A DNA stretch of 64,000 bases from Hymenobacter sp. BT18 (GTDB taxonomy: Bacteria > Bacteroidota > Bacteroidia > Cytophagales > Hymenobacteraceae): contig NZ_CP050954.1 of NCBI RefSeq assembly GCF_012273015.1, positions 3,388,001 through 3,452,000 of the forward strand, in the 5' to 3' direction. Made by a program: the position numbers and the translations under genes. Shown one piece after another: positions 1 to 64,000 of the stretch. Under the pieces are notes generated by a model. That model did no database searches, was not told where the DNA came from, and was given only the letters and a program-made list of their open reading frames with translations. Position 1 is the first letter of the stretch; every line of letters starts with the position of its first letter.

Positions 1-1
1 G

Positions 2-472
2 GCCTCAGCCCTGAAGTGGAACGGCAACTTTGTGTGGGCCTGCAAAAACTACGACGGCGACGTGCAGAGCGACACCGTGGCCCAGGGCTTCGGCTCACTT
101 GGTCTGATGACGTCCACCCTGGTAACGCCCGATGGCGGCACCATGGAGGCTGAAGCCGCCCACGGCACCGTGACGCGCCACTACCGCGACCATCAGAAAG
201 GCAAGCCCACGAGCACCAACCCCATTGCCTCCATCTTCGCCTGGACGCGTGGCCTCGAGTTCCGCGGCAAGCTCGACGGCAACCAGGAGCTGATTGACTT
301 CTGTCACGCCCTGGAGCAGGTGTGCATCGAAACCGTGGAAAGTGGCAAGATGACCAAGGACCTGGCCGTCTGCATCCACGGCAACAAGGTAGAGCACGGC
401 CGCGACTACCTCTACACCGAGGAGTTCCTGGAGGCCCTGGATACCAACCTGAAAGCCAAGCTGGGCCAGTAA
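2..472 (+). CDS. icd: NADP-dependent isocitrate dehydrogenase, C-terminal part
   Basis: The gene is cut by the window start; about 156 residues remain, reading in frame from base 2 to a TAA at 470-472. The product would oxidise isocitrate to 2-oxoglutarate with NADP+ in the TCA cycle. The visible part has the NADP-binding region HGTVTRHY, followed by [19 protein letters not shown], and the preceding DVQSD and GSLGLMTS stretches typical of the eukaryote-like dimeric IDH subfamily rather than the E. coli Icd type. The tail [13 protein letters not shown] is a normal end. A strong hairpin follows directly. Subfamily placement is from memory of the motifs; the general identity is secure. Confidence 0.93.
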
Positions 473-493
473 ATACCGCCTTTCCTTAAATAA

Positions 494-526
494 AGCGCCC
501 GTCCGGCTATCCGGATGGGCGCTTTT
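494..526 (+). terminator. Rho-independent terminator after icd
   Basis: A 12-bp stem (arm GCGCCCGTCCGG, one G-T pair) closes a CTAT loop and is followed by TTTT. It lies 22 bases after the icd stop. The next gene is convergent, so it may serve both strands, although no matching T-run is obvious on the minus strand. Confidence 0.85.
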
Positions 527-572
527 GTAGGTGGGAAGCTGTGGCGCAGGCAGGCGCACCGCGTACGGCCGC

Positions 573-1502
573 TCAGAGTTCCTCTACTTCCAGCTCCAAG
601 TCGAAGTTGTAGTCCAGCGCGTAGGTAGCTTTGGGCTCCCGCTGGCGCAACGCCGTTTGTGTTTCCGTTACGGGCATCCACCGGGCGGGCTGTTTGAGAG
701 TCGGAGCTCGCCACACCCAGCTCTGGCACTGCCCAGGGTTTTCTACCATGCGGTAGGCCAGGGTCGGAAATAAACTTTCTGCCACCAGCCGGGACGCGCC
801 AGCAGATGATGCAACCTCCGCGTAGAAATACACGCGTGCGCCCTCGCCTTTTCTAAGTTTGGGGTTCTGTAAATCCAACTCTTGGGGCACTGATTTGCTA
901 TTCAGTGGATGCGACAGCCAGTGGCGGCGCACGTAGGTTTCCTTCGGGTGTGTGGTCAAACCTTCGGCCACAATGAACAGCCCCTGCGCCGGCACCACCA
1001 CCCGTTGATCGGCCACATCGAAGCGCAGCCAGCCCTTCTTTTCGCCCGCATTATCGGGCGTCAGCAGCAGCTTTTGCGCCAGCAGGCTCTGGGCATCGGT
1101 GGGCGCTTGGGCGCGGGCGCCAGGGCTAAGCCAAAGCGCCACGCGGCCTTCCTGAAAGTTGCGCCGCGCCGCAAACATACCACTGGCTTTTTCGGGCATT
1201 CGGGAGCCCAGCCGCACGCGCACCGCCCGCACCAGGTAGGTGTGGGCCGTGTCCGGTGGGCCATGCCACACGGCCACGCGGCTGGTGGGAAGCAGCTTGT
1301 GGCCAAACGACGTGTACAGGCCGCGCGTTTCGCCGGGTGCGCTCAGCAGCCGCGCCTTCGGATGTACGCGCACGGCTACTTCAGGGAGGATAACATGCCG
1401 GTAAGCCGAGTCGGACGTAGCAACCTGGCTGAAACCCGGCCAAGGGCTTAATAACCCCACTAGCAAAAGGACCCTCCGGAGGTTAAAAATGCATCGACAC
1501 AT
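573..1502 (-). CDS. Secreted protein of unknown function
   Basis: This 309-residue protein begins with a basic N-terminus (RR at 9-10), a hydrophobic core LLLVGLL and a plausible signal peptidase site after PGFSQ (about residue 26), so export is likely. The rest is soluble and mixed alpha/beta in character, without a lipobox, membrane segments or a T9SS tail. I recognise no domain. It ends in an acidic tail (DLELEVEEL). It converges on icd across a terminator. Codon use matches the neighbours. A periplasmic or outer-surface role is inference from the signal peptide only. Confidence 0.7.
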   Translation of the reverse strand: MCRCIFNLRRVLLLVGLLSPWPGFSQVATSDSAYRHVILPEVAVRVHPKARLLSAPGETRGLYTSFGHKLLPTSRVAVWHGPPDTAHTYLVRAVRVRLGSRMPEKASGMFAARRNFQEGRVALWLSPGARAQAPTDAQSLLAQKLLLTPDNAGEKKGWLRFDVADQRVVVPAQGLFIVAEGLTTHPKETYVRRHWLSHPLNSKSVPQELDLQNPKLRKGEGARVYFYAEVASSAGASRLVAESLFPTLAYRMVENPGQCQSWVWRAPTLKQPARWMPVTETQTALRQREPKATYALDYNFDLELEVEEL

Positions 1503-1520
1503 AAAACGATAAATAGCTTA

Positions 1521-1616
1521 TCACTCAAACCCGGCTTCCTGCAGCACCACCGATTGCCCCACGCGACTCTGTCGCCACTGCTGCGTCACGGTGTCGCGGT
1601 ACCAGCTTTCGGCCGT
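1521..1616 (-). pseudogene. Possible C-terminal remnant of a Uma2-type protein
   Basis: On the minus strand an open frame without a start codon runs for about 31 codons to a TGA at 1521-1523. It encodes a peptide with ESWYRDTVTQQW in the middle and VVLQEAGFE at the end. Its composition looks protein-like, and it recalls the strand-rich end of Uma2/DUF820 nuclease-like proteins, which often carry a W..D..T..W pattern. An in-frame TAA at 1617-1619 cuts it off. If real, it is the stub of a lost gene. The family guess is weak. Confidence 0.3.
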
Positions 1617-1652
1617 TTACAACAGAGCAGATAAGGAAGCGCCCGGCTGCGT

Positions 1653-2021
1653 CTAGGAAATAAGCTTCAGACACAGCGGATATGACCACAGAACCCCGTC
1701 CCGGGCCTTTACTGCGCCAACGATGGGGAAGATAATGGATATCAGCCCCAGGGCCATCAGCAGCGGAATACCGATCAGCACGATGCACAGCAGCGCACCT
1801 ACCGCCCCGTAAATCAGAGTGCTGATAATCCAGTTGACGACCATTTTGCCGTGGGCATCGAGGCCCGGTATTTCATCCTTCTTGGTCTGCCACAGCACAA
1901 TCGGGACGATGTAGCCCGCCCCGGGCACCAGCAGCCCGGCCAGCTGGGAAAGATGCAGGTAAGTTGCCCATTCGCGCAGGTTGGCGTCGGCGTGCAGATT
2001 GTCCGTATCCAGATTGTTCAT
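1653..2021 (-). CDS. DUF4870 domain membrane protein
   Basis: A 122-residue protein starting MNNLDTDNLHAD (ATG at 2019-2021). The pattern matches the DUF4870 family: an amphipathic start with EWATYLHLSQLAGLLVPGAGYIVPIVLW, a short loop with KKDEIPGLDAHGK, then MVVNWIISTLIYGAV and a third hydrophobic stretch before ARDGVLWSYPL. Three membrane segments at roughly residues 18-38, 60-78 and 80-104 are likely. The function is unknown; it is common in Bacteroidota. An in-frame ATG 16 codons upstream gives a 138-residue form, but family members usually start near the shorter site. Confidence 0.8.
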   Translation of the reverse strand: MNNLDTDNLHADANLREWATYLHLSQLAGLLVPGAGYIVPIVLWQTKKDEIPGLDAHGKMVVNWIISTLIYGAVGALLCIVLIGIPLLMALGLISIIFPIVGAVKARDGVLWSYPLCLKLIS

Positions 2022-2107
2022 GTAGCAGGGGATAAGGCGAAAAGATGGCGCAAAATAAGAGTCGCTCAATCATTAACATCCTGGCCCGACGAGATTATCT
2101 AAAACAA

Positions 2108-2147
2108 AAAACGCGGCGCCTCCCAGCCAGGGGAAGCGCCGCGTTTT
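2108..2147 (-). terminator. Terminator after sucD
   Basis: Arms AAAACGCGGCGC and GCGCCGCGTTTT pair perfectly (12 bp) and extend through a bulge into CCC/GGG around an AGCCAG loop. The A-run on the plus strand gives a U-tract for minus-strand transcripts leaving sucD, which ends at 2170. The plus-strand T-run means it could also work in the other direction. Confidence 0.85.
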
Positions 2148-2169
2148 AGCTTACGGAGAAAGCCGAACT

Positions 2170-3051
2170 CTACTTGCCGCTCAGCACGCGCAGCATGGTG
2201 TCGCCAATTTCGGCGGGCGAGTCTACCACGTGGATGCCGCACTCGCGCATGATGGCCATTTTCGCGGCGGCCGTGTCGTCGGCGCCGCCTACGATGGCAC
2301 CGGCGTGGCCCATGCGGCGACCGGGAGGGGCCGTCTGGCCGGCAATGAAGCCAACTACGGGCTTCTTGTTGCCGGTTTCCTTGATCCAGCGGGCGGCCTC
2401 GGCTTCCATGCCGCCGCCGATTTCGCCAATCATCACGATGCCTTCGGTTTCGGGGTCGTTCATGAGCAGCTCCACGGCTTCCTTAGTGGTGGTGCCGATG
2501 ATGGGGTCACCTCCGATGCCGATGGCCGTGGTCTGGCCCAGGCCGGCTTTGGTGAGCTGGTCAACGGCTTCGTAGGTCAGTGTGCCCGACTTTGACACGA
2601 TGCCTACGCGGCCTTTCTGGAAAATAAAGCCGGGCATGATGCCCACTTTGCACTCGCCGGCGGTCATTACGCCGGGGCAGTTGGGCCCGATCATGCGCAG
2701 ACCTTCGCGGCCCTTCAGGTATTCTTTCACCGCAATCATGTCCTTGGTGGGGATGCCCTCGGTGATGGTCACGATAACCTTGATGCCGGCATCAGCAGCT
2801 TCCATGATGGCGTCGGCGGCGAAAGCCGGGGGCACGAAAATGATGCTGGTATCGGCGCCGGCCTGCTCTACGGCCTCGGCCACGGTGTTGAACACGGGCC
2901 GGTCGAGGTGCTGGGTGCCACCTTTGCCGGGCGTCACGCCGCCTACCACGTTGGTGCCGTACTCAATCATCTGCTGGGCATGGAACGAGCCTTCGGAGCC
3001 AGTAAAGCCCTGCACAATCACTTTGGAATCCTTGTTGACCAGAACACTCAT
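2170..3051 (-). CDS. sucD: Succinyl-CoA ligase (ADP/GDP-forming) alpha subunit
   Basis: This 293-residue protein is the CoA-binding and phosphohistidine subunit that, with SucC, interconverts succinyl-CoA and succinate with nucleotide phosphorylation in the TCA cycle. The CoA-binding Rossmann start shows [11 protein letters not shown] at 15-25. IGPNCPGV and [12 protein letters not shown] are family signatures, and the catalytic histidine is His249 in [12 protein letters not shown]. Length is normal. The start [10 protein letters not shown] at 3049-3051 fits the family; a longer in-frame start would add 21 residues without homologous character. sucC is not adjacent. A TACTTTTG -7 box lies upstream. 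Confidence 0.96.
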
Positions 3052-3122
3052 AGAAGTGGGGTTAGCGGAAAATTGCGGGTTGAGGGTGGGAATTTCGCCG
3101 GCAGCCAAAGGCATCGGCGGGG

Positions 3123-3130
3123 CAAAAGTA
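3123..3130 (-). promoter_or_regulatory. Putative -7 box for sucD
   Basis: Read on the minus strand this is TACTTTTG, an exact match to the Bacteroidota sigma-A -7 consensus TAnnTTTG, 72 bases before the sucD ATG. A TTC, close to the usual TTG, sits about 20 bases further upstream. Confidence 0.45.
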
Positions 3131-3258
3131 GGCTTTTTTAGGTGGAGCGCGAAGCCTTGTTTGCCATGGGCCGGGCGGGGCAGAAGCCGATGGGGCTTGG
3201 CGGGTGGAGGACTTTCCAGGAAAGCCGGCCCGGCCCCCGGGCTACGGCGGCAAATCCG

Positions 3259-3266
3259 TACCTTTG
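3259..3266 (+). promoter_or_regulatory. Putative -7 box for the cysteine/cystathionine synthase gene
   Basis: TACCTTTG exactly matches TAnnTTTG and lies 31 bases before the ATG at 3298. No good TTG -33 element is present; the upstream stretch is very GC-rich. Confidence 0.45.
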
Positions 3267-3297
3267 CCGGCTCTCACCCAGATGACCTTTTCTGATA

Positions 3298-4275
3298 ATG
3301 TACCTGAATAATATTGTTGAAGCCATTGGCAACACGCCCCTGGTCAAGCTCAATAAAGTAGCCGACGGCATCAAAGGCACCGTGCTGGCCAAAGTAGAAT
3401 ACTTTAACCCCGGCAACTCGGTGAAAGACCGCATGGCCGTGAAAATGGTAGAAGATGCCGAGAAAGCCGGTATTCTGAAGCCCGGCGGCACCATCATCGA
3501 AGGCACCAGCGGCAACACGGGCATGGGCCTGGCGCTGGCCGCCATTGCCAAGGGCTACCAGTGCATCTTTGTGATGAGCGACAAGCAGAGCAAGGAAAAG
3601 CAGGACATTCTGCGGGCCGTGGGTGCTCAGGTAGTGGTATGCCCCGTAGACGTAGCCCCCGAAGACCCGCGCAGCTACTACTCGGTGGCGCGCCGCCTGA
3701 GCCAGGAGACGCCCAACTCGTTCTACCCCAACCAGTACGACAACATGTCGAACACGGCGGCCCACTACGAAAGCACCGGCCCCGAAATCTGGAAGCAAAC
3801 CGAGGGCACCATCACCCACCTGGCCTGCGGCGTGGGCACCGGCGGCACCATCTGCGGCACGGCCAAGTACCTGAAAGAGCAGAATCCTAACCTCGTGGCC
3901 GTGGGCCTCGACACCTACGGCTCGGTGTTCAAGAAGTACAAGGAAACGGGTATTTTCGATGAAAACGAAATCTATCCATACAAGACGGAAGGCATCGGGG
4001 AAGACATTCTACCCAAGAATGTTAACTTCGACCTGATCGACCTGTTCATTAAAGTAACCGACCAGGATGCGGCACTCATGACGCGGCGCCTGGCCAAAGA
4101 AGAAGGCTTGTTCGTAGGCTGGTCGTGCGGCTCGGCCGTCCACGGTGCCCTCGAATACGCGAAAGAGCATCTGCAGGAAGGCGACACCATGGTCATTATC
4201 CTGCCCGACCACGGCACGCGCTACCTCGGTAAAATTTACAACGACGACTGGATGCAGGCCCAGGGCTGGCTTTAA
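3298..4275 (+). CDS. PLP-dependent cystathionine beta-synthase / cysteine synthase
   Basis: A 325-residue fold-type II PLP enzyme. The Schiff-base lysine is Lys43 in NPGNSVKDR, the substrate loop is TSGNTG at 70-75, and the phosphate-binding loop is GVGTGGT near residue 180. DPRSYYSVARRL, NQYDNMSN and GIGEDILP resemble cystathionine beta-synthase (serine plus homocysteine to cystathionine) more than O-acetylserine sulfhydrylase, but there is no C-terminal CBS regulatory domain, so the length suits a catalytic-core-only enzyme. Either reaction belongs to sulfur amino acid metabolism in the cytosol. It is divergent from sucD. Choosing between CBS and CysK needs an alignment. Confidence 0.9.
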   Translation: MYLNNIVEAIGNTPLVKLNKVADGIKGTVLAKVEYFNPGNSVKDRMAVKMVEDAEKAGILKPGGTIIEGTSGNTGMGLALAAIAKGYQCIFVMSDKQSKEKQDILRAVGAQVVVCPVDVAPEDPRSYYSVARRLSQETPNSFYPNQYDNMSNTAAHYESTGPEIWKQTEGTITHLACGVGTGGTICGTAKYLKEQNPNLVAVGLDTYGSVFKKYKETGIFDENEIYPYKTEGIGEDILPKNVNFDLIDLFIKVTDQDAALMTRRLAKEEGLFVGWSCGSAVHGALEYAKEHLQEGDTMVIILPDHGTRYLGKIYNDDWMQAQGWL

Positions 4276-4316
4276 GCTACCCTGTACCTTCTCTTGCCGG
4301 CTTTATCCTCTTCCTT

Positions 4317-4724
4317 ATGACGCAGAAGTTGCAGCGCATTGTGCTGGTAGATGACAACGAAACCACCAGCTTCCTGAATAACCGCCTGCTCAACCGCCTG
4401 GAGGTAGCCGAGCAAATCCAGACCTTTTCCAAAGCCGAGCAGGCCTTTCAGGAACTCTGGGGTGGGCCGAATGCGCAGCCCCGCGCCGATGCACCCAACC
4501 TGGTATTCGTGGACCTGAAAATGCCCGGCATGGACGGCTTTGAGTTTCTGGAGCTCTTCAACAAGCTGCCTGATGCCGTGCGCGGGCAAACCGTCATGGC
4601 TGTGCTCACCACTTCCATGCACGCTGCCGATACCGCCCGCGTGGCCCAGTACCCCGATGTGGAGTACCTGGCCAAGCCCCTGACGGAAGAAAAAATGCAA
4701 AAGCTGCTGAAAAAACGGTTTTAA
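4317..4724 (+). CDS. Single-domain response regulator
   Basis: A 135-residue receiver domain with no output domain. The acidic pair is Asp12-Asp13 in LVDDN, the phosphoacceptor is Asp66 in VFVDLKMPGMDGFEF, the switch threonine is Thr99 in TTSM and the conserved lysine is Lys120 in LAKPL. CheY-like stand-alone receivers of this type are abundant in Cytophagales and act by binding a partner protein or hybrid kinase. No kinase is adjacent; the closest upstream gene, 41 bases away, is metabolic. Its stop is followed 6 bases later by a 36-bp inverted repeat. Confidence 0.92.
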   Translation: MTQKLQRIVLVDDNETTSFLNNRLLNRLEVAEQIQTFSKAEQAFQELWGGPNAQPRADAPNLVFVDLKMPGMDGFEFLELFNKLPDAVRGQTVMAVLTTSMHAADTARVAQYPDVEYLAKPLTEEKMQKLLKKRF

Positions 4725-4729
4725 CCAGA

Positions 4730-4818
4730 GTAAAACTAATAGCAGTGAGAGGTGAGCCTTTCGTTCTGGCAACGCGCCGTTGAACGAAAGGCTCACCTCT
4801 CACTGCTATTAGTTTTAC
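4730..4818. repeat. Perfect 36-bp inverted repeat between convergent genes
   Basis: The arms 4730-4765 and 4783-4818 are perfect reverse complements (GTAAAACTAATAGCAGTGAG at the outer end), around a 17-base loop that itself contains CAACG/CGTTG. It fills nearly the whole gap between the receiver gene and adenine deaminase. There is no T-run, so it is longer and different from an ordinary intrinsic terminator, though it probably stops transcription from both sides. Confidence 0.9.
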
Positions 4819-4827
4819 ATCTGAACC

Positions 4828-6492
4828 TTACACCACGGCTTCTACAAACCGGAAGGCTTCGCCATCGAACAGGCCTTTGTCGCTGAGCTTAAGGCTGGGA
4901 ATCACCAGCAGGGCCATAAACGAAAGCGTCATGAACGGGGCCTGCAGCGGGGAGCCGAGCTGTTTGGCCAGCGCATCGACGGCGGCATAGGCCTCGGCCA
5001 CGTGGTAGCCTTCCCGGTCCGACATCAGGCCTGCCACCGGTAGTGGCAAAACTAGCTCCTGCCCGTCGGGGCCGACGGCAGCCAAGCCACCGCGGGCTTC
5101 CATTACCAGATTTACGGCCCGGGCCAAGCTTTCGTCGTCGCAGCCTACGGCCGTAATGTTGTGCGAATCGTGGCCCACGGAACTGGCCAGGGCGCCGCCT
5201 TTCAAACCAAAGCCCTGGATAAAGGCCACGGCCGGCGCGGCCGGTTGGTAGCGGTTCACTACGCTCAGCTTGAGAACGTCCCGCGCTACCTCGGACAGTA
5301 CCATACCATTTTCCGTGCGGGCGGGTACGTCGTGGCGGGCCGTAATCAGCTGCCCGTCGAAGCACTCAATCACGCGCACCGTAGCGGCGGGCTGGGGCGC
5401 AGGCAGTTGAAAATCCTCGGCCCGCACGGTGGTGGCCACAAAGTTATTGACCACGGCCACCGGCCCGGCCGGAATGCGCGTCTGCCCATTTTCAGCCACC
5501 AGCTGCCCATCCAAGTAGGTCTGTTGCACCCGGAAATCGGTAAGGTTGTCGACCACGATAAAGTCGGCCGCGTCGCCCACGCGGAGGAGGCCCACGGGTA
5601 GGCGGTAATGCTCCACGGGGTTGCGGCAGGCCACGCGCAGCACCTTCAGCACGTCCTGGCCGCGGGCCACGGCGCGCTGCACCAGCTGGTTGATGTGGCC
5701 CAGCACCAACGTATCGGGGTGCTTGTCGTCGGAGCAAAACATCAGGTTTTCGTAGTGCTCCGGCAGTAAGTCAATCAGGGCCTCGAAGTTGCGGGCCGCT
5801 GAGCCTTCCCGGATCAGGATTTTCATGCCCACGGCCAGCTTGTCCAGGGCTTCTTCGGCCGTGAAGCACTCGTGGTCGGTGCTGATGCCGGCTTCGGCGT
5901 AGCGGCGGGCGTCCTCGCCGCGCAGGCCGGGCGCGTGCCCATCCACGGGGCGGCCGTACTGCTGGGCCAGCCTGATTTTCTCCATCACGCCGGCGTCGCG
6001 GCCGAGTACGCCGGGCCAGTTCATCATCTCGGCTAGGTAGCCGATTTCGGGGTACTCTTTAAATAATAGCTCAATGTCGGCGGCGGTTATTTCAGCCCCG
6101 GCCGTTTCGAAGGGCGTGGCCGGCACGCACGATGGCGCCCCAAAGCAAAACTTGAACGGCACCTGCGCCGCGCTCTGAAGCATGTACCGCACGCCTGCCA
6201 CGCCCAGCACATTCCCGATTTCGTGCGGGTCGGACACCGTAGCCACGGTACCGTGTGTTACGGCCAGCCGGGCAAACTCTGCGGGCACCAGCAAGGAGCT
6301 TTCCACGTGCACGTGGGCATCTACAAAGCCAGGCAGGGCGTAGGGGAGGGAGGCGTCGGGCTCGGTGGCGCCGGTAGGCTCAACGGCCGCAATGCGCCCG
6401 GCCGCTACGCGTACCGTGGCCGGGCGGATGGTGTTGGCAAACAAGTCGACCACATTGGCCAGCAGGGAAAAATCAGCAGACATAGGCAGCAT
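4828..6492 (-). CDS. ade: Adenine deaminase
   Basis: A 554-residue metal-dependent amidohydrolase that deaminates adenine to hypoxanthine in purine salvage. The metal motif is His60 and His62 in DAHVHVESS. TVSDPHEIGN, GHAPGLRG, ISTDHECF and FCSDDKHPD are adenine deaminase signatures, and the C-terminal adenine-deaminase domain contains KGGALASSVGHDSHNI. Length is normal for bacterial Ade (about 540-590). ATG at 6490-6492 or the internal Met4 (MSADF) could be the start; both keep the whole domain. It stands alone and converges on the receiver gene. Confidence 0.95.
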   Translation of the reverse strand: MLPMSADFSLLANVVDLFANTIRPATVRVAAGRIAAVEPTGATEPDASLPYALPGFVDAHVHVESSLLVPAEFARLAVTHGTVATVSDPHEIGNVLGVAGVRYMLQSAAQVPFKFCFGAPSCVPATPFETAGAEITAADIELLFKEYPEIGYLAEMMNWPGVLGRDAGVMEKIRLAQQYGRPVDGHAPGLRGEDARRYAEAGISTDHECFTAEEALDKLAVGMKILIREGSAARNFEALIDLLPEHYENLMFCSDDKHPDTLVLGHINQLVQRAVARGQDVLKVLRVACRNPVEHYRLPVGLLRVGDAADFIVVDNLTDFRVQQTYLDGQLVAENGQTRIPAGPVAVVNNFVATTVRAEDFQLPAPQPAATVRVIECFDGQLITARHDVPARTENGMVLSEVARDVLKLSVVNRYQPAAPAVAFIQGFGLKGGALASSVGHDSHNITAVGCDDESLARAVNLVMEARGGLAAVGPDGQELVLPLPVAGLMSDREGYHVAEAYAAVDALAKQLGSPLQAPFMTLSFMALLVIPSLKLSDKGLFDGEAFRFVEAVV

Positions 6493-6565
6493 ACTACAAG
6501 GGCAACGGGTGGCGTTGCGGGGTAAAGAACCTTAACTTTACGTACATTTTAGCAAGGTTTCCGCC

Positions 6566-6727
6566 GTGAGAAAGAGTATTTCCCTGTTTTTGGTCGCGTG
6601 CATGCTGCTTCTGGTGGGCAGTGCCGCTACGGGCTGTGCGCGCAACTCGTCCCTGCAAAAGAAAACGGCCTCCTACAAGCGCAAAGCCAAGAGCGGTAAG
6701 ATTCCGTGCCCCTGCGAAAGTCATTAG
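6566..6727 (+). CDS. Very small lipoprotein with a CPC tail motif
   Basis: A 53-residue frame with a GTG start at 6566-6568. The start MRKSISLFLVACMLLLVGSAATGC looks like a lipoprotein signal peptide with Cys24 as the lipid-attachment site. The mature part is short and basic (LQKKTASYKRKAKSGK) and ends in IPCPCESH before the TAG at 6725. Similar small basic proteins ending in a CPC-like motif are, as I recall, widespread in Cytophagales, with no known function. It is divergent from ade. The GTG start is the only in-frame choice that keeps the signal peptide. Confidence 0.6.
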   Translation: MRKSISLFLVACMLLLVGSAATGCARNSSLQKKTASYKRKAKSGKIPCPCESH

Positions 6728-6764
6728 GGGGCAGGGGTTATTCTAATGCCTAAACTATGTCCAT

Positions 6765-7403
6765 ATGAAGCATACTACTATCTATAAGCTGCTATTCTCC
6801 GCTGGGTTGGGCATGCTGGCCGGCTCGGCGCAAGCCCAGTACGGAAATAATGCCTTGCCGAAAATTATTACGTACAAGCCAGGTGTCTACCAGCTGCAGG
6901 ATGGGAGCTGGCGTGCTGGTCAGCTGTACGCTGATGCTGGTGAGCATCTGCGGGTGCGCAACCCCGACGATAAAAAGATTACGGAGTACCAACCCAACGA
7001 AGTGCAAACGTTCGTGTTGGCCCTCGACACCTTCAGAGTGGTGCGGGGAGTAGATATTTCGGCCCGACGTCGCTTGTCCAGCGCTTTTGCCAGGCAGCTT
7101 TACCGGGCAGGCAGTTTCACGGTTTTTGAGTTGGAGCATAGTGTGCCCGGGGCGGTGGGCGTCTTGGCTCTCGGCGTCACGGAACAGTATAGCCTGGTCG
7201 TCCAGCCACGTACCGGCGACGGAGTGCGGGTCCCTGCTACCAGAGGCGCTTTCGAAAAAGCCATGCTGCCACTCGTTGGTGATTGTCCGGAACTAGCCAC
7301 CAAAATCAAGGCAGGCAAACTAGGGAAGCAACACCTGCGCGAAATCCTGACCACCTACATCCAGTGGGAGCGTACAAAATCACAACCCACCGGCCAGCAA
7401 TAG
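6765..7403 (+). CDS. Secreted protein of unknown function
   Basis: A 212-residue protein with a clean signal peptide (LLFSAGLGMLAGSAQAQ, cleavage near residue 25). The mature region begins YGNNALPKII, then GVYQLQDGSWRAGQL, suggesting a small beta domain. A basic stretch (RRRLSSAFARQLYRAG) follows near residue 100, and the C-terminal half is helical (MLPLVGDCPELATKIKAGKLG). I do not recognise a named family. Proteins of this shape in Bacteroidota often report on outer-membrane or surface stress, but that is not supported here. It lies 37 bases after the small lipoprotein and 16 before the next gene, so the three may be co-transcribed. Confidence 0.7.
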   Translation: MKHTTIYKLLFSAGLGMLAGSAQAQYGNNALPKIITYKPGVYQLQDGSWRAGQLYADAGEHLRVRNPDDKKITEYQPNEVQTFVLALDTFRVVRGVDISARRRLSSAFARQLYRAGSFTVFELEHSVPGAVGVLALGVTEQYSLVVQPRTGDGVRVPATRGAFEKAMLPLVGDCPELATKIKAGKLGKQHLREILTTYIQWERTKSQPTGQQ

Positions 7404-7419
7404 TTCTAATTGATCATTC

Positions 7420-7815
7420 ATGTCTTCCGAATCTCCCCTTGCCTCCCTGCGTGCCGCTGCCGAAGCCGTACGCCAGCAGCTCCAGGTAAATGCCTTCGAC
7501 GCCGCCGCCGTGCAGCGCCTTTCCGACCTGATTGAGGTCCAGCGCCCAGCTATTCAACCGGCCGACCGCGAAGGCGTGGTAATGGCGCTGGGCTGCTTTC
7601 TGGGGCAGTGCATGGTAGACACGTATCAGGGCGAATGGGCCGCCGGGCCCGATGGCAGCACGGGCGTGGGGCTGGCCGGAAGACTATTTTTCAACCCCTT
7701 CTTCTTGGTAAGCGAGCAGCTGAAAAAAGGCTTAGAGCAGTCGGTGTCTACCTTTTTCGCTTCTATTCCGCAGCGCTTAGCTACGCCGCAACAGCGCAAA
7801 AGCTGGATAAAATAA
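7420..7815 (+). CDS. Unknown protein, first of two tandem paralogues
   Basis: A 131-residue cytosolic protein: a helical N-terminus (LASLRAAAEAVRQQLQV), a helix with LSDLIEVQR, the core MALGCFLGQCMVDTYQGEW, then a beta hairpin with GVGLAGRLFFNPFFLVSEQL and a helical tail ending SWIK. The gene at 7945 encodes a clear paralogue with the same order of motifs. The G-C-F-L-G...G-x-W core recalls DUF3806-type proteins, but I would not assign it. Function unknown. Confidence 0.72.
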   Translation: MSSESPLASLRAAAEAVRQQLQVNAFDAAAVQRLSDLIEVQRPAIQPADREGVVMALGCFLGQCMVDTYQGEWAAGPDGSTGVGLAGRLFFNPFFLVSEQLKKGLEQSVSTFFASIPQRLATPQQRKSWIK

Positions 7816-7862
7816 GAATTTTTGAAGAATAATTTCATTTTTCCGCGCTGATTAAATATACT

Positions 7863-7910
7863 TACTCAACCCACCCTGAGTCCACCCGGAAACACACCTA
7901 TGGTTGAGTA
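7863..7910. promoter_or_regulatory. 9-bp inverted repeat before the second paralogue
   Basis: TACTCAACC (7863-7871) and GGTTGAGTA (7902-7910) are perfect reverse complements, 30 bases apart, in the AT-richer gap between the two paralogues. It could be an operator or a leader hairpin; the sequence does not decide. Confidence 0.3.
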
Positions 7911-7944
7911 AACTGGTCAGCTGAGAAGCTGGTCGCAATGAGCA

Positions 7945-8358
7945 GTGGAAGAATTACGTGCAGCCGCCGAAGCAGTGCGGCAAAACCTGAACATTTCGTC
8001 CTTCGACGAGAAAGCCGTGCAAACGCTGGCGCAGTTTATTGAGAAAGAACGCGCTAGCGTGCCCGAAACCGAGCGGGCCGGCGTCATCAACGCCCTGGGG
8101 TGCTTTCTGGGCGAATGCATTGCCCGCAGCTTCGGGGGCCAGTGGCACCGGGCCGACAACGGGGAAGTAGGCATCCGGCTCGGCAGCCGAACGTTTGTCA
8201 ACCCGTTCGGCTCCGTTGAAAAACAATTGCTGCACGGCGCCGTCGATGCCGTGCTGAGCTTGTTTCGGGAGGTGGCGCCCACATTAGCACCGGCAGCTGT
8301 AACGCGGAGAACGTGGATACCGCTACCTTTGCCCCCGCGCCGATCCATCTCATCATGA
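7945..8358 (+). CDS. Unknown protein, second tandem paralogue, overlapping cmk
   Basis: A 137-residue paralogue of the preceding gene (shared LRAAAEAVRQ, ALGCFLGxC, GxxLGxRxFxNPF). The only in-frame start is GTG at 7945, because a TGA sits directly upstream at 7939-7941. An ATG at 7938 opens MSS in another frame, just as the first paralogue begins, hinting at a small indel at the N-terminus. Compared with its sister it lacks the stop after TWI and runs on 12 more residues (PLPLPPRRSISS), ending in an ATGA overlap with the cmk start. Translational coupling to cmk is therefore likely. Function unknown. Confidence 0.68.
   Translation: MEELRAAAEAVRQNLNISSFDEKAVQTLAQFIEKERASVPETERAGVINALGCFLGECIARSFGGQWHRADNGEVGIRLGSRTFVNPFGSVEKQLLHGAVDAVLSLFREVAPTLAPAAVTRRTWIPLPLPPRRSISS
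8324..8331 (+). promoter_or_regulatory. Putative -7 box for cmk
   Basis: TACCTTTG matches TAnnTTTG exactly, 23 bases before the cmk ATG. It lies inside the 3' extension of the upstream paralogue, so cmk may have its own promoter as well as read-through. Confidence 0.4.
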
Positions 8359-9083
8359 AACAACTCGTCATTGCCATTGATGGCTACTCCTCGTGCGGGA
8401 AAAGCACCACGGCCAAGGCCGTTGCCGCTGAGTTAGGCTATGCCTACATCGACACGGGAGCCATGTACCGGGCAGTGACGTTGTACTTGCTGGAACACAG
8501 CATTGGTTTCGAGGAGCTGCCGCGCATTGAGCAGGCCCTGCACGATATGACGATTTCGTTTAAGCGTAACCGCCGCACGGGCCGCAACGAGCTGTGCCTG
8601 GACGGAGAAATTCGCGAGGATGAAATTCGGCAGATGCGCATTTCCAACTCCGTAAGCGAAGTTTCGGTGATTCCGGCCGTGCGCCATGCTATGGTACGCC
8701 AGCAGCAGCGCATGGGCCGCAAGCGCGGCATCGTGATGGACGGCCGCGACATCGGCACCACCGTGTTTCCCGATGCCGAGGTGAAGATTTTCATGACGGC
8801 CGATACCCGCACGCGCGCCCTGCGCCGCCAGGAGGAGCTGGCCGTGAAGGGCGAGCAGGTAGAACTCGAAGCTATTATCGACAACCTCGTCAAGCGTGAC
8901 CACCTCGACTCCACGCGGGCCGAAAGCCCCCTGCGCCGGGCCGCCGACGCGGTGCTCCTCGATACGTCCCATATTACCATCGACGAGCAGGTGGATTTCG
9001 TCCTGGAGCGCGTGTCGGCCGTATTATTGGCTACTGCCGCGGCTAACTCCGGCCACTGGGCCGGCAGTGAATCCGTGCGCTAG
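8355..9083 (+). CDS. cmk: Cytidylate kinase
   Basis: A 242-residue enzyme that phosphorylates CMP and dCMP with ATP. The P-loop is GYSSCGKST at 10-18, followed by IDTGAMYRAVT. The NMP-binding region includes ISNSVSEVSVIPAVR and VMDGRDIGTTVFPDA, and the lid has RALRRQEE and RDHLDSTRAESPL, all standard Cmk signatures. The start MKQLVIAIDG at 8355 is chosen because it gives the usual N-terminus; the in-frame ATG at 8313 would add 14 unrelated residues. It is followed by ispH after 65 bases, a pairing frequent in Bacteroidota. Confidence 0.96.
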   Translation: MKQLVIAIDGYSSCGKSTTAKAVAAELGYAYIDTGAMYRAVTLYLLEHSIGFEELPRIEQALHDMTISFKRNRRTGRNELCLDGEIREDEIRQMRISNSVSEVSVIPAVRHAMVRQQQRMGRKRGIVMDGRDIGTTVFPDAEVKIFMTADTRTRALRRQEELAVKGEQVELEAIIDNLVKRDHLDSTRAESPLRRAADAVLLDTSHITIDEQVDFVLERVSAVLLATAAANSGHWAGSESVR

Positions 9084-9148
9084 CGGCCCGTACATTTCGG
9101 GCGCGAAAGTTGCACCACATCTTGGCCAGCGTTGTTGAGAAAGAATCT

Positions 9149-10033
9149 ATGAACGTTACCATCGATAAACATTCCGGGTATTGCTTCGGCGTCGAGTTTG
9201 CTATTCAAATGGCGGAAGACGAGCTGGCGCACCAGCCCACCCTGTACTGCCTGGGCGATATTGTGCACAACCGTATGGAGGTGGAGCGCCTGCATGCGTT
9301 GGGCCTGCGCATCATCGACCGGGAGCAGCTAGGAACGTTACACGACTGCAAAGTGCTGATTCGGGCCCACGGCGAGCCACCGGAAACCTACCAGCTGGCC
9401 CTGGAAAACAACCTGGAGCTGATTGATGCTTCCTGCCCGGTGGTGCTCAAGCTCCAGAACCGCGTAAAGCACGCTTTTGATGCTACCACCCGCCAGGATG
9501 GGCAGATTGTGCTTTACGGCCAGCCCGGCCACGCCGAAGTGACGGGCCTGAACGGGCAGACGGGTAACCGCGCCATCATCGTTATGAACGAGGAGGACCT
9601 CAGCCAGATTGATTTCACGCGTCCCGTTACCCTGTTCAGCCAGACCACCAAAAGCACTGCGGGCTTCTACCGCATGAAGCAGCTGATGGAGGAGCGCATT
9701 CAGGCGGCCGGGGGCTCCCTGGAGGCCTTTGATGCCAACGACAGCATCTGCCGGCAGGTAAGCAACCGCGAGCCGGCCCTGCGCCGCTTTGCCACCGAGC
9801 ACGACATTATCATCTTTGTGAGCGGGCGCAAAAGCTCCAATGGCAAAGCTCTGTTCTCCGTCGTCAACCAAACCAACCCGCGAAGTTACTTCGTGGAAAA
9901 CGAGCAGGAGCTGGATGAAACCTGGTTTGAGGGCGCGCACTCGGTGGGCATCTGTGGGGCTACCAGCACGCCCATGTGGCTGATGCAGCGCGTAGCCGAC
10001 CGAATTTCCGCTGTGCCCGAAGCGGCCGTATAG
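9149..10033 (+). CDS. ispH: 4-hydroxy-3-methylbut-2-enyl diphosphate reductase
   Basis: A 294-residue iron-sulfur enzyme for the last step of the MEP isoprenoid pathway, making IPP and DMAPP from HMBPP. The three cluster cysteines are Cys12 (GYCFGVE), Cys96 (DASCPVV) and Cys201 (SICRQVSNRE). The conserved histidines appear in VHNRMEV and RAHGEPP, and the active-site Glu-containing region in PGHAEVTG. The ATG at 9149 gives the normal N-terminus MNVTIDKHSGYC. Probably transcribed with cmk. Confidence 0.96.
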   Translation: MNVTIDKHSGYCFGVEFAIQMAEDELAHQPTLYCLGDIVHNRMEVERLHALGLRIIDREQLGTLHDCKVLIRAHGEPPETYQLALENNLELIDASCPVVLKLQNRVKHAFDATTRQDGQIVLYGQPGHAEVTGLNGQTGNRAIIVMNEEDLSQIDFTRPVTLFSQTTKSTAGFYRMKQLMEERIQAAGGSLEAFDANDSICRQVSNREPALRRFATEHDIIIFVSGRKSSNGKALFSVVNQTNPRSYFVENEQELDETWFEGAHSVGICGATSTPMWLMQRVADRISAVPEAAV

Positions 10034-10069
10034 ATCCGTCGCCTGATTCGCGTGTAGTCATTTTCTCAG

Positions 10070-10096
10070 GCCCGGCCATTTTGGCCGGGCTTTCTT
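10070..10096 (+). terminator. Terminator after ispH
   Basis: A 9-bp perfect stem (GCCCGGCCA / TGGCCGGGC) with a TTT loop is followed by TTTCTT. It lies between ispH and the DUF502 gene, whose ATG is only 18 bases further on. Confidence 0.8.
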
Positions 10097-10114
10097 GCGT
10101 AGCTTCCGCCTGCT

Positions 10115-10666
10115 ATGGGTAAACTCATCAAATATTTCCTCAACGGGCTGCTGCTGGTAGCGCCCATCGTGCTGACGGTGTACATCCTGGTGGCCCTGTT
10201 TTTCTGGGTTGATGGGCTGATGAACATCGACAGTGAAAAATACCCCGGCCTGGGGCTGCTCACCATGTTTGTGCTTGTCACGGTGGTGGGGTTTGTTGCC
10301 CGCTCCCTGGCCGTGCGCCCCTTGCTGGTGCTGGCCGAGCGGATTTTGCACCGCACGCCCCTGGTCAGCATTATTTATTCCAGCCTCAAGGACCTGTTCG
10401 ACGCCTTCGTGGGCGACAACCAGAAGTTTAACCGCCCGGTGCTGGTGTGCGTGAACCAGGAAACCAAGGCCTACCGCCTCGGCTTTGCCACCTGCGACGA
10501 CATTGCCGGCCTGCACCGCCCTGAGCTGATGGCCGTATACTATCCGCACTCCTACAACTTCTCGGGCGAGCTGCAGCTGGTGCCCAAGGAAAGCGTAACC
10601 TACCTGGAGCTGCCCAGCAGTGAAGTCATGAAGTTCATCGTGTCCGGCGGCGTATCGAAGCTGTAA
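10115..10666 (+). CDS. DUF502 family membrane protein
   Basis: A 183-residue protein with two N-terminal transmembrane helices (about residues 9-32 and 47-69) and a conserved cytosolic or periplasmic C-terminal domain. The DUF502 pattern is clear: KYFLNGLLLVAPIVLTVYIL, LFFWVDGL, PGLGLL, ERILHRTPLVSIIYSSLKDLFDAF and the C-terminal LPSSEVMKFIVSGGV. Members are widespread and uncharacterised; some lie beside cell-envelope genes. Starts 18 bases after the ispH terminator. Confidence 0.9.
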   Translation: MGKLIKYFLNGLLLVAPIVLTVYILVALFFWVDGLMNIDSEKYPGLGLLTMFVLVTVVGFVARSLAVRPLLVLAERILHRTPLVSIIYSSLKDLFDAFVGDNQKFNRPVLVCVNQETKAYRLGFATCDDIAGLHRPELMAVYYPHSYNFSGELQLVPKESVTYLELPSSEVMKFIVSGGVSKL

Positions 10667-10674
10667 ATGGCTGA

Positions 10675-10840
10675 TGAGGTGACAGGTAAGGGGCGTTAGG
10701 GGCTGGCGGCAGGCCTAGCCAGCTTGCTGACGCGTCTGCCCGCCGAAGAATAGAAGCTAGTCTTTTGACTGTCGGCCGTTCCAGCGGCCATCCACCGCCC
10801 GCGCCCCATCAGCCGTACACGGCTTTTACGTGTCACCTCA
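10675..10840. repeat. Intergenic tract with split inverted repeats
   Basis: TGAGGTGACA at 10675-10684 is the exact reverse complement of TGTCACCTCA at 10831-10840, and an adjoining GGCTGATG pairs with CATCAGCC near 10807. The gap between the DUF502 and hydrolase genes is otherwise non-coding. It looks like a decayed member of the long palindromes found elsewhere in the window. Confidence 0.35.
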
Positions 10841-10855
10841 CCTCCATTCAACCCC

Positions 10856-11647
10856 ATGAAAACCCTGCTCAACTACCGGCGCTACGGAACCGGGCCGCGG
10901 GTGGTGCTGGCGTTTCACGGCTACGGGCAGCAGGAAAGCTACTGGCGGAGCTGGCTGGATGTACTGGGACCGGATGTTTCAGTGCTGAGCTTCGACCTGT
11001 TCTACCACGGCCGCAGCCGCCTGGCCCGCCCCGATGCTCCGCTCAACAAAAACCGCCTGGGCGAGCTGCTGAATGATGTACTGGTGCAGGAAAACGTGGG
11101 CAACTTCGGGCTGCTGGCCTTTAGCATGGGCGCTAAGTTTGCCCTCACCCTGCTGGAACAATACCCCGCAAGGGTAGAAAAGCTCTGGCTGATTGCCCCC
11201 GACGGCCTGCAACGGCAGTTCTGGTACTCGCTGGCTACGTATCCGCCCTGGATGCGCGGGGTGCTGGGCCGGGCCGTGCTGCGCCCCCAGCGCCTGCTGG
11301 GCTGGCTTGATACCCTGGAGGAGCGCCGCCTGGTACACAGTGGCCTCGTGCGCTTTGCCCGCTGGCAGCTCGACAGCCGCGAAAAGCGTCTGCGCGCGTA
11401 CCGCAGCTGGCTGGGCTTTCGGTCGCTCACGTTTCAGCTCTCAAAGCTCAGCCGGCTCCTCAATCAGCACCACATACCCGTCACATTCTTCCTGGGCCGC
11501 CACGACCAAGTGATTCCGCACGCTGGGCTGGCGCGGTTTATTGCCAGCATCAAAGGAGCCCAAACGGTGCTGTTGGACACTGGCCACGGTGGGCTGCTCT
11601 ACGATGTGGCCGCCTACCTGCGCCGGCACCCCGAGGTGCGCTGGTAG
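10856..11647 (+). CDS. Alpha/beta hydrolase
   Basis: A 263-residue alpha/beta-hydrolase fold protein. The oxyanion region is FHGYGQ at 20-25, and the nucleophile is Ser90 in LLAFSMGAKFAL. The acid is probably the Asp of GRHDQVIPHAG near 217, and the general base is the His of DTGHGGLLYD near 244, so the triad is complete. There is no signal peptide. The substrate cannot be told; esterase- or lactonase-like roles are possible. Convergent with the macrodomain gene, stops one base apart. Confidence 0.88.
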   Translation: MKTLLNYRRYGTGPRVVLAFHGYGQQESYWRSWLDVLGPDVSVLSFDLFYHGRSRLARPDAPLNKNRLGELLNDVLVQENVGNFGLLAFSMGAKFALTLLEQYPARVEKLWLIAPDGLQRQFWYSLATYPPWMRGVLGRAVLRPQRLLGWLDTLEERRLVHSGLVRFARWQLDSREKRLRAYRSWLGFRSLTFQLSKLSRLLNQHHIPVTFFLGRHDQVIPHAGLARFIASIKGAQTVLLDTGHGGLLYDVAAYLRRHPEVRW

Positions 11648-11648
11648 C

Positions 11649-12212
11649 TCAGGCCTGCAGCGCTTGTTCGTAGAAGCGGCGGGCTTCCTCATCAAAAACC
11701 ACGAAAACCACGGTGCCGGGAAACGCATGCTCCGCCAGAAACGCCCGCGCCTCTCGCACCGCTATAGCCGCCGCCTCAGCCTTGGGATACCCATAGATGC
11801 CTGTGCTGATACCCGGAAACGCTACGCTTGCTACTTGCTGCTGCTCGGCCAGGGCCAGACTATGGCGGTAGCAGCAAGCCAGCAGCTCCGGCTCCTGCTT
11901 GTGGCCACCCTGCCAAACCGGCCCTACGGTGTGAATAACGTAGCGTGCCGGCAGGCGGCCGCCGGTAGTCAGCACGGCCGCGCCGGGTTGGCAGCCGCCC
12001 TGCCGCGCCCGAATCTGCCGGCACGCTTCCAAAATGGCCGGGCCACCCGCCCGGTGAATGGCGCCATCAACGCCTCCGCCTCCGAGTAGGCTGGTGTTGG
12101 CGGCATTCACAATGGCCTCGGTGTCGAGCTTGGTGATGTCGCCCTGGTAGAGGCGGATGCGGCCGAAGGCGGGGGCGTCGCGCCAGGAAGCAAGTGGAGT
12201 AGGAGAGGGCAT
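11649..12212 (-). CDS. Macrodomain protein, O-acetyl-ADP-ribose deacetylase-like
   Basis: A 187-residue macrodomain of the MacroD/YmdB class. QGDITKLDTEAIVNAANTSL near residues 23-42 is the first ADP-ribose loop and GGGGVDGAIHRAGG the second, with conserved Asn and Asp. VIHTVGPVW and the phosphate loop PGISTGIYGYP follow. Members hydrolyse O-acetyl-ADP-ribose or remove mono-ADP-ribose from proteins. No sirtuin or ART is adjacent. The N-terminal 18 residues are extra to the domain, and an internal start cannot be excluded. Confidence 0.93.
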   Translation of the reverse strand: MPSPTPLASWRDAPAFGRIRLYQGDITKLDTEAIVNAANTSLLGGGGVDGAIHRAGGPAILEACRQIRARQGGCQPGAAVLTTGGRLPARYVIHTVGPVWQGGHKQEPELLACCYRHSLALAEQQQVASVAFPGISTGIYGYPKAEAAAIAVREARAFLAEHAFPGTVVFVVFDEEARRFYEQALQA

Positions 12213-12375
12213 AAAATTGGCAGAAAGACAGCTTCAGTATAAGGCGGATTTTCGTTCGGTAGGTGGTTTCGACGCCTCAACCCGGAGAATCGACGCTTCG
12301 GCAAAGTAAAAGGGAAAAGCGTGGCCGCGTCGGGTAGGTTTGAAGCATCAATCACCTCAAAACGACGCCTGCCCC

Positions 12376-12666
12376 ATGGAAACGACCACTACTCCCCGCG
12401 ACCCCCAACTCTGGCGAATGGCCAAAGCCCGCGCCAAATTCAAGTCCCATCTGTTCACGTACGTGGCGGTGAACTCCCTGCTGTGGGTTATCTGGTTCGT
12501 GACGGGCCGCGACGCCGACCCGCTGCCCTGGCCTGTGTGGTCGACACTTTTTTGGGGCATTGGCGTGTTTTTTCAGGGGTTGGGTACCTACGGAAATCTG
12601 GGCCGCGGGCAGCTCTCCGAACGTGAGTACGAGCGGTTGCTGCGCCAGCGCGAGGGGCAACAATAA
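12376..12666 (+). CDS. 2TM domain protein
   Basis: A 96-residue protein with a 2TM (PF13239-like) pattern: a basic amphipathic lead RMAKARAKFKSHLFTYVAVNSLLWVIWFV, a short polar loop (DADPLPWPVW), a second helix STLFWGIGVFFQGLGTYG and a polar tail with EREYERLLR. In Bacteroidota this module is found alone or fused to histidine kinases. The ATG at 12376 (METTTTPRD) is preferred; an upstream ATG at 12340 adds 12 residues. Single gene, divergent from the macrodomain gene. Confidence 0.82.
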   Translation: METTTTPRDPQLWRMAKARAKFKSHLFTYVAVNSLLWVIWFVTGRDADPLPWPVWSTLFWGIGVFFQGLGTYGNLGRGQLSEREYERLLRQREGQQ

Positions 12667-12732
12667 GTACTGCTAATGCCAGCTCAGGGTAACTGACGCA
12701 ACCTTAGCGGCGGCGGGCTGGTTTCAGGCAGT

Positions 12733-13857
12733 ATGAAACTGCGCCACCTTCTTCCGCTTGCCGTGCTGGCCCCGCTGGCTTTGGCTTTTACGACGGCCCC
12801 CGCGCCCACGGCCGCCGATACCAACCTCACCAAAATCAAGCTCCCCAAGGGCTTCGTCATCAGTTACTTTGCCCAGGGCGTGAAAAGTGCCCGTGAACTG
12901 GCCGTAGGCCCTGATGGCACTGTGTACGTAGGCACCAAGGACGACAAAGTGTACGCCCTGCCCGACCGCAACAAAGATGGCCGCGCCGATGAAGTGGTGA
13001 CGGTGGCCACCGGCCTGAACTCGCCCAACGGCGTAGCCGTGCGCAACGGGGCCCTGTACGTGGGCGAAATTCACCGCATTGTGCGCTACGACAACATTGC
13101 CGCGCGTCTCCGGCAGAAGCCCAAGCCCGTGGTGGTGTACGACAAGCTGCCCAACAAAGAGTGGCACGGCTTCAAGTACATCAGCTTCGGGCCCGATGGC
13201 AAGCTCTACGTGCCGGTGGGCGCGCCCTGCAATGTGTGCGAGCCGGAAGAGCCCATCTACGCCACCATCAACCGCCTCAACGCCGATGGCACCGGCCTCG
13301 AAACGGTAGCCTACGGGGTGCGCAACACCGTGGGCTTCGACTGGAGCCCCCAGGACAAGGCCCTATGGTTTACCGATAACGGCCGCGACCAGCTGGGCGA
13401 CAACCTGCCCGCCGACGAGTTGAACCGCGCCACCAGCCCCGGTCAGCACTTTGGCTTCCCGTACTTCTTTGCTGGCGACGTGCGCGACCCGCAGTTTGGC
13501 ACCGGCAAAAACCAGGGCACCTACGTGGCCCCAGCCCAGAAGCTGGGGCCGCACGTGGCGGCGCTGGGCATGAAGTTCTACACCGGCAAGCAGTTCCCGG
13601 CTCAGTACCGCAACCAGATATTCATTCCCGAGCATGGCTCCTGGAACCGCAGTAAGAAGCTCGGCTACCGCATCAGCCTCGTGCGCCTCGATGCCACCGG
13701 GAAAAAGGCGCTAGGCTACGAAACCTTTGCCGAAGGCTGGCTGCAGGGCCAGCAAAGCTGGGGCCGCCCCGTGTGCCTGTTGGTGCTGGCCGATGGCTCC
13801 TTGCTCGTCTCCGACGACCAGAACGACGCCGTGTACCGCATCAGCTACAAAGGATAG
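12733..13857 (+). CDS. Sorbosone/glucose dehydrogenase-like beta-propeller protein
   Basis: A 374-residue exported protein: a signal peptide (LLPLAVLAPLALAFTTAPA) and a six-bladed propeller of the PQQ-dependent sugar dehydrogenase fold. IKLPKGFVISYFAQGVKSARELAVGPDGTVYVGT, GLNSPNGVAVRNGALYVGEI, WHGFKYISFGPDGKLYVPVGAPCNVCE and ERATSPG-like DELNRATSPGQHFGFPY are typical of the L-sorbosone dehydrogenase branch. It probably binds PQQ and Ca2+ and acts in the periplasm, but no PQQ synthesis genes are seen and the true substrate is unknown. It ends one base before a long palindromic element. Confidence 0.88.
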   Translation: MKLRHLLPLAVLAPLALAFTTAPAPTAADTNLTKIKLPKGFVISYFAQGVKSARELAVGPDGTVYVGTKDDKVYALPDRNKDGRADEVVTVATGLNSPNGVAVRNGALYVGEIHRIVRYDNIAARLRQKPKPVVVYDKLPNKEWHGFKYISFGPDGKLYVPVGAPCNVCEPEEPIYATINRLNADGTGLETVAYGVRNTVGFDWSPQDKALWFTDNGRDQLGDNLPADELNRATSPGQHFGFPYFFAGDVRDPQFGTGKNQGTYVAPAQKLGPHVAALGMKFYTGKQFPAQYRNQIFIPEHGSWNRSKKLGYRISLVRLDATGKKALGYETFAEGWLQGQQSWGRPVCLLVLADGSLLVSDDQNDAVYRISYKG

Positions 13858-13858
13858 T

Positions 13859-14124
13859 TAATGGGCGAATGTGGTTGAATGTGCTGCGCTTCGCTAAGGT
13901 GCTAATGAGGAACTGTCATGGCGAGCGGCGCGAGCCATCTGTCCTGCACAAAACCAGACACGACCTTTTACCAAAAAGCCCTTTCTCGTACGCAGCGGGA
14001 AAGGGCTTTTACATTTCAGGTCTGACACGTTGCCCAGGACGGATAACGTCGTGCCTCTTCGCCATGACCGCCCCTCATTAGCACCTTAGCAAAGCGCAGC
14101 ACATTCAACCACATTCGCCCATTA
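13859..14124. repeat. Large nested palindromic element (copy A)
   Basis: Outer arms 13859-13910 and 14073-14124 match in 51 of 52 positions as reverse complements. Inside lie imperfect inner arms starting GTCATGGCGA (13915, and minus strand from 14068), and at the centre a terminator-like stem AAAAGCCCTTTC/GAAAGGGCTTTT around 13974-14010. No protein is encoded. A related copy (B) occupies 62.33-62.59 kb; the two share a 20-base run, AATGTGCTGCGCTTCGCTAA, and both kinds of inner arm. It separates the sorbosone dehydrogenase-like gene from the protease/rimK genes. Confidence 0.88.
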
Positions 14125-14142
14125 GCCTCTATCTTGCCCCGC

Positions 14143-14616
14143 ATGAGAAAGCAGCGAGTACCCAAGCGCGTAGTAGGGCGGCGCGAGTTGGTGGACTTCC
14201 CGGAGTTCCAAATCTGGGGCGTAGAGGCAAAGGTGGATACCGGCGCTTATACCGGGGCCATTCACTGCTCCAACATGCACGTGGAAACCCGCCCCGATGG
14301 GCGGCAGGTGCTACACGTGCAGCTGCTCGACCCCTCACATCCCAACTTCGACGGCACGCCCATGCAGTTTGCCTCGTTCTCGCTCCGGGATATTCGCTCC
14401 TCCAACGGCGAGGTGCAGGAACGCTACGTTATCCGGGCGGTGTTACGGCTGTTCGACGAGGATTTTGAAACAGAATTCTCGCTTTCCGACCGTTCCGACA
14501 TGCGCTACCCCGTGCTTATTGGCCGCACGCTGCTGCGCCAGGGCCGTTTTCTGGTGGACGTGATGCGGCGTAACGTTTCGCACCGCATGGCCCAGCGTCC
14601 GGCCCATCAGCGCTAA
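14143..14616 (+). CDS. Retropepsin-like ATP-dependent zinc protease family protein (COG4067)
   Basis: A 157-residue protein of the family often called ATP-dependent zinc protease. The N-terminal [33 protein letters not shown] carries an aspartic-protease-like Asp32-Thr-Gly, and the C-terminal half has [19 protein letters not shown], the second conserved patch of the retropepsin fold. It is usually found beside rimK and a desuccinylase-like gene, as here. The ATG at 14143 is chosen over a TTG nine bases upstream. The biochemical activity is unproven in the family, so the name is historical. Confidence 0.88.
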
Positions 14617-14632
14617 TCCAGGCGTCGTTTCG

Positions 14633-14640
14633 CATCTTTG
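14633..14640 (+). promoter_or_regulatory. Putative -7 box for rimK
   Basis: CATCTTTG, one mismatch from TAnnTTTG at the first base, lies 43 bases before the rimK ATG in the 67-base gap after the protease gene. Confidence 0.3.
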
Positions 14641-14683
14641 CAGTCCGCTTCGGCTCCTTCTACCCCCTCTAAGCACTCCTCCA

Positions 14684-15628
14684 ATGAAACTGGCGATTTT
14701 GTCGCGCGAGCCGAAGCTTTACTCCACTACCCGCCTGGTAGAGGCCGCCGCCCAGCGCGGCTACGAGGCGGTAGTGGTTGATCATCTGCAGTGTAACCTG
14801 GTACTCGAAAAGGGTGCCCCCAGCATTATTTACCAGGGCCAGCCCCTCACCGGCTTCGACGCTATTATTCCCCGAATTGGGGCCTCCGTTACGTTCTACG
14901 GCACGGCCGTGGTGCGCCAGTTTGAGATGATGAAGGTGCGCACGGCCATCGAAAGCCAGGCCATTGTGCGCAGCCGCGACAAGCTTCGCTCCATGCAGAT
15001 CCTGAGCCGGGCCGGCGTGGGCATGCCCAAAACGGCCTTCACCAACTCCTCCGAGGAAGTGCCCGAGATGATTCGGCAGGTGGGCGGGGCCCCCGTCATC
15101 ATCAAATTGCTGGAAGGCACCCAGGGCCTGGGCGTGGTGCTGGCCGAAACGGAAAAAGCCGCCCAGTCGGTTATTGAGGCGTTTCACAACCTCAAGGCCC
15201 GCATCATTGTGCAGGAGTTTATTGCCGAAAGCAAGGGCGCCGACCTGCGGGCCTTCGTGGTGAACGGGGAAGTGGTGGGCGCCATGAAGCGCCAGGGCAA
15301 GGAAGGCGAGTTTCGCTCCAACCTGCACCGGGGCGGCACCGGCAAGCTGGTGAAGCTCACCCGGGCCGAAAAGGCCGCCGCCCTGCTGGCCACCAAAGCC
15401 CTGGGCCTAGGCATCGCCGGCGTGGATATGCTGCAAAGTGCCCGCGGCCCGCTGGTGCTGGAAGTCAATTCCTCGCCTGGCCTCGAAGGCATCGAAAAAG
15501 CCACCGGCCTCGATATTGCCGGCAAAATCATCGAATACACCGCCGAAATAGCCCGCAAGCGCAAGCCCAAAGCCACCAAATCCGGCAAGTCCGCCCCCAA
15601 GGCCATGCCCGATACCCAGGCAGACTAA
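14684..15628 (+). CDS. rimK: RimK-type alpha-L-glutamate ligase
   Basis: A 314-residue ATP-grasp enzyme. [22 protein letters not shown] is the usual RimK N-terminus, followed by [21 protein letters not shown], the ATP-binding [37 protein letters not shown], and the metal-binding [14 protein letters not shown]. RimK adds glutamates to the C-terminus of ribosomal protein S6 or makes poly-glutamate; the target in this organism is unknown. A Lys/Pro/Ala-rich tail of about 30 residues follows the catalytic core. Part of a conserved trio with the protease-like gene and the desuccinylase-like gene at 18416. Confidence 0.94.
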
Positions 15629-15696
15629 AGCGGGTTGCCACTGGGTAAAATACCGGCAATAGGAGAGCCGTATCCCCCGGGTATTTCATTAGTTTC

Positions 15697-15727
15697 GAGG
15701 CCGGTAATGCTACCGGCCTCATTATTT
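15697..15727 (+). terminator. Terminator after rimK
   Basis: A 10-bp perfect stem (GAGGCCGGTA / TACCGGCCTC) with an ATGC loop is followed by ATTATTT. It ends exactly where the next coding region begins. Confidence 0.7.
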
Positions 15728-18166
15728 ATGTTTATGCAGCACTTATCCGCTACCCGTGTTCGGTTTATCCGCACCTCTTTCCGTTTACTGACTGTTTTGG
15801 CGGTACTTCTGGGCGGTGGCCGGCACGCTGCCCAGGCTCAGGAGCTGGCCGCTGGAACCAATCATTCACTCTTCATTCATCCCAACGGAACCTTGTGGGC
15901 CTGGGGAGATGATACTTATGGGCAGTTGGGTATCGGTAGTGCTTCTGTGCAGAGCGAGCCGACGCAGGTAGGAGCCTCCTTATGGCGCACGGTAGGTGCG
16001 GGCGAATATTATACCATGGCCATCCGGGCCGATGGTACCCTCTGGGCCTGGGGAGCTAATACCGGTCAGCTTGGCGATGGTACCCGGACTATGCGCAAAA
16101 CGCCGGTGCAGATAGGTACGGCCACTAACTGGCAAAGTGTCAGCGCCAATTCCTGGCACACCGTAGCTATCCGAACCGATGGTACGCTTTGGGGCTGGGG
16201 ATATAATTACGGGGGAGTGCTGGGAGACGGCACTACTGTTGACCGTAATGCCCCGGTACAGGTAGGAACGGCTACCAACTGGAAAAGCGTGAGTACCGGC
16301 TTTCTATACACGGTAGCCCTCCGTACCGATGGTACCCTCTGGGCCTGGGGTAAGAACCAACTCGGGCAGTTGGGCGATGGTACCACCACCGACCGGACCG
16401 CGCCCGTGCAGATAGGCACGGCTACCACCTGGCAAAGCATCAGCTGCAAGGACAACCACACGGTAGCCATCCGGACGGATGGTACGCTCTGGGCCTGGGG
16501 CCTCAACGGGGCCGGCCAGCTCGGGGATGGGACCACCACCGACCGCAGGGCCCCGGTACAGATTGGCAAGGCTACCAACTGGCAAAGCGCCAGCGCTGGC
16601 CGCGGCTACACCTTGGCTATCCGGCAGGATGGTACGCTGTGGGGGTGGGGAGGCAATGACGTCGGCCAGCTTGGGGATGGGACTACTACCAACCACCTTA
16701 CCCCAGTGCAGGTTGGCACGGCCAAGACGTGGAGCTACGTTTCCTCCAGCACGCAGACCCTTGCCTGGCGCACGGATGGTACCCTCTGGGCCTGGGGCAA
16801 CAACACGGACAGCCAGGTAGGCTTTCCGGCTCTGCCCAGAAATACCCGGGTATTGCCTATGCAGATAGGTAACGCGGCCACCTGGCAAAGCATTAGCGCG
16901 GGCAATGAATACACGATGGGTGTCCAGGCCGGCGGCTCTTTATGGACCTGGGGCTCTAATAGCTTTGGTAAGCTCGGTAATGGTACTCCCAACGAAGGCC
17001 AGTCTACTCCCACGCAAATAGCAGTCGGCCCGACCTGGAAAAGTGTAGCTGCTGGTATTAATCAATCCGCCGCCATCCGGCCCGATGGCACCCTGTGGAC
17101 CTGGGGATTCAATTTTTACGGTGAGCTGGGTGATGGTACCACGACCAGCCGAAGTACCCCTACGCAAGTGGGCACCGCTACCAACTGGAAAGCTGTAGCG
17201 GTTGGCGAGATGCACACCGATGCAATCCGTACAGATGGGTCGCTGTGGACGTGGGGTCGTGTTCCGGAGGGTGGCTCAGCTACTATTCAAACGACGCCCC
17301 AACAAGTAAGTGCTGCTACCAGGTGGCAAAGTGTTGCGGCGGGCACGGGCTACACCGTGGCTATCCGTACCGATGGTACGCTCTGGGCTTGGGGAGGTAA
17401 CACCGGCGGGGTATTGGGCGATGGTACCACTACCAACCGGGCTACGCCCGTGCAGATAGGCACCGCTACTAACTGGCAAAGCGTAAGTGCTGGCATAGCG
17501 CACACGCTGGCGGTGCGCACTGATGGGTCGCTGTGGGCCTGGGGAAACAATAGTCGGGGGCAGCTAGGGGATAGAACCACTACAAACCGGGCCATGCCTG
17601 AGCGAATTGGCACAGATGCTACTTGGTACAGTGTAAGTGCCTATAACCATCATTCGACGGCTATCAGCACCGATGGCACTTTGTGGACTTGGGGAGATAA
17701 CCGCGCGGGCCAGCTCGGCGACTTGTTGCCGAACCATACTACCCCCGTACAACTGGGCACGGCTACAACGTGGCAAGAAGTGAAGACAGGATCTACACAT
17801 ACCCTGGCTATCCGCACTGACGGCACCCTCTGGGGCTGGGGAAACAACGCCGGCGGTCAACTTGGTAATGGCCAGCAGGCATACAGCCCCGTGCCCCTGC
17901 TCATCTTTGGCTCCTTGCCCACCGTTACCACACCCACCGCCTACACCGCCGCCCTGCACTTGGCTCCCAACCCCGCCCACGACTATGTGAGCCTGCCCGA
18001 GCTACCCACAAACGCTAGCCTGCGCCTGCTCGATACCCAGGGGCGGCAGGTGCGTACCGGCCGGGGGCCGCGCCTCTCGGTGCGGGGTCTGGCCCCCGGC
18101 CTCTATTTGCTGCAGGCCACCGCGCCCGCACAGCCCGCCCGCACGGCCCGCTTGGTGGTAGAGTAG
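15728..18166 (+). CDS. Secreted RCC1-repeat double propeller with T9SS sorting domain
   Basis: An 812-residue protein: signal peptide (LLTVLAVLLGGGRHAAQAQ), then 14 RCC1-type repeats of about 50 residues, each with a DGTLWAWG-like strand, a G(Q/V)LGDGTTT turn and (P)VQIGTATNWQSVSAG, then a C-terminal T9SS type A sorting domain (LHLAPNPAHDYVSLPEL ... LYLLQATAP). Fourteen repeats would make two seven-bladed propellers. It is predicted to be exported by Sec, then T9SS, and displayed on the surface. The DNA repeats are also similar, so copy number may vary. It sits between rimK and the desuccinylase-like gene. Partner and function unknown. ATG at 15728 or 15734. Confidence 0.87.
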   Translation: MFMQHLSATRVRFIRTSFRLLTVLAVLLGGGRHAAQAQELAAGTNHSLFIHPNGTLWAWGDDTYGQLGIGSASVQSEPTQVGASLWRTVGAGEYYTMAIRADGTLWAWGANTGQLGDGTRTMRKTPVQIGTATNWQSVSANSWHTVAIRTDGTLWGWGYNYGGVLGDGTTVDRNAPVQVGTATNWKSVSTGFLYTVALRTDGTLWAWGKNQLGQLGDGTTTDRTAPVQIGTATTWQSISCKDNHTVAIRTDGTLWAWGLNGAGQLGDGTTTDRRAPVQIGKATNWQSASAGRGYTLAIRQDGTLWGWGGNDVGQLGDGTTTNHLTPVQVGTAKTWSYVSSSTQTLAWRTDGTLWAWGNNTDSQVGFPALPRNTRVLPMQIGNAATWQSISAGNEYTMGVQAGGSLWTWGSNSFGKLGNGTPNEGQSTPTQIAVGPTWKSVAAGINQSAAIRPDGTLWTWGFNFYGELGDGTTTSRSTPTQVGTATNWKAVAVGEMHTDAIRTDGSLWTWGRVPEGGSATIQTTPQQVSAATRWQSVAAGTGYTVAIRTDGTLWAWGGNTGGVLGDGTTTNRATPVQIGTATNWQSVSAGIAHTLAVRTDGSLWAWGNNSRGQLGDRTTTNRAMPERIGTDATWYSVSAYNHHSTAISTDGTLWTWGDNRAGQLGDLLPNHTTPVQLGTATTWQEVKTGSTHTLAIRTDGTLWGWGNNAGGQLGNGQQAYSPVPLLIFGSLPTVTTPTAYTAALHLAPNPAHDYVSLPELPTNASLRLLDTQGRQVRTGRGPRLSVRGLAPGLYLLQATAPAQPARTARLVVE

Positions 18167-18415
18167 ATCTGCCCCCAAAGCATTGCTTACTCATTTTGCC
18201 ATTGGGACCCCGCAGAGGCGTTCTATTGCTAAGGTAACTGCGGTCAGACCTCAGCAAGAAGGGTGTTGCTTTGAGCCGTTTCCCACGATGATATAAGCAA
18301 AGTTCCTAAGCCCTGCGGGCTGGGCGTATAGTGCTGGATTGACGGCCGTAGCGTACATTCCGTATTCTGATTCGGCCAGCGTACTGCGCCTTATCCCTGC
18401 CTTATTTCCTGCTGC
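18167..18415. other. Intergenic region before the desuccinylase-like gene
   Basis: 249 bases with no coding sequence, no strong hairpin and no exact TAnnTTTG box that I can see. It marks the distal join between the RCC1 gene and the third member of the rimK trio. Confidence 0.5.
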
Positions 18416-19504
18416 ATGCTCTCATCCGCCACCTTTGCTCCGCCCGCCGACTTCCACCTCAACGGCCTTACCATCAAACCAGGGGAGCGGGTGACTACGC
18501 GGCTGGTGATTTCCAAGCTGCCTTCCGGCACCGTTATCGATGTGCCGGTGAACGTGTACCGCTCTACGGTACCGGGGCCTACGGTGCTGCTGATGGCCGG
18601 CATGCACGGGGACGAGGTGAACGGCATTGAAACCATCCGGCGCCTGATTCGGCGGGAACTGCTGCAGCCCTTGCGAGGCTCCATCATTGCCATTCCCCTG
18701 CTCAATATTTATGGCTTCCTGAACTTCTCCCGCGAAGTGCCCGACGGCAAAGACGTCAACCGCTCGTTTCCGGGCAACCCGCGTGGGTCCCTGGCCAGCC
18801 GCGTGGCCCACCGCTTCATGCGCGAAATCATGCCCTTGGTCGACTACGGCATCGACTTTCATACGGGCGGGGCGGCCCGCTCCAACAGCTCCCAGGTGCG
18901 CTGCCTGCTGGGCGAGGACCCCGAGACGGATGCGCTGGCGGCGGCCTTTGCGGCCCCGTTTACCTTGCACTCCGGGCTGCGGCCGGGCTCTTTGCGCGAG
19001 GCGGCCATGCGGGAAGGCCGGCGCATTATCGTGTACGAAACGGGGGAGTCGCTGCGGTTTGACGAGGCCGGCATTGAGCTGGCCCTGGCCGGGACGTTTC
19101 GGGTGCTGCACTACCTGGGCATGGCCCCACCGGCGGCGGCGCCGGCCCGGCCCAGCATCATCTGCCCGCGTCATACCTGGCTGCGGGCCAAGTTTGCGGG
19201 CCTGTTTCGCAGTGAGGTGCCGCTGGGCGCTTACCTGGAGAAAGGCCAGGTATTCGGCACCATTACCGACCCCTACGGCGAAATGTCGGTGAAGCTGGAG
19301 TCTATTGTCAGTGGCTACGTGGTGGGCCTCAACCATATGCCCGTCGTTAACCAGGGCGACGCTTTGCTGCACGTGGGGCGCACCGATGCAGCCCCGAGCC
19401 GGGTGGATCTGAGCCCGCCTTTTGAGGAAAAGCCGGCGCGCAATACCGAGCCTGAGCCGGAGGATGATGAGCCCGATGCCACGGCCACTCCGGCAGTAGC
19501 GTAA
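18416..19504 (+). CDS. Succinylglutamate desuccinylase / aspartoacylase family protein
   Basis: A 362-residue M14-like zinc amidohydrolase of the AstE/AspA superfamily. The first zinc motif is GMHGDEVNG (His and Glu), the substrate arginine/asparagine patch is DGKDVNRSFPG, and the third zinc ligand is in YGIDFHTGG. The catalytic Glu is probably in IVYETGESLRFDE. A lipoyl/biotinyl-like C-terminal domain (LGAYLEKGQVFGTITDPYGE ... VNQGDALLHVG) follows, then an acidic Pro/Glu/Asp tail. In many bacteria this COG3608 gene stands next to rimK and the COG4067 protease, suggesting that it trims what RimK adds. Substrate unproven. Confidence 0.92.
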   Translation: MLSSATFAPPADFHLNGLTIKPGERVTTRLVISKLPSGTVIDVPVNVYRSTVPGPTVLLMAGMHGDEVNGIETIRRLIRRELLQPLRGSIIAIPLLNIYGFLNFSREVPDGKDVNRSFPGNPRGSLASRVAHRFMREIMPLVDYGIDFHTGGAARSNSSQVRCLLGEDPETDALAAAFAAPFTLHSGLRPGSLREAAMREGRRIIVYETGESLRFDEAGIELALAGTFRVLHYLGMAPPAAAPARPSIICPRHTWLRAKFAGLFRSEVPLGAYLEKGQVFGTITDPYGEMSVKLESIVSGYVVGLNHMPVVNQGDALLHVGRTDAAPSRVDLSPPFEEKPARNTEPEPEDDEPDATATPAVA

Positions 19505-19613
19505 CAGCGGCGAGAAAGATATCCGGGCAGCGAAATGCGGGAGCTTACCGCATTTTCCGTTTCTTTGGGTAGCCGTTATTGGGCTGATTTCTCGTTTTCT
19601 TCTTTTTTCACGA

Positions 19614-20246
19614 ATGAATAACCCCCTTCGCCTCGTCATCGATGCGGTACTGGTCATTGCGGTGGCCGTATTGTTTTACCTGCACTTCGCCAGCAAGCCC
19701 GCCGCCGCGCCGGCCCCGGCCCGCAAAGTGGCCGTGAGCACCGACTCTACCAGCCAGGCTACCACCGCCCTGGAAGCCGTAGCCGATACGGATAAAGTCG
19801 CCTACGTGGAGTCGGAAAAACTGCTGGAAGGCTACCTGGCCATGAAGGAGGCCAAGAAGAGCTTCGAGGCTAAAGTAAAGCGCTGGAGCGCCCAGAACGA
19901 CGCCATTGGCCGCCAGTTTCAGAGCGCCGTGCAGAAGTACCAGCAAACGGCTGGCGCCCTCACCCAGGAGCAGCGCGCCGCTACCGAGCAGCAGCTGGAG
20001 ATGCAGCGCGTGAAAGGCGGGCAGGAGCAGCAGAAGCTGCAGCAGCAGGCCGCCGAGGAAGAAGCCCGCATGACCAAGCAGGTGCTGGACCGGGTAGATA
20101 AACAGGTGGAAGCCTACGGAAAAGCCAACGGCTACCGCCTGATCCTGATTTCGGCGCCCGGCGGGGCTATTGCCTACGGCCGCAAAGACATCAACATCAC
20201 CAAGGAAGTACTGGCCGACCTGAACGCCGCCTACCAGAAAAAATAG
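19614..20246 (+). CDS. OmpH/Skp family periplasmic chaperone
   Basis: A 210-residue protein with an N-terminal membrane anchor or signal (LVIDAVLVIAVAVLFYLHFA at 7-26), an Ala/Pro-rich linker, and a Skp-like domain: KVAYVESEKLLEGYLAMKEAKKSFEAKVKRW, a long charged coiled-coil rich in Gln/Glu/Lys, and the closing GYRLILISAPGGAIAYGRKDINIT. Skp proteins hold unfolded outer-membrane proteins in the periplasm. The single anchor instead of a cleavable signal is common in Cytophagales members. Followed by a strong terminator. Confidence 0.88.
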   Translation: MNNPLRLVIDAVLVIAVAVLFYLHFASKPAAAPAPARKVAVSTDSTSQATTALEAVADTDKVAYVESEKLLEGYLAMKEAKKSFEAKVKRWSAQNDAIGRQFQSAVQKYQQTAGALTQEQRAATEQQLEMQRVKGGQEQQKLQQQAAEEEARMTKQVLDRVDKQVEAYGKANGYRLILISAPGGAIAYGRKDINITKEVLADLNAAYQKK

Positions 20247-20284
20247 GCAGCCAGCTGGCTGCGCCGGGCCCTTCGTTGCGCTGA

Positions 20285-20333
20285 GCAGCAAAAAGCCCCC
20301 GATGACCGTGCGGTGTCGGGGGCTTTTTGCTGC
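20285..20333 (+). terminator. Terminator after the OmpH-like gene
   Basis: An 18-bp perfect stem from 20285-20302 and 20316-20333 (core AAAAAGCCCCCGA / TCGGGGGCTTTTT) with a 13-base loop. T-runs on both strands would make it bidirectional. Confidence 0.88.
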
Positions 20334-20511
20334 CGCGCAACGAGCTGATACTTACGGAATATTGCGCCTGGCTTTTTTCTGTAAAGGCGGTAATACGCTT
20401 CGAAAGCCCATAAAAGTGCTGAGCCGGTTGCAACCCGCCAGCCCGGCGGGGGCTCTTGCCAAAGGCAAGTTGCTCCCCGTTTGCTACGCTCTGCTACCTC
20501 TACTCTACGCT

Positions 20512-22875
20512 ATGAAACAACCATTACGCGGCTGGCTGCTGGGCCTGCTGCTCGTGCCGGGCTTTGTCCAGGCTCAGCAAAAGCAAACCATTAGTGGCTA
20601 CGTGCGCGACGCCGCTACCGGAGAAAACCTGATTGGGGTGGCGGTGGTGCACCCGTCCTCGGGCCAGGGCACGGCCACCAATACCTACGGGTTTTACTCG
20701 CTCACGCTGCCCGCCTCCGCCGACTCGGTGCGCCTGGTGGTGAGCTACCTGGGCTACCAGAAGGGGCGGTGGGCGGCGCCGGCCAAGGCCAGCCAGACCC
20801 ACGATTTCCGGCTGCAGCCCTTGTCGGCGGAGCTGGCCGGGGTAGAAGTGGTGGGCAGCCGGGAAGAGAAAATTGCGCAGAGCACGCGCATGGGTACCAT
20901 CAACGTGCCCATCACCCAAATCAAAACCCTGCCCGCCCTGCTCGGCGAAACCGATGTGCTGAAGGTGCTGCAACTGCTGCCCGGCGTGCAAAGCGGGGGC
21001 GAAGGCACCAGCGGCCTGTACGTGCGCGGCGGCTCCCCCGACCAGAACCTGATCTTGCTGGACGGTACGCCGGTGTACAATGCAGCTCACTTGTTCGGCT
21101 TCTTTTCCGTGTTCAATGCCGATGCCCTCAACAATGTGGAGTTGATCAAGGGGGGCTTTCCGGCCCGCTACGGGGGGCGCCTGTCGTCGGTGCTGGATAT
21201 TTCCATGAAGGAAGGCAACATGGAGAAATTCCACGGGGAGGGGGCCGTGGGCCTTATTGCCTCCAAAATCACGCTGGAAGGCCCCATCAAGAAAGATACG
21301 GCTTCCTTTATCTTCTCGGCCCGCCGCACCTACATCGATATTCTGGCCCAGCCGCTGATTAAGGCGGGGCTGTCGAGTGAGAACAGCAGCGGCTCCCTGG
21401 GTTACTTCTTTCACGACCTGAACGGCAAGCTCAACTGGAAAATCAGCTCCCGCGACCGGGTGTACCTGAGCGCCTACACGGGCTACGACAAGTTTTACTC
21501 CCGCATCCGCGACAAGTACCAGGACGAAGACTACAACAGCAACAAGGCGGGGCTGGGCTGGGGCAACCTTACCTCGGCCCTGCGCTGGAACCGGGTGCTC
21601 AACAACCAGCTGTTTCTCAATACCCACCTCACCTACAGCAAGTACCAGTTCAACATTGGGGTGGAGGAGGAAAGCCGCAACCAGGGCGTCACCGACAAGT
21701 TCAGCCTCCGCTACTTTACCAACATCCGGGACATCAGCCTGAAGTCGGACCTGGACTACCTGCCTTCGCCGGATCATTACATCCGGGCCGGCGGGCAGTA
21801 CATCCTGCACTCCTTCAAGCCGGGCGCTATCCAGGCCAAGGGCTCGGTGGAGGCGGAGGCCTTCAACTCGGTAGCCCAGCTGGGGGCGCACGAAGCCTCC
21901 CTCTACGCCGAGGACGACTACCGCGTGAGTGAGCGGCTGAAAGTAAACGGGGGCGTGCGCCTCAACGGCTTTCTGGTGGATGGTAAATTGTACCCCTCGC
22001 TGGAGCCCCGGCTGGCTGCCCGGTTTCTGCTCACCCCCGAGTGGGCATTTAAAGCTTCCTACGCCCGCACCACCCAGTACATTCACCTGCTGGCCAACAG
22101 CGGCATTGGGCTGCCCACCGATTTGTGGGTGCCCTCCACGGCCCGCGTAAAGCCCCAGCGCGCCCAGCAGCTGAGCGTGGGCGCCGCCCGCACCCTGCGC
22201 CACCACGACCAGGACTACGAGCTGAGCCTGGAGGCCTACTACAAGCCCATGCACAACCTGATTGAGTACCGGGAAGGCGCCAGCTTCCTGGGTACTACCG
22301 ACAGCAATTGGGAAAACCAGGTGACCAGCGGCCGGGGCTGGGCCTACGGCGGGGAAATCTTCCTGCAAAAGAAGAGCGGCCGCACTACCGGCTGGATTGG
22401 CTACACGCTGGCCTGGAGCGAGCGGAAGTTTTCGGCCCTGAACCAGGGCCGGCTGTTCCCCTTTAAGTACGACCGGCGCCACGATGCCTCCCTGGTGGTT
22501 ATTCACAAACTCAAGGAAAACCTGTTGCTCTCCGGCACGTGGGTGTACGGCACCGGCAACGGGGTAACCCTTTCGGAAGGGCGCTACCGCCTGGGCGTGT
22601 ACGACCAGTACGACGACTTCGGCCCGCGCAACTCCTACCGCATGCGCGCCTACCACCGCATGGACCTGGACCTGAGCCATACCAAGAAGAAACGCTGGGG
22701 CGAAGTGGTAAACAGCTTCTCCCTCTACAATGCCTATAGCCGCAAAAACCCCTATTTCCTGTACCTGCGGGAGGGCCGCACGGATCAGAATGGCAACGAA
22801 GTCGAGAAGTCTTCCTACCGGCAGATTTCGCTGTTTCCCATCATTCCGTCCTTCAGCAAAAGCTTCCGCTTCTAA
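20512..22875 (+). CDS. TonB-dependent receptor with N-terminal carboxypeptidase-like domain
   Basis: A 787-residue outer-membrane transporter. Signal peptide (GWLLGLLLVPGFVQAQ), a CarboxypepD_reg-like beta-sandwich (TISGYVRDAATGENLIGVAVVHP ... LVVSYLGYQ), a plug (TLPALLGETDVLKVLQLLPGVQSGGEGTSGLYVRGGSPDQNLILLDGTPVYNAAH split over residues of about 140-210) and a 22-strand barrel ending SFSKSFRF, with an aromatic last residue. The following DUF4249 lipoprotein gene is its usual partner. The substrate is unknown; this class is neither clearly SusC-like nor siderophore-specific. The ATG at 20512 gives the signal peptide; the long upstream extension is a 5' leader. Confidence 0.93.
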   Translation: MKQPLRGWLLGLLLVPGFVQAQQKQTISGYVRDAATGENLIGVAVVHPSSGQGTATNTYGFYSLTLPASADSVRLVVSYLGYQKGRWAAPAKASQTHDFRLQPLSAELAGVEVVGSREEKIAQSTRMGTINVPITQIKTLPALLGETDVLKVLQLLPGVQSGGEGTSGLYVRGGSPDQNLILLDGTPVYNAAHLFGFFSVFNADALNNVELIKGGFPARYGGRLSSVLDISMKEGNMEKFHGEGAVGLIASKITLEGPIKKDTASFIFSARRTYIDILAQPLIKAGLSSENSSGSLGYFFHDLNGKLNWKISSRDRVYLSAYTGYDKFYSRIRDKYQDEDYNSNKAGLGWGNLTSALRWNRVLNNQLFLNTHLTYSKYQFNIGVEEESRNQGVTDKFSLRYFTNIRDISLKSDLDYLPSPDHYIRAGGQYILHSFKPGAIQAKGSVEAEAFNSVAQLGAHEASLYAEDDYRVSERLKVNGGVRLNGFLVDGKLYPSLEPRLAARFLLTPEWAFKASYARTTQYIHLLANSGIGLPTDLWVPSTARVKPQRAQQLSVGAARTLRHHDQDYELSLEAYYKPMHNLIEYREGASFLGTTDSNWENQVTSGRGWAYGGEIFLQKKSGRTTGWIGYTLAWSERKFSALNQGRLFPFKYDRRHDASLVVIHKLKENLLLSGTWVYGTGNGVTLSEGRYRLGVYDQYDDFGPRNSYRMRAYHRMDLDLSHTKKKRWGEVVNSFSLYNAYSRKNPYFLYLREGRTDQNGNEVEKSSYRQISLFPIIPSFSKSFRF

Positions 22876-22885
22876 CACCGCTGCT

Positions 22886-23878
22886 ATGAAAACTATAGCT
22901 CAATGGCTGCCGCTGGCAGCACTGCTGGGGCTGGCCAGCTGCGAAACCACCGTAGATATCCCGGCCCCCGAGCATACGCCCCGCCTGGCCCTCAGCTACG
23001 TGCTCAGCAACCAGCAACCCGACTCCCTGTACTGGCAGACGTACCCCCACCGCCTTCTGACGGTAAGCGTCAGCCAGTCGAACTTCAACACCAAGCCGGT
23101 GCGGCAGCCGGTGAATGCGGTGGTGGAGCTGCTGGACGCAAATGGCCAGGTGGTGGAGCAATTCCGGGGGCGGTACCGCTACTACAACCCCACTACCCAG
23201 GACAGCCTCGACGCTTACTACGTGCCCCGCAACGGCTTTGCGGGGCAGCCGGGCCAGCGCTATACGCTGCGGGCGACCCTGCCGGGCCTGGAAACGGCGG
23301 AAAGTACTATGGCCCTACCCGCTCCGGCCACCATCAGTGAGGCTTCCTTTGTTCGCCGCACCACCGACCAGGGAGAATACGCCTTTGCGGGCCGCCTCAC
23401 GGTGAACGTGCCCGACAACGGCGCCACCGCCGACTACTACCTGGCCACGGCCCGGGTGCTGGATGCCAATGGCCGCTTCTGGGGGCCGCTGGGACCTGAT
23501 TACCGGGATGAGGACGAAAACGACAGTGGGGTGGACGTTGAGCGGTTCCGGCTATCGGCCAGCTACAACTCCCGGCCCGAAGTATACGCCGACCTGAACG
23601 TGAACGGCCGCACCATCGTGCTGGGGCAGAACGTGCAGGGCTACTTTACGGGCGGCTACAACCCGACAAACCCGGGTATTCCTGCGCCGGCCTTCGTGGA
23701 AGTAACCATCAGCACCATCACCCGGGAAACCTACAACTTCTACCAATCGGTGCAGCGCTACGAGGAAAGCTACGGCAACCCGTTTGCGGAGCCGGCTCCG
23801 CTGGCCTCGAATGTGCAAAAGGGTTACGGCCTCTTTGGGGGAGCTACCGATGTTTCCTACCGCATTCCGATTCAGTAA
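22886..23878 (+). CDS. DUF4249 lipoprotein, partner of the TonB receptor
   Basis: A 330-residue lipoprotein with lipobox LGLASC (Cys19) and the DUF4249 start TTVDIPAPEHTPRLALSYVLSNQQP. The middle holds the typical RYTLRATLPGLETAESTMALPAPATI, and the end has ETYNFYQSVQRYEESYGNPFAEPAPLASNVQKGYGLFGGA, a strong family signature. It starts 10 bases after the receptor stop and is surely co-transcribed. DUF4249 proteins are thought to act as surface-exposed accessory lipoproteins for TonB receptors; this is inference from gene pairing. Confidence 0.92.
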   Translation: MKTIAQWLPLAALLGLASCETTVDIPAPEHTPRLALSYVLSNQQPDSLYWQTYPHRLLTVSVSQSNFNTKPVRQPVNAVVELLDANGQVVEQFRGRYRYYNPTTQDSLDAYYVPRNGFAGQPGQRYTLRATLPGLETAESTMALPAPATISEASFVRRTTDQGEYAFAGRLTVNVPDNGATADYYLATARVLDANGRFWGPLGPDYRDEDENDSGVDVERFRLSASYNSRPEVYADLNVNGRTIVLGQNVQGYFTGGYNPTNPGIPAPAFVEVTISTITRETYNFYQSVQRYEESYGNPFAEPAPLASNVQKGYGLFGGATDVSYRIPIQ

Positions 23879-23945
23879 GGGCTGTTAAACCTGGCCGCTC
23901 TTTCAGCCTCTAAGCCAGTGTTGTTTCGTCTCACCAGCCTGGCTT

Positions 23946-24173
23946 ATGCGTATTCCTTCGTTTCTTCCGGCCGCCGTTTTGCTCTTTGGGTTGAGTGCCG
24001 CCGTTTCCTCGTGCGTAGCTACTGCTCCGGTAGTAGCCGGACCACCCCCGCCGCGCCGGGTAGTGGTAGTACAGCCGGCTCCCGTAGTGGTGCGGGCCCG
24101 GCCGCTGCCTCCTCCGCGCCGCTACTACCGCCCGGCCCCCCGGCGGCCGTCCCGGATTATTGTGGTGCCGTAG
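23946..24173 (+). CDS. Small Pro/Arg/Val-rich lipoprotein
   Basis: A 75-residue protein with a lipoprotein signal (FLPAAVLLFGLSAAVSSC, Cys23) and a short low-complexity mature part rich in Pro, Arg and Val, with PPPPRRVVVVQP and RRYYRPAPRRP. Such short basic lipoproteins are common and unstudied in this group. It lies 67 bases after the DUF4249 gene and ends at a bidirectional terminator. The consistent codon pattern and the signal peptide support it as real. Confidence 0.65.
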   Translation: MRIPSFLPAAVLLFGLSAAVSSCVATAPVVAGPPPPRRVVVVQPAPVVVRARPLPPPRRYYRPAPRRPSRIIVVP

Positions 24174-24184
24174 CCCGAACAAGC

Positions 24185-24219
24185 AAAAGGCCCCATCAGC
24201 TTAGCTGATGGGGCCTTTT
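24185..24219. terminator. Bidirectional terminator
   Basis: A nearly perfect palindrome, AAAAGGCCCCATCAGCT followed by one base and its reverse complement, with T-runs at both ends. It lies between convergent genes ending at 24173 and 24238. Confidence 0.9.
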
Positions 24220-24237
24220 TACGTACGCAGCAGAATG

Positions 24238-25605
24238 TTAACGGTGCAGCAGGGGCTTGGTCACGAGGCCCTCGGGAGTGTGGGCGCGTACCAGGTACGT
24301 ACCGGCGGGCAGGCCACTAAGCTCCAGCGTAACACGGGTAACGCCGGGCTGCGTGCGCACGGTGGTGGTCCGCAGCACCTGGCCCACACTGTTCAGGATT
24401 TCCGTTCGCACCAGGCCCGCTTGCCGCAGGGCCGGCAGCTCCAGGGTGGCAGCGTTGGTAGCCGGGTTGGGATAAAGGGTGCCCTGGTTTTCGCGTACCG
24501 AGGCGCGGCTGGCCGTTATCACAAACGCCTGGAAGTTGCTGTGGTTGGTGCGGGAGCTGTTCTGGTAGGTGTTGGTGTTCAGGTCCAGGTCCTGCTCTAC
24601 CGAGCGCAGAATCCGGTTGTTAGCCCCAAAGTAGTGCACAATGCGGGTTTCGGAGTCTACATCCCAGGCCGTGCCCTGCCAAATTTCCATGCGGTGGCCT
24701 ACATCGTTGCCCAGGTTATCGTACAGGAAGGATTCGCGGGTGTCGTTTACCCAGGCGTTGTTTTCGCGCACCTGCAGGGTTTCGGTCGAAGATCCGTTGG
24801 CGGTGTAAGTATAAACGTAGCGGACAACATCCTGCCAGGCGTTGTTTTTCCACTCCTGCTCCTCATAGGAAGAAGGGGTAAGGGTAGCCCAATCGGCCCA
24901 GGCAAAGTTTCTTTCCCGGGTGGTGTTTACCCACTTGCTGCCGTCCCAATCCTGGTACATTACCTCACTATAACGGTTGTTGCTGATGGTGTACACTTCC
25001 CGGCTGGCTTTGGCGTAGGTGCCGTCGGGCTGCAGGTCTTCTTCCATTACTTCCTGCCGGAGGCCGGCGGCGTTGCGCGTGATAGTGTAGCGGATGCCAA
25101 TGACGGGCACCCAAGCGTTGGCCACCCAGCTTTCAAGAAAGAAAGTCTTCAGGTCCCCTTGCGCGTCAAACTCATACCGCAGTTGGGAGGCATTACTCCA
25201 GGCGGTACCCGTCCAAGCTTCCATTTTCAGGACGGCCGGCCGACCCTGGTTGTCATAGGAGTAGGTTTGGCGCATCTCAAGTACCTTGGTAACCGAGTCA
25301 GCGTACACTATCTGTTCGGGGCGGGCCTTGGCATCGTAGGTGAAGGTCGTTTGCTTGGCGTCCGACCATTTCTTGGTTTCTTCATCCCACTGGTACATCA
25401 CCGATTGGCCGGGGCGATATACGGTGGTTTGCGCCTGAACTGCCTGTCGGGTGTGCCAGGGGGTGCGGCTGGGCAGCTGCACGGTGCTGTGCAAGGAGGC
25501 AGGCAGGGCGCGCAGCAGGTAGGCCTGGGCCAGCTGCTGGGCAAAAGCCAGGCTGGAGCTGAGCATGCTGACAGCTACCAGTAAAAGGAGTCGAATGTGT
25601 TTCAT
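24238..25605 (-). CDS. Secreted Trp/Tyr-repeat protein with T9SS sorting domain
   Basis: A 455-residue protein with signal peptide (LLLLVAVSMLSSSLAFAQ), an internal series of about seven imperfect repeats of the type W-x-x-x-x-W-x-(D/N)-x-x-R-x-x-Y-x-Y followed by D-x-x-G-(R/N), and a type A sorting domain (LYPNPATNAATLELPALRQAG ... PAGTYLVRAHTPEGLVTKPLLHR). The repeats resemble the YD-like units found in Bacteroidota surface proteins. It is predicted to be secreted by T9SS. Role unknown. ATG at 25603-25605 chosen for the signal peptide. Confidence 0.85.
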   Translation of the reverse strand: MKHIRLLLLVAVSMLSSSLAFAQQLAQAYLLRALPASLHSTVQLPSRTPWHTRQAVQAQTTVYRPGQSVMYQWDEETKKWSDAKQTTFTYDAKARPEQIVYADSVTKVLEMRQTYSYDNQGRPAVLKMEAWTGTAWSNASQLRYEFDAQGDLKTFFLESWVANAWVPVIGIRYTITRNAAGLRQEVMEEDLQPDGTYAKASREVYTISNNRYSEVMYQDWDGSKWVNTTRERNFAWADWATLTPSSYEEQEWKNNAWQDVVRYVYTYTANGSSTETLQVRENNAWVNDTRESFLYDNLGNDVGHRMEIWQGTAWDVDSETRIVHYFGANNRILRSVEQDLDLNTNTYQNSSRTNHSNFQAFVITASRASVRENQGTLYPNPATNAATLELPALRQAGLVRTEILNSVGQVLRTTTVRTQPGVTRVTLELSGLPAGTYLVRAHTPEGLVTKPLLHR

Positions 25606-25821
25606 AGCGTGAACTGGGCAGATAGAATGGCTGAACAAAGGTGCCGTCGCAAGCTTGGCTTTTGAGGAGCACCGGGAACAACACAAAGGTCTGCCTGGGG
25701 CACAGGGGCCACAATCGCATAATAATGTGGTGAGCCCGCCAAAAAGGTGCTTGCAGCCTGCGGCTGCATAGGGGCTTTATCACATATTATGGCTTTACGT
25801 GGGGTACGGAGGCCGGCAAAT

Positions 25822-25857
25822 AAAAAGCCGGCTACCAACTGTGCGTTGGTAGCCGGC
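25822..25857 (-). terminator. Terminator after the barrel-like gene
   Basis: A 13-bp perfect stem (GCCGGCTACCAAC / GTTGGTAGCCGGC) with a 5-base loop. AAAAA on the plus strand gives the U-tract for minus-strand transcription from the gene ending at 25882. Confidence 0.88.
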
Positions 25858-25881
25858 CCTGGCGGCGAGGTAGGCTCCCCG

Positions 25882-26448
25882 CTAGAAAATCACGCGCAGG
25901 CTGAGGGCCGCGTCATTATACACGCCCACGTTACCATCAAATACTTCGAAGAACGGCTTGTAGTCGACGCCCAGCACGAAGGGCAGATCGGGCATCTTAT
26001 ACTCCAGGCCCAGGATCAGATCGGCGCCCAGTGCCACGTAGCGGGTATCATCTTCGTAGTACTGCGTGTAGTAGTAGGTGCGCCCCTTTTTCTGATAGTA
26101 CCGCACTTCGCGGTAGTAGTAGCTGCCCCGGTAGGCGCCTGCGTGGGCCCCGGCCCCATAGTAGTAGGCCAGGCCTTTGATGTCCTTGATGGAATTTTGC
26201 TTTTCCAGCAAGACCGTGAGCCGGGCGCCCCGGGCCTTGTACTCGGTTGTTAGCAGGCCCTCCACGGCCACGCCGTTTTTGCCGCTGAGGAAATGCTTGA
26301 CGGTGAGCCCGGAGGAGTAGCCGCCGGCGCGCAGCCCGATGCCGGTACCGTAACTGGTGCTGGCACTGCTCGTACTTTTTTTCTGGGCCCAGGCGCTGGT
26401 GCCGGCCATCAGCACCACCAACAAGGTAACCAACCAACTCTTTTTCAT
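25882..26448 (-). CDS. Small outer-membrane beta-barrel-like protein
   Basis: A 188-residue protein with signal peptide (WLVTLLVVLMAGTSAWAQ). After a Ser/Thr-rich linker come alternating strands (GIGLRAGGYSSGLTVKHFL, GVAVEGLLTTEYKARGARLTVLLEK, YVALGADLILGLEYKMP, LPFVLGVDYKPFFEVF, AALSLRVIF) and a very Tyr-rich loop (YYYREVRYYQKKGRTYYYTQYYED), ending in phenylalanine as outer-membrane barrels do. An eight-stranded barrel is likely. Function unknown. Confidence 0.78.
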   Translation of the reverse strand: MKKSWLVTLLVVLMAGTSAWAQKKSTSSASTSYGTGIGLRAGGYSSGLTVKHFLSGKNGVAVEGLLTTEYKARGARLTVLLEKQNSIKDIKGLAYYYGAGAHAGAYRGSYYYREVRYYQKKGRTYYYTQYYEDDTRYVALGADLILGLEYKMPDLPFVLGVDYKPFFEVFDGNVGVYNDAALSLRVIF

Positions 26449-26521
26449 GCGTACTGCGAAAAGGAAACAAACAAGTGAACCGTAAAGGTAGCACCAGAAG
26501 CTTCAACCCCGGAGCAGCGGC

Positions 26522-27190
26522 CTACCCGTCGGAGCGGATGCCGGCCGCAATTTCATCGGATAAGTACACGCGGGTACCGCCCCCATCCTGGCCGGCCGCC
26601 CCCAGCATAGCCCGGGCCACGGCCTCCGCCGACACCGCCCGGTACTTGCGTAGGGGCCCCAGCAGCAGGGATTTTACCAACTGCAACATCACCGCGCCCA
26701 CTTGCTCGCCCAGTCGTTTTTCCGCCCGGTTACCCAGCAGCAGAGAAGGCCGGAAGATGTGGATGGCCCGGAACGGGGTCTGCCGCACGGCGTCTTCCAT
26801 TTCGCCCTTCACCCGGTTGTAGTAGAAGCGCGAATCCGCGTCGGCCCCCATGGCCGAAACGACCATCAGCTGGGCCGCGAAGTTGCCCGCCGTGAGAGCC
26901 GCCAGCTTCACCACGTAGAGGTAGTCGACGGCGTAAAAGGCTTCTTTGGAGCCCGCCTGCCGGATAGTCGTGCCCAGGCAGCAGTACACGTCGTCGGCAA
27001 TGAGCTTGAGGCGCTGCTCTTCCAGGTGGTCGAAGTCTACCACGCGCTGCTCCAGCTTGGGATGCACCTGCGGCAGGGCCCGGCGTCCCACCGCAATTAC
27101 TTTGGAATACCGGTCGCTGGCCAGCAACAGCGGCAGCAGGTGCTGGCCTACCAGGCCGCTGGCGCCGGCAATAAGGGCAGTTTTGTTCAT
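26522..27190 (-). CDS. NAD(P)-binding oxidoreductase, HTATIP2-like
   Basis: A 222-residue atypical short-chain dehydrogenase. The dinucleotide motif is GASGLVG at about 9-15, near the start MNKTALIAGA. VYCCLGTTIRQAGSKEAFYAVDYLYVVKLA is the hallmark of the HTATIP2/YraR-like group, with VSAMGADADSRFYYNRVKGEME holding the active-site Ser/Tyr/Lys equivalents (YNRVK), and HIFRPSLLLGNRAEKRLGE following. Substrate unknown. The ATG at 27188-27190 fits the family; an upstream ATG adds 10 residues. Confidence 0.88.
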   Translation of the reverse strand: MNKTALIAGASGLVGQHLLPLLLASDRYSKVIAVGRRALPQVHPKLEQRVVDFDHLEEQRLKLIADDVYCCLGTTIRQAGSKEAFYAVDYLYVVKLAALTAGNFAAQLMVVSAMGADADSRFYYNRVKGEMEDAVRQTPFRAIHIFRPSLLLGNRAEKRLGEQVGAVMLQLVKSLLLGPLRKYRAVSAEAVARAMLGAAGQDGGGTRVYLSDEIAAGIRSDG

Positions 27191-27258
27191 GGAAGCTGGG
27201 ATATTCACTGGCATGTTCACGGGGCGAACCGGTTCCGACTGTAGACGGCAACAGTCGG

Positions 27259-27801
27259 CTATGGGTTGTCTGGCAGTGGATAGACCGGGCAGTCTGTACT
27301 CAGATAGGAGTTAGCTGGGTCAGCTTTCGAAAACAGCACCACATAGGTGTGGTCCAGATAGGCCGTCTCGTATGACTCCTGGCGACTTTGGTTGGCAAAC
27401 GCCGCAAGTGCCGGAAGCTGCATATAGCCGTAGTATAAGTGCCCCTGAAACGTAAAATAGTACCGCGCGCCGTAAGTTGTCATCGAGCGAAAACGGTACA
27501 CGCTAAGAATACGGCCCGTGGCTACGGCCCCATTGCGCAAAACGTCCTGGGTGGCAGCGTGTTTTTTCAGCGCGTGGTAACCTATATACAGCCATACGCT
27601 CACCAGCAGTATTATGCCGGTAATAGAGCCGTTGGCGGAAGAAGAGAGGCGTGAATAATGACGCCAGCTCAGCCAGGCTATAACCAATAGTAGCAAGCCC
27701 TCCCCAATTACGGCAAAAGCCCATTCGGCTTCTGTGTACAGCTGCTGGGCCATGGTGTCGCAGGAGCCCAGCAGCTGCGGCAATTCCCAGGTACCATCCA
27801 T
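27259..27801 (-). CDS. Membrane protein of unknown function
   Basis: A 180-residue protein with two hydrophobic helices (about 28-46 and 60-78) and a C-terminal soluble beta domain containing GAVATGRILSVYRFRSMTTYGARYYFTFQGHLYYGYMQ. This layout recalls DUF3592-like proteins (two helices around a small beta domain), though the match is loose. Its ATG overlaps the stop of the upstream S1-domain gene as TAATG, so the two are translationally coupled. An internal ATG at residue 17 is possible but would break the overlap. Confidence 0.68.
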   Translation of the reverse strand: MDGTWELPQLLGSCDTMAQQLYTEAEWAFAVIGEGLLLLVIAWLSWRHYSRLSSSANGSITGIILLVSVWLYIGYHALKKHAATQDVLRNGAVATGRILSVYRFRSMTTYGARYYFTFQGHLYYGYMQLPALAAFANQSRQESYETAYLDHTYVVLFSKADPANSYLSTDCPVYPLPDNP

Positions 27802-28631
27802 TATTTATCTACTAGCCGCGTGTGGTCGTCGGCGAGCTGCACCAAGCCGCGCTTATAGAGCGTGCCCAGGGCCTTCTTGAAGAGCTTTTTGCTGATGCCC
27901 AGGCGGCGGTAGATGTCATCGGGCTCACTTTTATCGGAAAGCGGCAGGGTGCCGCCGGCTTTCTGGATGGCCGCCAGCAGCTGCTCCGCCACGTCCAGAG
28001 CTTCGTCGAACCCCACTTTCTGCAGGCTCAGGTCCAGCTTGCCATCGGGACGCACGCGGCGCACGTAGCCAGTGTGCACGTCGCCCAGACGCAGGGGCTT
28101 AAACACTTCGTTGTGGTAGAGCAGGCCTTGGTGGGTGCCATCCACAATGACTTTGTAGCCCAGGTCGGTTTCTTCAGCCACAAACAAATCGGCCGCGTCG
28201 CCTTCCTTGCCGGGGTAGGGCTGGTCGCTCAGAAACCACTCCCACTTGGCCGAGGCCACAATCCGGTCGGTGGTTTCGTCGAGGTACACGAACACGGTGG
28301 CCCGCTCCCCCGGGCGCAGGTTGCGCCGCTGGTTGCGGTAGGGCAGCAGCAGATCTTTCTCCAGGCCCCAGTCGAGGTAAGCCCCGGTGGGGGTCACGTC
28401 GCGCACGCTCAGGGCCGCAAACTGGCCCACGCGGGCGTAAGGCTCCAGGTTAGTGGCAATCAGGCGGTCCTCGGAGTCGCGGTATACGAACACGCGCACC
28501 ACGTCGCCCACGCGCGTGCCAGCCGGAATGTATTTGCGGGGCAGGAGCAGGTCACCGTCGTCGGACGTCAGGTACATTCCGAAGTCTACTTCGCGGGCTA
28601 CTTCCAGGTCGTTGAAATCACCGAGTTGCAT
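27801..28631 (-). CDS. S1-domain RNA-binding protein, CvfB-like
   Basis: A 276-residue cytosolic protein of the CvfB (YitL) type: an N-terminal S1-like domain (GDFNDLEVAREVDFGMYLTSD), a second (GQFAALSVRDVTPTGAYLDWGLEKDLLLPYRNQ), a third (LGYKVIVDGTHQGLLYHNEVFKPLRLGDVHTGYVRRVRPDGKLDLSLQK) and a C-terminal winged helix (DDIYRRLGISKKLFKKALGTLYKRGLV). CvfB binds RNA and affects virulence regulation in staphylococci; the role in Bacteroidota is not established. ATG at 28629-28631; a TACCTTTG box lies 52 bases upstream. Confidence 0.93.
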   Translation of the reverse strand: MQLGDFNDLEVAREVDFGMYLTSDDGDLLLPRKYIPAGTRVGDVVRVFVYRDSEDRLIATNLEPYARVGQFAALSVRDVTPTGAYLDWGLEKDLLLPYRNQRRNLRPGERATVFVYLDETTDRIVASAKWEWFLSDQPYPGKEGDAADLFVAEETDLGYKVIVDGTHQGLLYHNEVFKPLRLGDVHTGYVRRVRPDGKLDLSLQKVGFDEALDVAEQLLAAIQKAGGTLPLSDKSEPDDIYRRLGISKKLFKKALGTLYKRGLVQLADDHTRLVDK

Positions 28632-28682
28632 GGGGCTGAGTGGGGCTGGGTACCGGCCGGCTGGTTTGCTGCGGCCATGGCC

Positions 28683-28690
28683 CAAAGGTA
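28683..28690 (-). promoter_or_regulatory. Putative -7 box for the CvfB-like gene
   Basis: On the minus strand this reads TACCTTTG, an exact TAnnTTTG match, 52 bases before the ATG. A TTAA stands near the -33 position. Confidence 0.45.
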
Positions 28691-28757
28691 CGGGAATTGG
28701 TGGGGTAGGGGTTAAGCGGCCGCCCTCGGCGTGGGGTGGGCGCCGCTTTTCATAGCC

Positions 28758-30659
28758 CTACTGGTACTGCGTAATGCCGGGCTGCCCGAAGGTGAAGTCG
28801 CTGAAATCGTAGTAGGGCCGGGCATTCTCGAAGATGCGCAGGCCGTTGCGCGTGTATTGCCCGCGCGGGTAGAAGCCCAGCAGCAGCTGGAAGGTGCGCA
28901 GCACGGTGTACTCGTTGCGGAAGCGCAGGCCCACGCCGATGCCCGTGTACGGCTTGTCGTAGAAAGGCAGGTCGCGGCCTGCTTTGGTGTTAAGCCAGGC
29001 CGCATCCAGAAAGCCCACCGCCGCCACCCGAAAACCCAGAAAAGAGAAAGGCGTGTACACCGTGGTTTCGTAGTTGATGACGAAGCGGCTAGTGCCGCGC
29101 AGCAGGCCGTCGGAGGTGAAGCCGCGCAGGCCCCGGTCCCCTTCAATGGACAGGGGCCGCTCGTCGGGGCGGCGGTTGAGGCCGATGAGGGCGCGGTTCC
29201 AGAAAAAGTGCCGCCACTGGAAGTTGCCGGTGTGGTAGAGGCGGGTGAAATACAGGATTTCGCTGCTGGCCAGGCCCTGCTGCCAGTCGTTGCGGCGGCC
29301 CTGCACGAAGGAGCTGAACTCCCCACCCACGTACAGATAGCCCCGGCGCGGGTGGTAGCCGGCCCCCGCCAGGTGCACGCCCACGTAGCGGCGGTTGCCG
29401 GTGCCGTTGAATTCGTAGCCCGTGGTCAGGCTGGCCTGGGAACCCGTGGGAATGTCCTCGGTGCGGCCAAAGCCGAATAAGTAGGTATCCTTATAATACC
29501 GGCGTACGCTGTAGCCCACGGTGCCCAGCACCAGCTGGTTGTTCACCTGGGTTGGTAAGTACGACTTAGCGTAGGTAGTGCGCAGGTAGCGGCCCGAAAC
29601 AATCAGGCGACCGGGGTTTTCGTAGCCCAGGTCGTAGCTTTTTAGGGGCAGGGAGCGGCCCAGCCAGGCATCCTGCACATTGTACTGCACCGGCTTAAAC
29701 ACGTAAGGGTCTTCCGGGCTGCCCACCCCGCTCACGGCCTCCAGCCGGTCGAAGAAGTCGTAGCCCAGGGCCCCGGCGTACTTGGTGGTGATGGAGTAAA
29801 AGTCGCGGGAAAACCGGATGCTGCCCTGGCGGTTGCGGGTTTCGTTGAGGTAGCGCGCCTGCCCGTTCACGAAGTGCCGAAACGGCACCAGGTAGCTACC
29901 CTCGTAGCGCCAGGACTGGGCCCCGGGGTTTTCATCCACGCTGCGCCCGTACTCGTAGCGGTTGCGAAACTGGTGGCCCTGCCCCAGGAAGTTCACGTCG
30001 CGCAGGCCAATGACGCCGGCCTTCACGTCGCGCAGCTGCACCGAGCCGCTAAGGCTGAACACGTCCTTGGTCACGACTTCAATATCGACACTGTCGCGGG
30101 AGCTGGTTTGCTCGTTCACGAACACGCGGGCATCCAGCAGCTCCGCCGTCTGGCGCAGCAAACGCTCCGACTCGGACAGGGCCTGGGGCTCCAGCTCGTC
30201 GCCGCGCCGGAACAGCAGCACCTGGCGCACCCGGGCCCGGGAAGTTTTCATGTGCAGGGCATTGCCGCCTTTTTCCAGGATGTTGCGCGGCATCCGGCCC
30301 GGGTCGTTGATGCGGTAGCCAAAGGCATCGAGGGTGCGGATGTTGATGCGCCGCACGATTTTGTAGTTGTGCCGGTCGTACTGCCGGTTCAGCAGCTCGG
30401 CGTCGAGCCCGGCCTTTTCTTCCCGGCGCTCCGTGAAGTTGAAGATGGCCGCCGCCGCTTTGCCGGCAATGGTCTTGCGCTTGGTATAGGCCTTCAGCTG
30501 GGTTAAGAACTGCTCCTGGTCGAAGCGGCGGCGCAGGGAGTCGGCCTTGGTTTCGCCGATGGTGTCGGGGGCGGCGCTGGGTACGGGCTGCTGGGCGGCG
30601 GCCGGCAGCGCCAGGCCCAGCACCAGCAAGAATACCCCAATCAACGTCCCGTAGCTCAT
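28758..30659 (-). CDS. Omp85/BamA-like outer-membrane protein
   Basis: A 633-residue protein: signal peptide (LIGVFLLVLGLALPAAAQ), a charged helical region, one POTRA-like segment (YKIVRRINIRTLDAFGYRINDP ... RARVRQVLLFRRGDELEPQALSESERLLR ... VDIEVVTKDVFSLSG) and a barrel with the surface-antigen features RYEYGRSV, DRGLRGFTSDGLLRGTSRFVINYETTVYTPF and GIGVGLRFRNEYTVLRTFQLLLGFYP. The RGF motif of barrel strand 6 is present. One POTRA rather than five makes it unlike BamA itself; it is closer to BamA/TamA relatives of unknown role. ATG at 30659 or 30665. Confidence 0.85.
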   Translation of the reverse strand: MSYGTLIGVFLLVLGLALPAAAQQPVPSAAPDTIGETKADSLRRRFDQEQFLTQLKAYTKRKTIAGKAAAAIFNFTERREEKAGLDAELLNRQYDRHNYKIVRRINIRTLDAFGYRINDPGRMPRNILEKGGNALHMKTSRARVRQVLLFRRGDELEPQALSESERLLRQTAELLDARVFVNEQTSSRDSVDIEVVTKDVFSLSGSVQLRDVKAGVIGLRDVNFLGQGHQFRNRYEYGRSVDENPGAQSWRYEGSYLVPFRHFVNGQARYLNETRNRQGSIRFSRDFYSITTKYAGALGYDFFDRLEAVSGVGSPEDPYVFKPVQYNVQDAWLGRSLPLKSYDLGYENPGRLIVSGRYLRTTYAKSYLPTQVNNQLVLGTVGYSVRRYYKDTYLFGFGRTEDIPTGSQASLTTGYEFNGTGNRRYVGVHLAGAGYHPRRGYLYVGGEFSSFVQGRRNDWQQGLASSEILYFTRLYHTGNFQWRHFFWNRALIGLNRRPDERPLSIEGDRGLRGFTSDGLLRGTSRFVINYETTVYTPFSFLGFRVAAVGFLDAAWLNTKAGRDLPFYDKPYTGIGVGLRFRNEYTVLRTFQLLLGFYPRGQYTRNGLRIFENARPYYDFSDFTFGQPGITQYQ

Positions 30660-30853
30660 AGTCATTCCGCAGCCTTCCGGGCAAGATACAGCCTGTGGCG
30701 CTTTGATGCATAGTTCCTGGCGGACCACTGCCCGGGACAAGTCGGGTCGGCAACTAGCCTGATTGGCAGCCACCGGCAGTTTGGCGGGCAAAGTATCCGG
30801 TAAAGTTGCGGTCTGTTGCGGAACGATTCTAATGAAATTAGTCTTATAAACTA

Positions 30854-30884
30854 TTGTGTGGTGAAGCGCAAGCTGCTATTTTTA
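30854..30884 (+). promoter_or_regulatory. Putative promoter for the radical SAM gene
   Basis: A TTG at 30854-30856 and TATTTTTA at 30877-30884, 20 bases apart, lie in an AT-rich stretch 20 bases before the ATG at 30904. This is near the TTG-19/20-TAnnTTTG spacing, with one mismatch in the last base. Confidence 0.38.
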
Positions 30885-30903
30885 AGCCCAGAAACCAGTC
30901 CGA

Positions 30904-32169
30904 ATGAACGAGCGAATTCAGGAAAAGCTAAGTATTTTGGCAGATGCCGCGAAGTACGATGTTTCGTGCTCCAGCAGCGGCGGCAAGCGTAAAAACGTGG
31001 ACAAGGGCTTAGGCAACGCCGAAGGCATGGGCATCTGCCACAGCTACACCGAAGACGGGCGCTGCGTGTCCCTGCTCAAGATCCTGCTCACCAACCACTG
31101 CATTTTCGACTGCGCCTACTGCGTGTCGCGCCGCTCCAACGACCAGAAGCGCGCCGCCTTCACGGTGGAGGAAGTGGTGGATCTGACCATGAACTTCTAC
31201 CGCCGCAACTACATCGAAGGCCTGTTTTTGAGCAGCGGCATCTTCTCCTCGCCCGACTATACCATGGAGCGGCTGGTGCGCATCATCAAAAAGCTGCGCA
31301 CGGAGCACAAGTTCAACGGCTACATCCACGTGAAAGCCATTCCCGGCGCTTCGGAGGAGCTGATTCAGGAAGCCGGCCTGTACGCCGACCGGCTGAGCGT
31401 GAACATTGAGCTGCCTTCGGAAATGGCGTTGACGACGCTGGCGCCCGAGAAGAACTACCAGGAAATTCTGACGCCGATGGCCCAGATCCGGGACGGCATC
31501 ATTCAGAATAAGGAAGAAAAGTCTCTGTTCAAGAAAGTACCCCAGTTTGCCACGGCTGGCCAAAGCACCCAGCTTATCGTGGGCGCATCGGCCGAAAACG
31601 ACCTGCAAATCATCAGCTTCTCGGACTCGCTCTACAAGGGTTACGGTCTTAAGCGCGTGTACTACTCCGGCTACATTCCCGTGACGGATGATGCCCGCCT
31701 GCCCCAGGTCACGCAGCCCCCGCTTATTCGGGAGCACCGCCTGTACCAAACCGATTGGCTGATGCGCTTCTACGGCTTCCAGGCCGACGAAATCCTGGAC
31801 CCTGCGCATCCCTACCTGGATCTGGAGGTAGACCCCAAGCTGGCTTGGGCCCTGCGCAACCGCCACGTGTTTCCGGTAGATGTGAATACGGCCGACTACG
31901 AAATGATTTTGCGCATTCCTGGCGTCGGGGCCCGCTCGGCCAAGCGCATTGTGGCCGCGCGCCGCTTTGCGCCCCTCACCCTGGACCACCTGCACAAGTT
32001 TGGGGTGGTGCTGAAGCGGGCCAAGTTCTTTCTCACGTGCCGGGGCCAGGCCCTGGAGCGGCGGGAGCTGGACGAGCAGGCCATCCGGCGGCAGATACTG
32101 TTTGGGGCCGGCTCCGTGCGCTCGGCCCTGGTCACCCAGCAACTCGACTTGTTCGCGCAGGCTTCTTAA
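30904..32169 (+). CDS. Putative DNA modification/repair radical SAM protein
   Basis: A 421-residue radical SAM enzyme. The cluster motif is CIFDCAYC near residue 69-76, after ILLTNH. The upstream YDVSCSSSGGKR and CHSYTEDGRCVSLLKILLTNHC, and the helix-hairpin-helix near the C-terminus (RIPGVGARSAKRIVAARR), match the family annotated as putative DNA modification/repair protein (TIGR03916 as I recall), which is paired with a TIGR03915/DUF4130 protein. That partner is at 33341, two genes on. The HhH suggests DNA or base contact. The reaction is not known. Confidence 0.92.
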   Translation: MNERIQEKLSILADAAKYDVSCSSSGGKRKNVDKGLGNAEGMGICHSYTEDGRCVSLLKILLTNHCIFDCAYCVSRRSNDQKRAAFTVEEVVDLTMNFYRRNYIEGLFLSSGIFSSPDYTMERLVRIIKKLRTEHKFNGYIHVKAIPGASEELIQEAGLYADRLSVNIELPSEMALTTLAPEKNYQEILTPMAQIRDGIIQNKEEKSLFKKVPQFATAGQSTQLIVGASAENDLQIISFSDSLYKGYGLKRVYYSGYIPVTDDARLPQVTQPPLIREHRLYQTDWLMRFYGFQADEILDPAHPYLDLEVDPKLAWALRNRHVFPVDVNTADYEMILRIPGVGARSAKRIVAARRFAPLTLDHLHKFGVVLKRAKFFLTCRGQALERRELDEQAIRRQILFGAGSVRSALVTQQLDLFAQAS

Positions 32170-32231
32170 GGCTATTGCATCCTACCAACAGCCATTCAAC
32201 CAGAAACAGCCACTTACAACGCCCGCTTCCC

Positions 32232-32399
32232 ATGACCATTACCCACCGCGCCGCCGACGCGTCGGCCGCTCCCAAATCAGAAAAAGTTGCTCGTCTGGCC
32301 TGCTGCTGCAAGCTCTCCGACCTGCTCCCGCTGGTACGGCAAATGCACCAGCAGGCCGCCCGCGCCAACGCGGCCCGGCAGGAGCAGCAGGCAGCCTAG
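32232..32399 (+). CDS. Possible small protein with a CCC motif
   Basis: A 55-residue frame with ATG at 32232 and TAG at 32397-32399. It has a polar N-terminus, then EKVARLACCCKLSDLLPLVRQMHQQAARANAARQEQQAA, a likely amphipathic helix preceded by three cysteines. It lies between the radical SAM gene and the hydrolase, in the same direction. Composition and third-position GC are gene-like, but there is no recognised homologue and it may be chance. Confidence 0.38.
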   Translation: MTITHRAADASAAPKSEKVARLACCCKLSDLLPLVRQMHQQAARANAARQEQQAA

Positions 32400-32419
32400 G
32401 TTTGCTGAGGGCGGGGCGT

Positions 32420-32427
32420 AACCTTTG
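32420..32427 (+). promoter_or_regulatory. Putative -7 box for the epoxide-hydrolase-like gene
   Basis: AACCTTTG, one mismatch from TAnnTTTG, 25 bases before the ATG at 32452. Confidence 0.33.
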
Positions 32428-32451
32428 CGTCCCCGCCTTGGTAGGCTGACT

Positions 32452-33330
32452 ATGGCCTTTCCCCTGGAGCACCACGACATCCGTACCAATGGCGTCACCC
32501 TGCACGTGGCGCAGTGTGGCCCTGCAAACGGTCCACTGGTGGTGTTGCTGCACGGGTTTCCGGAGTTCTGGTACAGCTGGCGCCACCAGATTGCGGAGCT
32601 GGCCGCCGCGGGCTACCGCGTGTGGGTGCCCGACCAGCGCGGCTACAACCGCAGTGAGAAGCCGGCGGGCATCAGTGCCTACCAGTTGAAGCAGTTGGGG
32701 GCGGATGTCCTGGGGCTGCTGGATGCGGCTGGCGTTGCGCAGGCCGCCGTGGTAGGCCACGACTGGGGCGGTATTGTAGCGTGGTGGCTGGCCGCCTGGC
32801 ACCCCGAGCGTATTTCCCGGGCCGCTATTCTCAATGTTCCGCACCCGGCCGTGCTGGGGCAGGCTGCGCGGAAGGTGCCGCGGCAGCTGCTAAAAAGCTG
32901 GTATGTGTTTTTCTTTCAATTGCCCTGGCTGCCCGAGTGGCTTTTCCGGCGCCGGCAGTTCCGCTTCGGGCGAGGCGTCCTGCGGGGCACCAGCCGCACG
33001 GGTACTTTTTCTAGCGAAGATCTGGTACGCTACGTAGCTGCCTGGAATCAGCCCCGGGCACTAACCAGTATGATTAGCTGGTACCGGGCGGCGCTGCGCC
33101 AGCCAAGCCGCACGGGCCGGGTAAGCATTCCGCTACTCTTGCTCTGGGGCAAGCAGGATGCCTTCCTGGAGCCGAGGCTGGCGGCATTGAGTCTGCAGCA
33201 GTGCGCCCAGGGCCAGCTCGTGTATTTTGAGCAGGCTACGCACTGGCTGCACCAAGAAGAGCCAGCCGCCGTAAACCGCCACCTGCTGGATTTTCTGCGC
33301 CCCGGCCTGCCTGTTTCCTTTCCCGTATAA
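32452..33330 (+). CDS. Alpha/beta hydrolase, epoxide-hydrolase-like
   Basis: A 292-residue alpha/beta hydrolase. HGFPEFWYSWRHQ is the oxyanion motif and WVPDQRGYNRSEKP the following strand-turn; the nucleophile is the Asp of VVGHDWGGIVAW, which with the first motif indicates the epoxide hydrolase / haloalkane dehalogenase branch. WGKQDAF holds the acid and QATHWLHQEEP the catalytic His. Lid tyrosines are plausible but not proven, so an esterase with an Asp nucleophile cannot be excluded. It interrupts the radical SAM/DUF4130 pair. ATG at 32452 gives the normal N-terminus. Confidence 0.88.
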   Translation: MAFPLEHHDIRTNGVTLHVAQCGPANGPLVVLLHGFPEFWYSWRHQIAELAAAGYRVWVPDQRGYNRSEKPAGISAYQLKQLGADVLGLLDAAGVAQAAVVGHDWGGIVAWWLAAWHPERISRAAILNVPHPAVLGQAARKVPRQLLKSWYVFFFQLPWLPEWLFRRRQFRFGRGVLRGTSRTGTFSSEDLVRYVAAWNQPRALTSMISWYRAALRQPSRTGRVSIPLLLLWGKQDAFLEPRLAALSLQQCAQGQLVYFEQATHWLHQEEPAAVNRHLLDFLRPGLPVSFPV

Positions 33331-33340
33331 ACTTCGCTGC

Positions 33341-34294
33341 GTGTCCCAGTCTTTGCCTTTTCGCCGCCCAGCCGCCAGCGTGGGCCCTGCCGCTACCCGC
33401 CGCCCCGGGGTGCCGGAGCTACGGCAGGCGCCGCTTGATTACACCTACGACGGGTCGTTTGAAGGGCTGCTGACGGTGCTCTTCACCATTTATGAGCGCA
33501 AAGCCGCCCCCAACAGCATTCAGGCCCACGGTGCCATGCAGGGCGGTTTGTTTGCCCAGCCCGTGGCCGTAGCTACCGATGAGACCCTGTCGGCGCGGGT
33601 GTGGAAGAACCTGCTGCGCTACCTGGATAAAGATGCCCGTACGCGGCTGTTTCACGTGTTCCTGAGCGAGGCCCCCGACCGGGAGCTGCTCATCTTTCGC
33701 TACGCCGACCTGGCCATGCGCACCGGGCGCGACATCTCCGAAAACTACGCCGACGACAACGTGCGCCGCGTGCAGCGCCTGGCCCAGCAGATGTACCGCG
33801 AAAAGCACCGCATGGAAGCCTTCGTGCGGTTCGAGAAAACCCAGGACGGCCTGTTCCACGCCACCATCGAGCCCGATTTCGACGTGCTGCCGCTGATTGC
33901 CGCGCACTTTACCAAGCGCTACGCCGACCAGCGCTGGCTGATCTACGACCGGCGCCGCCGCTACGGCCTGTACTATGACCTGCACCAGACCGATGTAGTG
34001 GAGTTCGACTCGGCCACGCCCCGGCACAGCAGCGCCGTGTCGGCCACGGTACTGGACGAGCGGGAACCCCTTTTCCAGGTGCTGTGGCAGGCCTACTTCG
34101 ACCACGTAAACATACCCGAGCGCAAAAACCTGAAGCTGCACCGGCGGCACATGCCCTTGCGCTACTGGCGCTACCTCAGCGAAAAGCAACCCCGGGAGCA
34201 GCGCTTTGCGGCTATCCGCAACAAGCGCCCGGTGCAGTCACCGACCACCGCGTCTTTGCCATCAACTACGCCCGACGGAAACGAAAAGGACTAG
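33341..34294 (+). CDS. TIGR03915/DUF4130 family DNA-modification partner protein
   Basis: A 317-residue protein with a GTG start at 33341. After a basic, poorly conserved 30 residues it shows DYTYDGSFEGLLTVLFTIYERK, the family opening, then TRLFHVFLSEAPDRELLIFRYADLAMRTG, RVQRLAQQMYREKHRMEAFVRFEKTQDGLFHATIEPDFDVLPLIAAHFTKRYADQRWLIYDRRRRYGLYYD and the DUF4130 end DERE-x-x-FQVLWQAYFDHVNIPERKNLKLHRRHMPLRYW (listed here in pieces around residues 30-285). It is a conserved partner of the radical SAM gene at 30904; function unproven. A polar tail of about 30 residues is extra. Confidence 0.9.
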   Translation: MSQSLPFRRPAASVGPAATRRPGVPELRQAPLDYTYDGSFEGLLTVLFTIYERKAAPNSIQAHGAMQGGLFAQPVAVATDETLSARVWKNLLRYLDKDARTRLFHVFLSEAPDRELLIFRYADLAMRTGRDISENYADDNVRRVQRLAQQMYREKHRMEAFVRFEKTQDGLFHATIEPDFDVLPLIAAHFTKRYADQRWLIYDRRRRYGLYYDLHQTDVVEFDSATPRHSSAVSATVLDEREPLFQVLWQAYFDHVNIPERKNLKLHRRHMPLRYWRYLSEKQPREQRFAAIRNKRPVQSPTTASLPSTTPDGNEKD

Positions 34295-34301
34295 CTTGCG
34301 G

Positions 34302-34309
34302 TATCTTTC
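34302..34309 (+). promoter_or_regulatory. Putative -7 box for rfbD
   Basis: TATCTTTC, one mismatch from TAnnTTTG, 26 bases before the rfbD ATG. Confidence 0.3.
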
Positions 34310-34335
34310 TACCCTAGCTACTTATCGAAGTTTTT

Positions 34336-35190
34336 ATGGGCGTAACGCTTGTTTTTGGAGCCGCGGGCCAGTTGGGACAATGCCTGCAGCAGCTGGGTCG
34401 GGAGCGGCAGCTGACGAACCTGATCTTTCTGCCCAGGACCCAGGCCAACATCCTGGATGAGGCCGCGCTGCAAAGCGTCTTTACGCAGTATCGGCCCACG
34501 TACCTCATCAACTGCGCCGCGTACACGGCCGTAGATAAAGCCGAGGAAGAAGCCGACACGGCCCGGCGCGTGAACCGGGACGGCGTGGAAAATCTGGCCC
34601 GCCTGTGCGGGGAGTTTGGCACCACGCTGCTGCACGTTTCCACCGATTTCGTGTTTGCCGGCACGGGCAACCAACCCCTCATTGAAACCGACGAAGCTGC
34701 GCCCATCAGCGTGTACGGCCGCACCAAGCTGGAAGGCGAGCAGGTGATTCCGGCCCACACTGGCCAGTACTTCATCCTGCGCACCAGCTGGCTGTATTCC
34801 CGGTACGCCGGCAACTTCGTGAAAACCATGCTGCGCCTGGGGCAGGAGCGAAGCGAAGTACGCGTCATCTGGGACCAGCTGGGTACTCCTACCTACGCCC
34901 TCGACCTGGCAGACTGCCTGCTGCATATCATCGACAGCGGAAGCACGGCCTATGGACTTTATCACTATAGCAACGAGGGCGTGGCTTCCTGGTACGATTT
35001 GGCGGTGGCCGTTTTCGAGCTGAGCGGTTTGCCCACCCGGGTGGTGCCTATTCGCACGGCCGAGTATCCTACTAGCGCTACGCGGCCCACGTTTTCAGTG
35101 CTCGACAAAACCAACGTGAAAGCGGCTCTGGGGCTGGCCATTCCGCACTGGCGGGAAAGCCTGAAAGCCTGCTTGCGCCAGTTGGCGTAA
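34336..35190 (+). CDS. rfbD: dTDP-4-dehydrorhamnose reductase
   Basis: A 284-residue extended SDR making dTDP-L-rhamnose from dTDP-4-keto-rhamnose for surface polysaccharide. The dinucleotide motif is GAAGQLGQ near 9-16. VINCAAYTAVDKAEEE-like LINCAAYTAVDKAEEEAD, VSTDFVFAGTGNQPLIETDEAAPISVYGRTKLEGE with the YxxxK pair, RTSWLYSRYAGNFVKTML and YHYSNEGVASWYDLA are RfbD signatures. rfbA, B and C are not nearby, which is unusual since the four are normally clustered. A terminator follows. Confidence 0.94.
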   Translation: MGVTLVFGAAGQLGQCLQQLGRERQLTNLIFLPRTQANILDEAALQSVFTQYRPTYLINCAAYTAVDKAEEEADTARRVNRDGVENLARLCGEFGTTLLHVSTDFVFAGTGNQPLIETDEAAPISVYGRTKLEGEQVIPAHTGQYFILRTSWLYSRYAGNFVKTMLRLGQERSEVRVIWDQLGTPTYALDLADCLLHIIDSGSTAYGLYHYSNEGVASWYDLAVAVFELSGLPTRVVPIRTAEYPTSATRPTFSVLDKTNVKAALGLAIPHWRESLKACLRQLA

Positions 35191-35213
35191 GAACTGCCAC
35201 CTGATCATCCGGG

Positions 35214-35255
35214 GCCCCGCCCAGCCGCTTTGTTGTTGCTGGGCGGGGCTTTTTT
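35214..35255 (+). terminator. Terminator after rfbD
   Basis: A 12-bp perfect stem (GCCCCGCCCAGC / GCTGGGCGGGGC) with a 12-base loop, followed by TTTTTT. Confidence 0.88.
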
Positions 35256-35256
35256 G

Positions 35257-35663
35257 TGTGCGCGCCAAACAGGGAAACGAGACAGCAGGGCGCTGGATAA
35301 ATAGGTTTTATGGCCGCTGCTGCCCATTTTACCAGGTATGACTCCAGGAAAAATTGCGTTAGGACGTCCGTTTTATACGCTTGCAACACACGTGTGCCTA
35401 CAGGGGAAACCGGCCTGCTGGCCCGGCGGCGGCGGCTTCGCCGGGCGGGATTTGCGTTTGGCGGAGGTAGCCCATGCGCCATACGCACAAGCCCCGCCGC
35501 TCAGAAACCGGCGGGTAGCCCTGCCGCCGCCCAGCTACTGCGCCGGCACAGTGGCTGGCACACGCTGAGAAACTCGAAAAAATGACCTGCGCCGAAAATA
35601 AATAAGCCGGGTATCACCGGCCGCCAAACAGCCTTCTACTCATCTGCTAAACCCCCACCACGC
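35257..35663. other. Long intergenic region before the GH16 gene
   Basis: About 400 bases without a convincing gene; short open frames here have no gene-like features. It contains a GC-rich hairpin (CCCGGCG at 35422-35428 with CGCCGGG at 35439-35445). It probably holds the promoter and a long leader for the glucanase, but I cannot point to an exact TAnnTTTG box. Confidence 0.5.
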
Positions 35664-38600
35664 ATGAATCAAACGACTACTACCACCCACTTCTGGCGCC
35701 GCTTAGCGGGCCCGCTGCTAACCGGCGCGGTGCTACTCGGCAGCACCCTCAGTGCCAATGCTCAGACGCTGGTCTGGGAAGAAAACTTCGACGGGAACGC
35801 CATCAATCCGGAAAGCTGGACCTTTGACTTTGGGGACGGCTGCGAGCGGGGGTTATGCGGCTGGGGCAACCAGGAGCTGCAGTACTACACCAGCCGCTCC
35901 GAAAACGCCCGCGTAGAAAACGGCAGCCTCGTCATAGAGGCCCTTAAGGAGAAATTTCAGACCCGCGACTTCACCTCTGCCCGCCTTAAAACGCTGGGGC
36001 GCGTGCAGTTCAAATACGGCACCCTGGAAGCTCGCATCAAGACGCCCAACCTGAAAAATGGCTTGTGGCCTGCTTTCTGGCTGCTGGGCGCTACGGGCAC
36101 CTGGCCTGCCAGCGGCGAAATTGACGTAATGGAAATGGGGTCGAAGGAAGCGTATCCCAGCAACGTGAATAACTGGGCCGGCGGCGCCCTGCACTGGAGC
36201 CTCGACGGTAAGCACGAGTACGCGGTGCAAACCTACAAAGGCACCACTAGCCTCGCCGACGAATACCATGTCTACAAGCTGGTTTGGACGGCCCAGGCCA
36301 TCAAGATGTATATTGACGGGACGGAGTATTTCTCCAAAGACATTACGCTGGCGGCCAATGCCGACATGGAGGAGTTTCATAAGGCCCAGTTCATTCTGCT
36401 GAACATGGCCGTGGGCGGCGTATATACGGGCATCGGCGACGGGGGCGGCATCACGGCCGCACTGCCGGCCAAGATGCAGGTGGATTACGTGCGCCTCTAC
36501 CAAAACCCCGGCGACGAGTTGTACCTGGGCAAAGACCACGCCTACACCGGCAGCTTCGGCATCTACACCGAGCAGGCCTCCATTACCAACAAGCTGACCC
36601 TGGGCACCAACGCCGAGCTGTACTACTGGAACAACCTTACCAACATCGAGCCGGCCCCGGCTGCCTACGAAGGCACCGAGGTGCTGGCCGTGCATGCCAA
36701 CGCCGGCGACTGGTTTGGCATGGGCTTCGACCACGCCCCGCTGAATATGCTCAACTTTGCCGAAAACGGCGCGCTCAAGTTTCAGTTCAAGAGCAGCTAT
36801 AAAGGCCAGTTCAAGATAGGGGTGAAAAGCGGGCATGGGGAAAGCTGGATCAACTTCCCGGCCAATGGGGCCACCCAGTACGGGCTGGTGCGCGACGGTG
36901 CCTGGCACGAGGTAAGCATTCCGCTTAGCGCCTTCAACCAGCCCAACATGGGCATGCACATCGACCTGGGCTCTATGACCAGCCTGCTGATGTTTGCTGG
37001 CGACCCAGCCACCGGCGCGGCCGACTTCTTTTTTGATGATGCCCGGCTAACCGGGGGCGTAGCGGCCAATCCTTCGCCCACTGTGTCCATCACCGCGCCG
37101 GCGGCCGAGGCTGTGCTCACGACGCCCGCCAGCATAACCATTAGCGCCACGGCCGCCGACGAGAACGGCTCGGTGGCAAAAGTGGAGTTCTACCAGGGTA
37201 CCACCAAGCTGGGCGAAGACACCAGCGCGCCTTATAGCTATACCTGGGCCAGCGCCCCGGCCGGCGTATACGCCCTCACGGCTAAAGCCACCGACAACGA
37301 AGGCGCCGCGACAACCTCGGCACCGGTAACGGTATACGTGGCCGCGCCCAACAATGCGGCGCCTACCGTGAGCCTGACGACCGACAAAGCCAGCTACCTC
37401 ACGCCCGCCAGCATCACCCTCACGGCTACCGCTACTGATACTGATGGCTCCATCTATAAGGTAGACTTCTACCAAGGCACCACGCTGCTGGCTACCGACA
37501 TGACCAGCCCGTACACCTACACCTGGACGGGTGCCGCGGCCGGCACCTACGCCCTCACGGCCAAAGCCACCGACAACGGCGGCGCGGTGAAGACGTCTGC
37601 TGCCGTGAGCATCACCGTGGCCGACCCGGTGAAGCCGACGGTGACGCTGACCGGCCCCGTGGCAACCGATAAGTTTACCGGGCCGGCTACCATCACGCTC
37701 ACGGCCACGGCCGCCGATGCCAACGGCACCATCAGCAAAGTAGAGTTCTATAACGGCGACACTAAGCTGGGCGAAGACACCTCGGCACCCTATGCCTATG
37801 AGTGGAAAACCGTGGCGGCCGGCACCTACAGCCTCACGGCCCGGGCCACCGACAACGACGGGTACACCACCACGTCGGCGGCCGTGCAAGTGGAGGTGAA
37901 GGCCCTGGCCTGTACCGGCACCGCCGCCAGCGGCGACTACAGCTACGAAGTATACAGCCAGGATGGCAGCGTAACTTACGTTTTCCACCCGCTGGGCGCG
38001 GTAGCCGGGGGCAACCTAGCGCTGGTCTTCATTCAGGAAGGCGGCGTGGGTGGCTACCCGGGCTACACCATGACGAAAAAGGCCAACGGGGACTTCACTT
38101 TCAGCAAGCCCATTGCCAATGACGTAGCTACCAGCTTCTATTTCACCTACCAGGTGGGTGCGGGCGGCCCCGAGCGCAACAGCGCCGACAAGCCCCATGC
38201 CTACACGGCCGGCCAGATCTGCAACCCGGATAATAGCTCCCCCACTGTGGCCCTCACCAGCCCGCAGGCCAACGCCACGTTCACGGCCGGAGCCACCATC
38301 ACGCTCACGGCCACGGCCACCGATACCGATGGTACCATCACCAAAGTGGAGTTCTACCAGAGCGGCACCAAGCTGGGCGAAGACACTACCGCGCCCTATA
38401 CCTACGAGTGGAAAGACGCCGCCGTGGGCCAGTATGACCTCACGGTGAAAGCCACCGACAACGGCGGCAACAGCTCCACCACCAGCGCCGTGCGCATCAA
38501 CGTGAGCTTGCCCGCGGAAGCCGGCTACTGTGCTACCACCGCCGACTACAGCTTCAAAGCCGAGACCAGCGGCGACGAGGTGACCTTCACCTTCCACCCC

Positions 38601-39125
38601 CTGGGCGCGGTAGCCGGGGGCACTTTGGCGTTGGTGTTCATTCAGGAAGGCGGCGCGGGTGCTTACCCGGGCTACAACATGACCAAGGCTGCCAATGGGG
38701 ACTTTACCTTCAAGCGCACCATCGCCAGCGGTACGGCCCTGAGCGTGTACTTCACCTACCAGGTTGGGGCCGGCGGCCCCGAGCGCAATTCGGCTGCTAC
38801 CCCGCACAGCTACGTGGTTGGAGCCAGCTGCGCTACTACTACGGCCAGCAAGCAGCCCACCAGCCTCACGAGCGTAACGGTGTACCCCAACCCCAGCGTC
38901 GGGCGCACGGTTATTGCGTTTACTTCGCTAAAAGCCAGCGTCTACACCGCAGAGCTCTACGACCTGAAAGGCACCTGCCTTCGCCGCATTGGCACGGGCC
39001 GCGCGTCTGGCAGCCAGCCGGTAGCCCTGGAGCTGAACGCGGCGGAGTTGGCCAATGGCGTGTACCTCATCCGGATAATAACTGACACGGAAGCCGTAAC
39101 CAAACGCCTGGTAATAAGCCGGTAG
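35664..39125 (+). CDS. Multimodular GH16 beta-glucanase with T9SS sorting domain
   Basis: A 1153-residue secreted enzyme. Signal peptide to about residue 34; GH16 domain to about 290, with the catalytic ExDxxE as Glu152, Asp154 and Glu157 in SGEIDVMEMG; a second beta-sandwich (about 300-470) that looks like a carbohydrate-binding module; three Big_7-like Ig domains with the repeated KVEFYQGTTKLGEDTSAPY pattern; a module with VFHPLGAVAGGNLALVFIQEGG resembling CBM56-type beta-1,3-glucan binders; a fourth Ig; a second copy of that module; and a T9SS type A tail (VYPNPSVGRTVIAFTSL ... TKRLVISR). It probably cuts beta-1,3- or mixed-linkage glucan at the surface or outside the cell. The binding-module names need a profile search. 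Confidence 0.92.
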   Translation: MNQTTTTTHFWRRLAGPLLTGAVLLGSTLSANAQTLVWEENFDGNAINPESWTFDFGDGCERGLCGWGNQELQYYTSRSENARVENGSLVIEALKEKFQTRDFTSARLKTLGRVQFKYGTLEARIKTPNLKNGLWPAFWLLGATGTWPASGEIDVMEMGSKEAYPSNVNNWAGGALHWSLDGKHEYAVQTYKGTTSLADEYHVYKLVWTAQAIKMYIDGTEYFSKDITLAANADMEEFHKAQFILLNMAVGGVYTGIGDGGGITAALPAKMQVDYVRLYQNPGDELYLGKDHAYTGSFGIYTEQASITNKLTLGTNAELYYWNNLTNIEPAPAAYEGTEVLAVHANAGDWFGMGFDHAPLNMLNFAENGALKFQFKSSYKGQFKIGVKSGHGESWINFPANGATQYGLVRDGAWHEVSIPLSAFNQPNMGMHIDLGSMTSLLMFAGDPATGAADFFFDDARLTGGVAANPSPTVSITAPAAEAVLTTPASITISATAADENGSVAKVEFYQGTTKLGEDTSAPYSYTWASAPAGVYALTAKATDNEGAATTSAPVTVYVAAPNNAAPTVSLTTDKASYLTPASITLTATATDTDGSIYKVDFYQGTTLLATDMTSPYTYTWTGAAAGTYALTAKATDNGGAVKTSAAVSITVADPVKPTVTLTGPVATDKFTGPATITLTATAADANGTISKVEFYNGDTKLGEDTSAPYAYEWKTVAAGTYSLTARATDNDGYTTTSAAVQVEVKALACTGTAASGDYSYEVYSQDGSVTYVFHPLGAVAGGNLALVFIQEGGVGGYPGYTMTKKANGDFTFSKPIANDVATSFYFTYQVGAGGPERNSADKPHAYTAGQICNPDNSSPTVALTSPQANATFTAGATITLTATATDTDGTITKVEFYQSGTKLGEDTTAPYTYEWKDAAVGQYDLTVKATDNGGNSSTTSAVRINVSLPAEAGYCATTADYSFKAETSGDEVTFTFHPLGAVAGGTLALVFIQEGGAGAYPGYNMTKAANGDFTFKRTIASGTALSVYFTYQVGAGGPERNSAATPHSYVVGASCATTTASKQPTSLTSVTVYPNPSVGRTVIAFTSLKASVYTAELYDLKGTCLRRIGTGRASGSQPVALELNAAELANGVYLIRIITDTEAVTKRLVISR

Positions 39126-39144
39126 GCTTCTGTCCATCCATTAT

Positions 39145-39179
39145 AAAAAGCCCTGGCCAACAATGGTCGGGGCTTTTTT
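39145..39179. terminator. Bidirectional terminator between GH16 and MFS genes
   Basis: A 15-bp stem with two wobble pairs (AAAAAGCCCTGGCCA / TGGTCGGGGCTTTTT), loop ACAA, T-runs on both strands, between convergent genes. Confidence 0.88.
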
Positions 39180-39212
39180 GTGTGCCGAGAAACGGTGAAA
39201 GCAAGCGGCTGG

Positions 39213-40427
39213 CTACCGGCCGTACCAGCGGTTTATCAGGTAAGCCGCCGCCACAAAGGCCAGGCCCAGCCCGCACACGCCCCACCAGTGGAAATGCGCC
39301 CAGGCCTGCCCGCCCAGAAAGGAGCCCAGCGAGGCCCCGATAAAGCAGGCCGTCATATACACCGTGTTGAGGCGGCTGCGAGCCTCGGGCAGCAAAGAGA
39401 AAATGCGGGCCTGGTTGGAAATGTGCGCCATCTGCTGGCCTACATCCAGTACCAGCACACCCAGCACCAGCACGCCCAGGTACTGCCCGCCAAAAGCCAG
39501 CACCACGTAGGCGCCCATAAACAAGAGCACGCCCAGGTTCAGGGCGTAGTCGGGGCCTTTGCGGTCGGCCGATTTGCCGGCAAAGGAAGCGGCAAAGGCG
39601 CCGCTGGCCCCAATGAGGCCAAACAAGCCGGCTACTTCGCTGCCGTAGCGGTAGGCAGGGCTTTCCAGGAAAAACACGAGCGTCGTCCAGAAGGCGCTGA
39701 AGCCGGCAAACAAGCACAACCCCACCAGGGCCGAGCGGCGCAGCACCGGCAAATCACCAATAAGGGTGCCCAGGGAACGAAGCAGGCTGCCGTAGCTGCC
39801 CGGGAAATGTGGCTGATTGCGCGGGAGCATACGGGCCAGCACCGCCGTGAGGACTACCATCACGGCGGCGCCTACCCAAAACATGCTGCGCCAGCCGAAG
39901 TGGGCGCCCACGTAGCCGCTGATGGTGCGGGAAAGCAGCACGCCAATCAGCAGGCCGCTCATGATGCGGCCCACCACGCGGCCCCGCTCTTCCTCACTGG
40001 CCAGCGAAGCCGCCATGGGTATCAGCAGCTGCGGCACCGCCGAAAACAGCCCGATCAGCAAGCTGGTGCCCACCAGCATAAGGAACGTGGGCGCGAAGGC
40101 GGCACCCGCCATGCACACCGCCGCGCACAGCAGCAGCCCCAGAATCAGGCTTTTTCGCTCGCGCTTATCCCCGAGCGGCACCACAAACAGCAGCCCCAGC
40201 GTGTAGCCCACCTGCGTGGTGGTAGCTACCAGGCTGGCCCGGCTTTCGGTAAGGCGGAAGTCACGGGCAATTTCGGCCAGCAGGGGCTGGTTGTAGTAGA
40301 TGTTAGCCACCACCAGCCCGCAGGTCACGGCCATCAGCCAAACCAAGCTGGGCGCGAGTGGGGGACTTGTAGGAGGCGGAAGCTTTTCGGCGGGGGCCGA
40401 AGCCGCCGCAGGAACAGAAGAAAGCAT
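39213..40427 (-). CDS. MFS transporter
   Basis: A 404-residue major facilitator with 12 predicted helices. VANIYYNQPLLAEIARDFRLTESRASLVATTTQVGYTLGLLFVVPLGDKRERKSLILG contains the loop 2-3 motif GDKRERK and is typical of the YgaY/arabinose-efflux-like drug exporters. The second half repeats this with FGLIGASGAFAASFAGKSADRKG. A Pro/Ala-rich N-terminal tail of 27 residues precedes the first helix. Substrate unknown. It lies 103 bases downstream of the AraC regulator in the same direction, so the regulator may control it. Confidence 0.92.
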   Translation of the reverse strand: MLSSVPAAASAPAEKLPPPTSPPLAPSLVWLMAVTCGLVVANIYYNQPLLAEIARDFRLTESRASLVATTTQVGYTLGLLFVVPLGDKRERKSLILGLLLCAAVCMAGAAFAPTFLMLVGTSLLIGLFSAVPQLLIPMAASLASEEERGRVVGRIMSGLLIGVLLSRTISGYVGAHFGWRSMFWVGAAVMVVLTAVLARMLPRNQPHFPGSYGSLLRSLGTLIGDLPVLRRSALVGLCLFAGFSAFWTTLVFFLESPAYRYGSEVAGLFGLIGASGAFAASFAGKSADRKGPDYALNLGVLLFMGAYVVLAFGGQYLGVLVLGVLVLDVGQQMAHISNQARIFSLLPEARSRLNTVYMTACFIGASLGSFLGGQAWAHFHWWGVCGLGLAFVAAAYLINRWYGR

Positions 40428-40530
40428 AAGCAGATACTGTCGGCCGCCGCAGCATAGCGGCGGGCCAAACAGCCCCTACTAACCGATTCCGGCGCCGAAG
40501 GTTGCAGTCGGCGGTAGTAGCCGGAGCCGC

Positions 40531-41460
40531 TTAGCCCACCACGCACTGCTTTTTGTACAGGCCCGGCGTGATGCCTTCGTACTGTTTGAAGAGCTTCTGG
40601 AAGTAGGCCGTGTTGTTGAAGCCCGCCCGGAAGCATACGTCGGCCACGGTGGCGACGGGGTTGCGCAGCAGGCGCTTGGCCTCAGCCAGCCGCTCCTGAA
40701 TGATGTACTCCACCGGCGTGAGGCCCAGCTCCCGCTTGAATACCCGGAAGAACGTGGCTTTGCTCATGCAGGCCAGCTCCGAGAGTTTCTCCACAGTAAT
40801 CTGCTCGGTGAGGTGCTGCTTGATGTACTGCACCACGGCCGCAAACCGGTGAGAGGTGGCGTGCCGCTGGTAGTTCTGAAACAGCAGCTGCCGGGCCTGG
40901 GTCTGCATTAGGCGCACCAGCATTTCCTGGATGGTGAAGTTGGCCAGCACATCCTTTACCCGGCCGGTATCGTGGGAAAGCTGCACCAGGCGCTCCAGGG
41001 TGCCGGTGAGCTCGGGCGTGTTCCGGAAGTGAGCGTGGTCGGTGGTATCGAGGTGCCAGGGCAGGTGGGCCTCGGCGCGGGGTTGCTCCTCGTTCAGCAA
41101 ATCCACCGTCTGCCGGATGGTATCCGTGGGAATGGCCACGGCCAGGCACTGGGTGGGGTGTTCCTCATCGGCTTCCGGGAAGTCAATCACCATGGTCTCG
41201 TTTTCACCTACCACTACCGACTCCCCGGGCAAGTACTCGAAGGCGGGGCGGCCAGGCAGGTGCATTACCTTTTTGCCGCGCAGCATGGTCGTCAGCACCA
41301 CGTGTCCCATACTGAGCGGGACCTGATGAGCCTGGCGGTGGGTTTCGAACACGTTCAGCTCAAAGGCCTCCAGCGAATACACCGTGCGGTTTTCAACCAA
41401 CGACGTGAGCTGCTGGGGCGCGCGCAGCGCGATGGGAGCGGGCAGATGAGGGTTTGGCAT
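40531..41460 (-). CDS. AraC family transcriptional regulator
   Basis: A 309-residue regulator. The N-terminal 190 residues are a cupin-like sensor region of the type PRQ-containing AraC-like ligand-binding proteins (VENRTVYSLEAFELNVFETHRQAHQVPLSMGHVVLTTMLRGKKVMHL). The C-terminal two helix-turn-helix motifs are clear: ITVEKLSELACMSKATFFRVFKRELGLTPVEYIIQERLAEAKRLL (read as two helices) and VATVADVCFRAGFNNTAYFQKLFKQYEGITPGLYKK. It is divergent from the aldehyde dehydrogenase gene; this AraC/ALDH/DUF779 arrangement is recurrent in bacteria, so it probably controls the dehydrogenase in response to an alcohol or aldehyde. Confidence 0.93.
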   Translation of the reverse strand: MPNPHLPAPIALRAPQQLTSLVENRTVYSLEAFELNVFETHRQAHQVPLSMGHVVLTTMLRGKKVMHLPGRPAFEYLPGESVVVGENETMVIDFPEADEEHPTQCLAVAIPTDTIRQTVDLLNEEQPRAEAHLPWHLDTTDHAHFRNTPELTGTLERLVQLSHDTGRVKDVLANFTIQEMLVRLMQTQARQLLFQNYQRHATSHRFAAVVQYIKQHLTEQITVEKLSELACMSKATFFRVFKRELGLTPVEYIIQERLAEAKRLLRNPVATVADVCFRAGFNNTAYFQKLFKQYEGITPGLYKKQCVVG

Positions 41461-41511
41461 GAGGCTTTAGCTAAACAAACCAGGATGACAACGGGAAGTC
41501 GAACTACAAGA

Positions 41512-41527
41512 TAGTGAGTCCTCACTA
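41512..41527. promoter_or_regulatory. Candidate operator in the AraC-ALDH divergent region
   Basis: TAGTGAG-TC-CTCACTA is a perfect 7-2-7 inverted repeat placed 52 bases from the AraC start and 137 from the ALDH start. It could bind a dimeric regulator, perhaps a TetR/MarR-like protein or the AraC protein itself, although AraC sites are usually direct repeats. Confidence 0.4.
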
Positions 41528-41663
41528 AGTAGGCTATAGCTGAACTGTGGCCTCGGCGAGAAGTTGCGACGATAGGCGGCTTTTGTGAGACAATACTACA
41601 CCTGTTTCGGCCCCCGAAGGCCCTAGCTTGGACTATCCCAAAACTCCTCTAATTCCACGCAGT

Positions 41664-43190
41664 ATGGAAACCCTCGAAAAACCCACCACGCTCGTTGCTC
41701 GTCCCCAGTTTAAGCCGCACTACGATAACTTCATCGGCGGCAAATGGGTGGCCCCGGTCAAGGGCCAGTACTTCGACAATATTTCGCCCATCGATGGCAA
41801 GGTCTTCACCAAGGTAGCCCGCAGCACCAAGGAAGACATTGAGCTGGCCCTCGACGCGGCCCACGCGGCCTTCGAGACCTACGGCAAAACCTCCGCTACG
41901 GAGCGCAGCAACCTGCTCAATAAGATTGCCAACATCATCGAGGAAAACCTGCCCCACCTGGCCGCCGTGGAGTGCGTGGAAAATGGTAAGCCCATCCGCG
42001 AAACTACCCTGGCCGATTTGCCCTTGGTGGTGGACCACTTCCGCTACTTTGCCAGCGTAATTCGGGCTGAGGAAGGCAACGTGACGGAGCTGAACAGCAC
42101 CACCGTGTCGATGAACATCAACGAGCCGCTGGGCGTGATTGGGCAGATTATTCCCTGGAACTTCCCGCTCCTGATGGCGACCTGGAAGCTGGCCCCGGCC
42201 CTGGCTGCTGGCTGCACCGTGGTAATGAAGCCCGCCGAGCAAACGCCCTCCAGCATTATGGTGCTGATGGAGCTGCTCCAGGACGTGCTGCCCGCCGGCG
42301 TGGTGAACGTGGTGAATGGCTTCGGGCTGGAAGCCGGTAAGCCACTGGCCTCGTCCCCGCGCATCCAGAAGGCCTCCTTCACCGGCGAAACCACCACCGG
42401 CCGCCTCATCATGCAGTACGCCGCCGAAAACCTGATTCCCGTGACCATGGAGCTGGGTGGCAAGTCGCCGAACATCTTCTTCAAGAGCGTGCTGGACGCC
42501 GACGACGACTTCCTCGACAAAGCCATTGAAGGCGCTGTGATGTTTGCCCTGAACCAGGGCGAAATCTGCACCTGCCCCTCGCGCATGCTGGTGCACGAAG
42601 ACATCTACGACGAGTTCATGGAGCGCGTCATTGCCCGCGTGAAGGCCATTAAGCTGGGCAACCCCCTGGATATGGAAACCATGATGGGCGCCCAGGCCAG
42701 CAACGACCAGTTCGAGAAAATCCTGAGCTACCTGGAAATCGGCAAGGCCGAAGGGGCCGAAGTGCTGACCGGCGGTGAGGCCTATTCCCAAGAAGACGGC
42801 GCCCTGGCCGAGGGCTACTACATTCAGCCCACCATCTTCCGGGGCCACAACAAGATGCGCATCTTCCAGGAAGAAATTTTTGGCCCGGTGGTGTCCGTGA
42901 CGACGTTCAAAACCACTGAAGAAGCCATTGAGCTGGCCAACGACACGCTTTACGGCCTGGGTGCCGGCGTCTGGACGCGCGACGCCCACGAGCTGTACCA
43001 GGTGCCCCGCGCCATTCAGGCCGGCCGCGTGTGGGTGAACTGCTACCACGACTACCCCGCCGGTGCGCCCTTCGGTGGCTACAAGTCCTCGGGCTTCGGC
43101 CGCGAAAACCACAAGATGATGCTGGCCCACTACCGCCAGAATAAGAACATGCTCATCAGCTACAGCCAGCAGAAGCTGGGCTTCTTTTAA
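41664..43190 (+). CDS. NAD(P)+-dependent aldehyde dehydrogenase
   Basis: A 508-residue ALDH of the AcoD/ExaC-like acetaldehyde dehydrogenase type. Catalytic Glu lies in [14 protein letters not shown] and catalytic Cys in [16 protein letters not shown]. The Rossmann-like cofactor region has [30 protein letters not shown]. It oxidises an aldehyde to the acid in the cytosol. The usual neighbours AraC (divergent) and DUF779 (downstream) are present. ATG at 41664 (METLEKPTT) fits; a non-conserved 12-residue extension is possible. Its stop touches a 34-bp palindrome. Confidence 0.95.
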
Positions 43191-43269
43191 GCAATAAGTG
43201 AATGGGTGAGTGGTCGAATGAGTGAATGAACAATTACTCATTCGACCACTCACCCATTCACTTATTGCT
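43190..43269. repeat. Perfect 34-bp inverted repeat after ALDH
   Basis: Arms 43190-43223 and 43236-43269 are perfect reverse complements, 12 bases apart, made of the words GTGAATGGGTGAG and GGTCGAATGAGT. The left arm starts on the last base of the ALDH stop and the right arm encodes the last codons (SNK, TGA) of the convergent four-helix-bundle gene. Similar words (CTCATTCACCCATTCACCCATT) recur at 43682-43703 on the other side of that gene. Confidence 0.9.
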
Positions 43270-43632
43270 CCGGTGTGTGCTACGTGCTTTTTCCAGGATC
43301 ATTACGATTTCCAGGTATTCCTGGCGCAAATCGGCCAGTCTATTTTGGGGGATGATTCCTGCTTCATCCAAGAGTTCTAGCCAAAACAGGCTTTCGTCAG
43401 CCTCCTCGACGCAGATGCACAGTTTAGCGTATTGTTCCTGACTTGAGCGTGCGCGGCAAACCGCCCGGTAGTTAGCTGCTACCGATGTGGCCGAACGAAG
43501 CAACTGTTTGCCCAGAATCTGGGATTCTGCAGTAGCAGGCAGGCTTTGGTATAGCTTGATAATCCGAACTGCGGCCGTTTTGGTTCGTTGACGAAATGCC
43601 TCAACGAACTCGGCTTTTGACGAATAGGGCAT
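43258..43632 (-). CDS. Four-helix bundle protein (S23/23S-intervening-sequence type)
   Basis: A 124-residue helical protein. RTKTAAVRIIKLYQSLP, the hallmark LGKQLLRSATSVAANYRAVCRARSSQE, the helix LCICVEEADESLFWLELLDEAGI and the final LRQEYLEIVMILEKARS match the TIGR02436 four-helix bundle family, known from 23S rRNA intervening sequences and as stand-alone genes, and related to the Avd accessory protein of diversity-generating retroelements. Neither rRNA nor reverse transcriptase is adjacent. The gene is inverted between ALDH and DUF779. Start at 43630-43632 (MPYSSKAEF) fits the family; an upstream ATG at 43686 adds 18 residues. Confidence 0.92.
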   Translation of the reverse strand: MPYSSKAEFVEAFRQRTKTAAVRIIKLYQSLPATAESQILGKQLLRSATSVAANYRAVCRARSSQEQYAKLCICVEEADESLFWLELLDEAGIIPQNRLADLRQEYLEIVMILEKARSTHRSNK

Positions 43633-43707
43633 AAGAACAGCATGAAGTTCATTCTCCAAAGTAGCCCAACTCACACATTTTCTCATTCACCCATTCACCC
43701 ATTGAAC

Positions 43708-44106
43708 TTGCCTACTCCCCGCGTCCTCGTAACCCCTGCTGCCGAAGCTACCATTGATGTGCTGCGCGACGAGCACGGCCCACTTATGTTCCACCAGAGT
43801 GGGGGCTGCTGCGACGGGTCTTCGCCCATGTGCTTTGCCAAGGGCGAGTTTCGGGTGGGCACCAACGACGTGTGGCTGGGCCAGATTCATGGCTGCGACT
43901 TTTTCATGAGTGCCGCTCAGTTTGAATACTGGAAGCACACCCAGCTTACGGTAGATGTGGTAAAGGGCCGCGGCGCCAGCTTTTCCCTGGAAATTCCGCT
44001 GGGCGTGCGGTTTCTGATTCGCTCCCGCCTGTTTACCGAGGAAGAAGAGCAAAACATGGCTCCCGTGTACGATGGAGAAGAATACCTGGAGCACGTGGTG
44101 GAGTAA
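43708..44106 (+). CDS. DUF779 protein
   Basis: A 132-residue protein with TPRVLVTPAAEATIDVLRDEHGPLMFHQSGGCCDGSSPMCF, the DUF779 hallmark with a CC...C cysteine cluster, then GEFRVGTNDVWLGQIHGCDFFMSAAQFEYWKHTQL and the end GASFSLEIPLGVRFLIRSRLFTEEE. The family is almost always beside an acetaldehyde-type ALDH or alcohol dehydrogenase and may bind a metal or assist the enzyme; this is unproven. TTG at 43708 is the probable start, because the in-frame ATG at 43642 lies inside the opposite four-helix gene and would encode low-complexity repeat (HTFSHSPIHPL). Confidence 0.88.
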   Translation: MPTPRVLVTPAAEATIDVLRDEHGPLMFHQSGGCCDGSSPMCFAKGEFRVGTNDVWLGQIHGCDFFMSAAQFEYWKHTQLTVDVVKGRGASFSLEIPLGVRFLIRSRLFTEEEEQNMAPVYDGEEYLEHVVE

Positions 44107-44131
44107 GAAAAGGCGACCTGCCTAAACACAA

Positions 44132-44162
44132 AATGCCCCGTTGGCTCAGCCAGCGGGGCATT
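44132..44162. terminator. Bidirectional terminator after DUF779
   Basis: A 15-base arm (AATGCCCCGTTGGCT, one wobble) pairs across a minimal loop with AGCCAGCGGGGCATT, between convergent genes. Confidence 0.85.
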
Positions 44163-44188
44163 CTTGGTGTATAGCCGAGCGCAACGAG

Positions 44189-44656
44189 CTATTTCACGCG
44201 CACTGGCAGGCCTTCGAGCTGGGCGTAGCTCAGCTTCCAGGCGTTTTTGGCGTTCTTCTTCCAGAGCAGGATGAAGTTGCCTTCGCCAATGCCGCGGGGC
44301 TGGGTGCGGTCCTCGGGCACTACTTCCACCTCAAAGGTACCGGCCTCGTAGGCCGTGGCGGCGTCGTTGCCGGAGCTCACGGGGCTTAGCTTGAGGTCGT
44401 TGATGGTGCCCACGGTTTCGCGGATCCACTTATCCGACACTTCCGACTTGCCGCTGAAGTGCGACTCGCCTTGCAGGTACTGCACATCATCAGCCAGCAG
44501 CGTATCCAGTTGGGTGGTGTTGCGGCTGTTCCAGGCGCCAATGAACTGCTGGTTGAGGGCGTGTACATCGACGGCCGCGGCGGTGTCTTCTTTCTTGGTT
44601 TGGGTGCAGGCGCTCAGCAAAGCAAAACCGAGGCCTGCCAGGAGGGAGTAACGCAT
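44189..44656 (-). CDS. NTF2-like (SnoaL/KSI fold) lipoprotein
   Basis: A 155-residue lipoprotein with lipobox ALLSAC (Cys17). The mature part has VHALNQQFIGAWNSRNTTQLDTLLADDVQYLQGESHFSGKSEVSDKWI, the usual start of an NTF2-like cone, then GNDAATAYEAGTFEVEVVPED and the strand NFILLWKKNAKNAWKLSYAQLE. It probably binds a small ligand or acts in the envelope; no catalytic residue can be assigned. ATG at 44654-44656 chosen because it gives the lipoprotein signal. Confidence 0.85.
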   Translation of the reverse strand: MRYSLLAGLGFALLSACTQTKKEDTAAAVDVHALNQQFIGAWNSRNTTQLDTLLADDVQYLQGESHFSGKSEVSDKWIRETVGTINDLKLSPVSSGNDAATAYEAGTFEVEVVPEDRTQPRGIGEGNFILLWKKNAKNAWKLSYAQLEGLPVRVK

Positions 44657-44702
44657 GAGAACAGGGTGTTGGTGAGGGAGAAAGGGAGAGAAAAGAACCA
44701 GA

Positions 44703-44728
44703 AAACCCAGGCCCGCAGGCCTGGGTTT
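44703..44728 (-). terminator. Terminator after the glycine-zipper gene
   Basis: A perfect 11-bp stem (AAACCCAGGCC / GGCCTGGGTTT) with a CGCA loop, just downstream of the minus-strand gene ending at 44753. Confidence 0.75.
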
Positions 44729-44752
44729 GGAAACAGAAAGACTCGGGAGCAA

Positions 44753-45301
44753 TTACCAGCTCTTGCGACGAACCTGCGAATCGGGATAAGCCGAGTCACG
44801 GTCACCGTAGGAGTCGTTGGGCAGGTAGGCAAGGCCGCTGGCGCTGGTACCATACGGTACGGGGTTGCCGTTGGCATCATACAGCATAGCAGCACCTACG
44901 CCGGCACCGGCAGCCAGGGCCATGGGAGCAGCGGCCGAAGTTTTGGTAGCTACCGTGGTGGTTTTAGCTTGGTTGGCGCGGGCTACGCTGGCCCGGTAAG
45001 CAGCGCGGTCGGCGGCGGCCCGGTTGGCAGCGGCTACGCGGGCGGCTTCCGCCTTGCGCTTGTTGTCGACGCGCTTCCCAATTACGTAGCCTACGCCGGC
45101 ACCGGCGGCGCCACCTACTGCACCCCCTACAACCCGGTTGCGCTTATGAATAATAGCGCCGGCTGCGGCCCCACCCAGGCCACCAATGATGGCGCCTTTG
45201 GCTTGTGGGCTTACTTTCTTTTTATCCTGGGCGTGGGCAAACTCACCGAAAACCGAGGTGAAGAGTATGACGAGGGCGAAAATCCAGCTGATCTTTTTCA
45301 T
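44753..45301 (-). CDS. Exported glycine-zipper protein
   Basis: A 182-residue protein with a signal peptide (WIFALVILFTSVFGEFAHAQ), then KKVSPQAKGAIIGGLGGAAAGAIIHKRNRVVGGAVGGAAGAGVGYVIGKRVDNK, a glycine-zipper with two GxxxGxxxG-rich segments (about 35-55 and 58-78), an Ala/Arg-rich helical linker and a polar tail with YDANGNPVPYGTSASG. Such proteins insert in or bind membranes as oligomers; the exact role is unknown. Confidence 0.85.
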   Translation of the reverse strand: MKKISWIFALVILFTSVFGEFAHAQDKKKVSPQAKGAIIGGLGGAAAGAIIHKRNRVVGGAVGGAAGAGVGYVIGKRVDNKRKAEAARVAAANRAAADRAAYRASVARANQAKTTTVATKTSAAAPMALAAGAGVGAAMLYDANGNPVPYGTSASGLAYLPNDSYGDRDSAYPDSQVRRKSW

Positions 45302-45486
45302 GACGAAAGACTATTAAGGGTCAGAGGTGTACTTGTTGATTCTGGGAGGGATTTTACAAGCACCATGCCAGTACGGCCCAAGGAACGGTTGGGTTCCGGG
45401 TTTTGTCATTTATATATAATTGTCTTGATATAATGAAAATGGCCGCTTACTGCGCTGGAATAGCCACTATTTACGTACAGCGTGGG

Positions 45487-45795
45487 ATGAAGGAGCACTG
45501 CCTGCTACGCGTGGAAAAAAGTTTTAGCCTGCCGGGTTTAGGCGTGTTGCTACTGGCCGAAACCATGGTATCGAGGCTAAGTGAGCTGGCCTTGCACAGC
45601 GCTCTGGCCGTGCAGCTCCGCTACCCCGATGGGCGCGTGGAGGCTGCCACCGCTACGGTGGAAGAAGTATCCAGGGAAGCCTCCACAACAACAGAAAGCT
45701 CAACCACGCGGGCGCTACTGCTTACCCACGCCGAAGCTGCGCCCGTGCCGGCCGGTACCGAAGTATGGTGGGCGGGCGAGGAGGCCGCTTGGTAA
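45487..45795 (+). CDS. Small stand-alone EF-Tu domain 2-like protein
   Basis: A 102-residue protein: MKEHCLLRVEKSFSLPGLGVLLLAETMVSRLSELALHSALAVQLRYPDGRVEAATATVEEVSREA then a Ser/Thr-rich loop and TRALLLTHAEAAPVPAGTEVWW (residues 1-98). The series V-E-x-x-F-x-(I/L)-x-G-x-G-V, a P-D-G-R turn and a late L-x-G/A-T-E-V strand resembles the beta-barrel domain 2 of translational GTPases without the GTPase. Similar small proteins occur in Cytophagales. The match is by eye, so the family is tentative. It is divergent from the glycine-zipper gene and convergent with pbpC. The ATG at 45487 is preferred to upstream ATGs in AT-rich sequence. Confidence 0.62.
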   Translation: MKEHCLLRVEKSFSLPGLGVLLLAETMVSRLSELALHSALAVQLRYPDGRVEAATATVEEVSREASTTTESSTTRALLLTHAEAAPVPAGTEVWWAGEEAAW

Positions 45796-45797
45796 GC

Positions 45798-48098
45798 TTA
45801 CATTTCCGTCACGGTCACCAGCACATCGGTGTTGCGGCCGTGGTCGTCGGCGCAGGAGATTTTGAGCGGGCCGGGCTGGGGCCGGAAGAACACCCGCTCG
45901 GTAGCCGCGGCGGTCCGCAGAAACTGGTCGTTCACGTACCAGTGCACCTGGCGCACTTCGTTGTCCGTGGTGCAGGAAAGCAGCAGTTGCTGCTGCTCGT
46001 GGCGGTTGAGTACGTACTCGGTATTGGCGGCCGGGGAGGTGATGGTAGGCGCCCGCTCGGTGCCGCGCACCAGCTGGCACTGCGGGTTGTGGGGCGGCAG
46101 TCGTCGGTACGGAATGCCCTGGTCTTCCTTATACGCCGCCACTTCCGGCAGCAGATTCGGGTACAGCTCCCGCCGGTAGCCCGCCGCCGGGGCGCAGGTA
46201 CGACAGTACGTAAAGCTCCCATCGGCCGACACGAGGACTTCCCGCACATGCTGGCACCGTAGCCCGTTTGATATACCTGGCAGGAAATAGTCGATAACCT
46301 GATTGGGGCAGTTCTCCCCTGGCACCAGCCCGCTTTCGGCGCATACCAGCCGGAAGTCCAGCGTAGCGGGCGGCACAAACCAGTCGTTGGGCGAGTTGTA
46401 AGCCAGGGTGTTGAACAAGTCGAAGAGCAGGGGCGTGGCTACGTCGGCGCCCGTGAGGGCCGGGCTGCCCTGGCCGCTGAAGTTGCCCACCCACACGCCA
46501 ATGGTATACTGCCGGTTGTAGCCAATGCTCCAGGCGTCGCGGCGGCCGTAGCTGGTGCCGGTTTTCCAGGCAACTTTGGGCAGGCGCATACTGCTGGCCG
46601 CGCCAAGCGGGAGGTCGGGGCGCGTGAGCTGGGCCAGGATGTCGGTGGTGAGAAAGGCGGAAGCTTCCGAAAATAGCGCCGTCTTCCGCTTGCTGAATGG
46701 GGCAGACACAAGGCTTAGTGGCGCATACTTTCCCGCAGCGGCCAGCGTCACGTAGAGGTTCGTCAATTCTTCCAAGTTGGCCCCGCAGCCGCCTAGAATA
46801 CTGCTAAGGCCCAGCCGGGCGCGGTTGCGCGTGACGCTCTGAAAGCCGGCCTGGCGGAGCTTATCGGTGAAAGTAGGCACGCCCAGCTGGTTGAGCACGC
46901 GCACGGCCGGGATGTTGAGCGAAAAAGCCAGGGCCCGCTCCAGCGTCACTTCGCCGCTGCAGTGCTTGTCAAAGTTCTCGGGGCGGTAGCCCTGGAAGTT
47001 GGTGGGCACATCGGGCAGCAAGAGCTTGGGCGTGACGAGGCCGCGGTCCATAGCCAGGGCGTACAGAAAGGGCTTGAGCGTACTGCCGGGGGAGCGGACG
47101 GCCACCACGCCGTCGTTCTGCCCCTGGCTCGCAAAATCCCGGAAATCGGCCGAGCCCACGTAGGCTTCCACCTGCCGGGTGCGGTTGTTCACTACCAGCA
47201 CGGCCGCCTGGGTGATGCCCAGCTCGTGGAGGCGACGCACGTAGTTGCGCGTCAGGTCTTCGGCCTTGCTTTGCTTGCTGCGCTGCAGGCTGCTGCGGAT
47301 GATGGCCTGCCGCGGAAACTGCCGCACCAGCCGGCGCGAAAGGTGGGGGGCCAGCACAGGCGCGGCGTGGCGCTGCACGTCTAGGGGCTCCAGCAGGGCA
47401 TCTTCCACATCGTCTTTGGGAAAAAGCCCGGCCGCTCCGAAGCGCCGTAGCCATCGGTTGCGCTCCTGAAGCACAGCCGCGTTGTTCTTGCCCAGCACCA
47501 GCCCGCGCGGCCGGTTCGGAATGATGGCCAGCGTCACGGTCTGGGCCAGGGAAAGGTAGTCGGGGGGGTGCTGGAAGTACAGCAGGGCCGCCGACTTTAC
47601 GCCCTCCACGTTGCCGCCGTAGGGCACCAGGTTGAGATAAAGCTGCAGAATCTCGTCTTTGCTGTAGTGGGCCTCCAGCTGGGTGGCGCGCAGCATTTCC
47701 AGCAGCTTGTTTGGGAAGGTACGTTCCTTGGGTTCGAGCAGCCGCGCCACCTGCATGGTAATGGTGCTGGCCCCGGTGGTGCGCCCCTTGCCAAACAGGT
47801 TGCGCCCGGCAGCCTGCACCAGCGCCACCGGGTTCACCCCAAAGTGCCACCGAAACCACCGGTCTTCCTTCTCGATAATGGCCTTGCGCAGTACGGGCGT
47901 AATCTCGCGCAGCTCGGTTTTCATCCGCCACTTCTGGGTAGGGTTGAGGTAGGCGTGCAGCACCGCGCCATCGGCCGCCAGCACCAGGGGCGAGTACTGC
48001 GGCGCGGGCGGCAGCGGAAACGCCCAGTCCAGCCCCAACAAGAGCAGCAGCAACAAGCCGAAGCTCGTCAGCAAGCGGTAAACGGGGCGACGTTTCAT
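45798..48098 (-). CDS. pbpC: Penicillin-binding protein 1C
   Basis: A 766-residue bifunctional peptidoglycan synthase. Membrane anchor LLLLLLLGL near residue 14-23; GT51 glycosyltransferase with IIEKEDRWFRWHFG (Glu78, Asp79) and GASTITMQVARLL; transpeptidase with Ser-x-x-Lys in SPGSTLKPFLYAL, SLN in AFSLNIPAV and KTG in WKTGTSYG; and the PBP1C-specific C-terminal domain (BiPBP_C) around RLVCAESGLVPGENCPN to the end. The normal neighbour, an alpha-2-macroglobulin gene, lies upstream in the same direction but is separated by two genes. ATG at 48096-48098. Confidence 0.95.
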   Translation of the reverse strand: MKRRPVYRLLTSFGLLLLLLLGLDWAFPLPPAPQYSPLVLAADGAVLHAYLNPTQKWRMKTELREITPVLRKAIIEKEDRWFRWHFGVNPVALVQAAGRNLFGKGRTTGASTITMQVARLLEPKERTFPNKLLEMLRATQLEAHYSKDEILQLYLNLVPYGGNVEGVKSAALLYFQHPPDYLSLAQTVTLAIIPNRPRGLVLGKNNAAVLQERNRWLRRFGAAGLFPKDDVEDALLEPLDVQRHAAPVLAPHLSRRLVRQFPRQAIIRSSLQRSKQSKAEDLTRNYVRRLHELGITQAAVLVVNNRTRQVEAYVGSADFRDFASQGQNDGVVAVRSPGSTLKPFLYALAMDRGLVTPKLLLPDVPTNFQGYRPENFDKHCSGEVTLERALAFSLNIPAVRVLNQLGVPTFTDKLRQAGFQSVTRNRARLGLSSILGGCGANLEELTNLYVTLAAAGKYAPLSLVSAPFSKRKTALFSEASAFLTTDILAQLTRPDLPLGAASSMRLPKVAWKTGTSYGRRDAWSIGYNRQYTIGVWVGNFSGQGSPALTGADVATPLLFDLFNTLAYNSPNDWFVPPATLDFRLVCAESGLVPGENCPNQVIDYFLPGISNGLRCQHVREVLVSADGSFTYCRTCAPAAGYRRELYPNLLPEVAAYKEDQGIPYRRLPPHNPQCQLVRGTERAPTITSPAANTEYVLNRHEQQQLLLSCTTDNEVRQVHWYVNDQFLRTAAATERVFFRPQPGPLKISCADDHGRNTDVLVTVTEM

Positions 48099-48122
48099 GC
48101 TTTGCAAGGATGCCAAGAGGCG

Positions 48123-48587
48123 TTATTGTACACGCACCGCTTTTCTATTACGAAACCAAATAGTCAGAACCTCCGGGCGGTCCAGGGTAGTTAGGGAAGG
48201 CGGGTAGCCGACGGGGTAGAGCAGCTTGTTGGGCATGGAGCTACCAGCAAGGCTTGATTCTCCCAGCAGCTGCCGCACCTGGACGGGCGACAGGCCAATC
48301 AGGCGCCGGGATTGAATCAGGTTTTGCCGCATTGTGTACCGCTCCATCGGGTGCCCGTCCCAATAGTCGGGGTTGAATTTCTGGTGGGTATAATGCAGAA
48401 AAAGCCAGAGAGAACCACCTGCCGCCACTAGCAACAAAGGGGCAAGCGTCAGCCCAATGACCAGCCCCGGCGCCAACCGCCGCGGATGGCGGCGGCGCAG
48501 AAACGCCAGCAGCAACAGAAACCCCGGGGTACCAATGGCCAGCAGGAGCACGAAAAGGACACCAATCAGTTGCCGGTCATCCTGCAT
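48123..48587 (-). CDS. Membrane protein of unknown function
   Basis: A 154-residue protein with two transmembrane helices (about 8-28 and 41-65) and a C-terminal soluble domain of about 85 residues containing RYTMRQNLIQSRRLIGLSPVQVRQLLGESS, a helix pattern like the BamE/SmpA small domain, and a final strand VLTIWFRNRKAVRV. It lies 24 bases before pbpC in the same direction, so co-transcription is likely. A link to cell-wall work is guilt by association only. Confidence 0.75.
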   Translation of the reverse strand: MQDDRQLIGVLFVLLLAIGTPGFLLLLAFLRRRHPRRLAPGLVIGLTLAPLLLVAAGGSLWLFLHYTHQKFNPDYWDGHPMERYTMRQNLIQSRRLIGLSPVQVRQLLGESSLAGSSMPNKLLYPVGYPPSLTTLDRPEVLTIWFRNRKAVRVQ

Positions 48588-48790
48588 GAGCGAGTAGTGG
48601 GTTTAAGATGTTTAGCCGGCGTCAATTTGCCCACGGTTGGCCTGAAAATAGCGGAAGGTAGCGGCCTCAACTATCACACCAAGCCAGGGCTATTGTGTTG
48701 TTTCGACATGGCAAGATAGGTACTGCCCGCAAGGCTTCAGCAGCGGGTTAGCCGTATATTCGTTCTGTTCTCTATTCCATTGCCGCCGTC

Positions 48791-49438
48791 ATGCCCGTCA
48801 TCACCGATATTTCCCAGCTCGACCTCACCAAAACCTACACCTATGCCGATTACCTCACGTGGCGGCTGGATGAGTTTGTGGAGTTGATTCGTGGCAAAGT
48901 GCGCCGTATGAGCCCCACCCCGCGCGTACGGCACCAATCTATTTCCTTCAACCTGGGAGGAGCAATCAGAACAGCCTTGCGCAGTAAGACCTGCCGGGGC
49001 TTCGCCGCGCCGTTTGATGTTCGCCTACTCAAAACCTCCGCCAACGGCGACGCCCAGACGACCACCGTGGTGCAGCCCGACCTCTGCGTAGTTTGCGACC
49101 TGGCCAAGCTGGACGAGTACGGCTGCGTGGGTGCGCCCGACTGGATTATCGAAATCCTGAGCCCCGGCAACACCGCCCACGACAGCAAAACCAAGTTCGA
49201 CCTCTACGAGGAAAACGGTGTGCAGGAGTACTGGATGGTAGACCCCGGCCAGAAAAACGTCATCGTCTACACACTCCAAAACGACCGATACGAGCTGCAA
49301 GGTGAGTTCTATCAGCCCGGCCTAATTCCGGTAGCTACCCTGCCCGGCGTGGAAATAGAGTGGGCTGAGGTGTTTGAGGGGCTGGAAAATATAAACCCAC
49401 CTGTCATCCTGAGCGGAGCGAAGGACCTCATTACGTAA
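48791..49438 (+). CDS. Uma2 family (DUF820) nuclease-like protein
   Basis: A 215-residue PD-(D/E)xK-fold protein: DLTKTYTYADYLTWRLDEFVELIRGKVRRMSPTPRVRHQSISFNL, the active-site region PDLCVVCDLAKLDEYGCVGAPDWIIEILSPGNTAHDSKTKFDLYEENGVQEYWMVDP with Asp, Glu and Lys in the expected order, and a short C-terminal strand region. The family is very common in cyanobacteria and Cytophagales and is unstudied. Its last residues (VILSGAKDLIT) are encoded inside a long intergenic palindrome, so the natural end may be earlier. Inserted, in opposite direction, between the A2M and pbpC genes. Confidence 0.9.
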   Translation: MPVITDISQLDLTKTYTYADYLTWRLDEFVELIRGKVRRMSPTPRVRHQSISFNLGGAIRTALRSKTCRGFAAPFDVRLLKTSANGDAQTTTVVQPDLCVVCDLAKLDEYGCVGAPDWIIEILSPGNTAHDSKTKFDLYEENGVQEYWMVDPGQKNVIVYTLQNDRYELQGEFYQPGLIPVATLPGVEIEWAEVFEGLENINPPVILSGAKDLIT

Positions 49439-49490
49439 GCGTTTTACCTACGTGATAAGGTTCTTCGCTCCGCTCAGGATGACCGTTTTT
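49403..49490. repeat. 35-bp inverted repeat of the GTCATCCTGAGC type
   Basis: Arms 49403-49437 and 49449-49483 match in 32 of 35 positions, all three differences being wobble-compatible, around an 11-base loop. A T-run follows on the plus strand, so it can end Uma2 transcription. The outer word GTCATCCTGAGCGGAGCGAA is, as I recall, a common dispersed intergenic repeat in Bacteroidota. The left arm overlaps the 3' end of the Uma2 gene; the right arm ends 12 bases before the A2M stop. Confidence 0.9.
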
Positions 49491-49494
49491 TAGG

Positions 49495-52400
49495 TTACCG
49501 CACGCGCACCACGCCGCTGCCGTTGTAGCTGTGGTACTCGGCGTTGTACATGGCATTGGCACTGACGGGGCCGAGCTTGAACGTGCCTTTGCTTACGGCG
49601 CGGCAGAGGTAGTAGAACGCCTTGGGCGCGGGCGTGACGGTGGTGAACAGGTTAATCCGGTCGTCGCGCACGTCGAGGTAGTCGGGTTGGGCGGCGTCGG
49701 TGGCCCAGGCCAAGTCGCGCACCGCTCCGATGCGTGGGTTCTCGATTTCCAGCCCGGCGGGCAGCAGGTCGGTAATGGCCACGTTCTTCACTTCCCCGGC
49801 TGATTCGGCCGACTGGATGGTGATGCGTACGACTACCAAATCGTTCTGGCGGAAGCTGGTAGTGCCCACGGGTGCCCCGTTACGGTCTAGGAACTGGCGA
49901 CGCACCTGCAGGTAGGCATCTTCCTCGCGCACCTGGCCGGTGGGCGAAATGCCCTCGGTTTCCCAGAAGTAGTAGAGGCTGCCCTTGCCGCTGGTGCGCA
50001 ACGCCAGCTGGCGGTTGGCCACGTTGCTTACGGTGAGGTCTTTGCCCGAGAAGTTGCCAATGGCCTTGCCGTCTGCCAGCAGGCTAGCCACTACCGTGCT
50101 GCCGGCGTTTTTCTTCGCCAGCTTACCCAGGGCCAACAGGGAGAAGGCCCGCTCCTGAGTGTTGAGCCAGCCGGCCTGCTTTACCTGACGGCTGAGCTGG
50201 CGGGCTAGCGTGGTTACCTGCGGGTTGGCGGGGTCGGCGGCGAGCAGGGCGTTGAGCACCAGGGCCTCGTCGCGGATGGGAGAGGAGAAGGCCCCGTCGA
50301 GCTGACGGCCGGCAATACTGGGCGAGGCCCCGAAGCGGGTGGGCACCGTGCTTTGGTAGCCGCGCTGGTTGCCGCTCAGAGCAAAGGCCGCCGCCAGCAG
50401 GTAGCGCGAGTCCTCGGCCAGTTGCGGGCGGTTGGCTTTGTAGTAGTTCAACCCCACGGCATCGGGGCGGCCGGCCAAAGCCAGCACGTAGAGCGAGTAG
50501 GCAATTTCCTTTTTAGCCAGCGTCACGGGCTGAATCACGCCGCCGGTCTGGATGATGTTGTAGGTGTCGGTTTCGCGCTTGCGCACCCGGGCCTGCAGGT
50601 AGCGCAGCACCCGGTCCAGCACGTTTTTATTTACATCAAAGCCGGCTTGCTGGGCTTCCAGCAGGAAGTGGGCGGCGTAGGTGGTGGCCCACCAGTTGTC
50701 GTACTCGCCGCCGGGCCAGTAGCTGAGGGAGCCATTGTACATCTGCTGGGCTTCCACCTTGCGGATGGCTTCCTGCACGTGGTAGTTGGGATTGAACAGG
50801 CCCGCCTTGCCCGTCTTGCCGGTTTTCTGACCCAGCGTGGCCGCCAAATCCCCGTAGTACAGCTGCGGGAAAGCGGCCGACACAGTTTGCTCCAGGCAGC
50901 CGTAGGGGTACTGCAGCAGGTAGCGCAGGTCCTTGGAAAACTCCGTCATCGGCGAGCGGCTCACCACCAGCTGGCTCCGCAGCGAGGAAGGCAGAAAGTC
51001 GGTTTTCAGATTCAGCTGCTGGGCCGCGCCGCCTGCTACCACGCCACTGCCAGTACGCTTCTGCAACGGAGAAGCCGGCCGGATAGGCAGCTCGATGGTT
51101 TCGCCAAATCCATCACTTCCATCAACTTTCTTATCGAGTAAAAAGGATACTTCTAATTGAGCATTACCAATTTTATCTGCGACTAAGTGGAATACTACTC
51201 TGCGTTCAGCATTAGGAGGAAGGGTAGTAGCAGGCGTAGGCGTATCAAAGTTGATAGGAATAATGTGGGCAGCATTATTATCTGGTACTCGTTTCAGCCT
51301 GATTGCAACGGTGCCTCTTAAATTGTTCTTAGTCGTATTCGTCAGCGTGACGGGCACGTCAATGGTGTCGCCGGGGCTAAGGAAGCGGGGCAGGGCCGTT
51401 GAAATAACCACCGGGTCGGCCACTTTCATGGTGTGCTCGGCCGAGCCGAAGGCGTCGTCTTTGTAGGCCACGGCCATGATGCGGATGGCCCCGCTGAACT
51501 GGGGCACCAGCAGCTTGTAGCGCACCTTGCCGCTGGCATCGGCGGTGAGCACGCCACTCCACTTGGCGAGCAGGCGCACGCGGCGGTTGGGCACGGGCGT
51601 GGTGCGGCGCGAGAGGTCGTAGCCGTCGCCGCCGGTGGAGCTGGAGCCCAGCTCGGGCAGCAGGAAGGGGTACACGTCGTAGGCCTGCACTTCCAGGGCG
51701 CGCTTCTGGTAGAAGTAGCTATAGGGGTCGGGCGTCTGGTAATCCTTCATCTGCAGAATGCCCTCGTCCACCATGGCCAGGGTCACCTGGGCGCCGGGGG
51801 CGGTGGTTACCTCAATCAGCTGGGTGGTGCGGGAGCGGCTTTGCGCGGGCGCATTGATGGCCACCTGCAGGCGCGCACCGGGCTTCTCCACCGTCAGCGG
51901 CACGAAGCCCCGGGCCACCGTCAGCGGCAGGCGGTTGTCCTTGATTTCGCGGATGGCGGTGGCCGTCACGTAGATGTTGGGCACGTGGTTGCCGCGGATG
52001 GGCACGTCCACCTTCGCCGATTTCTCGTCGGTGTTCACGTAGAAGTGTTCGAGCACCCGGTCGCGCTCCACCGTCACGAGTACGCGGCCAGGGAAGGGCG
52101 TTTTCAGCAGCAGGTGGGCCACGTCGCCAGGCTCGTACTTGGGCTTGTCGGCCTCAATGGTCACCTCCCCCTCATTGTTTACCTCGAAGGAGTTGCTCTG
52201 GGTGTCGCCGTAGCCATAGGCGTACACGCGTCGGGCCACGTACGTAACCGCACCTGGCCGGGAAACCCGGATTTCGTACTCGCCGGAGTACGTGGGCGAG
52301 AAGCCCAGGCCGGCGTCAGACCCCCCGCTGGCTACCGTCACGCTGCGGTTGAGCACCAGCTGCTCGCGCTTCTGCGAGTTGTAGATATAGCGGCCGCCCT

Positions 52401-55032
52401 GGCGCTCAATCACCGTTTCCCAGAGCAGGCGCACGATGGAGACCCGGGCCTGCGCCGCGGTAGGCTTGCCGGCCGGGGTAAGGGCCGCCAGCTGCACGGC
52501 CAGGGGCTTGCCGGTGCTCACCAGATCATCGGCGCTCCGGATACCGAACAGCACCGGCTGGGTCTGCACCTCAAACGTGGCGAGGCGGTTCACGGGGCGG
52601 CCGGTTTCGTCGAACACGGTGGTGAAGGCCGCGCCTTCCAGGGTGCCCAGGTCGGTGTAGTCGGGCACTTCGTAGGTGGCGGTGCCGCGGCCGTTGGCGT
52701 CGGTGGTGCCCTCGCGGGTGGTTTTCTCGAAGCGGTTGGAAATGGGCGTCGATTCCAAGTCGCCGTAGGCCCCGCGCTGCTTGTCGCCGCTGTTGATGGC
52801 GAAGGTGTACTGCTCGTAGCCTTTCGGACTGAAGCTCTTTTCCTTGAGGGAGAATTCCACCTCAAACTTGCGGTCGGCGGCGGGCGGGCCAAACAGGTTC
52901 TGGGCCGTAATCAGCGCCGAAACCGTCTGCCCGGGCTTCACCACGGCGCGGTCGGTTTTCACCGTCACCTTCATGCGGTCCGGAATAAACTCTTCCACCG
53001 AGAGCTTGCGCGAAGCCAGCAGCACGTCGTTGCCGGTCAGCACTTCCAGGGTGTAGAGGCCCGTCATCACGGCCGGAGGCAGCAGGAAGCGCGCCTCAAA
53101 GGAGCCGGCCCCGGATAGTTTCTTCTGTAGGCTGGCGTACTCCTTGCCCGTGGGCAGCAACAGCCGGATTTTCACCGGCAAGCCCTTGGGCGGGGCCTGC
53201 CAGTCCTCGGTGCGAATGACAGTATTGGTTTGGATGGTGTCGCCGGGGCGGTACAAATCCCGGTCGCCGTAGAGGAAGGCCTGGTAGCGGGCGGCGTTGC
53301 TTTGCAGCCCGCCCACCTCGAAGCGGGAGGTTTCCACGCGGCTGCGGTTCAAATCGAGGAAGGTGAAGTCGGAGCCCTGCTGGGCCATTACCATGCCCAG
53401 CTTGAAGCGGCCGTTGGCGGCGGTGCTGTCGAACTTGGCCACTCCGTCACGGTTGGTGATGCCGGTGCCCATCACCTGGTTGTTGGTGCTGATAAAGCGC
53501 ATTTCCACTCCGCTCAAGGCCTTGGCATTGCGGATGGAGTTGGCAAATACCAGCGTGCTGCCGGCCTTGCCCTGCTTTACAATCAGCCCAATGTCGGACA
53601 CGGCCACCAGCTTGCTTACCTGCAGCCACTGCCGCTCGGTGTCCTGTACTTTGATGATGTAGAGGCCTTTCAGCCCGCCCGCAAACTCCAGGTCTTTCAG
53701 GTTCAGATTCAGTAGCCGCAGCCCCTGGGCTTTGGGGAGGCCCGACACGGTGTAGGTGCGCTCAGTGAGGACGTTGCCCAGATTCTCCACGTCGTAGTAC
53801 TGGAAGGAGCGGTCCACGTACTCGCCGTCCTCACCTTCCTCCTCGTAGCCTTCGGAGTCTTCCCCATCGTAGTCGGGGTAGCCGTACTGGGTGCCCCCGC
53901 GCAAAAGCTGCTGGATGTTGTTGGCGTACACCTTGGCAATGGTCACCTTCACCTGCCCTACCTCGTTGATGCGCACGCCCAGGTTGCGGGAGCCCAGGGC
54001 ATCGAGATACATGGCCTTCTCGGCGCTGGCGAAGGAAATAGTGGGCCGCTCATCGGAGAAGCTTACCGTCTGGGTGAAGTTCTCGTTCAGGATGCCGCCC
54101 AGCCCGCCGCGCAGGCCCTGGCGCAAGCTCACCTGGTAACTTTTGCCTACCTCGAAGCCGCCCTTGAGCCGGAAGCCGTTTTCCAACTCCTCCACCTCGT
54201 AGGCCACCTGCGGCGACACCGACAGGGCGCTCTGCAAATCCACCGTGGTGACGGGCTGGTTGGTGAGGATGGTCACCAGCGGGTCGGCCGACTGCATTGT
54301 GCCCGTGATGGAGCGCACTTCCAGGGCCTGGGGGTCGGGTACTTCTACCTGCTTTTCGTAGTCGGCCTTGGAGGGCTGGTCGCTGCCCACGGCGTGCAGG
54401 CCTTGGGCCAGGGCCACCGTGAGCGGGGAGCCAGGGCGCACCTGCTGGTTGAGGCTCACGCGCACCGTCTGGCCCGGCTCACTGCTGGCCACCTCGAAGG
54501 CCACGGGCTGCCCGTCCTGGGTTACGCGCAGCAAAGGCTTCACGTCGGTGGGCTTCACGGGGTAGTTGAAGGGCAGCTCCACGCGCATCTCGGCGGTGCC
54601 GGCGGCCCGCTCCGAGCGGCCCCAGAAGGCCTGCGGCTCCTGCAGCTCTAGGTAGGGCGTGTGAAATTTCTGGCGGTTCTCGGGCAGCTCTACGTTGCGC
54701 TTGCCTTCCGGCAGGGCATCCGTTTGCAGGGTGGCCTTGAAAGAAGTGCTGGGCCGGAATGGGGTGCTGGGCGAGAAAATCAGCTCCCTATCGGAGCTCC
54801 ACTTGAACTTGCCGCGCACGGCAGGCTCGAACTTCACTACCTGCACCGTGTCCCAGCGGTCCTGCAGCTCGGGCGTTACTACGGCATCCGTGAACTGAAA
54901 TACGAGGTTCTGGTACGGGCCAATTTCCTCGCCGTTCGGGTCTTGTTCGGTATCGGAGCCCAGCTTGGAGCAGGCGCATAGCAAAGCCAGCAGCACCAGC
55001 AGCGGCAGGCGAGTAAAAGTTTTCAATAGCAT
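49495..55032 (-). CDS. Alpha-2-macroglobulin family lipoprotein with thioester
   Basis: A 1845-residue periplasmic protease trap or envelope protein. Lipoprotein signal LLVLLALLCAC (Cys21 or Cys19); N-terminal MG-like domains, including LYRPGDTIQTNTVIRTEDW, then the bait and MG7 region, the A2M domain (AIRIMAVAYKDDAFGSAE), and the thioester motif GCLEQ with Cys1379 and Gln1382, followed by the alpha-toroid (GGEYDNWWATTYAAHFLLEAQQAGF). Bacterial A2M of this YfhM type with PBP1C is thought to protect the envelope and help repair it. A stretch near 51105-51345 is much lower in GC than the rest of the gene. Confidence 0.95.
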   Translation of the reverse strand: MLLKTFTRLPLLVLLALLCACSKLGSDTEQDPNGEEIGPYQNLVFQFTDAVVTPELQDRWDTVQVVKFEPAVRGKFKWSSDRELIFSPSTPFRPSTSFKATLQTDALPEGKRNVELPENRQKFHTPYLELQEPQAFWGRSERAAGTAEMRVELPFNYPVKPTDVKPLLRVTQDGQPVAFEVASSEPGQTVRVSLNQQVRPGSPLTVALAQGLHAVGSDQPSKADYEKQVEVPDPQALEVRSITGTMQSADPLVTILTNQPVTTVDLQSALSVSPQVAYEVEELENGFRLKGGFEVGKSYQVSLRQGLRGGLGGILNENFTQTVSFSDERPTISFASAEKAMYLDALGSRNLGVRINEVGQVKVTIAKVYANNIQQLLRGGTQYGYPDYDGEDSEGYEEEGEDGEYVDRSFQYYDVENLGNVLTERTYTVSGLPKAQGLRLLNLNLKDLEFAGGLKGLYIIKVQDTERQWLQVSKLVAVSDIGLIVKQGKAGSTLVFANSIRNAKALSGVEMRFISTNNQVMGTGITNRDGVAKFDSTAANGRFKLGMVMAQQGSDFTFLDLNRSRVETSRFEVGGLQSNAARYQAFLYGDRDLYRPGDTIQTNTVIRTEDWQAPPKGLPVKIRLLLPTGKEYASLQKKLSGAGSFEARFLLPPAVMTGLYTLEVLTGNDVLLASRKLSVEEFIPDRMKVTVKTDRAVVKPGQTVSALITAQNLFGPPAADRKFEVEFSLKEKSFSPKGYEQYTFAINSGDKQRGAYGDLESTPISNRFEKTTREGTTDANGRGTATYEVPDYTDLGTLEGAAFTTVFDETGRPVNRLATFEVQTQPVLFGIRSADDLVSTGKPLAVQLAALTPAGKPTAAQARVSIVRLLWETVIERQGGRYIYNSQKREQLVLNRSVTVASGGSDAGLGFSPTYSGEYEIRVSRPGAVTYVARRVYAYGYGDTQSNSFEVNNEGEVTIEADKPKYEPGDVAHLLLKTPFPGRVLVTVERDRVLEHFYVNTDEKSAKVDVPIRGNHVPNIYVTATAIREIKDNRLPLTVARGFVPLTVEKPGARLQVAINAPAQSRSRTTQLIEVTTAPGAQVTLAMVDEGILQMKDYQTPDPYSYFYQKRALEVQAYDVYPFLLPELGSSSTGGDGYDLSRRTTPVPNRRVRLLAKWSGVLTADASGKVRYKLLVPQFSGAIRIMAVAYKDDAFGSAEHTMKVADPVVISTALPRFLSPGDTIDVPVTLTNTTKNNLRGTVAIRLKRVPDNNAAHIIPINFDTPTPATTLPPNAERRVVFHLVADKIGNAQLEVSFLLDKKVDGSDGFGETIELPIRPASPLQKRTGSGVVAGGAAQQLNLKTDFLPSSLRSQLVVSRSPMTEFSKDLRYLLQYPYGCLEQTVSAAFPQLYYGDLAATLGQKTGKTGKAGLFNPNYHVQEAIRKVEAQQMYNGSLSYWPGGEYDNWWATTYAAHFLLEAQQAGFDVNKNVLDRVLRYLQARVRKRETDTYNIIQTGGVIQPVTLAKKEIAYSLYVLALAGRPDAVGLNYYKANRPQLAEDSRYLLAAAFALSGNQRGYQSTVPTRFGASPSIAGRQLDGAFSSPIRDEALVLNALLAADPANPQVTTLARQLSRQVKQAGWLNTQERAFSLLALGKLAKKNAGSTVVASLLADGKAIGNFSGKDLTVSNVANRQLALRTSGKGSLYYFWETEGISPTGQVREEDAYLQVRRQFLDRNGAPVGTTSFRQNDLVVVRITIQSAESAGEVKNVAITDLLPAGLEIENPRIGAVRDLAWATDAAQPDYLDVRDDRINLFTTVTPAPKAFYYLCRAVSKGTFKLGPVSANAMYNAEYHSYNGSGVVRVR

Positions 55033-55143
55033 GGATAGGGAGGCGCTTGAATGGAGGCCGGAAGGTATGGAAAAACGGGACTCGCGCTAGGTATTGTATA
55101 GGTTTGAGGTAGAATATTTACATGCAGTAATTATACAGGAATG

Positions 55144-55893
55144 TCAAACGCGTCGCAGCTCTTCCACCCACACGTCCAGCGGGTCGGCGGCGTGCAGCAC
55201 GGGTGACCCTAGCGGCGTAGGCAGACCGTGGCTTTCCACCAGCGTGGATTCCCAGCGAGTGAAGGTAGCCTCGCGCAATGACCAGGGCCGGTGCCAGAGC
55301 CGGCCCCGCCATAAGTCAGCCCCGTGCCGGCCGGCCCGTACCGTGTGGCCCGCCGTGTAGAGGTGATACCGCTCCGTGAGGAAATAGGCCAAAGAGCCAG
55401 GGCAGGCCAGCGGCAGTGCGGCTCCTGGCTGCCAGGAAGCCGCAAACGTAGCCGCTGGTTCGCCGCGGTGCGTACGTGTGGCCGTGGCGTGCAGAACTCC
55501 ATCGGGCGTATGGGTGAGCTGCATGCGGGCGTGCAGGTAGGGCAAGTGAAACAACGTTCGGGCGGCCCACACGCCCAGTGGCTGCGTGGCATCCAGCGAC
55601 AAAAACCACACGCCCGGCACCCCGTCGAGCGTGGCGTAGGTGCGCACGTTTAACTCGTGCAGGGCGCTCAGGCCCGGCACGGCCGGCAAGCCCAGTGGTC
55701 GGATGTGACTCATGGTAAAGGGCACCACGCCCAGCCACGCCTGTCCCTCAAACAAGTCCAGTTCCAGGCGCGGCGGCAGGTAAGGCCGCAACAGTTCCGG
55801 CGCTACCGGCCAGTGAGCAAACAGCAGGTTGCTCCAGCGCTGGCGCATCAAGGACCAGCGGGGCGGGTGGAGAGCGGGCAGAAAGTCGGACAA
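55144..55893 (-). CDS. DUF2071 (YqjF family) protein
   Basis: A 249-residue protein with the DUF2071 pattern: PRWSLMRQRWSNLLFAHWPVAPELLRPYLPPRLELDLFEGQAWLGVVPF, then LHELNVRTYATLDGVPGVWFLSLDA, FHLPYLHARMQL, a middle beta region and a closing LPTPLGSPVLHAADPLDVWVEEL. This acetoacetate-decarboxylase-like fold has no known reaction in most members. Located 111 bases upstream of A2M in the same direction. Confidence 0.9.
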   Translation of the reverse strand: MSDFLPALHPPRWSLMRQRWSNLLFAHWPVAPELLRPYLPPRLELDLFEGQAWLGVVPFTMSHIRPLGLPAVPGLSALHELNVRTYATLDGVPGVWFLSLDATQPLGVWAARTLFHLPYLHARMQLTHTPDGVLHATATRTHRGEPAATFAASWQPGAALPLACPGSLAYFLTERYHLYTAGHTVRAGRHGADLWRGRLWHRPWSLREATFTRWESTLVESHGLPTPLGSPVLHAADPLDVWVEELRRV

Positions 55894-56559
55894 GGGAGGA
55901 GAGGAGGAAAGCAGGAACGAACTACGGACAGACTGGGCTTACAACCGCGCGCCTGGCAAAAGCTCCCGCGCAGTGCCCGGAATGGGTTGTCGAACTATCG
56001 AGGGGGTTACCCTGCCTGCTTGCTCACTAGGCGGTGTGGACCATAAGCAAAAAACGTCAAGCAGAGTGTTCGGCTCGTCATGCAGAGCGCAGCGAAGCAT
56101 CCCGCGGGTGTAGTAATCAGATTCCTACTCCAACGGCCGCCAACGAGCAGCTTCGGCTCGGCTTGCTGCGCAGAACGCTCGGCAGGACGTGTTTGGTTAC
56201 GGTCCACACGGCCTGGACCATGCAGCAGTTACGGGACCTGCGCTGCCGCGACGCCGCAACGCGGCTACACCCTTCGGGCTAATTATTCTGACGGCTAAGT
56301 TAAAGACTCGGGTTTGGGATTGGTGCGGGGCTAGCGTGGGCTCCGTGTAGCAGGAGTGCCGTCTTCGCGCCCAGAAGCCCAAGGCAGTATTCGGCCACGC
56401 CATTCTAATCGTAGCGCTAGAACTTGCTTTTGGTGTTGTGGTGAGCATGGCTCTATCAACGAGCAAGCCCGCCATTCCTCTTCTCATGTCGCTTGCAGGC
56501 GGAGAAAAAGGAACGGCGGGCACATCACCTGGCTCACCAACCAGTAAAAAGGCTATTGC
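55894..56559. repeat. Non-coding tract built from dispersed repeats
   Basis: No convincing gene in 666 bases. It contains GTCATGCAGAGCGCAGCGAA at 56077-56096, which resembles the dispersed word of the palindrome at 49403; a short GGTCCA/TGGACC stem near 56200; a stretch whose minus-strand reading AATTAGCCCGAAGGGTGTAG (from 56285 down) looks like another dispersed repeat; and a hairpin with CCCGCCATTCC at 56468-56478 and GGAACGGCGGG at 56510-56520 downstream of the small gene at 56560. The spurious short frames here come from these repeats. Confidence 0.55.
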
Positions 56560-56769
56560 CTAGAAGCTGAACATGCGCTTGCGACGGCGCAGGGTCTGCT
56601 TGCGCTTGCTCACGCGGCTCTTCTCGATGGTCTTCTTGCCAAACAGCGGCAGCTTCGCCGTGAGGGAAGAGGTAGCGGAAGGAGCTTTTTCGGGCGCGGC
56701 AGCCTGAGTAGCGTGGAGCGGAGCGGAAGCCAGCAGGGCAACAACGAGGAGGGATGCGAAAGTTTTCAT
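56560..56769 (-). CDS. Small basic exported protein
   Basis: A 69-residue protein with a signal peptide (MKTFASLLVVALLASAPLHATQA) and a short mature part SSLTAKLPLFGKKTIEKSRVSKRKQTLRRRKRMFSF that is strongly basic at its end. No family recognised. Small basic exported proteins are a recurring class in this genome (compare 6566 and 23946). Bordered downstream by an imperfect hairpin. Confidence 0.6.
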   Translation of the reverse strand: MKTFASLLVVALLASAPLHATQAAAPEKAPSATSSLTAKLPLFGKKTIEKSRVSKRKQTLRRRKRMFSF

Positions 56770-57109
56770 AGCGTATGGAGAAGAAGTGTGAAGCGAAGAA
56801 GTGCGCTGGAGTAGTGCGCTGATTACGTCACAATATTACCGCGCATTGTTGGTTAAGTACAATCACATGATGATGTGGCAGGCCCGTCACCCACTACATG
56901 GGAAGCCGGTAAAACCGCGTTTACAGCGCGGGATTCGTGTTTTTAGCAGTGCATTGCAGCCTTTCTTATCACCCATATTGGGTGGCTTAGGGGGCAGAGT
57001 GGGTTAGCTGGCGTAAGCGCGCTGGCCACGGAATCTGGTTAGCTGCCTGGAATAGAAGCCTGACGTCGCATTATCAGCCGCTGCTCCGGGCAAGTTGTAC
57101 CTTGCAGCC
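56770..57109. other. Intergenic region before the LysR gene
   Basis: 340 bases between divergent genes with no coding sequence that I can support. TACCTTG at 57098-57104, six bases from the LysR ATG, resembles the -7 box and, if used, would give a nearly leaderless transcript. Otherwise I see nothing. Confidence 0.4.
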
Positions 57110-58015
57110 ATGCTTTCCCACGCCCACGAAATCTTTCTGGAAGTAGCCCGGCAACTGAGCTTTACCAAGGCCGGGCAAACGCTGTTTATGAGCCAGTCGG
57201 CGGTGAGCAAGCAAGTGAAAGCTCTGGAAGAGCACTACAAAACGGGCTTGTTTGAGCGGCTCGGCAACAGCGTGGCCCTGACGGCCGCCGGGGCGCTGCT
57301 GTACCAAAAACTGCTGGCCGCCAAACAGCTGCAGCACGAGCTGCACCAGCAGTTTGCCGCGGTAAGCCCAGGCTTTGCCCCGCAGGTGCGCATGGTTATC
57401 GGAGCCAGTACCACCATTTCCCTGTACGTGATACCGCCGGTTCTCTCGGCTTACCTGCAGCGCTACCCGGGCACCCAGCTCACGCTCAAAAACCGCAACA
57501 GCGAAAACATCCTCAAAGCCCTGCTGGAGCACGAAATCGACCTGGGCATCATCGAGGGTATTCACAAGGTCAGCAACGTGACGTACACGCCCCTGCTCAC
57601 GGATGAGGTGGTGGCCGTGTGCTCGGCGCGCCACCCCGGGCTGCCGGACGAGCTGGTAGCCCAGGACTTGTACCACACCCCGCTGGCTTTGCGGGAGCAG
57701 GGCTCGGGCACTCTGGCCGTGCTGGAGCAGGCCCTGGCCGAGCAGAACATCAAGCTGACGGACCTGCCGGTGAAAGTGCGGCTGGGCGGCACTGAGGCCC
57801 TGAAAAACTTTGTGCGCGTGGATACCTGCCTGGCCTTTCTGCCCCGGCAGGCCGTGATGAAAGAGCTGGCTTCGGGCGAGCTGCGGGAGGTAATTATCCG
57901 GGACCTGCGTATGGTGCGCCACTTCGATTTTGTGCAGCGCAAGGGTACCGAAAACAACCTGCCCTACAAAACCTTCGTGCAGTTCACCAAGCGGTACTAT
58001 TCCAAACAGGCATAG
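57110..58015 (+). CDS. LysR family transcriptional regulator
   Basis: A 301-residue regulator. The N-terminal winged helix is clear: IFLEVARQLSFTKAGQTLFMSQSAVSKQVKALEEHYKTGLFERLGNSVALTAAG (residues of about 7-60). A linker helix and a two-lobed ligand-binding domain follow (RMVIGASTTISLYVIPPVLSAYLQRYPG, IDLGIIEGIHKVSNVTYTPLLTDEVVAVCS). The CysB/CbbR-like branch is suggested by the linker. ATG at 57110. It lies 63 bases before threonine synthase in the same direction rather than divergent, which is unusual for LysR. Confidence 0.93.
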   Translation: MLSHAHEIFLEVARQLSFTKAGQTLFMSQSAVSKQVKALEEHYKTGLFERLGNSVALTAAGALLYQKLLAAKQLQHELHQQFAAVSPGFAPQVRMVIGASTTISLYVIPPVLSAYLQRYPGTQLTLKNRNSENILKALLEHEIDLGIIEGIHKVSNVTYTPLLTDEVVAVCSARHPGLPDELVAQDLYHTPLALREQGSGTLAVLEQALAEQNIKLTDLPVKVRLGGTEALKNFVRVDTCLAFLPRQAVMKELASGELREVIIRDLRMVRHFDFVQRKGTENNLPYKTFVQFTKRYYSKQA

Positions 58016-58037
58016 GCTATTCCATAAGGCCATTTGC

Positions 58038-58053
58038 GTTCGGCATACCGAAC
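58038..58053. promoter_or_regulatory. Candidate operator before threonine synthase
   Basis: GTTCGG-CATA-CCGAAC is a perfect 6-4-6 palindrome, just upstream of an AAGCTTTG -7-like box at 58057. A near copy, GTTCGGTATGCCGGGC, lies 93 bases downstream in the coding region (58131-58146). Position and symmetry fit a regulator site, possibly for the adjacent LysR protein, though LysR boxes are usually T-N11-A. Confidence 0.45.
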
Positions 58054-58078
58054 CGGAAGCTTTGCGTTTCCATTCCCT

Positions 58079-59281
58079 ATGCACATGCAAAGCACCCTCG
58101 AAACCATCAGCCGCCTTCATGTCCTGGAGTGTTCGGTATGCCGGGCTACCTATTCCGCCACTGTCCTGCAGCGTACCTCTGCCTGCTGCGCTGCCCCCTT
58201 GCTGGCCACCTACGAGCTACACGAACCCCTTAGCCCCGCAGCGGGCATCGACTTACACGAGGGCAGCATGTGGCGCTACCGCCGCTTGCTGCCCTTGCTC
58301 GATGAGGCCAACCAGGTAAGCCTGGGCGAAGGGTTTACGCCTCTGCTGCCCCTCACCAGCCTGGCGAGCCGCTACAACCTGGCGGAATTACTGATCAAGG
58401 ATGAAGGGCAGAACCCTACCGGCTCGTTTAAAGCCCGCGGCCTGAGCATGGCCATTTCCAAAGCCAAAGAGCTGGGCGTAGCAGGCTGTATTATTCCCAC
58501 GGCCGGCAACGCCGGGGTGGCCATGGCCGCCTATTGCGCCAAGGCCGGCATGCGCGCCGTGGTCGTCATGCCGCGCCACACGCCCCAGGCCTTCAAGGAG
58601 GAGTGCTACTGGTATGGGGCCGAAGTACATCTGGTGGATGGCCTGATCAACGACTGCGCCGCCCGCGTGCGGGAACTCAATAGTGCGAACGAGCTGCTCG
58701 ATGTTTCCACGCTGAAGGAGCCCTACCGGCTGGAAGGCAAAAAGACGATGGGATACGAGCTGGCCGAACAGCTGCGCTGGACGCTGCCCGACGTGCTCTT
58801 GTACCCGGCGGGCGGCGGCACCGGCCTGATTGGTATCTGGAAAGCCTTCCGTGAGATGCAAGCCCTGGGCTGGCTGCCCGCTGAGGTGCCGCTGCCGCGC
58901 ATGGTAGCCGTGCAGGCAACGGCCTGCGCCCCGCTGTGGGCCACGTACACCGGCCAGCAGGCCAACAGCCAGCAGTACGTGGGGCAGCCGACCATTGCCA
59001 ACGGCCTGGCCGTGCCGCGCCCCCTGGGCGAAGCCCTGATGCTGCAAGTGCTGCGCGAGTCCCGGGGAACAGTAGTGCCCATTGACGACCAAGAGATGCT
59101 GACCGGCATGCGCGAGCTGGCTCGCCACGAAGGCTTATTCGTGGCCCCCGAAGGAGGAGCCGTGTGGATGGCTGCCCGCAAGCTGGTGGATGCCGGCTGG
59201 ATAGGCCGCCACGAGCGGATGCTGCTGCTGAACACAGGCTCGGGGCAGAAGTACCTCGAAAATGTGATGGGTCAGGCCTGA
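58079..59281 (+). CDS. thrC: Threonine synthase
   Basis: A 400-residue PLP enzyme turning O-phosphohomoserine into threonine. The N-terminal zinc-ribbon-like cysteines are Cys18, Cys21, Cys36 and Cys37 (LECSVCRATYS ... ACCAAPLL), typical of this ThrC class. The PLP lysine lies in NPTGSFKARGLSMA, the loop TAGNAGVAMAAYCAKAGM follows, and the phosphate loop is AGGGTGLIG. It is not in a thrABC operon here; the upstream LysR gene may control it. ATG at 58079 or 58085; the upstream stretch is the promoter. Confidence 0.93.
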   Translation: MHMQSTLETISRLHVLECSVCRATYSATVLQRTSACCAAPLLATYELHEPLSPAAGIDLHEGSMWRYRRLLPLLDEANQVSLGEGFTPLLPLTSLASRYNLAELLIKDEGQNPTGSFKARGLSMAISKAKELGVAGCIIPTAGNAGVAMAAYCAKAGMRAVVVMPRHTPQAFKEECYWYGAEVHLVDGLINDCAARVRELNSANELLDVSTLKEPYRLEGKKTMGYELAEQLRWTLPDVLLYPAGGGTGLIGIWKAFREMQALGWLPAEVPLPRMVAVQATACAPLWATYTGQQANSQQYVGQPTIANGLAVPRPLGEALMLQVLRESRGTVVPIDDQEMLTGMRELARHEGLFVAPEGGAVWMAARKLVDAGWIGRHERMLLLNTGSGQKYLENVMGQA

Positions 59282-59337
59282 GCATACCGGGCAACTGACG
59301 TCGGCCGCTTACCTTGCCGCCGTTAATCGTACCCGCT

Positions 59338-59886
59338 ATGTCTGCTCTATCTACTGTACTGCTCCTGCCGGGCCTGGGCAACTCTGGCCCCCAACACTGG
59401 CAAACCCGGTGGGAGCAGCACTACGGCTACCTGCGCGCAAACCAGCACAACTGGGACCAGCCTGACTGCCACGACTGGGTGCACACGCTTGACCAGGCCA
59501 TTGCGGCGGCCGGGCCGGAGGTAGTGGTAGTGGCCCACAGCTTAGGCTGCGCGACGGTAGCTCACTGGGCTGCCACTACGCACCGGACCATCCGGGCTGC
59601 CCTGCTGGTTGCCCCCGCCGACGTGGACCGCCCCGACTTCCCACCCGAAGTCACTGGTTTCTCGCCTATGCCCCGCACGCTGCTGCCGTTTCCGAGCATT
59701 GTGGTAGCCAGCACCAACGACGAGTACGTAACGCTGCCGCGGGCCCAGGCATTTGCCGAGTCCTGGGGCAGCCGCTTGGTGAATGTGGGCGCGTTGGGGC
59801 ATATTAACTCAGCCTCCGATCTGGGCTTATGGCCGCAGGGGCATGCGCTACTGCGGGAGCTGGCCGGGTCCGCGCTACGAAGCTAA
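59338..59886 (+). CDS. RBBP9/YdeN family serine hydrolase
   Basis: A 182-residue small alpha/beta hydrolase. LLLPGLGNSGPQHWQTRWEQ is the family start; the nucleophile lies in VVVAHSLGCATVAHW; DEYV after VASTND carries the acid, and GHINSASDLG the catalytic His. The family includes human RBBP9; bacterial substrates are unknown. ATG at 59338 fits; a 9-residue longer form is possible. Converges on the AlkB gene with 22 bases between the stops. Confidence 0.92.
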   Translation: MSALSTVLLLPGLGNSGPQHWQTRWEQHYGYLRANQHNWDQPDCHDWVHTLDQAIAAAGPEVVVVAHSLGCATVAHWAATTHRTIRAALLVAPADVDRPDFPPEVTGFSPMPRTLLPFPSIVVASTNDEYVTLPRAQAFAESWGSRLVNVGALGHINSASDLGLWPQGHALLRELAGSALRS

Positions 59887-59908
59887 ATGCCAGCCCGGCT
59901 TCGGGCGC

Positions 59909-60958
59909 TTAGCTGGCTGTCGGAACTGGAACCCGTGGGTTCATGACCCGAAACCAGAGCGGCGGCAGGGCCGCCAGCAGCATCATGCCGGGGTAGCCGG
60001 TGGGCATCTGGGGAGAGGCGGGCTGGTGGCGCAGCGTGTGGTAAGGCCGCGAAGCCAGGTAATGATGGTCGGAGTGACGGGTAAGCTCATACAGCAGGAT
60101 GCGGCCCAGGGCATGCTCCGAGTTCCAGGAATGATGGGGCTGCACCCGCTCGTAGGCGCCGCTGGCGGTGCGGCGGCGCTGCAAGCCATAATGCTCCACG
60201 TAGTTCACCAGCTGAAATAGCACGGCGGCCACGGCCGCTACGCTCAGCCACGCGAGCAGGCCGGCCCAGCCCAGCACCACGACAATGACTAGGCCCAGCT
60301 CCAGCTGCACCACCTGAAACTGGAGTAGCTGGTTGCTTGGCGTCCAGGGCGAGGGGGCGCCGGCTCGGTGCAGCCGCGTCGCTTCCAGGTGCCAGGCCGA
60401 GCGAAACTCGCCCACCAGAGCCCGTGGCAGGAAAAGCCAGAAGGACTCGTGCAGGCGGGCGGTGGCAGGGTCCTGAGGCGTGGCCACGTGGCGGTGATGC
60501 CCCCGGTTGTGCTCGATAAAAAAGTGCAGGTACAGCACGCTGGCCAGTAGTACCTGCGCCAGCCGCTGCTCCAGAGCCCGGGGGCGGTGCCCCAACTCGT
60601 GGGCCACGTTGATGCCCAGGGCCCCGCCGGCAATACCCACGCTCAGGGTTAGCCCAACTACTTCGGTGCCGGTAAGTTGAGTCTGGGTGAAAACCACCAG
60701 GTACCAGCCCAGTAAGCCCAGGTATAGCGGCACATTCAGGTAAAGCAAGCCGTCGAAGAAGGGGTGGCGGAGCGGGCCCGCCGTGGCTAGTGCCGGCTCT
60801 GGCTGCGGGTGGGGCGGCCAGGTCCATTCCAGCAAGGGAACCAGGCCAAATACGAACAGGGGGGTAAGCCACACCCACGGCCCCCGGGCCTGCAGCCCCA
60901 CCGCTACGCAGGCAGGTACCAAGTAAGCCAGCAAATAACGAAGGTCGGCGGGGCGCAT
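59909..60958 (-). CDS. AlkB-type membrane di-iron alkane/fatty-acid hydroxylase
   Basis: A 349-residue integral membrane di-iron enzyme with about six helices. The histidine motifs are complete: NVAHELGHRPRALE (HExxHR), IEHNRGHHRHVATP (EHxxGHH), NYVEHYGLQR and RHSDHHYLASRPYHTL. These are the alkane 1-monooxygenase (AlkB) signatures rather than a delta desaturase, and the NYxEHYGL motif is specific for AlkB-like proteins. It would hydroxylate a terminal methyl group using electrons from rubredoxin, but no rubredoxin gene is adjacent. Substrate may be an alkane or a fatty-acid chain. ATG at 60956-60958; a much longer reading lacks support. Confidence 0.93.
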   Translation of the reverse strand: MRPADLRYLLAYLVPACVAVGLQARGPWVWLTPLFVFGLVPLLEWTWPPHPQPEPALATAGPLRHPFFDGLLYLNVPLYLGLLGWYLVVFTQTQLTGTEVVGLTLSVGIAGGALGINVAHELGHRPRALEQRLAQVLLASVLYLHFFIEHNRGHHRHVATPQDPATARLHESFWLFLPRALVGEFRSAWHLEATRLHRAGAPSPWTPSNQLLQFQVVQLELGLVIVVVLGWAGLLAWLSVAAVAAVLFQLVNYVEHYGLQRRRTASGAYERVQPHHSWNSEHALGRILLYELTRHSDHHYLASRPYHTLRHQPASPQMPTGYPGMMLLAALPPLWFRVMNPRVPVPTAS

Positions 60959-61087
60959 AGGCAGCAGGAAATGGCTGCAGAAGATAAGGTAAAAATTTGG
61001 GCAGGACAATGCGCCCTTGGCTAGCAGCCCGCCGCCTCGGCTCACTTGCTACCACCGGGCTTGCTGCCAGCTTCTGCGCCAGGCCGC

Positions 61088-62332
61088 TTACGTAGTGCGC
61101 ACCTGCCCCTGGCCGCGCACCAGCCACTTGTAGCTGGTGAGTTCTTCCAGACCCATGGGGCCGCGGGCGTGCAGCTTCTGGGTGCTGATGCCAATTTCGG
61201 CGCCCAGGCCAAACTGAGCCCCATCGGTAAAAGCCGTGGAGGCGTTGGCGTACACAGCGGCGGCGTCTACCTCGGTCAGGAACTGCTCGATGTGGGCCGC
61301 ATCCTCCGAGATAATGGCCTCGCTGTGCCGGGAGCTGTGCGCGGCAATGTGCGCCAGGGCTTCCTCCAAGTTGTCTACCGTTTTTATGGCCAACTTCAGG
61401 GACAGAAACTCGGTACCGAAGTGCGCGGGCCGGGCCTGCTCCAGCAACGCCGCTGGGTACAGCCCGCGCAGGGCCGGAAACGCCCGCTCATCGGCATACA
61501 CCACTACGCCTGCCTGGGCCAGGGGTGCCGTAAGCGCGGGCAGGTCTATCAGGCGCGCCTCGTGCACCAGTAGGCAGTCGAGGGCATTGCACACGCTCAC
61601 GCGGCGGGTTTTGGCGTTGGCAATGATGGCGCGGCCTTTCGCTAAGTCAGCAGTTTCATCGAAGTAGGTGTGCACAATGCCGGCCCCGGTTTCAATAACT
61701 GGTATTCGGGCGTGCTGGCGTACGTAGTCAATAAGTGACTGGCTGCCGCGCGGAATCAGCACATCTACGTAGCCCACCGCCTGAAGCAAGGCTTCGGTGG
61801 CCTGGCGGTCGGGCGGCAGCAGTGAAACCGAGGCGGGATGAAGTCCGTGCCGCGTCAGCACCTTCTGAATAACGGTGCTGATGGCCTGGTTGGAGTGCGC
61901 AGCATCGGAGCCGCCCTTGAGTAGGCAGGCATTGCCGGTTTTCAGGCAGAGGGCGGCCACGTCGAAGGTGACGTTGGGGCGGGCTTCGTAGATAACGCCC
62001 ACTACGCCCAGCGGCACCCGCACCTTGGAAATCTGCAGCCCATTGGCCAGTTCCTGGGCACTCAGCACCTGGCCCAGCGGAGAGGGCAGCGCCGCTACGT
62101 TGCCCATATCCTGGGCTATGCCTTCCAGCCGCGCCGCCGTCAGCTGTAGCCGGTCGTACTTGGGGTCGTCGGGCGACATCAGGGCTAGGTCCTTGGCATT
62201 CTCGGCCAGCAGAAACGGCGTTTCCGCTACGGCGGCCGCGGCCAGATCCAGCAGTACGGCCTCGATGGCCGCCGGGGAAAGCAGCCCCAGGGTGCGGCTG
62301 GCCTGCTGGGTAGCTTGGAAGATGTCAAGCAT
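61088..62332 (-). CDS. proA: Glutamate-5-semialdehyde dehydrogenase (gamma-glutamyl phosphate reductase)
   Basis: A 414-residue NADPH enzyme of proline synthesis. [46 protein letters not shown] holds the cofactor region; the catalytic Cys is in [17 protein letters not shown]; the C-terminal [30 protein letters not shown] is the ProA signature. It reduces gamma-glutamyl phosphate to the semialdehyde. ProB is upstream in the same direction, but the two are separated by a 265-base gap filled by a palindromic element, which is unusual for proBA. Confidence 0.96.
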
Positions 62333-62590
62333 AGGTTGAATGTGCTAATGTGAGAAATGTGCTGCGCTTCGCTAATGTGAGCAATGTGGGAAATGTGTCA
62401 TGGCGAGCAGGGCGAAGCCATCCGGCCTGGGCAACGTGCCCAGCTTCGGGGTGTGACAAGCCCCTATCCTGCGCCGCCCGCGTTGGGGCTTGCTGATAGA
62501 AAGATGCGTCTGGTTTTGTCCAGGACGGATGGCTTCGCCCTGCTCGCCATGACGCGTATTATCAGCCCATTATTCACATTTCTTCCACAT
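62333..62590. repeat. Large palindromic element (copy B) between proB and proA
   Basis: A structured non-coding element: outer (AATGTG)-rich tracts that pair in part, inner arms beginning GTCATGGCGAGCAGGGCGAA at 62397 and, inverted, ending at 62553 (about 30 matching bases), and a central stem CAAGCCCC/GGGGCTTG. It shares a 20-base run with copy A at 13878 and both of copy A's inner-arm types, but in swapped order, so its core is inverted relative to A. It lies inside what is normally the proBA operon. Confidence 0.85.
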
Positions 62591-62597
62591 GAGCACA

Positions 62598-63689
62598 TTA
62601 CCCCAGCTCTGCCGTCAGGAACAGGTAGTCGTAGTGCACCAGGGGCTTCTGCTGCTGCTGGCCCAGGCGCTCCAGGGCTTTGTCGGAGCCATACTCGGCC
62701 AGGCCCAGGCCCAGGGGCTTGCCGGCCTCATCCAGGATGCGGATAATGTCGCCTTTCTGGAACGTGCCCATAATGGCCAGCACACCTACCGGCAGCAGGC
62801 TGGTAGCCTGGTGCGGGGTGAGCAGGGCCGTTTTGGCACCGGCATTAATGAGGACCGCGCCTTTGGCCGCCAGGTCAGAATGCGCAATCCACTTTTTCTT
62901 GCTGGAAGCGGTTTTATTGGGCAGGAAGTGGGTGTTGACGACCTCCCGGCGCAGCAGGCGGGGCAGTACGTTTTCGGTTTTGCCGTTGGCAATGTGCACG
63001 GAAATGCCCAGCTGCGCTACTTTATGGGCCATATGGCACTTGGTAATCATGCCACCCCGCCCGAACTGGGAACGTTGGGTGGAAACAAACGACGAGAAGC
63101 TGGTGGTAGTGGGCGCAATTTCCGGGATAAGCTCGGAAGCCGGGTCCTGAGGGTTGCCGTTGAAGATGCCATCCACGTTGCTCAGAATCAGCAGGGCATC
63201 GGCATCGAGCATAGTAGCCACCAGCCCGGCCAGCTCATCGTTGTCGGTGAACATCAGCTCCGTGACGGAAATGACGTCATTCTCATTCACGATGGGGATG
63301 ATGTTGTTCTGCAGCAGGGCCCGAAAGCAGTTCTGCATGTTCAGGTAATGCTGCCGGTCACGAAAGTCTTCCTTGGTTACCAGCACCTGGGCGCAGAGCA
63401 AATCCTGCCGGGCCAGCAGCTCGGCGTAGGTAGCCAGCAGCTTCACCTGGCCCACGGCGGCCAGCACCTGCCGGCTGGTTACGGCGTCGGCTTTCTCCGA
63501 AACCTGTACCAGGCTGCGCCCCGACGCCACCGCCCCCGACGAGACAACAATAATTTCCTTGCCCTGCTTTTTCAGGTCGGCAATCTGGGCTACCAAGTGG
63601 CTGATGCGCGTCAGGTCGGGGAAGCCGTCGGCCTGCGTTAGCACGTTGGAGCCGATTTTTACGATGATGCGGTGGTAAGCAAGCGCCAT
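62598..63689 (-). CDS. proB: Glutamate 5-kinase
   Basis: A 363-residue amino-acid kinase for the first step of proline synthesis. RIIVKIGSNVLT is the N-terminal nucleotide region, IIVVSSGAVASGRSL and ARQDLLCAQVLVTKEDF follow, then PIVNENDVISVTELMFTDND with the substrate residues, and the loop SQFGRGGMITKC. A PUA-like C-terminal domain (KGAVLINAGAKTALL ... LLPVGVLAIMGTFQKGDIIRI) is present. A TACCTTAC -7-like box lies 23 bases upstream. ATG at 63687-63689 gives the usual start. Confidence 0.95.
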   Translation of the reverse strand: MALAYHRIIVKIGSNVLTQADGFPDLTRISHLVAQIADLKKQGKEIIVVSSGAVASGRSLVQVSEKADAVTSRQVLAAVGQVKLLATYAELLARQDLLCAQVLVTKEDFRDRQHYLNMQNCFRALLQNNIIPIVNENDVISVTELMFTDNDELAGLVATMLDADALLILSNVDGIFNGNPQDPASELIPEIAPTTTSFSSFVSTQRSQFGRGGMITKCHMAHKVAQLGISVHIANGKTENVLPRLLRREVVNTHFLPNKTASSKKKWIAHSDLAAKGAVLINAGAKTALLTPHQATSLLPVGVLAIMGTFQKGDIIRILDEAGKPLGLGLAEYGSDKALERLGQQQQKPLVHYDYLFLTAELG

Positions 63690-63712
63690 ACGCTGTCGAT
63701 GAGGTCTGGGGC

Positions 63713-63720
63713 GTAAGGTA
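63713..63720 (-). promoter_or_regulatory. Putative -7 box for proB
   Basis: On the minus strand it reads TACCTTAC, two mismatches in the last positions of TAnnTTTG, 23 bases before the ATG. Confidence 0.28.
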
Positions 63721-63826
63721 GGGCCGCCGTGGCAGTGATACCCAATCAATACTAGGTTGAGCTACAAAGTCTACCACTTATTGGCGGAAGATTCGTTGTA
63801 GTACCGCCCGCTTCTGTTTGCTGCTT

Positions 63827-64000
63827 ATGCCTCTTCTTCCGCGCTTTTTTCAGTGGCTGTTGCTTACACCCGTGGTGTTGGTGGCTTGCGAGTCGGGTGG
63901 GGCGCAGCAACGTACTACGTCTACCAATTCTCCATCTGCCATGCAAACTGCTCCCACGCGCGCCGATACGAGCCGCCTCTATTCGGATGTTGAGTTTCTG
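63827..64000 (+). CDS. Lipoprotein, N-terminal part (cut by the window end)
   Basis: An open frame of 58 codons runs off the window. MPLLPRFFQWLLLTPVVLVACES is a lipoprotein signal with Cys21 as the lipid site, followed by a Ser/Thr/Gln-rich linker (to about 45) and the start of a domain, TRADTSRLYSDVEFL. That last stretch recalls the opening of Bacteroidota M28-family aminopeptidase lipoproteins, but the evidence is thin. Divergent from proB. Confidence 0.65.
   Translation, partial: MPLLPRFFQWLLLTPVVLVACESGGAQQRTTSTNSPSAMQTAPTRADTSRLYSDVEFL

Follow-up and report, generated by a model that had tools for sequence, protein, structure and literature searches.

Why a gap between two co-directional genes of Hymenobacter sp. 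BT18 should be filled by a long nested palindrome, and whether such a structure represents a mobile unit, a structured RNA or the outcome of processes acting on the DNA itself, is the question raised by the locus described here. The window, i.e. the whole stretch of DNA analysed, comprises 64,000 nucleotides, and positions refer to it unless designated as genome positions. The palindrome (element A) and the genes on either side of it are organised as follows.

12733..13857, + strand: gene upstream of element A, Pfam GSDH (glucose/sorbosone dehydrogenase)
13859-14124, + strand: element A as a whole, in the gap between two co-directional genes
13859..13910, + strand: outer left arm of A, AATGTG-type words, starting 1 nt past the TAG stop codon (13855-13857) of the upstream gene
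13911..13973, + strand: inner left arm of A, GTCATGGCGAGC...CCATCTGTCCTGCACAAAACCAGAC core (sequence and RNA fold)
13974..14010, + strand: central terminator-like hairpin of A, AAAAGCCCTTTC...GAAAGGGCTTTT (inverted-repeat search and RNA fold)
14011..14072, + strand: inner right arm of A, core in its CACGTTGCCCAGGACGG variant (sequence and RNA fold)
14073..14124, + strand: outer right arm of A, reverse complement of 13859-13910 bar one difference
14143..14616, + strand: gene downstream of A, Pfam Zn_protease, co-directional; an alternative TTG start at 14134 is possible

The palindrome is real, a recount of its outermost 52 nucleotides (13859-13910 against 14073-14124) giving a match at 51 positions as in the preliminary description, and no gene was seen inside it, in agreement with the statement there that it has no protein of its own. 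Taken over 66 nucleotides (13859-13924 and 14059-14124) the arms show a complementarity of 94%. Between them lies a second inverted pair, and the middle is occupied by the terminator-like hairpin (stem 13974-13988/13996-14010). The RNA fold of the element has a z-score of -21.6, with none of 200 shuffles folding equally well. One arm of A scores 112 against its own partner and 63 against the best other arm in the genome, and the two arms look recently matched to each other. Within the window, AATGTGCTGCGCTTCGCTAA occurs three times at up to three mismatches (0.00 expected) and GTCATGGCGAG four times at up to one mismatch (1.04 expected), and a search of the whole window against Rfam at the gathering score gave no matches. 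Another near-perfect palindrome (z -17.5), devoid of AATGTG words and carrying GTTC...GAAC in its loop region, occupies a convergent gap at 4726-4828.

A related element (element B) lies near the other end of the window, between two genes presumed to be proA and proB.

61088..62332, - strand: proA-like gene, downstream of B, matched in 57 of 120 Hymenobacter genomes
62333..62599, - strand: element B, core arms and central hairpin amid AATGTG words, occupying the whole proB-proA gap
62339-62396 and 62563-62599: AATGTG words of B, flanking its core arms
62598..63749, - strand: proB-like gene, upstream of B

The core arms of B (62397-62434 and 62516-62553) are 38 nucleotides long with a complementarity of 95%, the RNA fold has a z-score of -11.0, and the TAA stop codon of proB (62598-62600) overlaps the outermost word of the element, CACATTA on the plus strand. 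The sequence ATGTGCTGATGTGCTAATG, frequent in AATGTG arrays (e.g. 62339-62396), can be parsed as a series of overlapping mini-ORFs, each made of start, Cys and stop (TGATG, TAATG), with a conceivable link to reinitiation.

The core arms of A and B stand in opposite order on the plus strand, as had been claimed, and from this a single unit propagating in two orientations had been deduced. The swap is a strand effect, since B sits between minus-strand genes; in gene sense both elements carry ACAAAACCAGAC on the side of the upstream gene and GGGCAACGTG on the side of the downstream gene, and this equal order rules out one unit in two orientations for A and B. The order of the core is not fixed across the family, since the core at genome positions 1315450-1315720, which lacks AATGTG arms, has the other order on the plus strand. 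A and B are nested composites in which a GTCATGGCGAG core is placed inside the loop of an AATGTG-word hairpin, because outer hairpins and cores are each also found alone: cores without AATGTG arms occur at genome positions 1315450 and 3777916, and the short AATGTG members are plain hairpins (e.g. 4177972-4178059 and 3772190-3772302). Copies are far from confined to two, as at least 35 palindromes were found in the examined parts of this genome and 12 other genomes of the 120 are rich in the word. Thus, the preliminary reading holds as to a dispersed palindromic family without an inner gene and fails as to one unit propagating in two orientations; target-site duplications, which it had proposed to look for, were not found.

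The outer arms consist of AATGTG followed mostly by two to four nucleotides, reiterated at a spacing of mostly 8-10 nucleotides, with the complementary words on the opposite arm. The pattern AATGTGCTAATGTG has 136 matches at up to two mismatches in this genome as compared to 7 for the reversed pattern, and in the clusters the forward words come first (left) and the complementary words after (right). Loops of 50 nucleotides or more are present in 15 of the 35 members and contain, among others, the GTCATGGCGAG core (A and B), GTCATCCTGAG, CTCCCCTCC and AAAGCCC terminator-like hairpins; scored against single-base shuffles, eight of the 15 fold strongly (z <= -4.1) and seven do not (z at or above -2.3 to -2.4). 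When the outermost nucleotides (up to 75 per side) were compared within the genome, the best match of an arm was its own partner in 7 of 35 elements, so that copying of whole arms cannot be the general rule; exact arm templating as such a rule was accordingly set aside. An exact 22-mer of the family was found in named records of Hymenobacter only, and a search by name, sequence and description in the open-licence PMC literature, mostly titles and the beginnings of abstracts, gave no published description of it.

The placement of the palindromes relative to genes is asymmetric. The 35 elements, a minimum, were drawn from 55 stretches (237,403 bases, window included) around listed word matches, with gaps defined by a simple codon-based gene caller written for the analysis; 26 lie in co-directional gaps, nine in convergent gaps and none in a divergent gap, as compared to 107 co-directional, 18 convergent and 18 divergent among the 143 other gaps of the same stretches (Fisher p 0.026 for divergent gaps). 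In 25 of the 26 co-directional gaps the distance from the stop codon to the first word is -2 to 11 nucleotides, the exception being an element 150 nucleotides from the stop codon in a gap of 887 nucleotides, and all 18 stop-side distances in the convergent gaps range from -2 to 25 nucleotides. On the start-codon side of the co-directional elements the distance ranges from 0 to 97 nucleotides. A word of another species, TAGCTGT in genome G058, shows a stop-side asymmetry like that of AATGTG, from few gaps: 15 loci, after removal of three within called genes and three repeats of a gap, left nine gaps (six co-directional, two convergent and one called divergent), with stop-side distances of 4 to 7 nucleotides in seven of them, the exceptions being the divergent gap and one element in a gap of 1359 nucleotides.

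Other Hymenobacter species use other words throughout their genomes. The AATGTG pattern at up to one mismatch has at least 14 matches in 13 of the 120 genomes of the genus and six or fewer in the rest, while TAGCTGTTAGCTGT has 267 matches in G058, 192 in G065, 185 in G003 and 13 in the BT18 genome, with 0-2 for the reversed controls, and GAGTTATGAGTTAT has 171 in G106, 164 in G006 and none in BT18, its reversed control being unclean (0-3 matches in most genomes and as many as 25 in some). The reversed control word TATTGAGTATTGAG itself has 22-25 matches at up to one mismatch in G003, G087 and G031 and perhaps represents another word family. Three words, namely the AATGTG pattern, TAGCTGTTAGCTGT and GAGTTATGAGTTAT, are thus dispersed genome-wide in their species, and words of seven nucleotides occur in other species of the genus. 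Outside the genus and within the same order, 40 of 88 atpD matches were examined: some atpD-atpC gaps (G121, G162, G134, G167 and G170) resemble word hairpins made of other words, as judged by eye, nine of the 40 are 29 nucleotides or shorter, others carry ordinary hairpins and five gave no start codon. The AATGTG family belongs to a wider class of hairpins, present in this genus and probably in other families of the order, with arms that are arrays of 7-10 nt words differing by species.

The atpD-atpC gap permits a comparison of one site across many genomes. In BT18 it holds an AATGTG element (genome 3491326-3491427) between genes presumed to be atpD and atpC. Of 120 Hymenobacter genomes 90 were covered at this gap, and a hairpin is present in 87 of the 90 (gap of 76-162 nucleotides, z <= -3.7 with a median of -8.1 against dinucleotide shuffles); the remaining three have a gap of 10 nucleotides and no hairpin. 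The sequence types, assigned by script with some borderline cases such as G043, are AATGTG (21 genomes), REP-like GTCATGCTGA (12), GAGTTAT/GAATTAT (11), CAGTTG (11), ATTGTTG (10), TAGCTG (8), ATGGTTG (5) and TGCTTGG (3), along with a class of six others and the three without any, i.e. at least eight types, at least seven of which are word families. On the atpD tree, in which 15 of 87 inner branches are weakly supported, at least 49 changes of type are needed, the maximum possible being 69 and 100 label shuffles giving 54-66 (mean 61); the types are therefore inherited to a degree and yet often replaced. Hairpins are rarer at the proB-proA gap, where 14 of 25 readable genomes have one at z <= -3 and 11 lack a strong one (five of 30 loci had no usable gap; single-base shuffles; Fisher p 1.5e-6), and among those co-directional gaps of the window that could be folded (5 of 23, counting A and B; p 1e-13), the two orthologous gaps having been picked because the BT18 genome has a hairpin at both. 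The persistence of a hairpin in the atpD-atpC gap suggests that one is useful at this site.

The best case of gain or loss is offered by G060, with 81 nucleotides between TAA and TTCAACTGAC, and G061, G063 and G085, with a gap of 10 nucleotides; no duplication is evident, and one gain or two losses may account for the difference. Several other features of the site were observed. The gaps of G012 and G022 (loci L219 and L228) are identical over 139 nucleotides; the atpD tree does not place the two species as sisters, and the identity hints at transfer or an error of the tree. Among the 69 word-type hairpins each of the seven families has the G/T-rich strand as the 5' arm (family means of G+T in the first half 0.61-0.74), the REP types being neutral (0.49). 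An apical GTTC/GAAC, a motif chosen by eye after the loops had been inspected, is found in 9 of 20 hairpins of the BT18 genome, 14 of 29 of G058 and 24 of 75 atpD-atpC hairpins (3.1, 5.2 and 11.9 in shuffles); by atpD-atpC type it is present in 5/5 ATGGTTG, 3/3 TGCTTGG, 2/21 AATGTG, 0/10 ATTGTTG, 0/8 TAGCTG and 0/12 REP-type hairpins.

One rival explanation of the elements, considered somewhat unlikely, is selection on hairpins in the transcript, a stem behind the stop codon protecting the upstream message or coupling the stop and start codons translationally, so that the fold alone matters and the sequence is free. The folding of 87 of 90 atpD-atpC gaps despite frequent change of type, the restriction of the three hairpin-less genomes to a 10-nt gap, and the abutment of the elements on stop codons with none in divergent gaps favour it, as does the proposal that cyanobacterial STRR hairpins might stabilise the transcript or couple translation (PMC2670836). 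On the other hand, 11 of 25 proB-proA gaps and three of 90 atpD-atpC gaps do without a strong hairpin or any hairpin, respectively. RNA helices tolerate G-U pairs, and selection acting pair by pair on the transcript should give more G-U than A-C mismatches in the sense strand. Over all types the arms of the atpD-atpC gap carry 83 G-U and 70 A-C mismatches (p 0.33), although a lone mismatch may be close to neutral in a long stem, and the co-directional elements of BT18 carry 21 and 30 (p 0.26). An RNA-level pairing signal in the form of a G-U excess is thus absent over all types, though present within the AATGTG (28:14) and ATTGTTG (7:1) gaps, where it leans toward selection on the RNA; a control with seven tRNA acceptor stems (no G-U, one A-C) was too small to inform. 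Joint change of the two arms was found in the ATTGTTG group (10 orthologues), with both sides changed in 11 of 27 pairs and 28 cells of the alignment changed on both sides as compared to 6.4 in shuffles, and this covariation is also what transcript selection would produce. In the AATGTG group (8 orthologues) none of 31 pairs showed a two-sided change.

The dispersal of the palindromes, their loops and their nested copies also recall REPINs, i.e. non-autonomous palindromes that a REP-associated tyrosine (Y1) transposase mobilises in trans, and Y1_Tnp matches above the cut-off are present in 82 of the 120 genomes of the genus. Such mobilisation is improbable here: a search for the Y1 transposase (PF01797) gave no match in the BT18 genome and matches in 5 of 14 genomes used as controls, 6 of the 13 genomes rich in AATGTG (at least 14 matches) have none, and the arms are arrays of words with no fixed REP. 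The own-genome and genus-wide searches thus show no association with Y1/RAYT genes. That the elements are ordinary bidirectional transcription terminators is very improbable, in spite of the terminator-like central hairpin of A and the nine of 35 elements in convergent gaps. The AATGTG arms end in ...CACATTA without a T run in the elements inspected by eye, and co-directional genes flank 26 of the 35; among these gaps are atpD-atpC and proB-proA, in which a strong terminator would interrupt the operon. A G+C-rich stem followed by a T run, as in intrinsic terminators, is lacking in the outer hairpins, and just the central hairpin of A resembles one.

The explanation preferred here, at roughly an even chance of being correct, is that A and B belong, as composites, to a family of long DNA palindromes spread over the genome, with arms built as arrays of an 8-10 nt word, which would be renewed at the level of DNA by slippage and template switching. 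Under this mechanism, the hairpins would be created and renewed in the DNA, slippage altering the number of words and template switching within a hairpin copying changes from arm to arm (quasipalindrome mutation), while some dispersal agent would copy words between loci. The hairpins would be tolerated directly behind stop codons, presumably because a hairpin, once looped out of the transcript, leaves the following start codon near the stop codon, and at some sites, such as atpD-atpC, would be useful, one being retained whatever its sequence. The dispersal, the stop-side placement, the species-specific words, the turnover of types, the near equality of G-U and A-C, the joint change of arms and the nesting support it. 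Against it stand the lack of an identified mobilising gene and of a target-site duplication, the few elements whose arms match each other best, the lack of two-sided change in the AATGTG group, the G-U excess within the AATGTG and ATTGTTG groups, the one divergent gap of G058 and the seven long loops that do not fold; the persistence at atpD-atpC, moreover, suggests selection on structure, which a pure DNA-level view does not need, and hairpins are probably kept at some sites. A broader proposal, put forward tentatively and with less than an even chance, is that self-renewing DNA hairpins in species-specific words of 7-10 nucleotides have spread among gene ends in this genus and some relatives, with the word at fixed sites swapped repeatedly while the presence of a hairpin is kept, i.e. 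a structure inherited without its sequence. If true, one operon site keeping a hairpin through many changes of sequence type would constitute a natural experiment, in which it is testable whether bacterial intergenic hairpins persist owing to a function in the transcript or simply by renewing themselves as DNA, and the little-studied STRR hairpins of cyanobacteria would be extended to another bacterial group, with many words and many genomes.

Among the known systems, some provide partial counterparts. Quasipalindrome template-switch mutation has been described (PMC7202029 and PMC3820800); it is a mutational process and not a family of elements, and its role in the Hymenobacter hairpins would be that of a contributing mechanism. 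CGTC-tagged REPs (PMC3733652) occur mostly as head-to-head pairs between co-directional and convergent genes, have no dedicated transposase known, and carry a CGTC/TGTC tag, a stem of 8-9 bp starting with AT, a loop of 4-5 nucleotides and a CCA-like tail. The inner core of A and B likewise starts with CGTC or TGTC followed by AT, but its own stem, as judged by eye, is about 5 bp (ATGGC/GCCAT) in place of 8-9 bp, and word-array arms surround it in both elements, so that it was not accepted as a CGTC REP. The TAACTGA heptamer repeats form short-word intergenic arrays, also in five Bacteroidetes, as do the Hymenobacter words, but they are direct repeats located mostly upstream of start codons in the main species (PMC4679880), whereas the Hymenobacter arrays are palindromic pairs behind stop codons.

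The P6b stem of the Nostoc tRNA-Leu (UAA) intron is similarly built of repeat words: it always carries one or the other of two 7-nt motifs, and the motif has shifted repeatedly and independently at the same site (PMC4476775); it concerns one intron site and two motifs, whereas the atpD-atpC gap has at least seven word families, and three words are dispersed genome-wide. The closest known system is the STRR hairpins of filamentous cyanobacteria, which usually consist of 7-bp repeats and occur, for example, in the hupS-hupL gap, and for which PMC2670836 gives the function as unknown, with stability or coupling proposed. As in STRRs, short repeated units form an array in a gap within an operon and fold there into a hairpin, and by analogy the AATGTG hairpins may be regarded as STRR-like. 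They differ in occurring in Hymenobacter, at stop codons, with units of 8-10 nucleotides in place of the 7-bp cyanobacterial unit, and the Hymenobacter hairpins as a whole are distinguished by words specific to the species and by the switching of words at one orthologous site.
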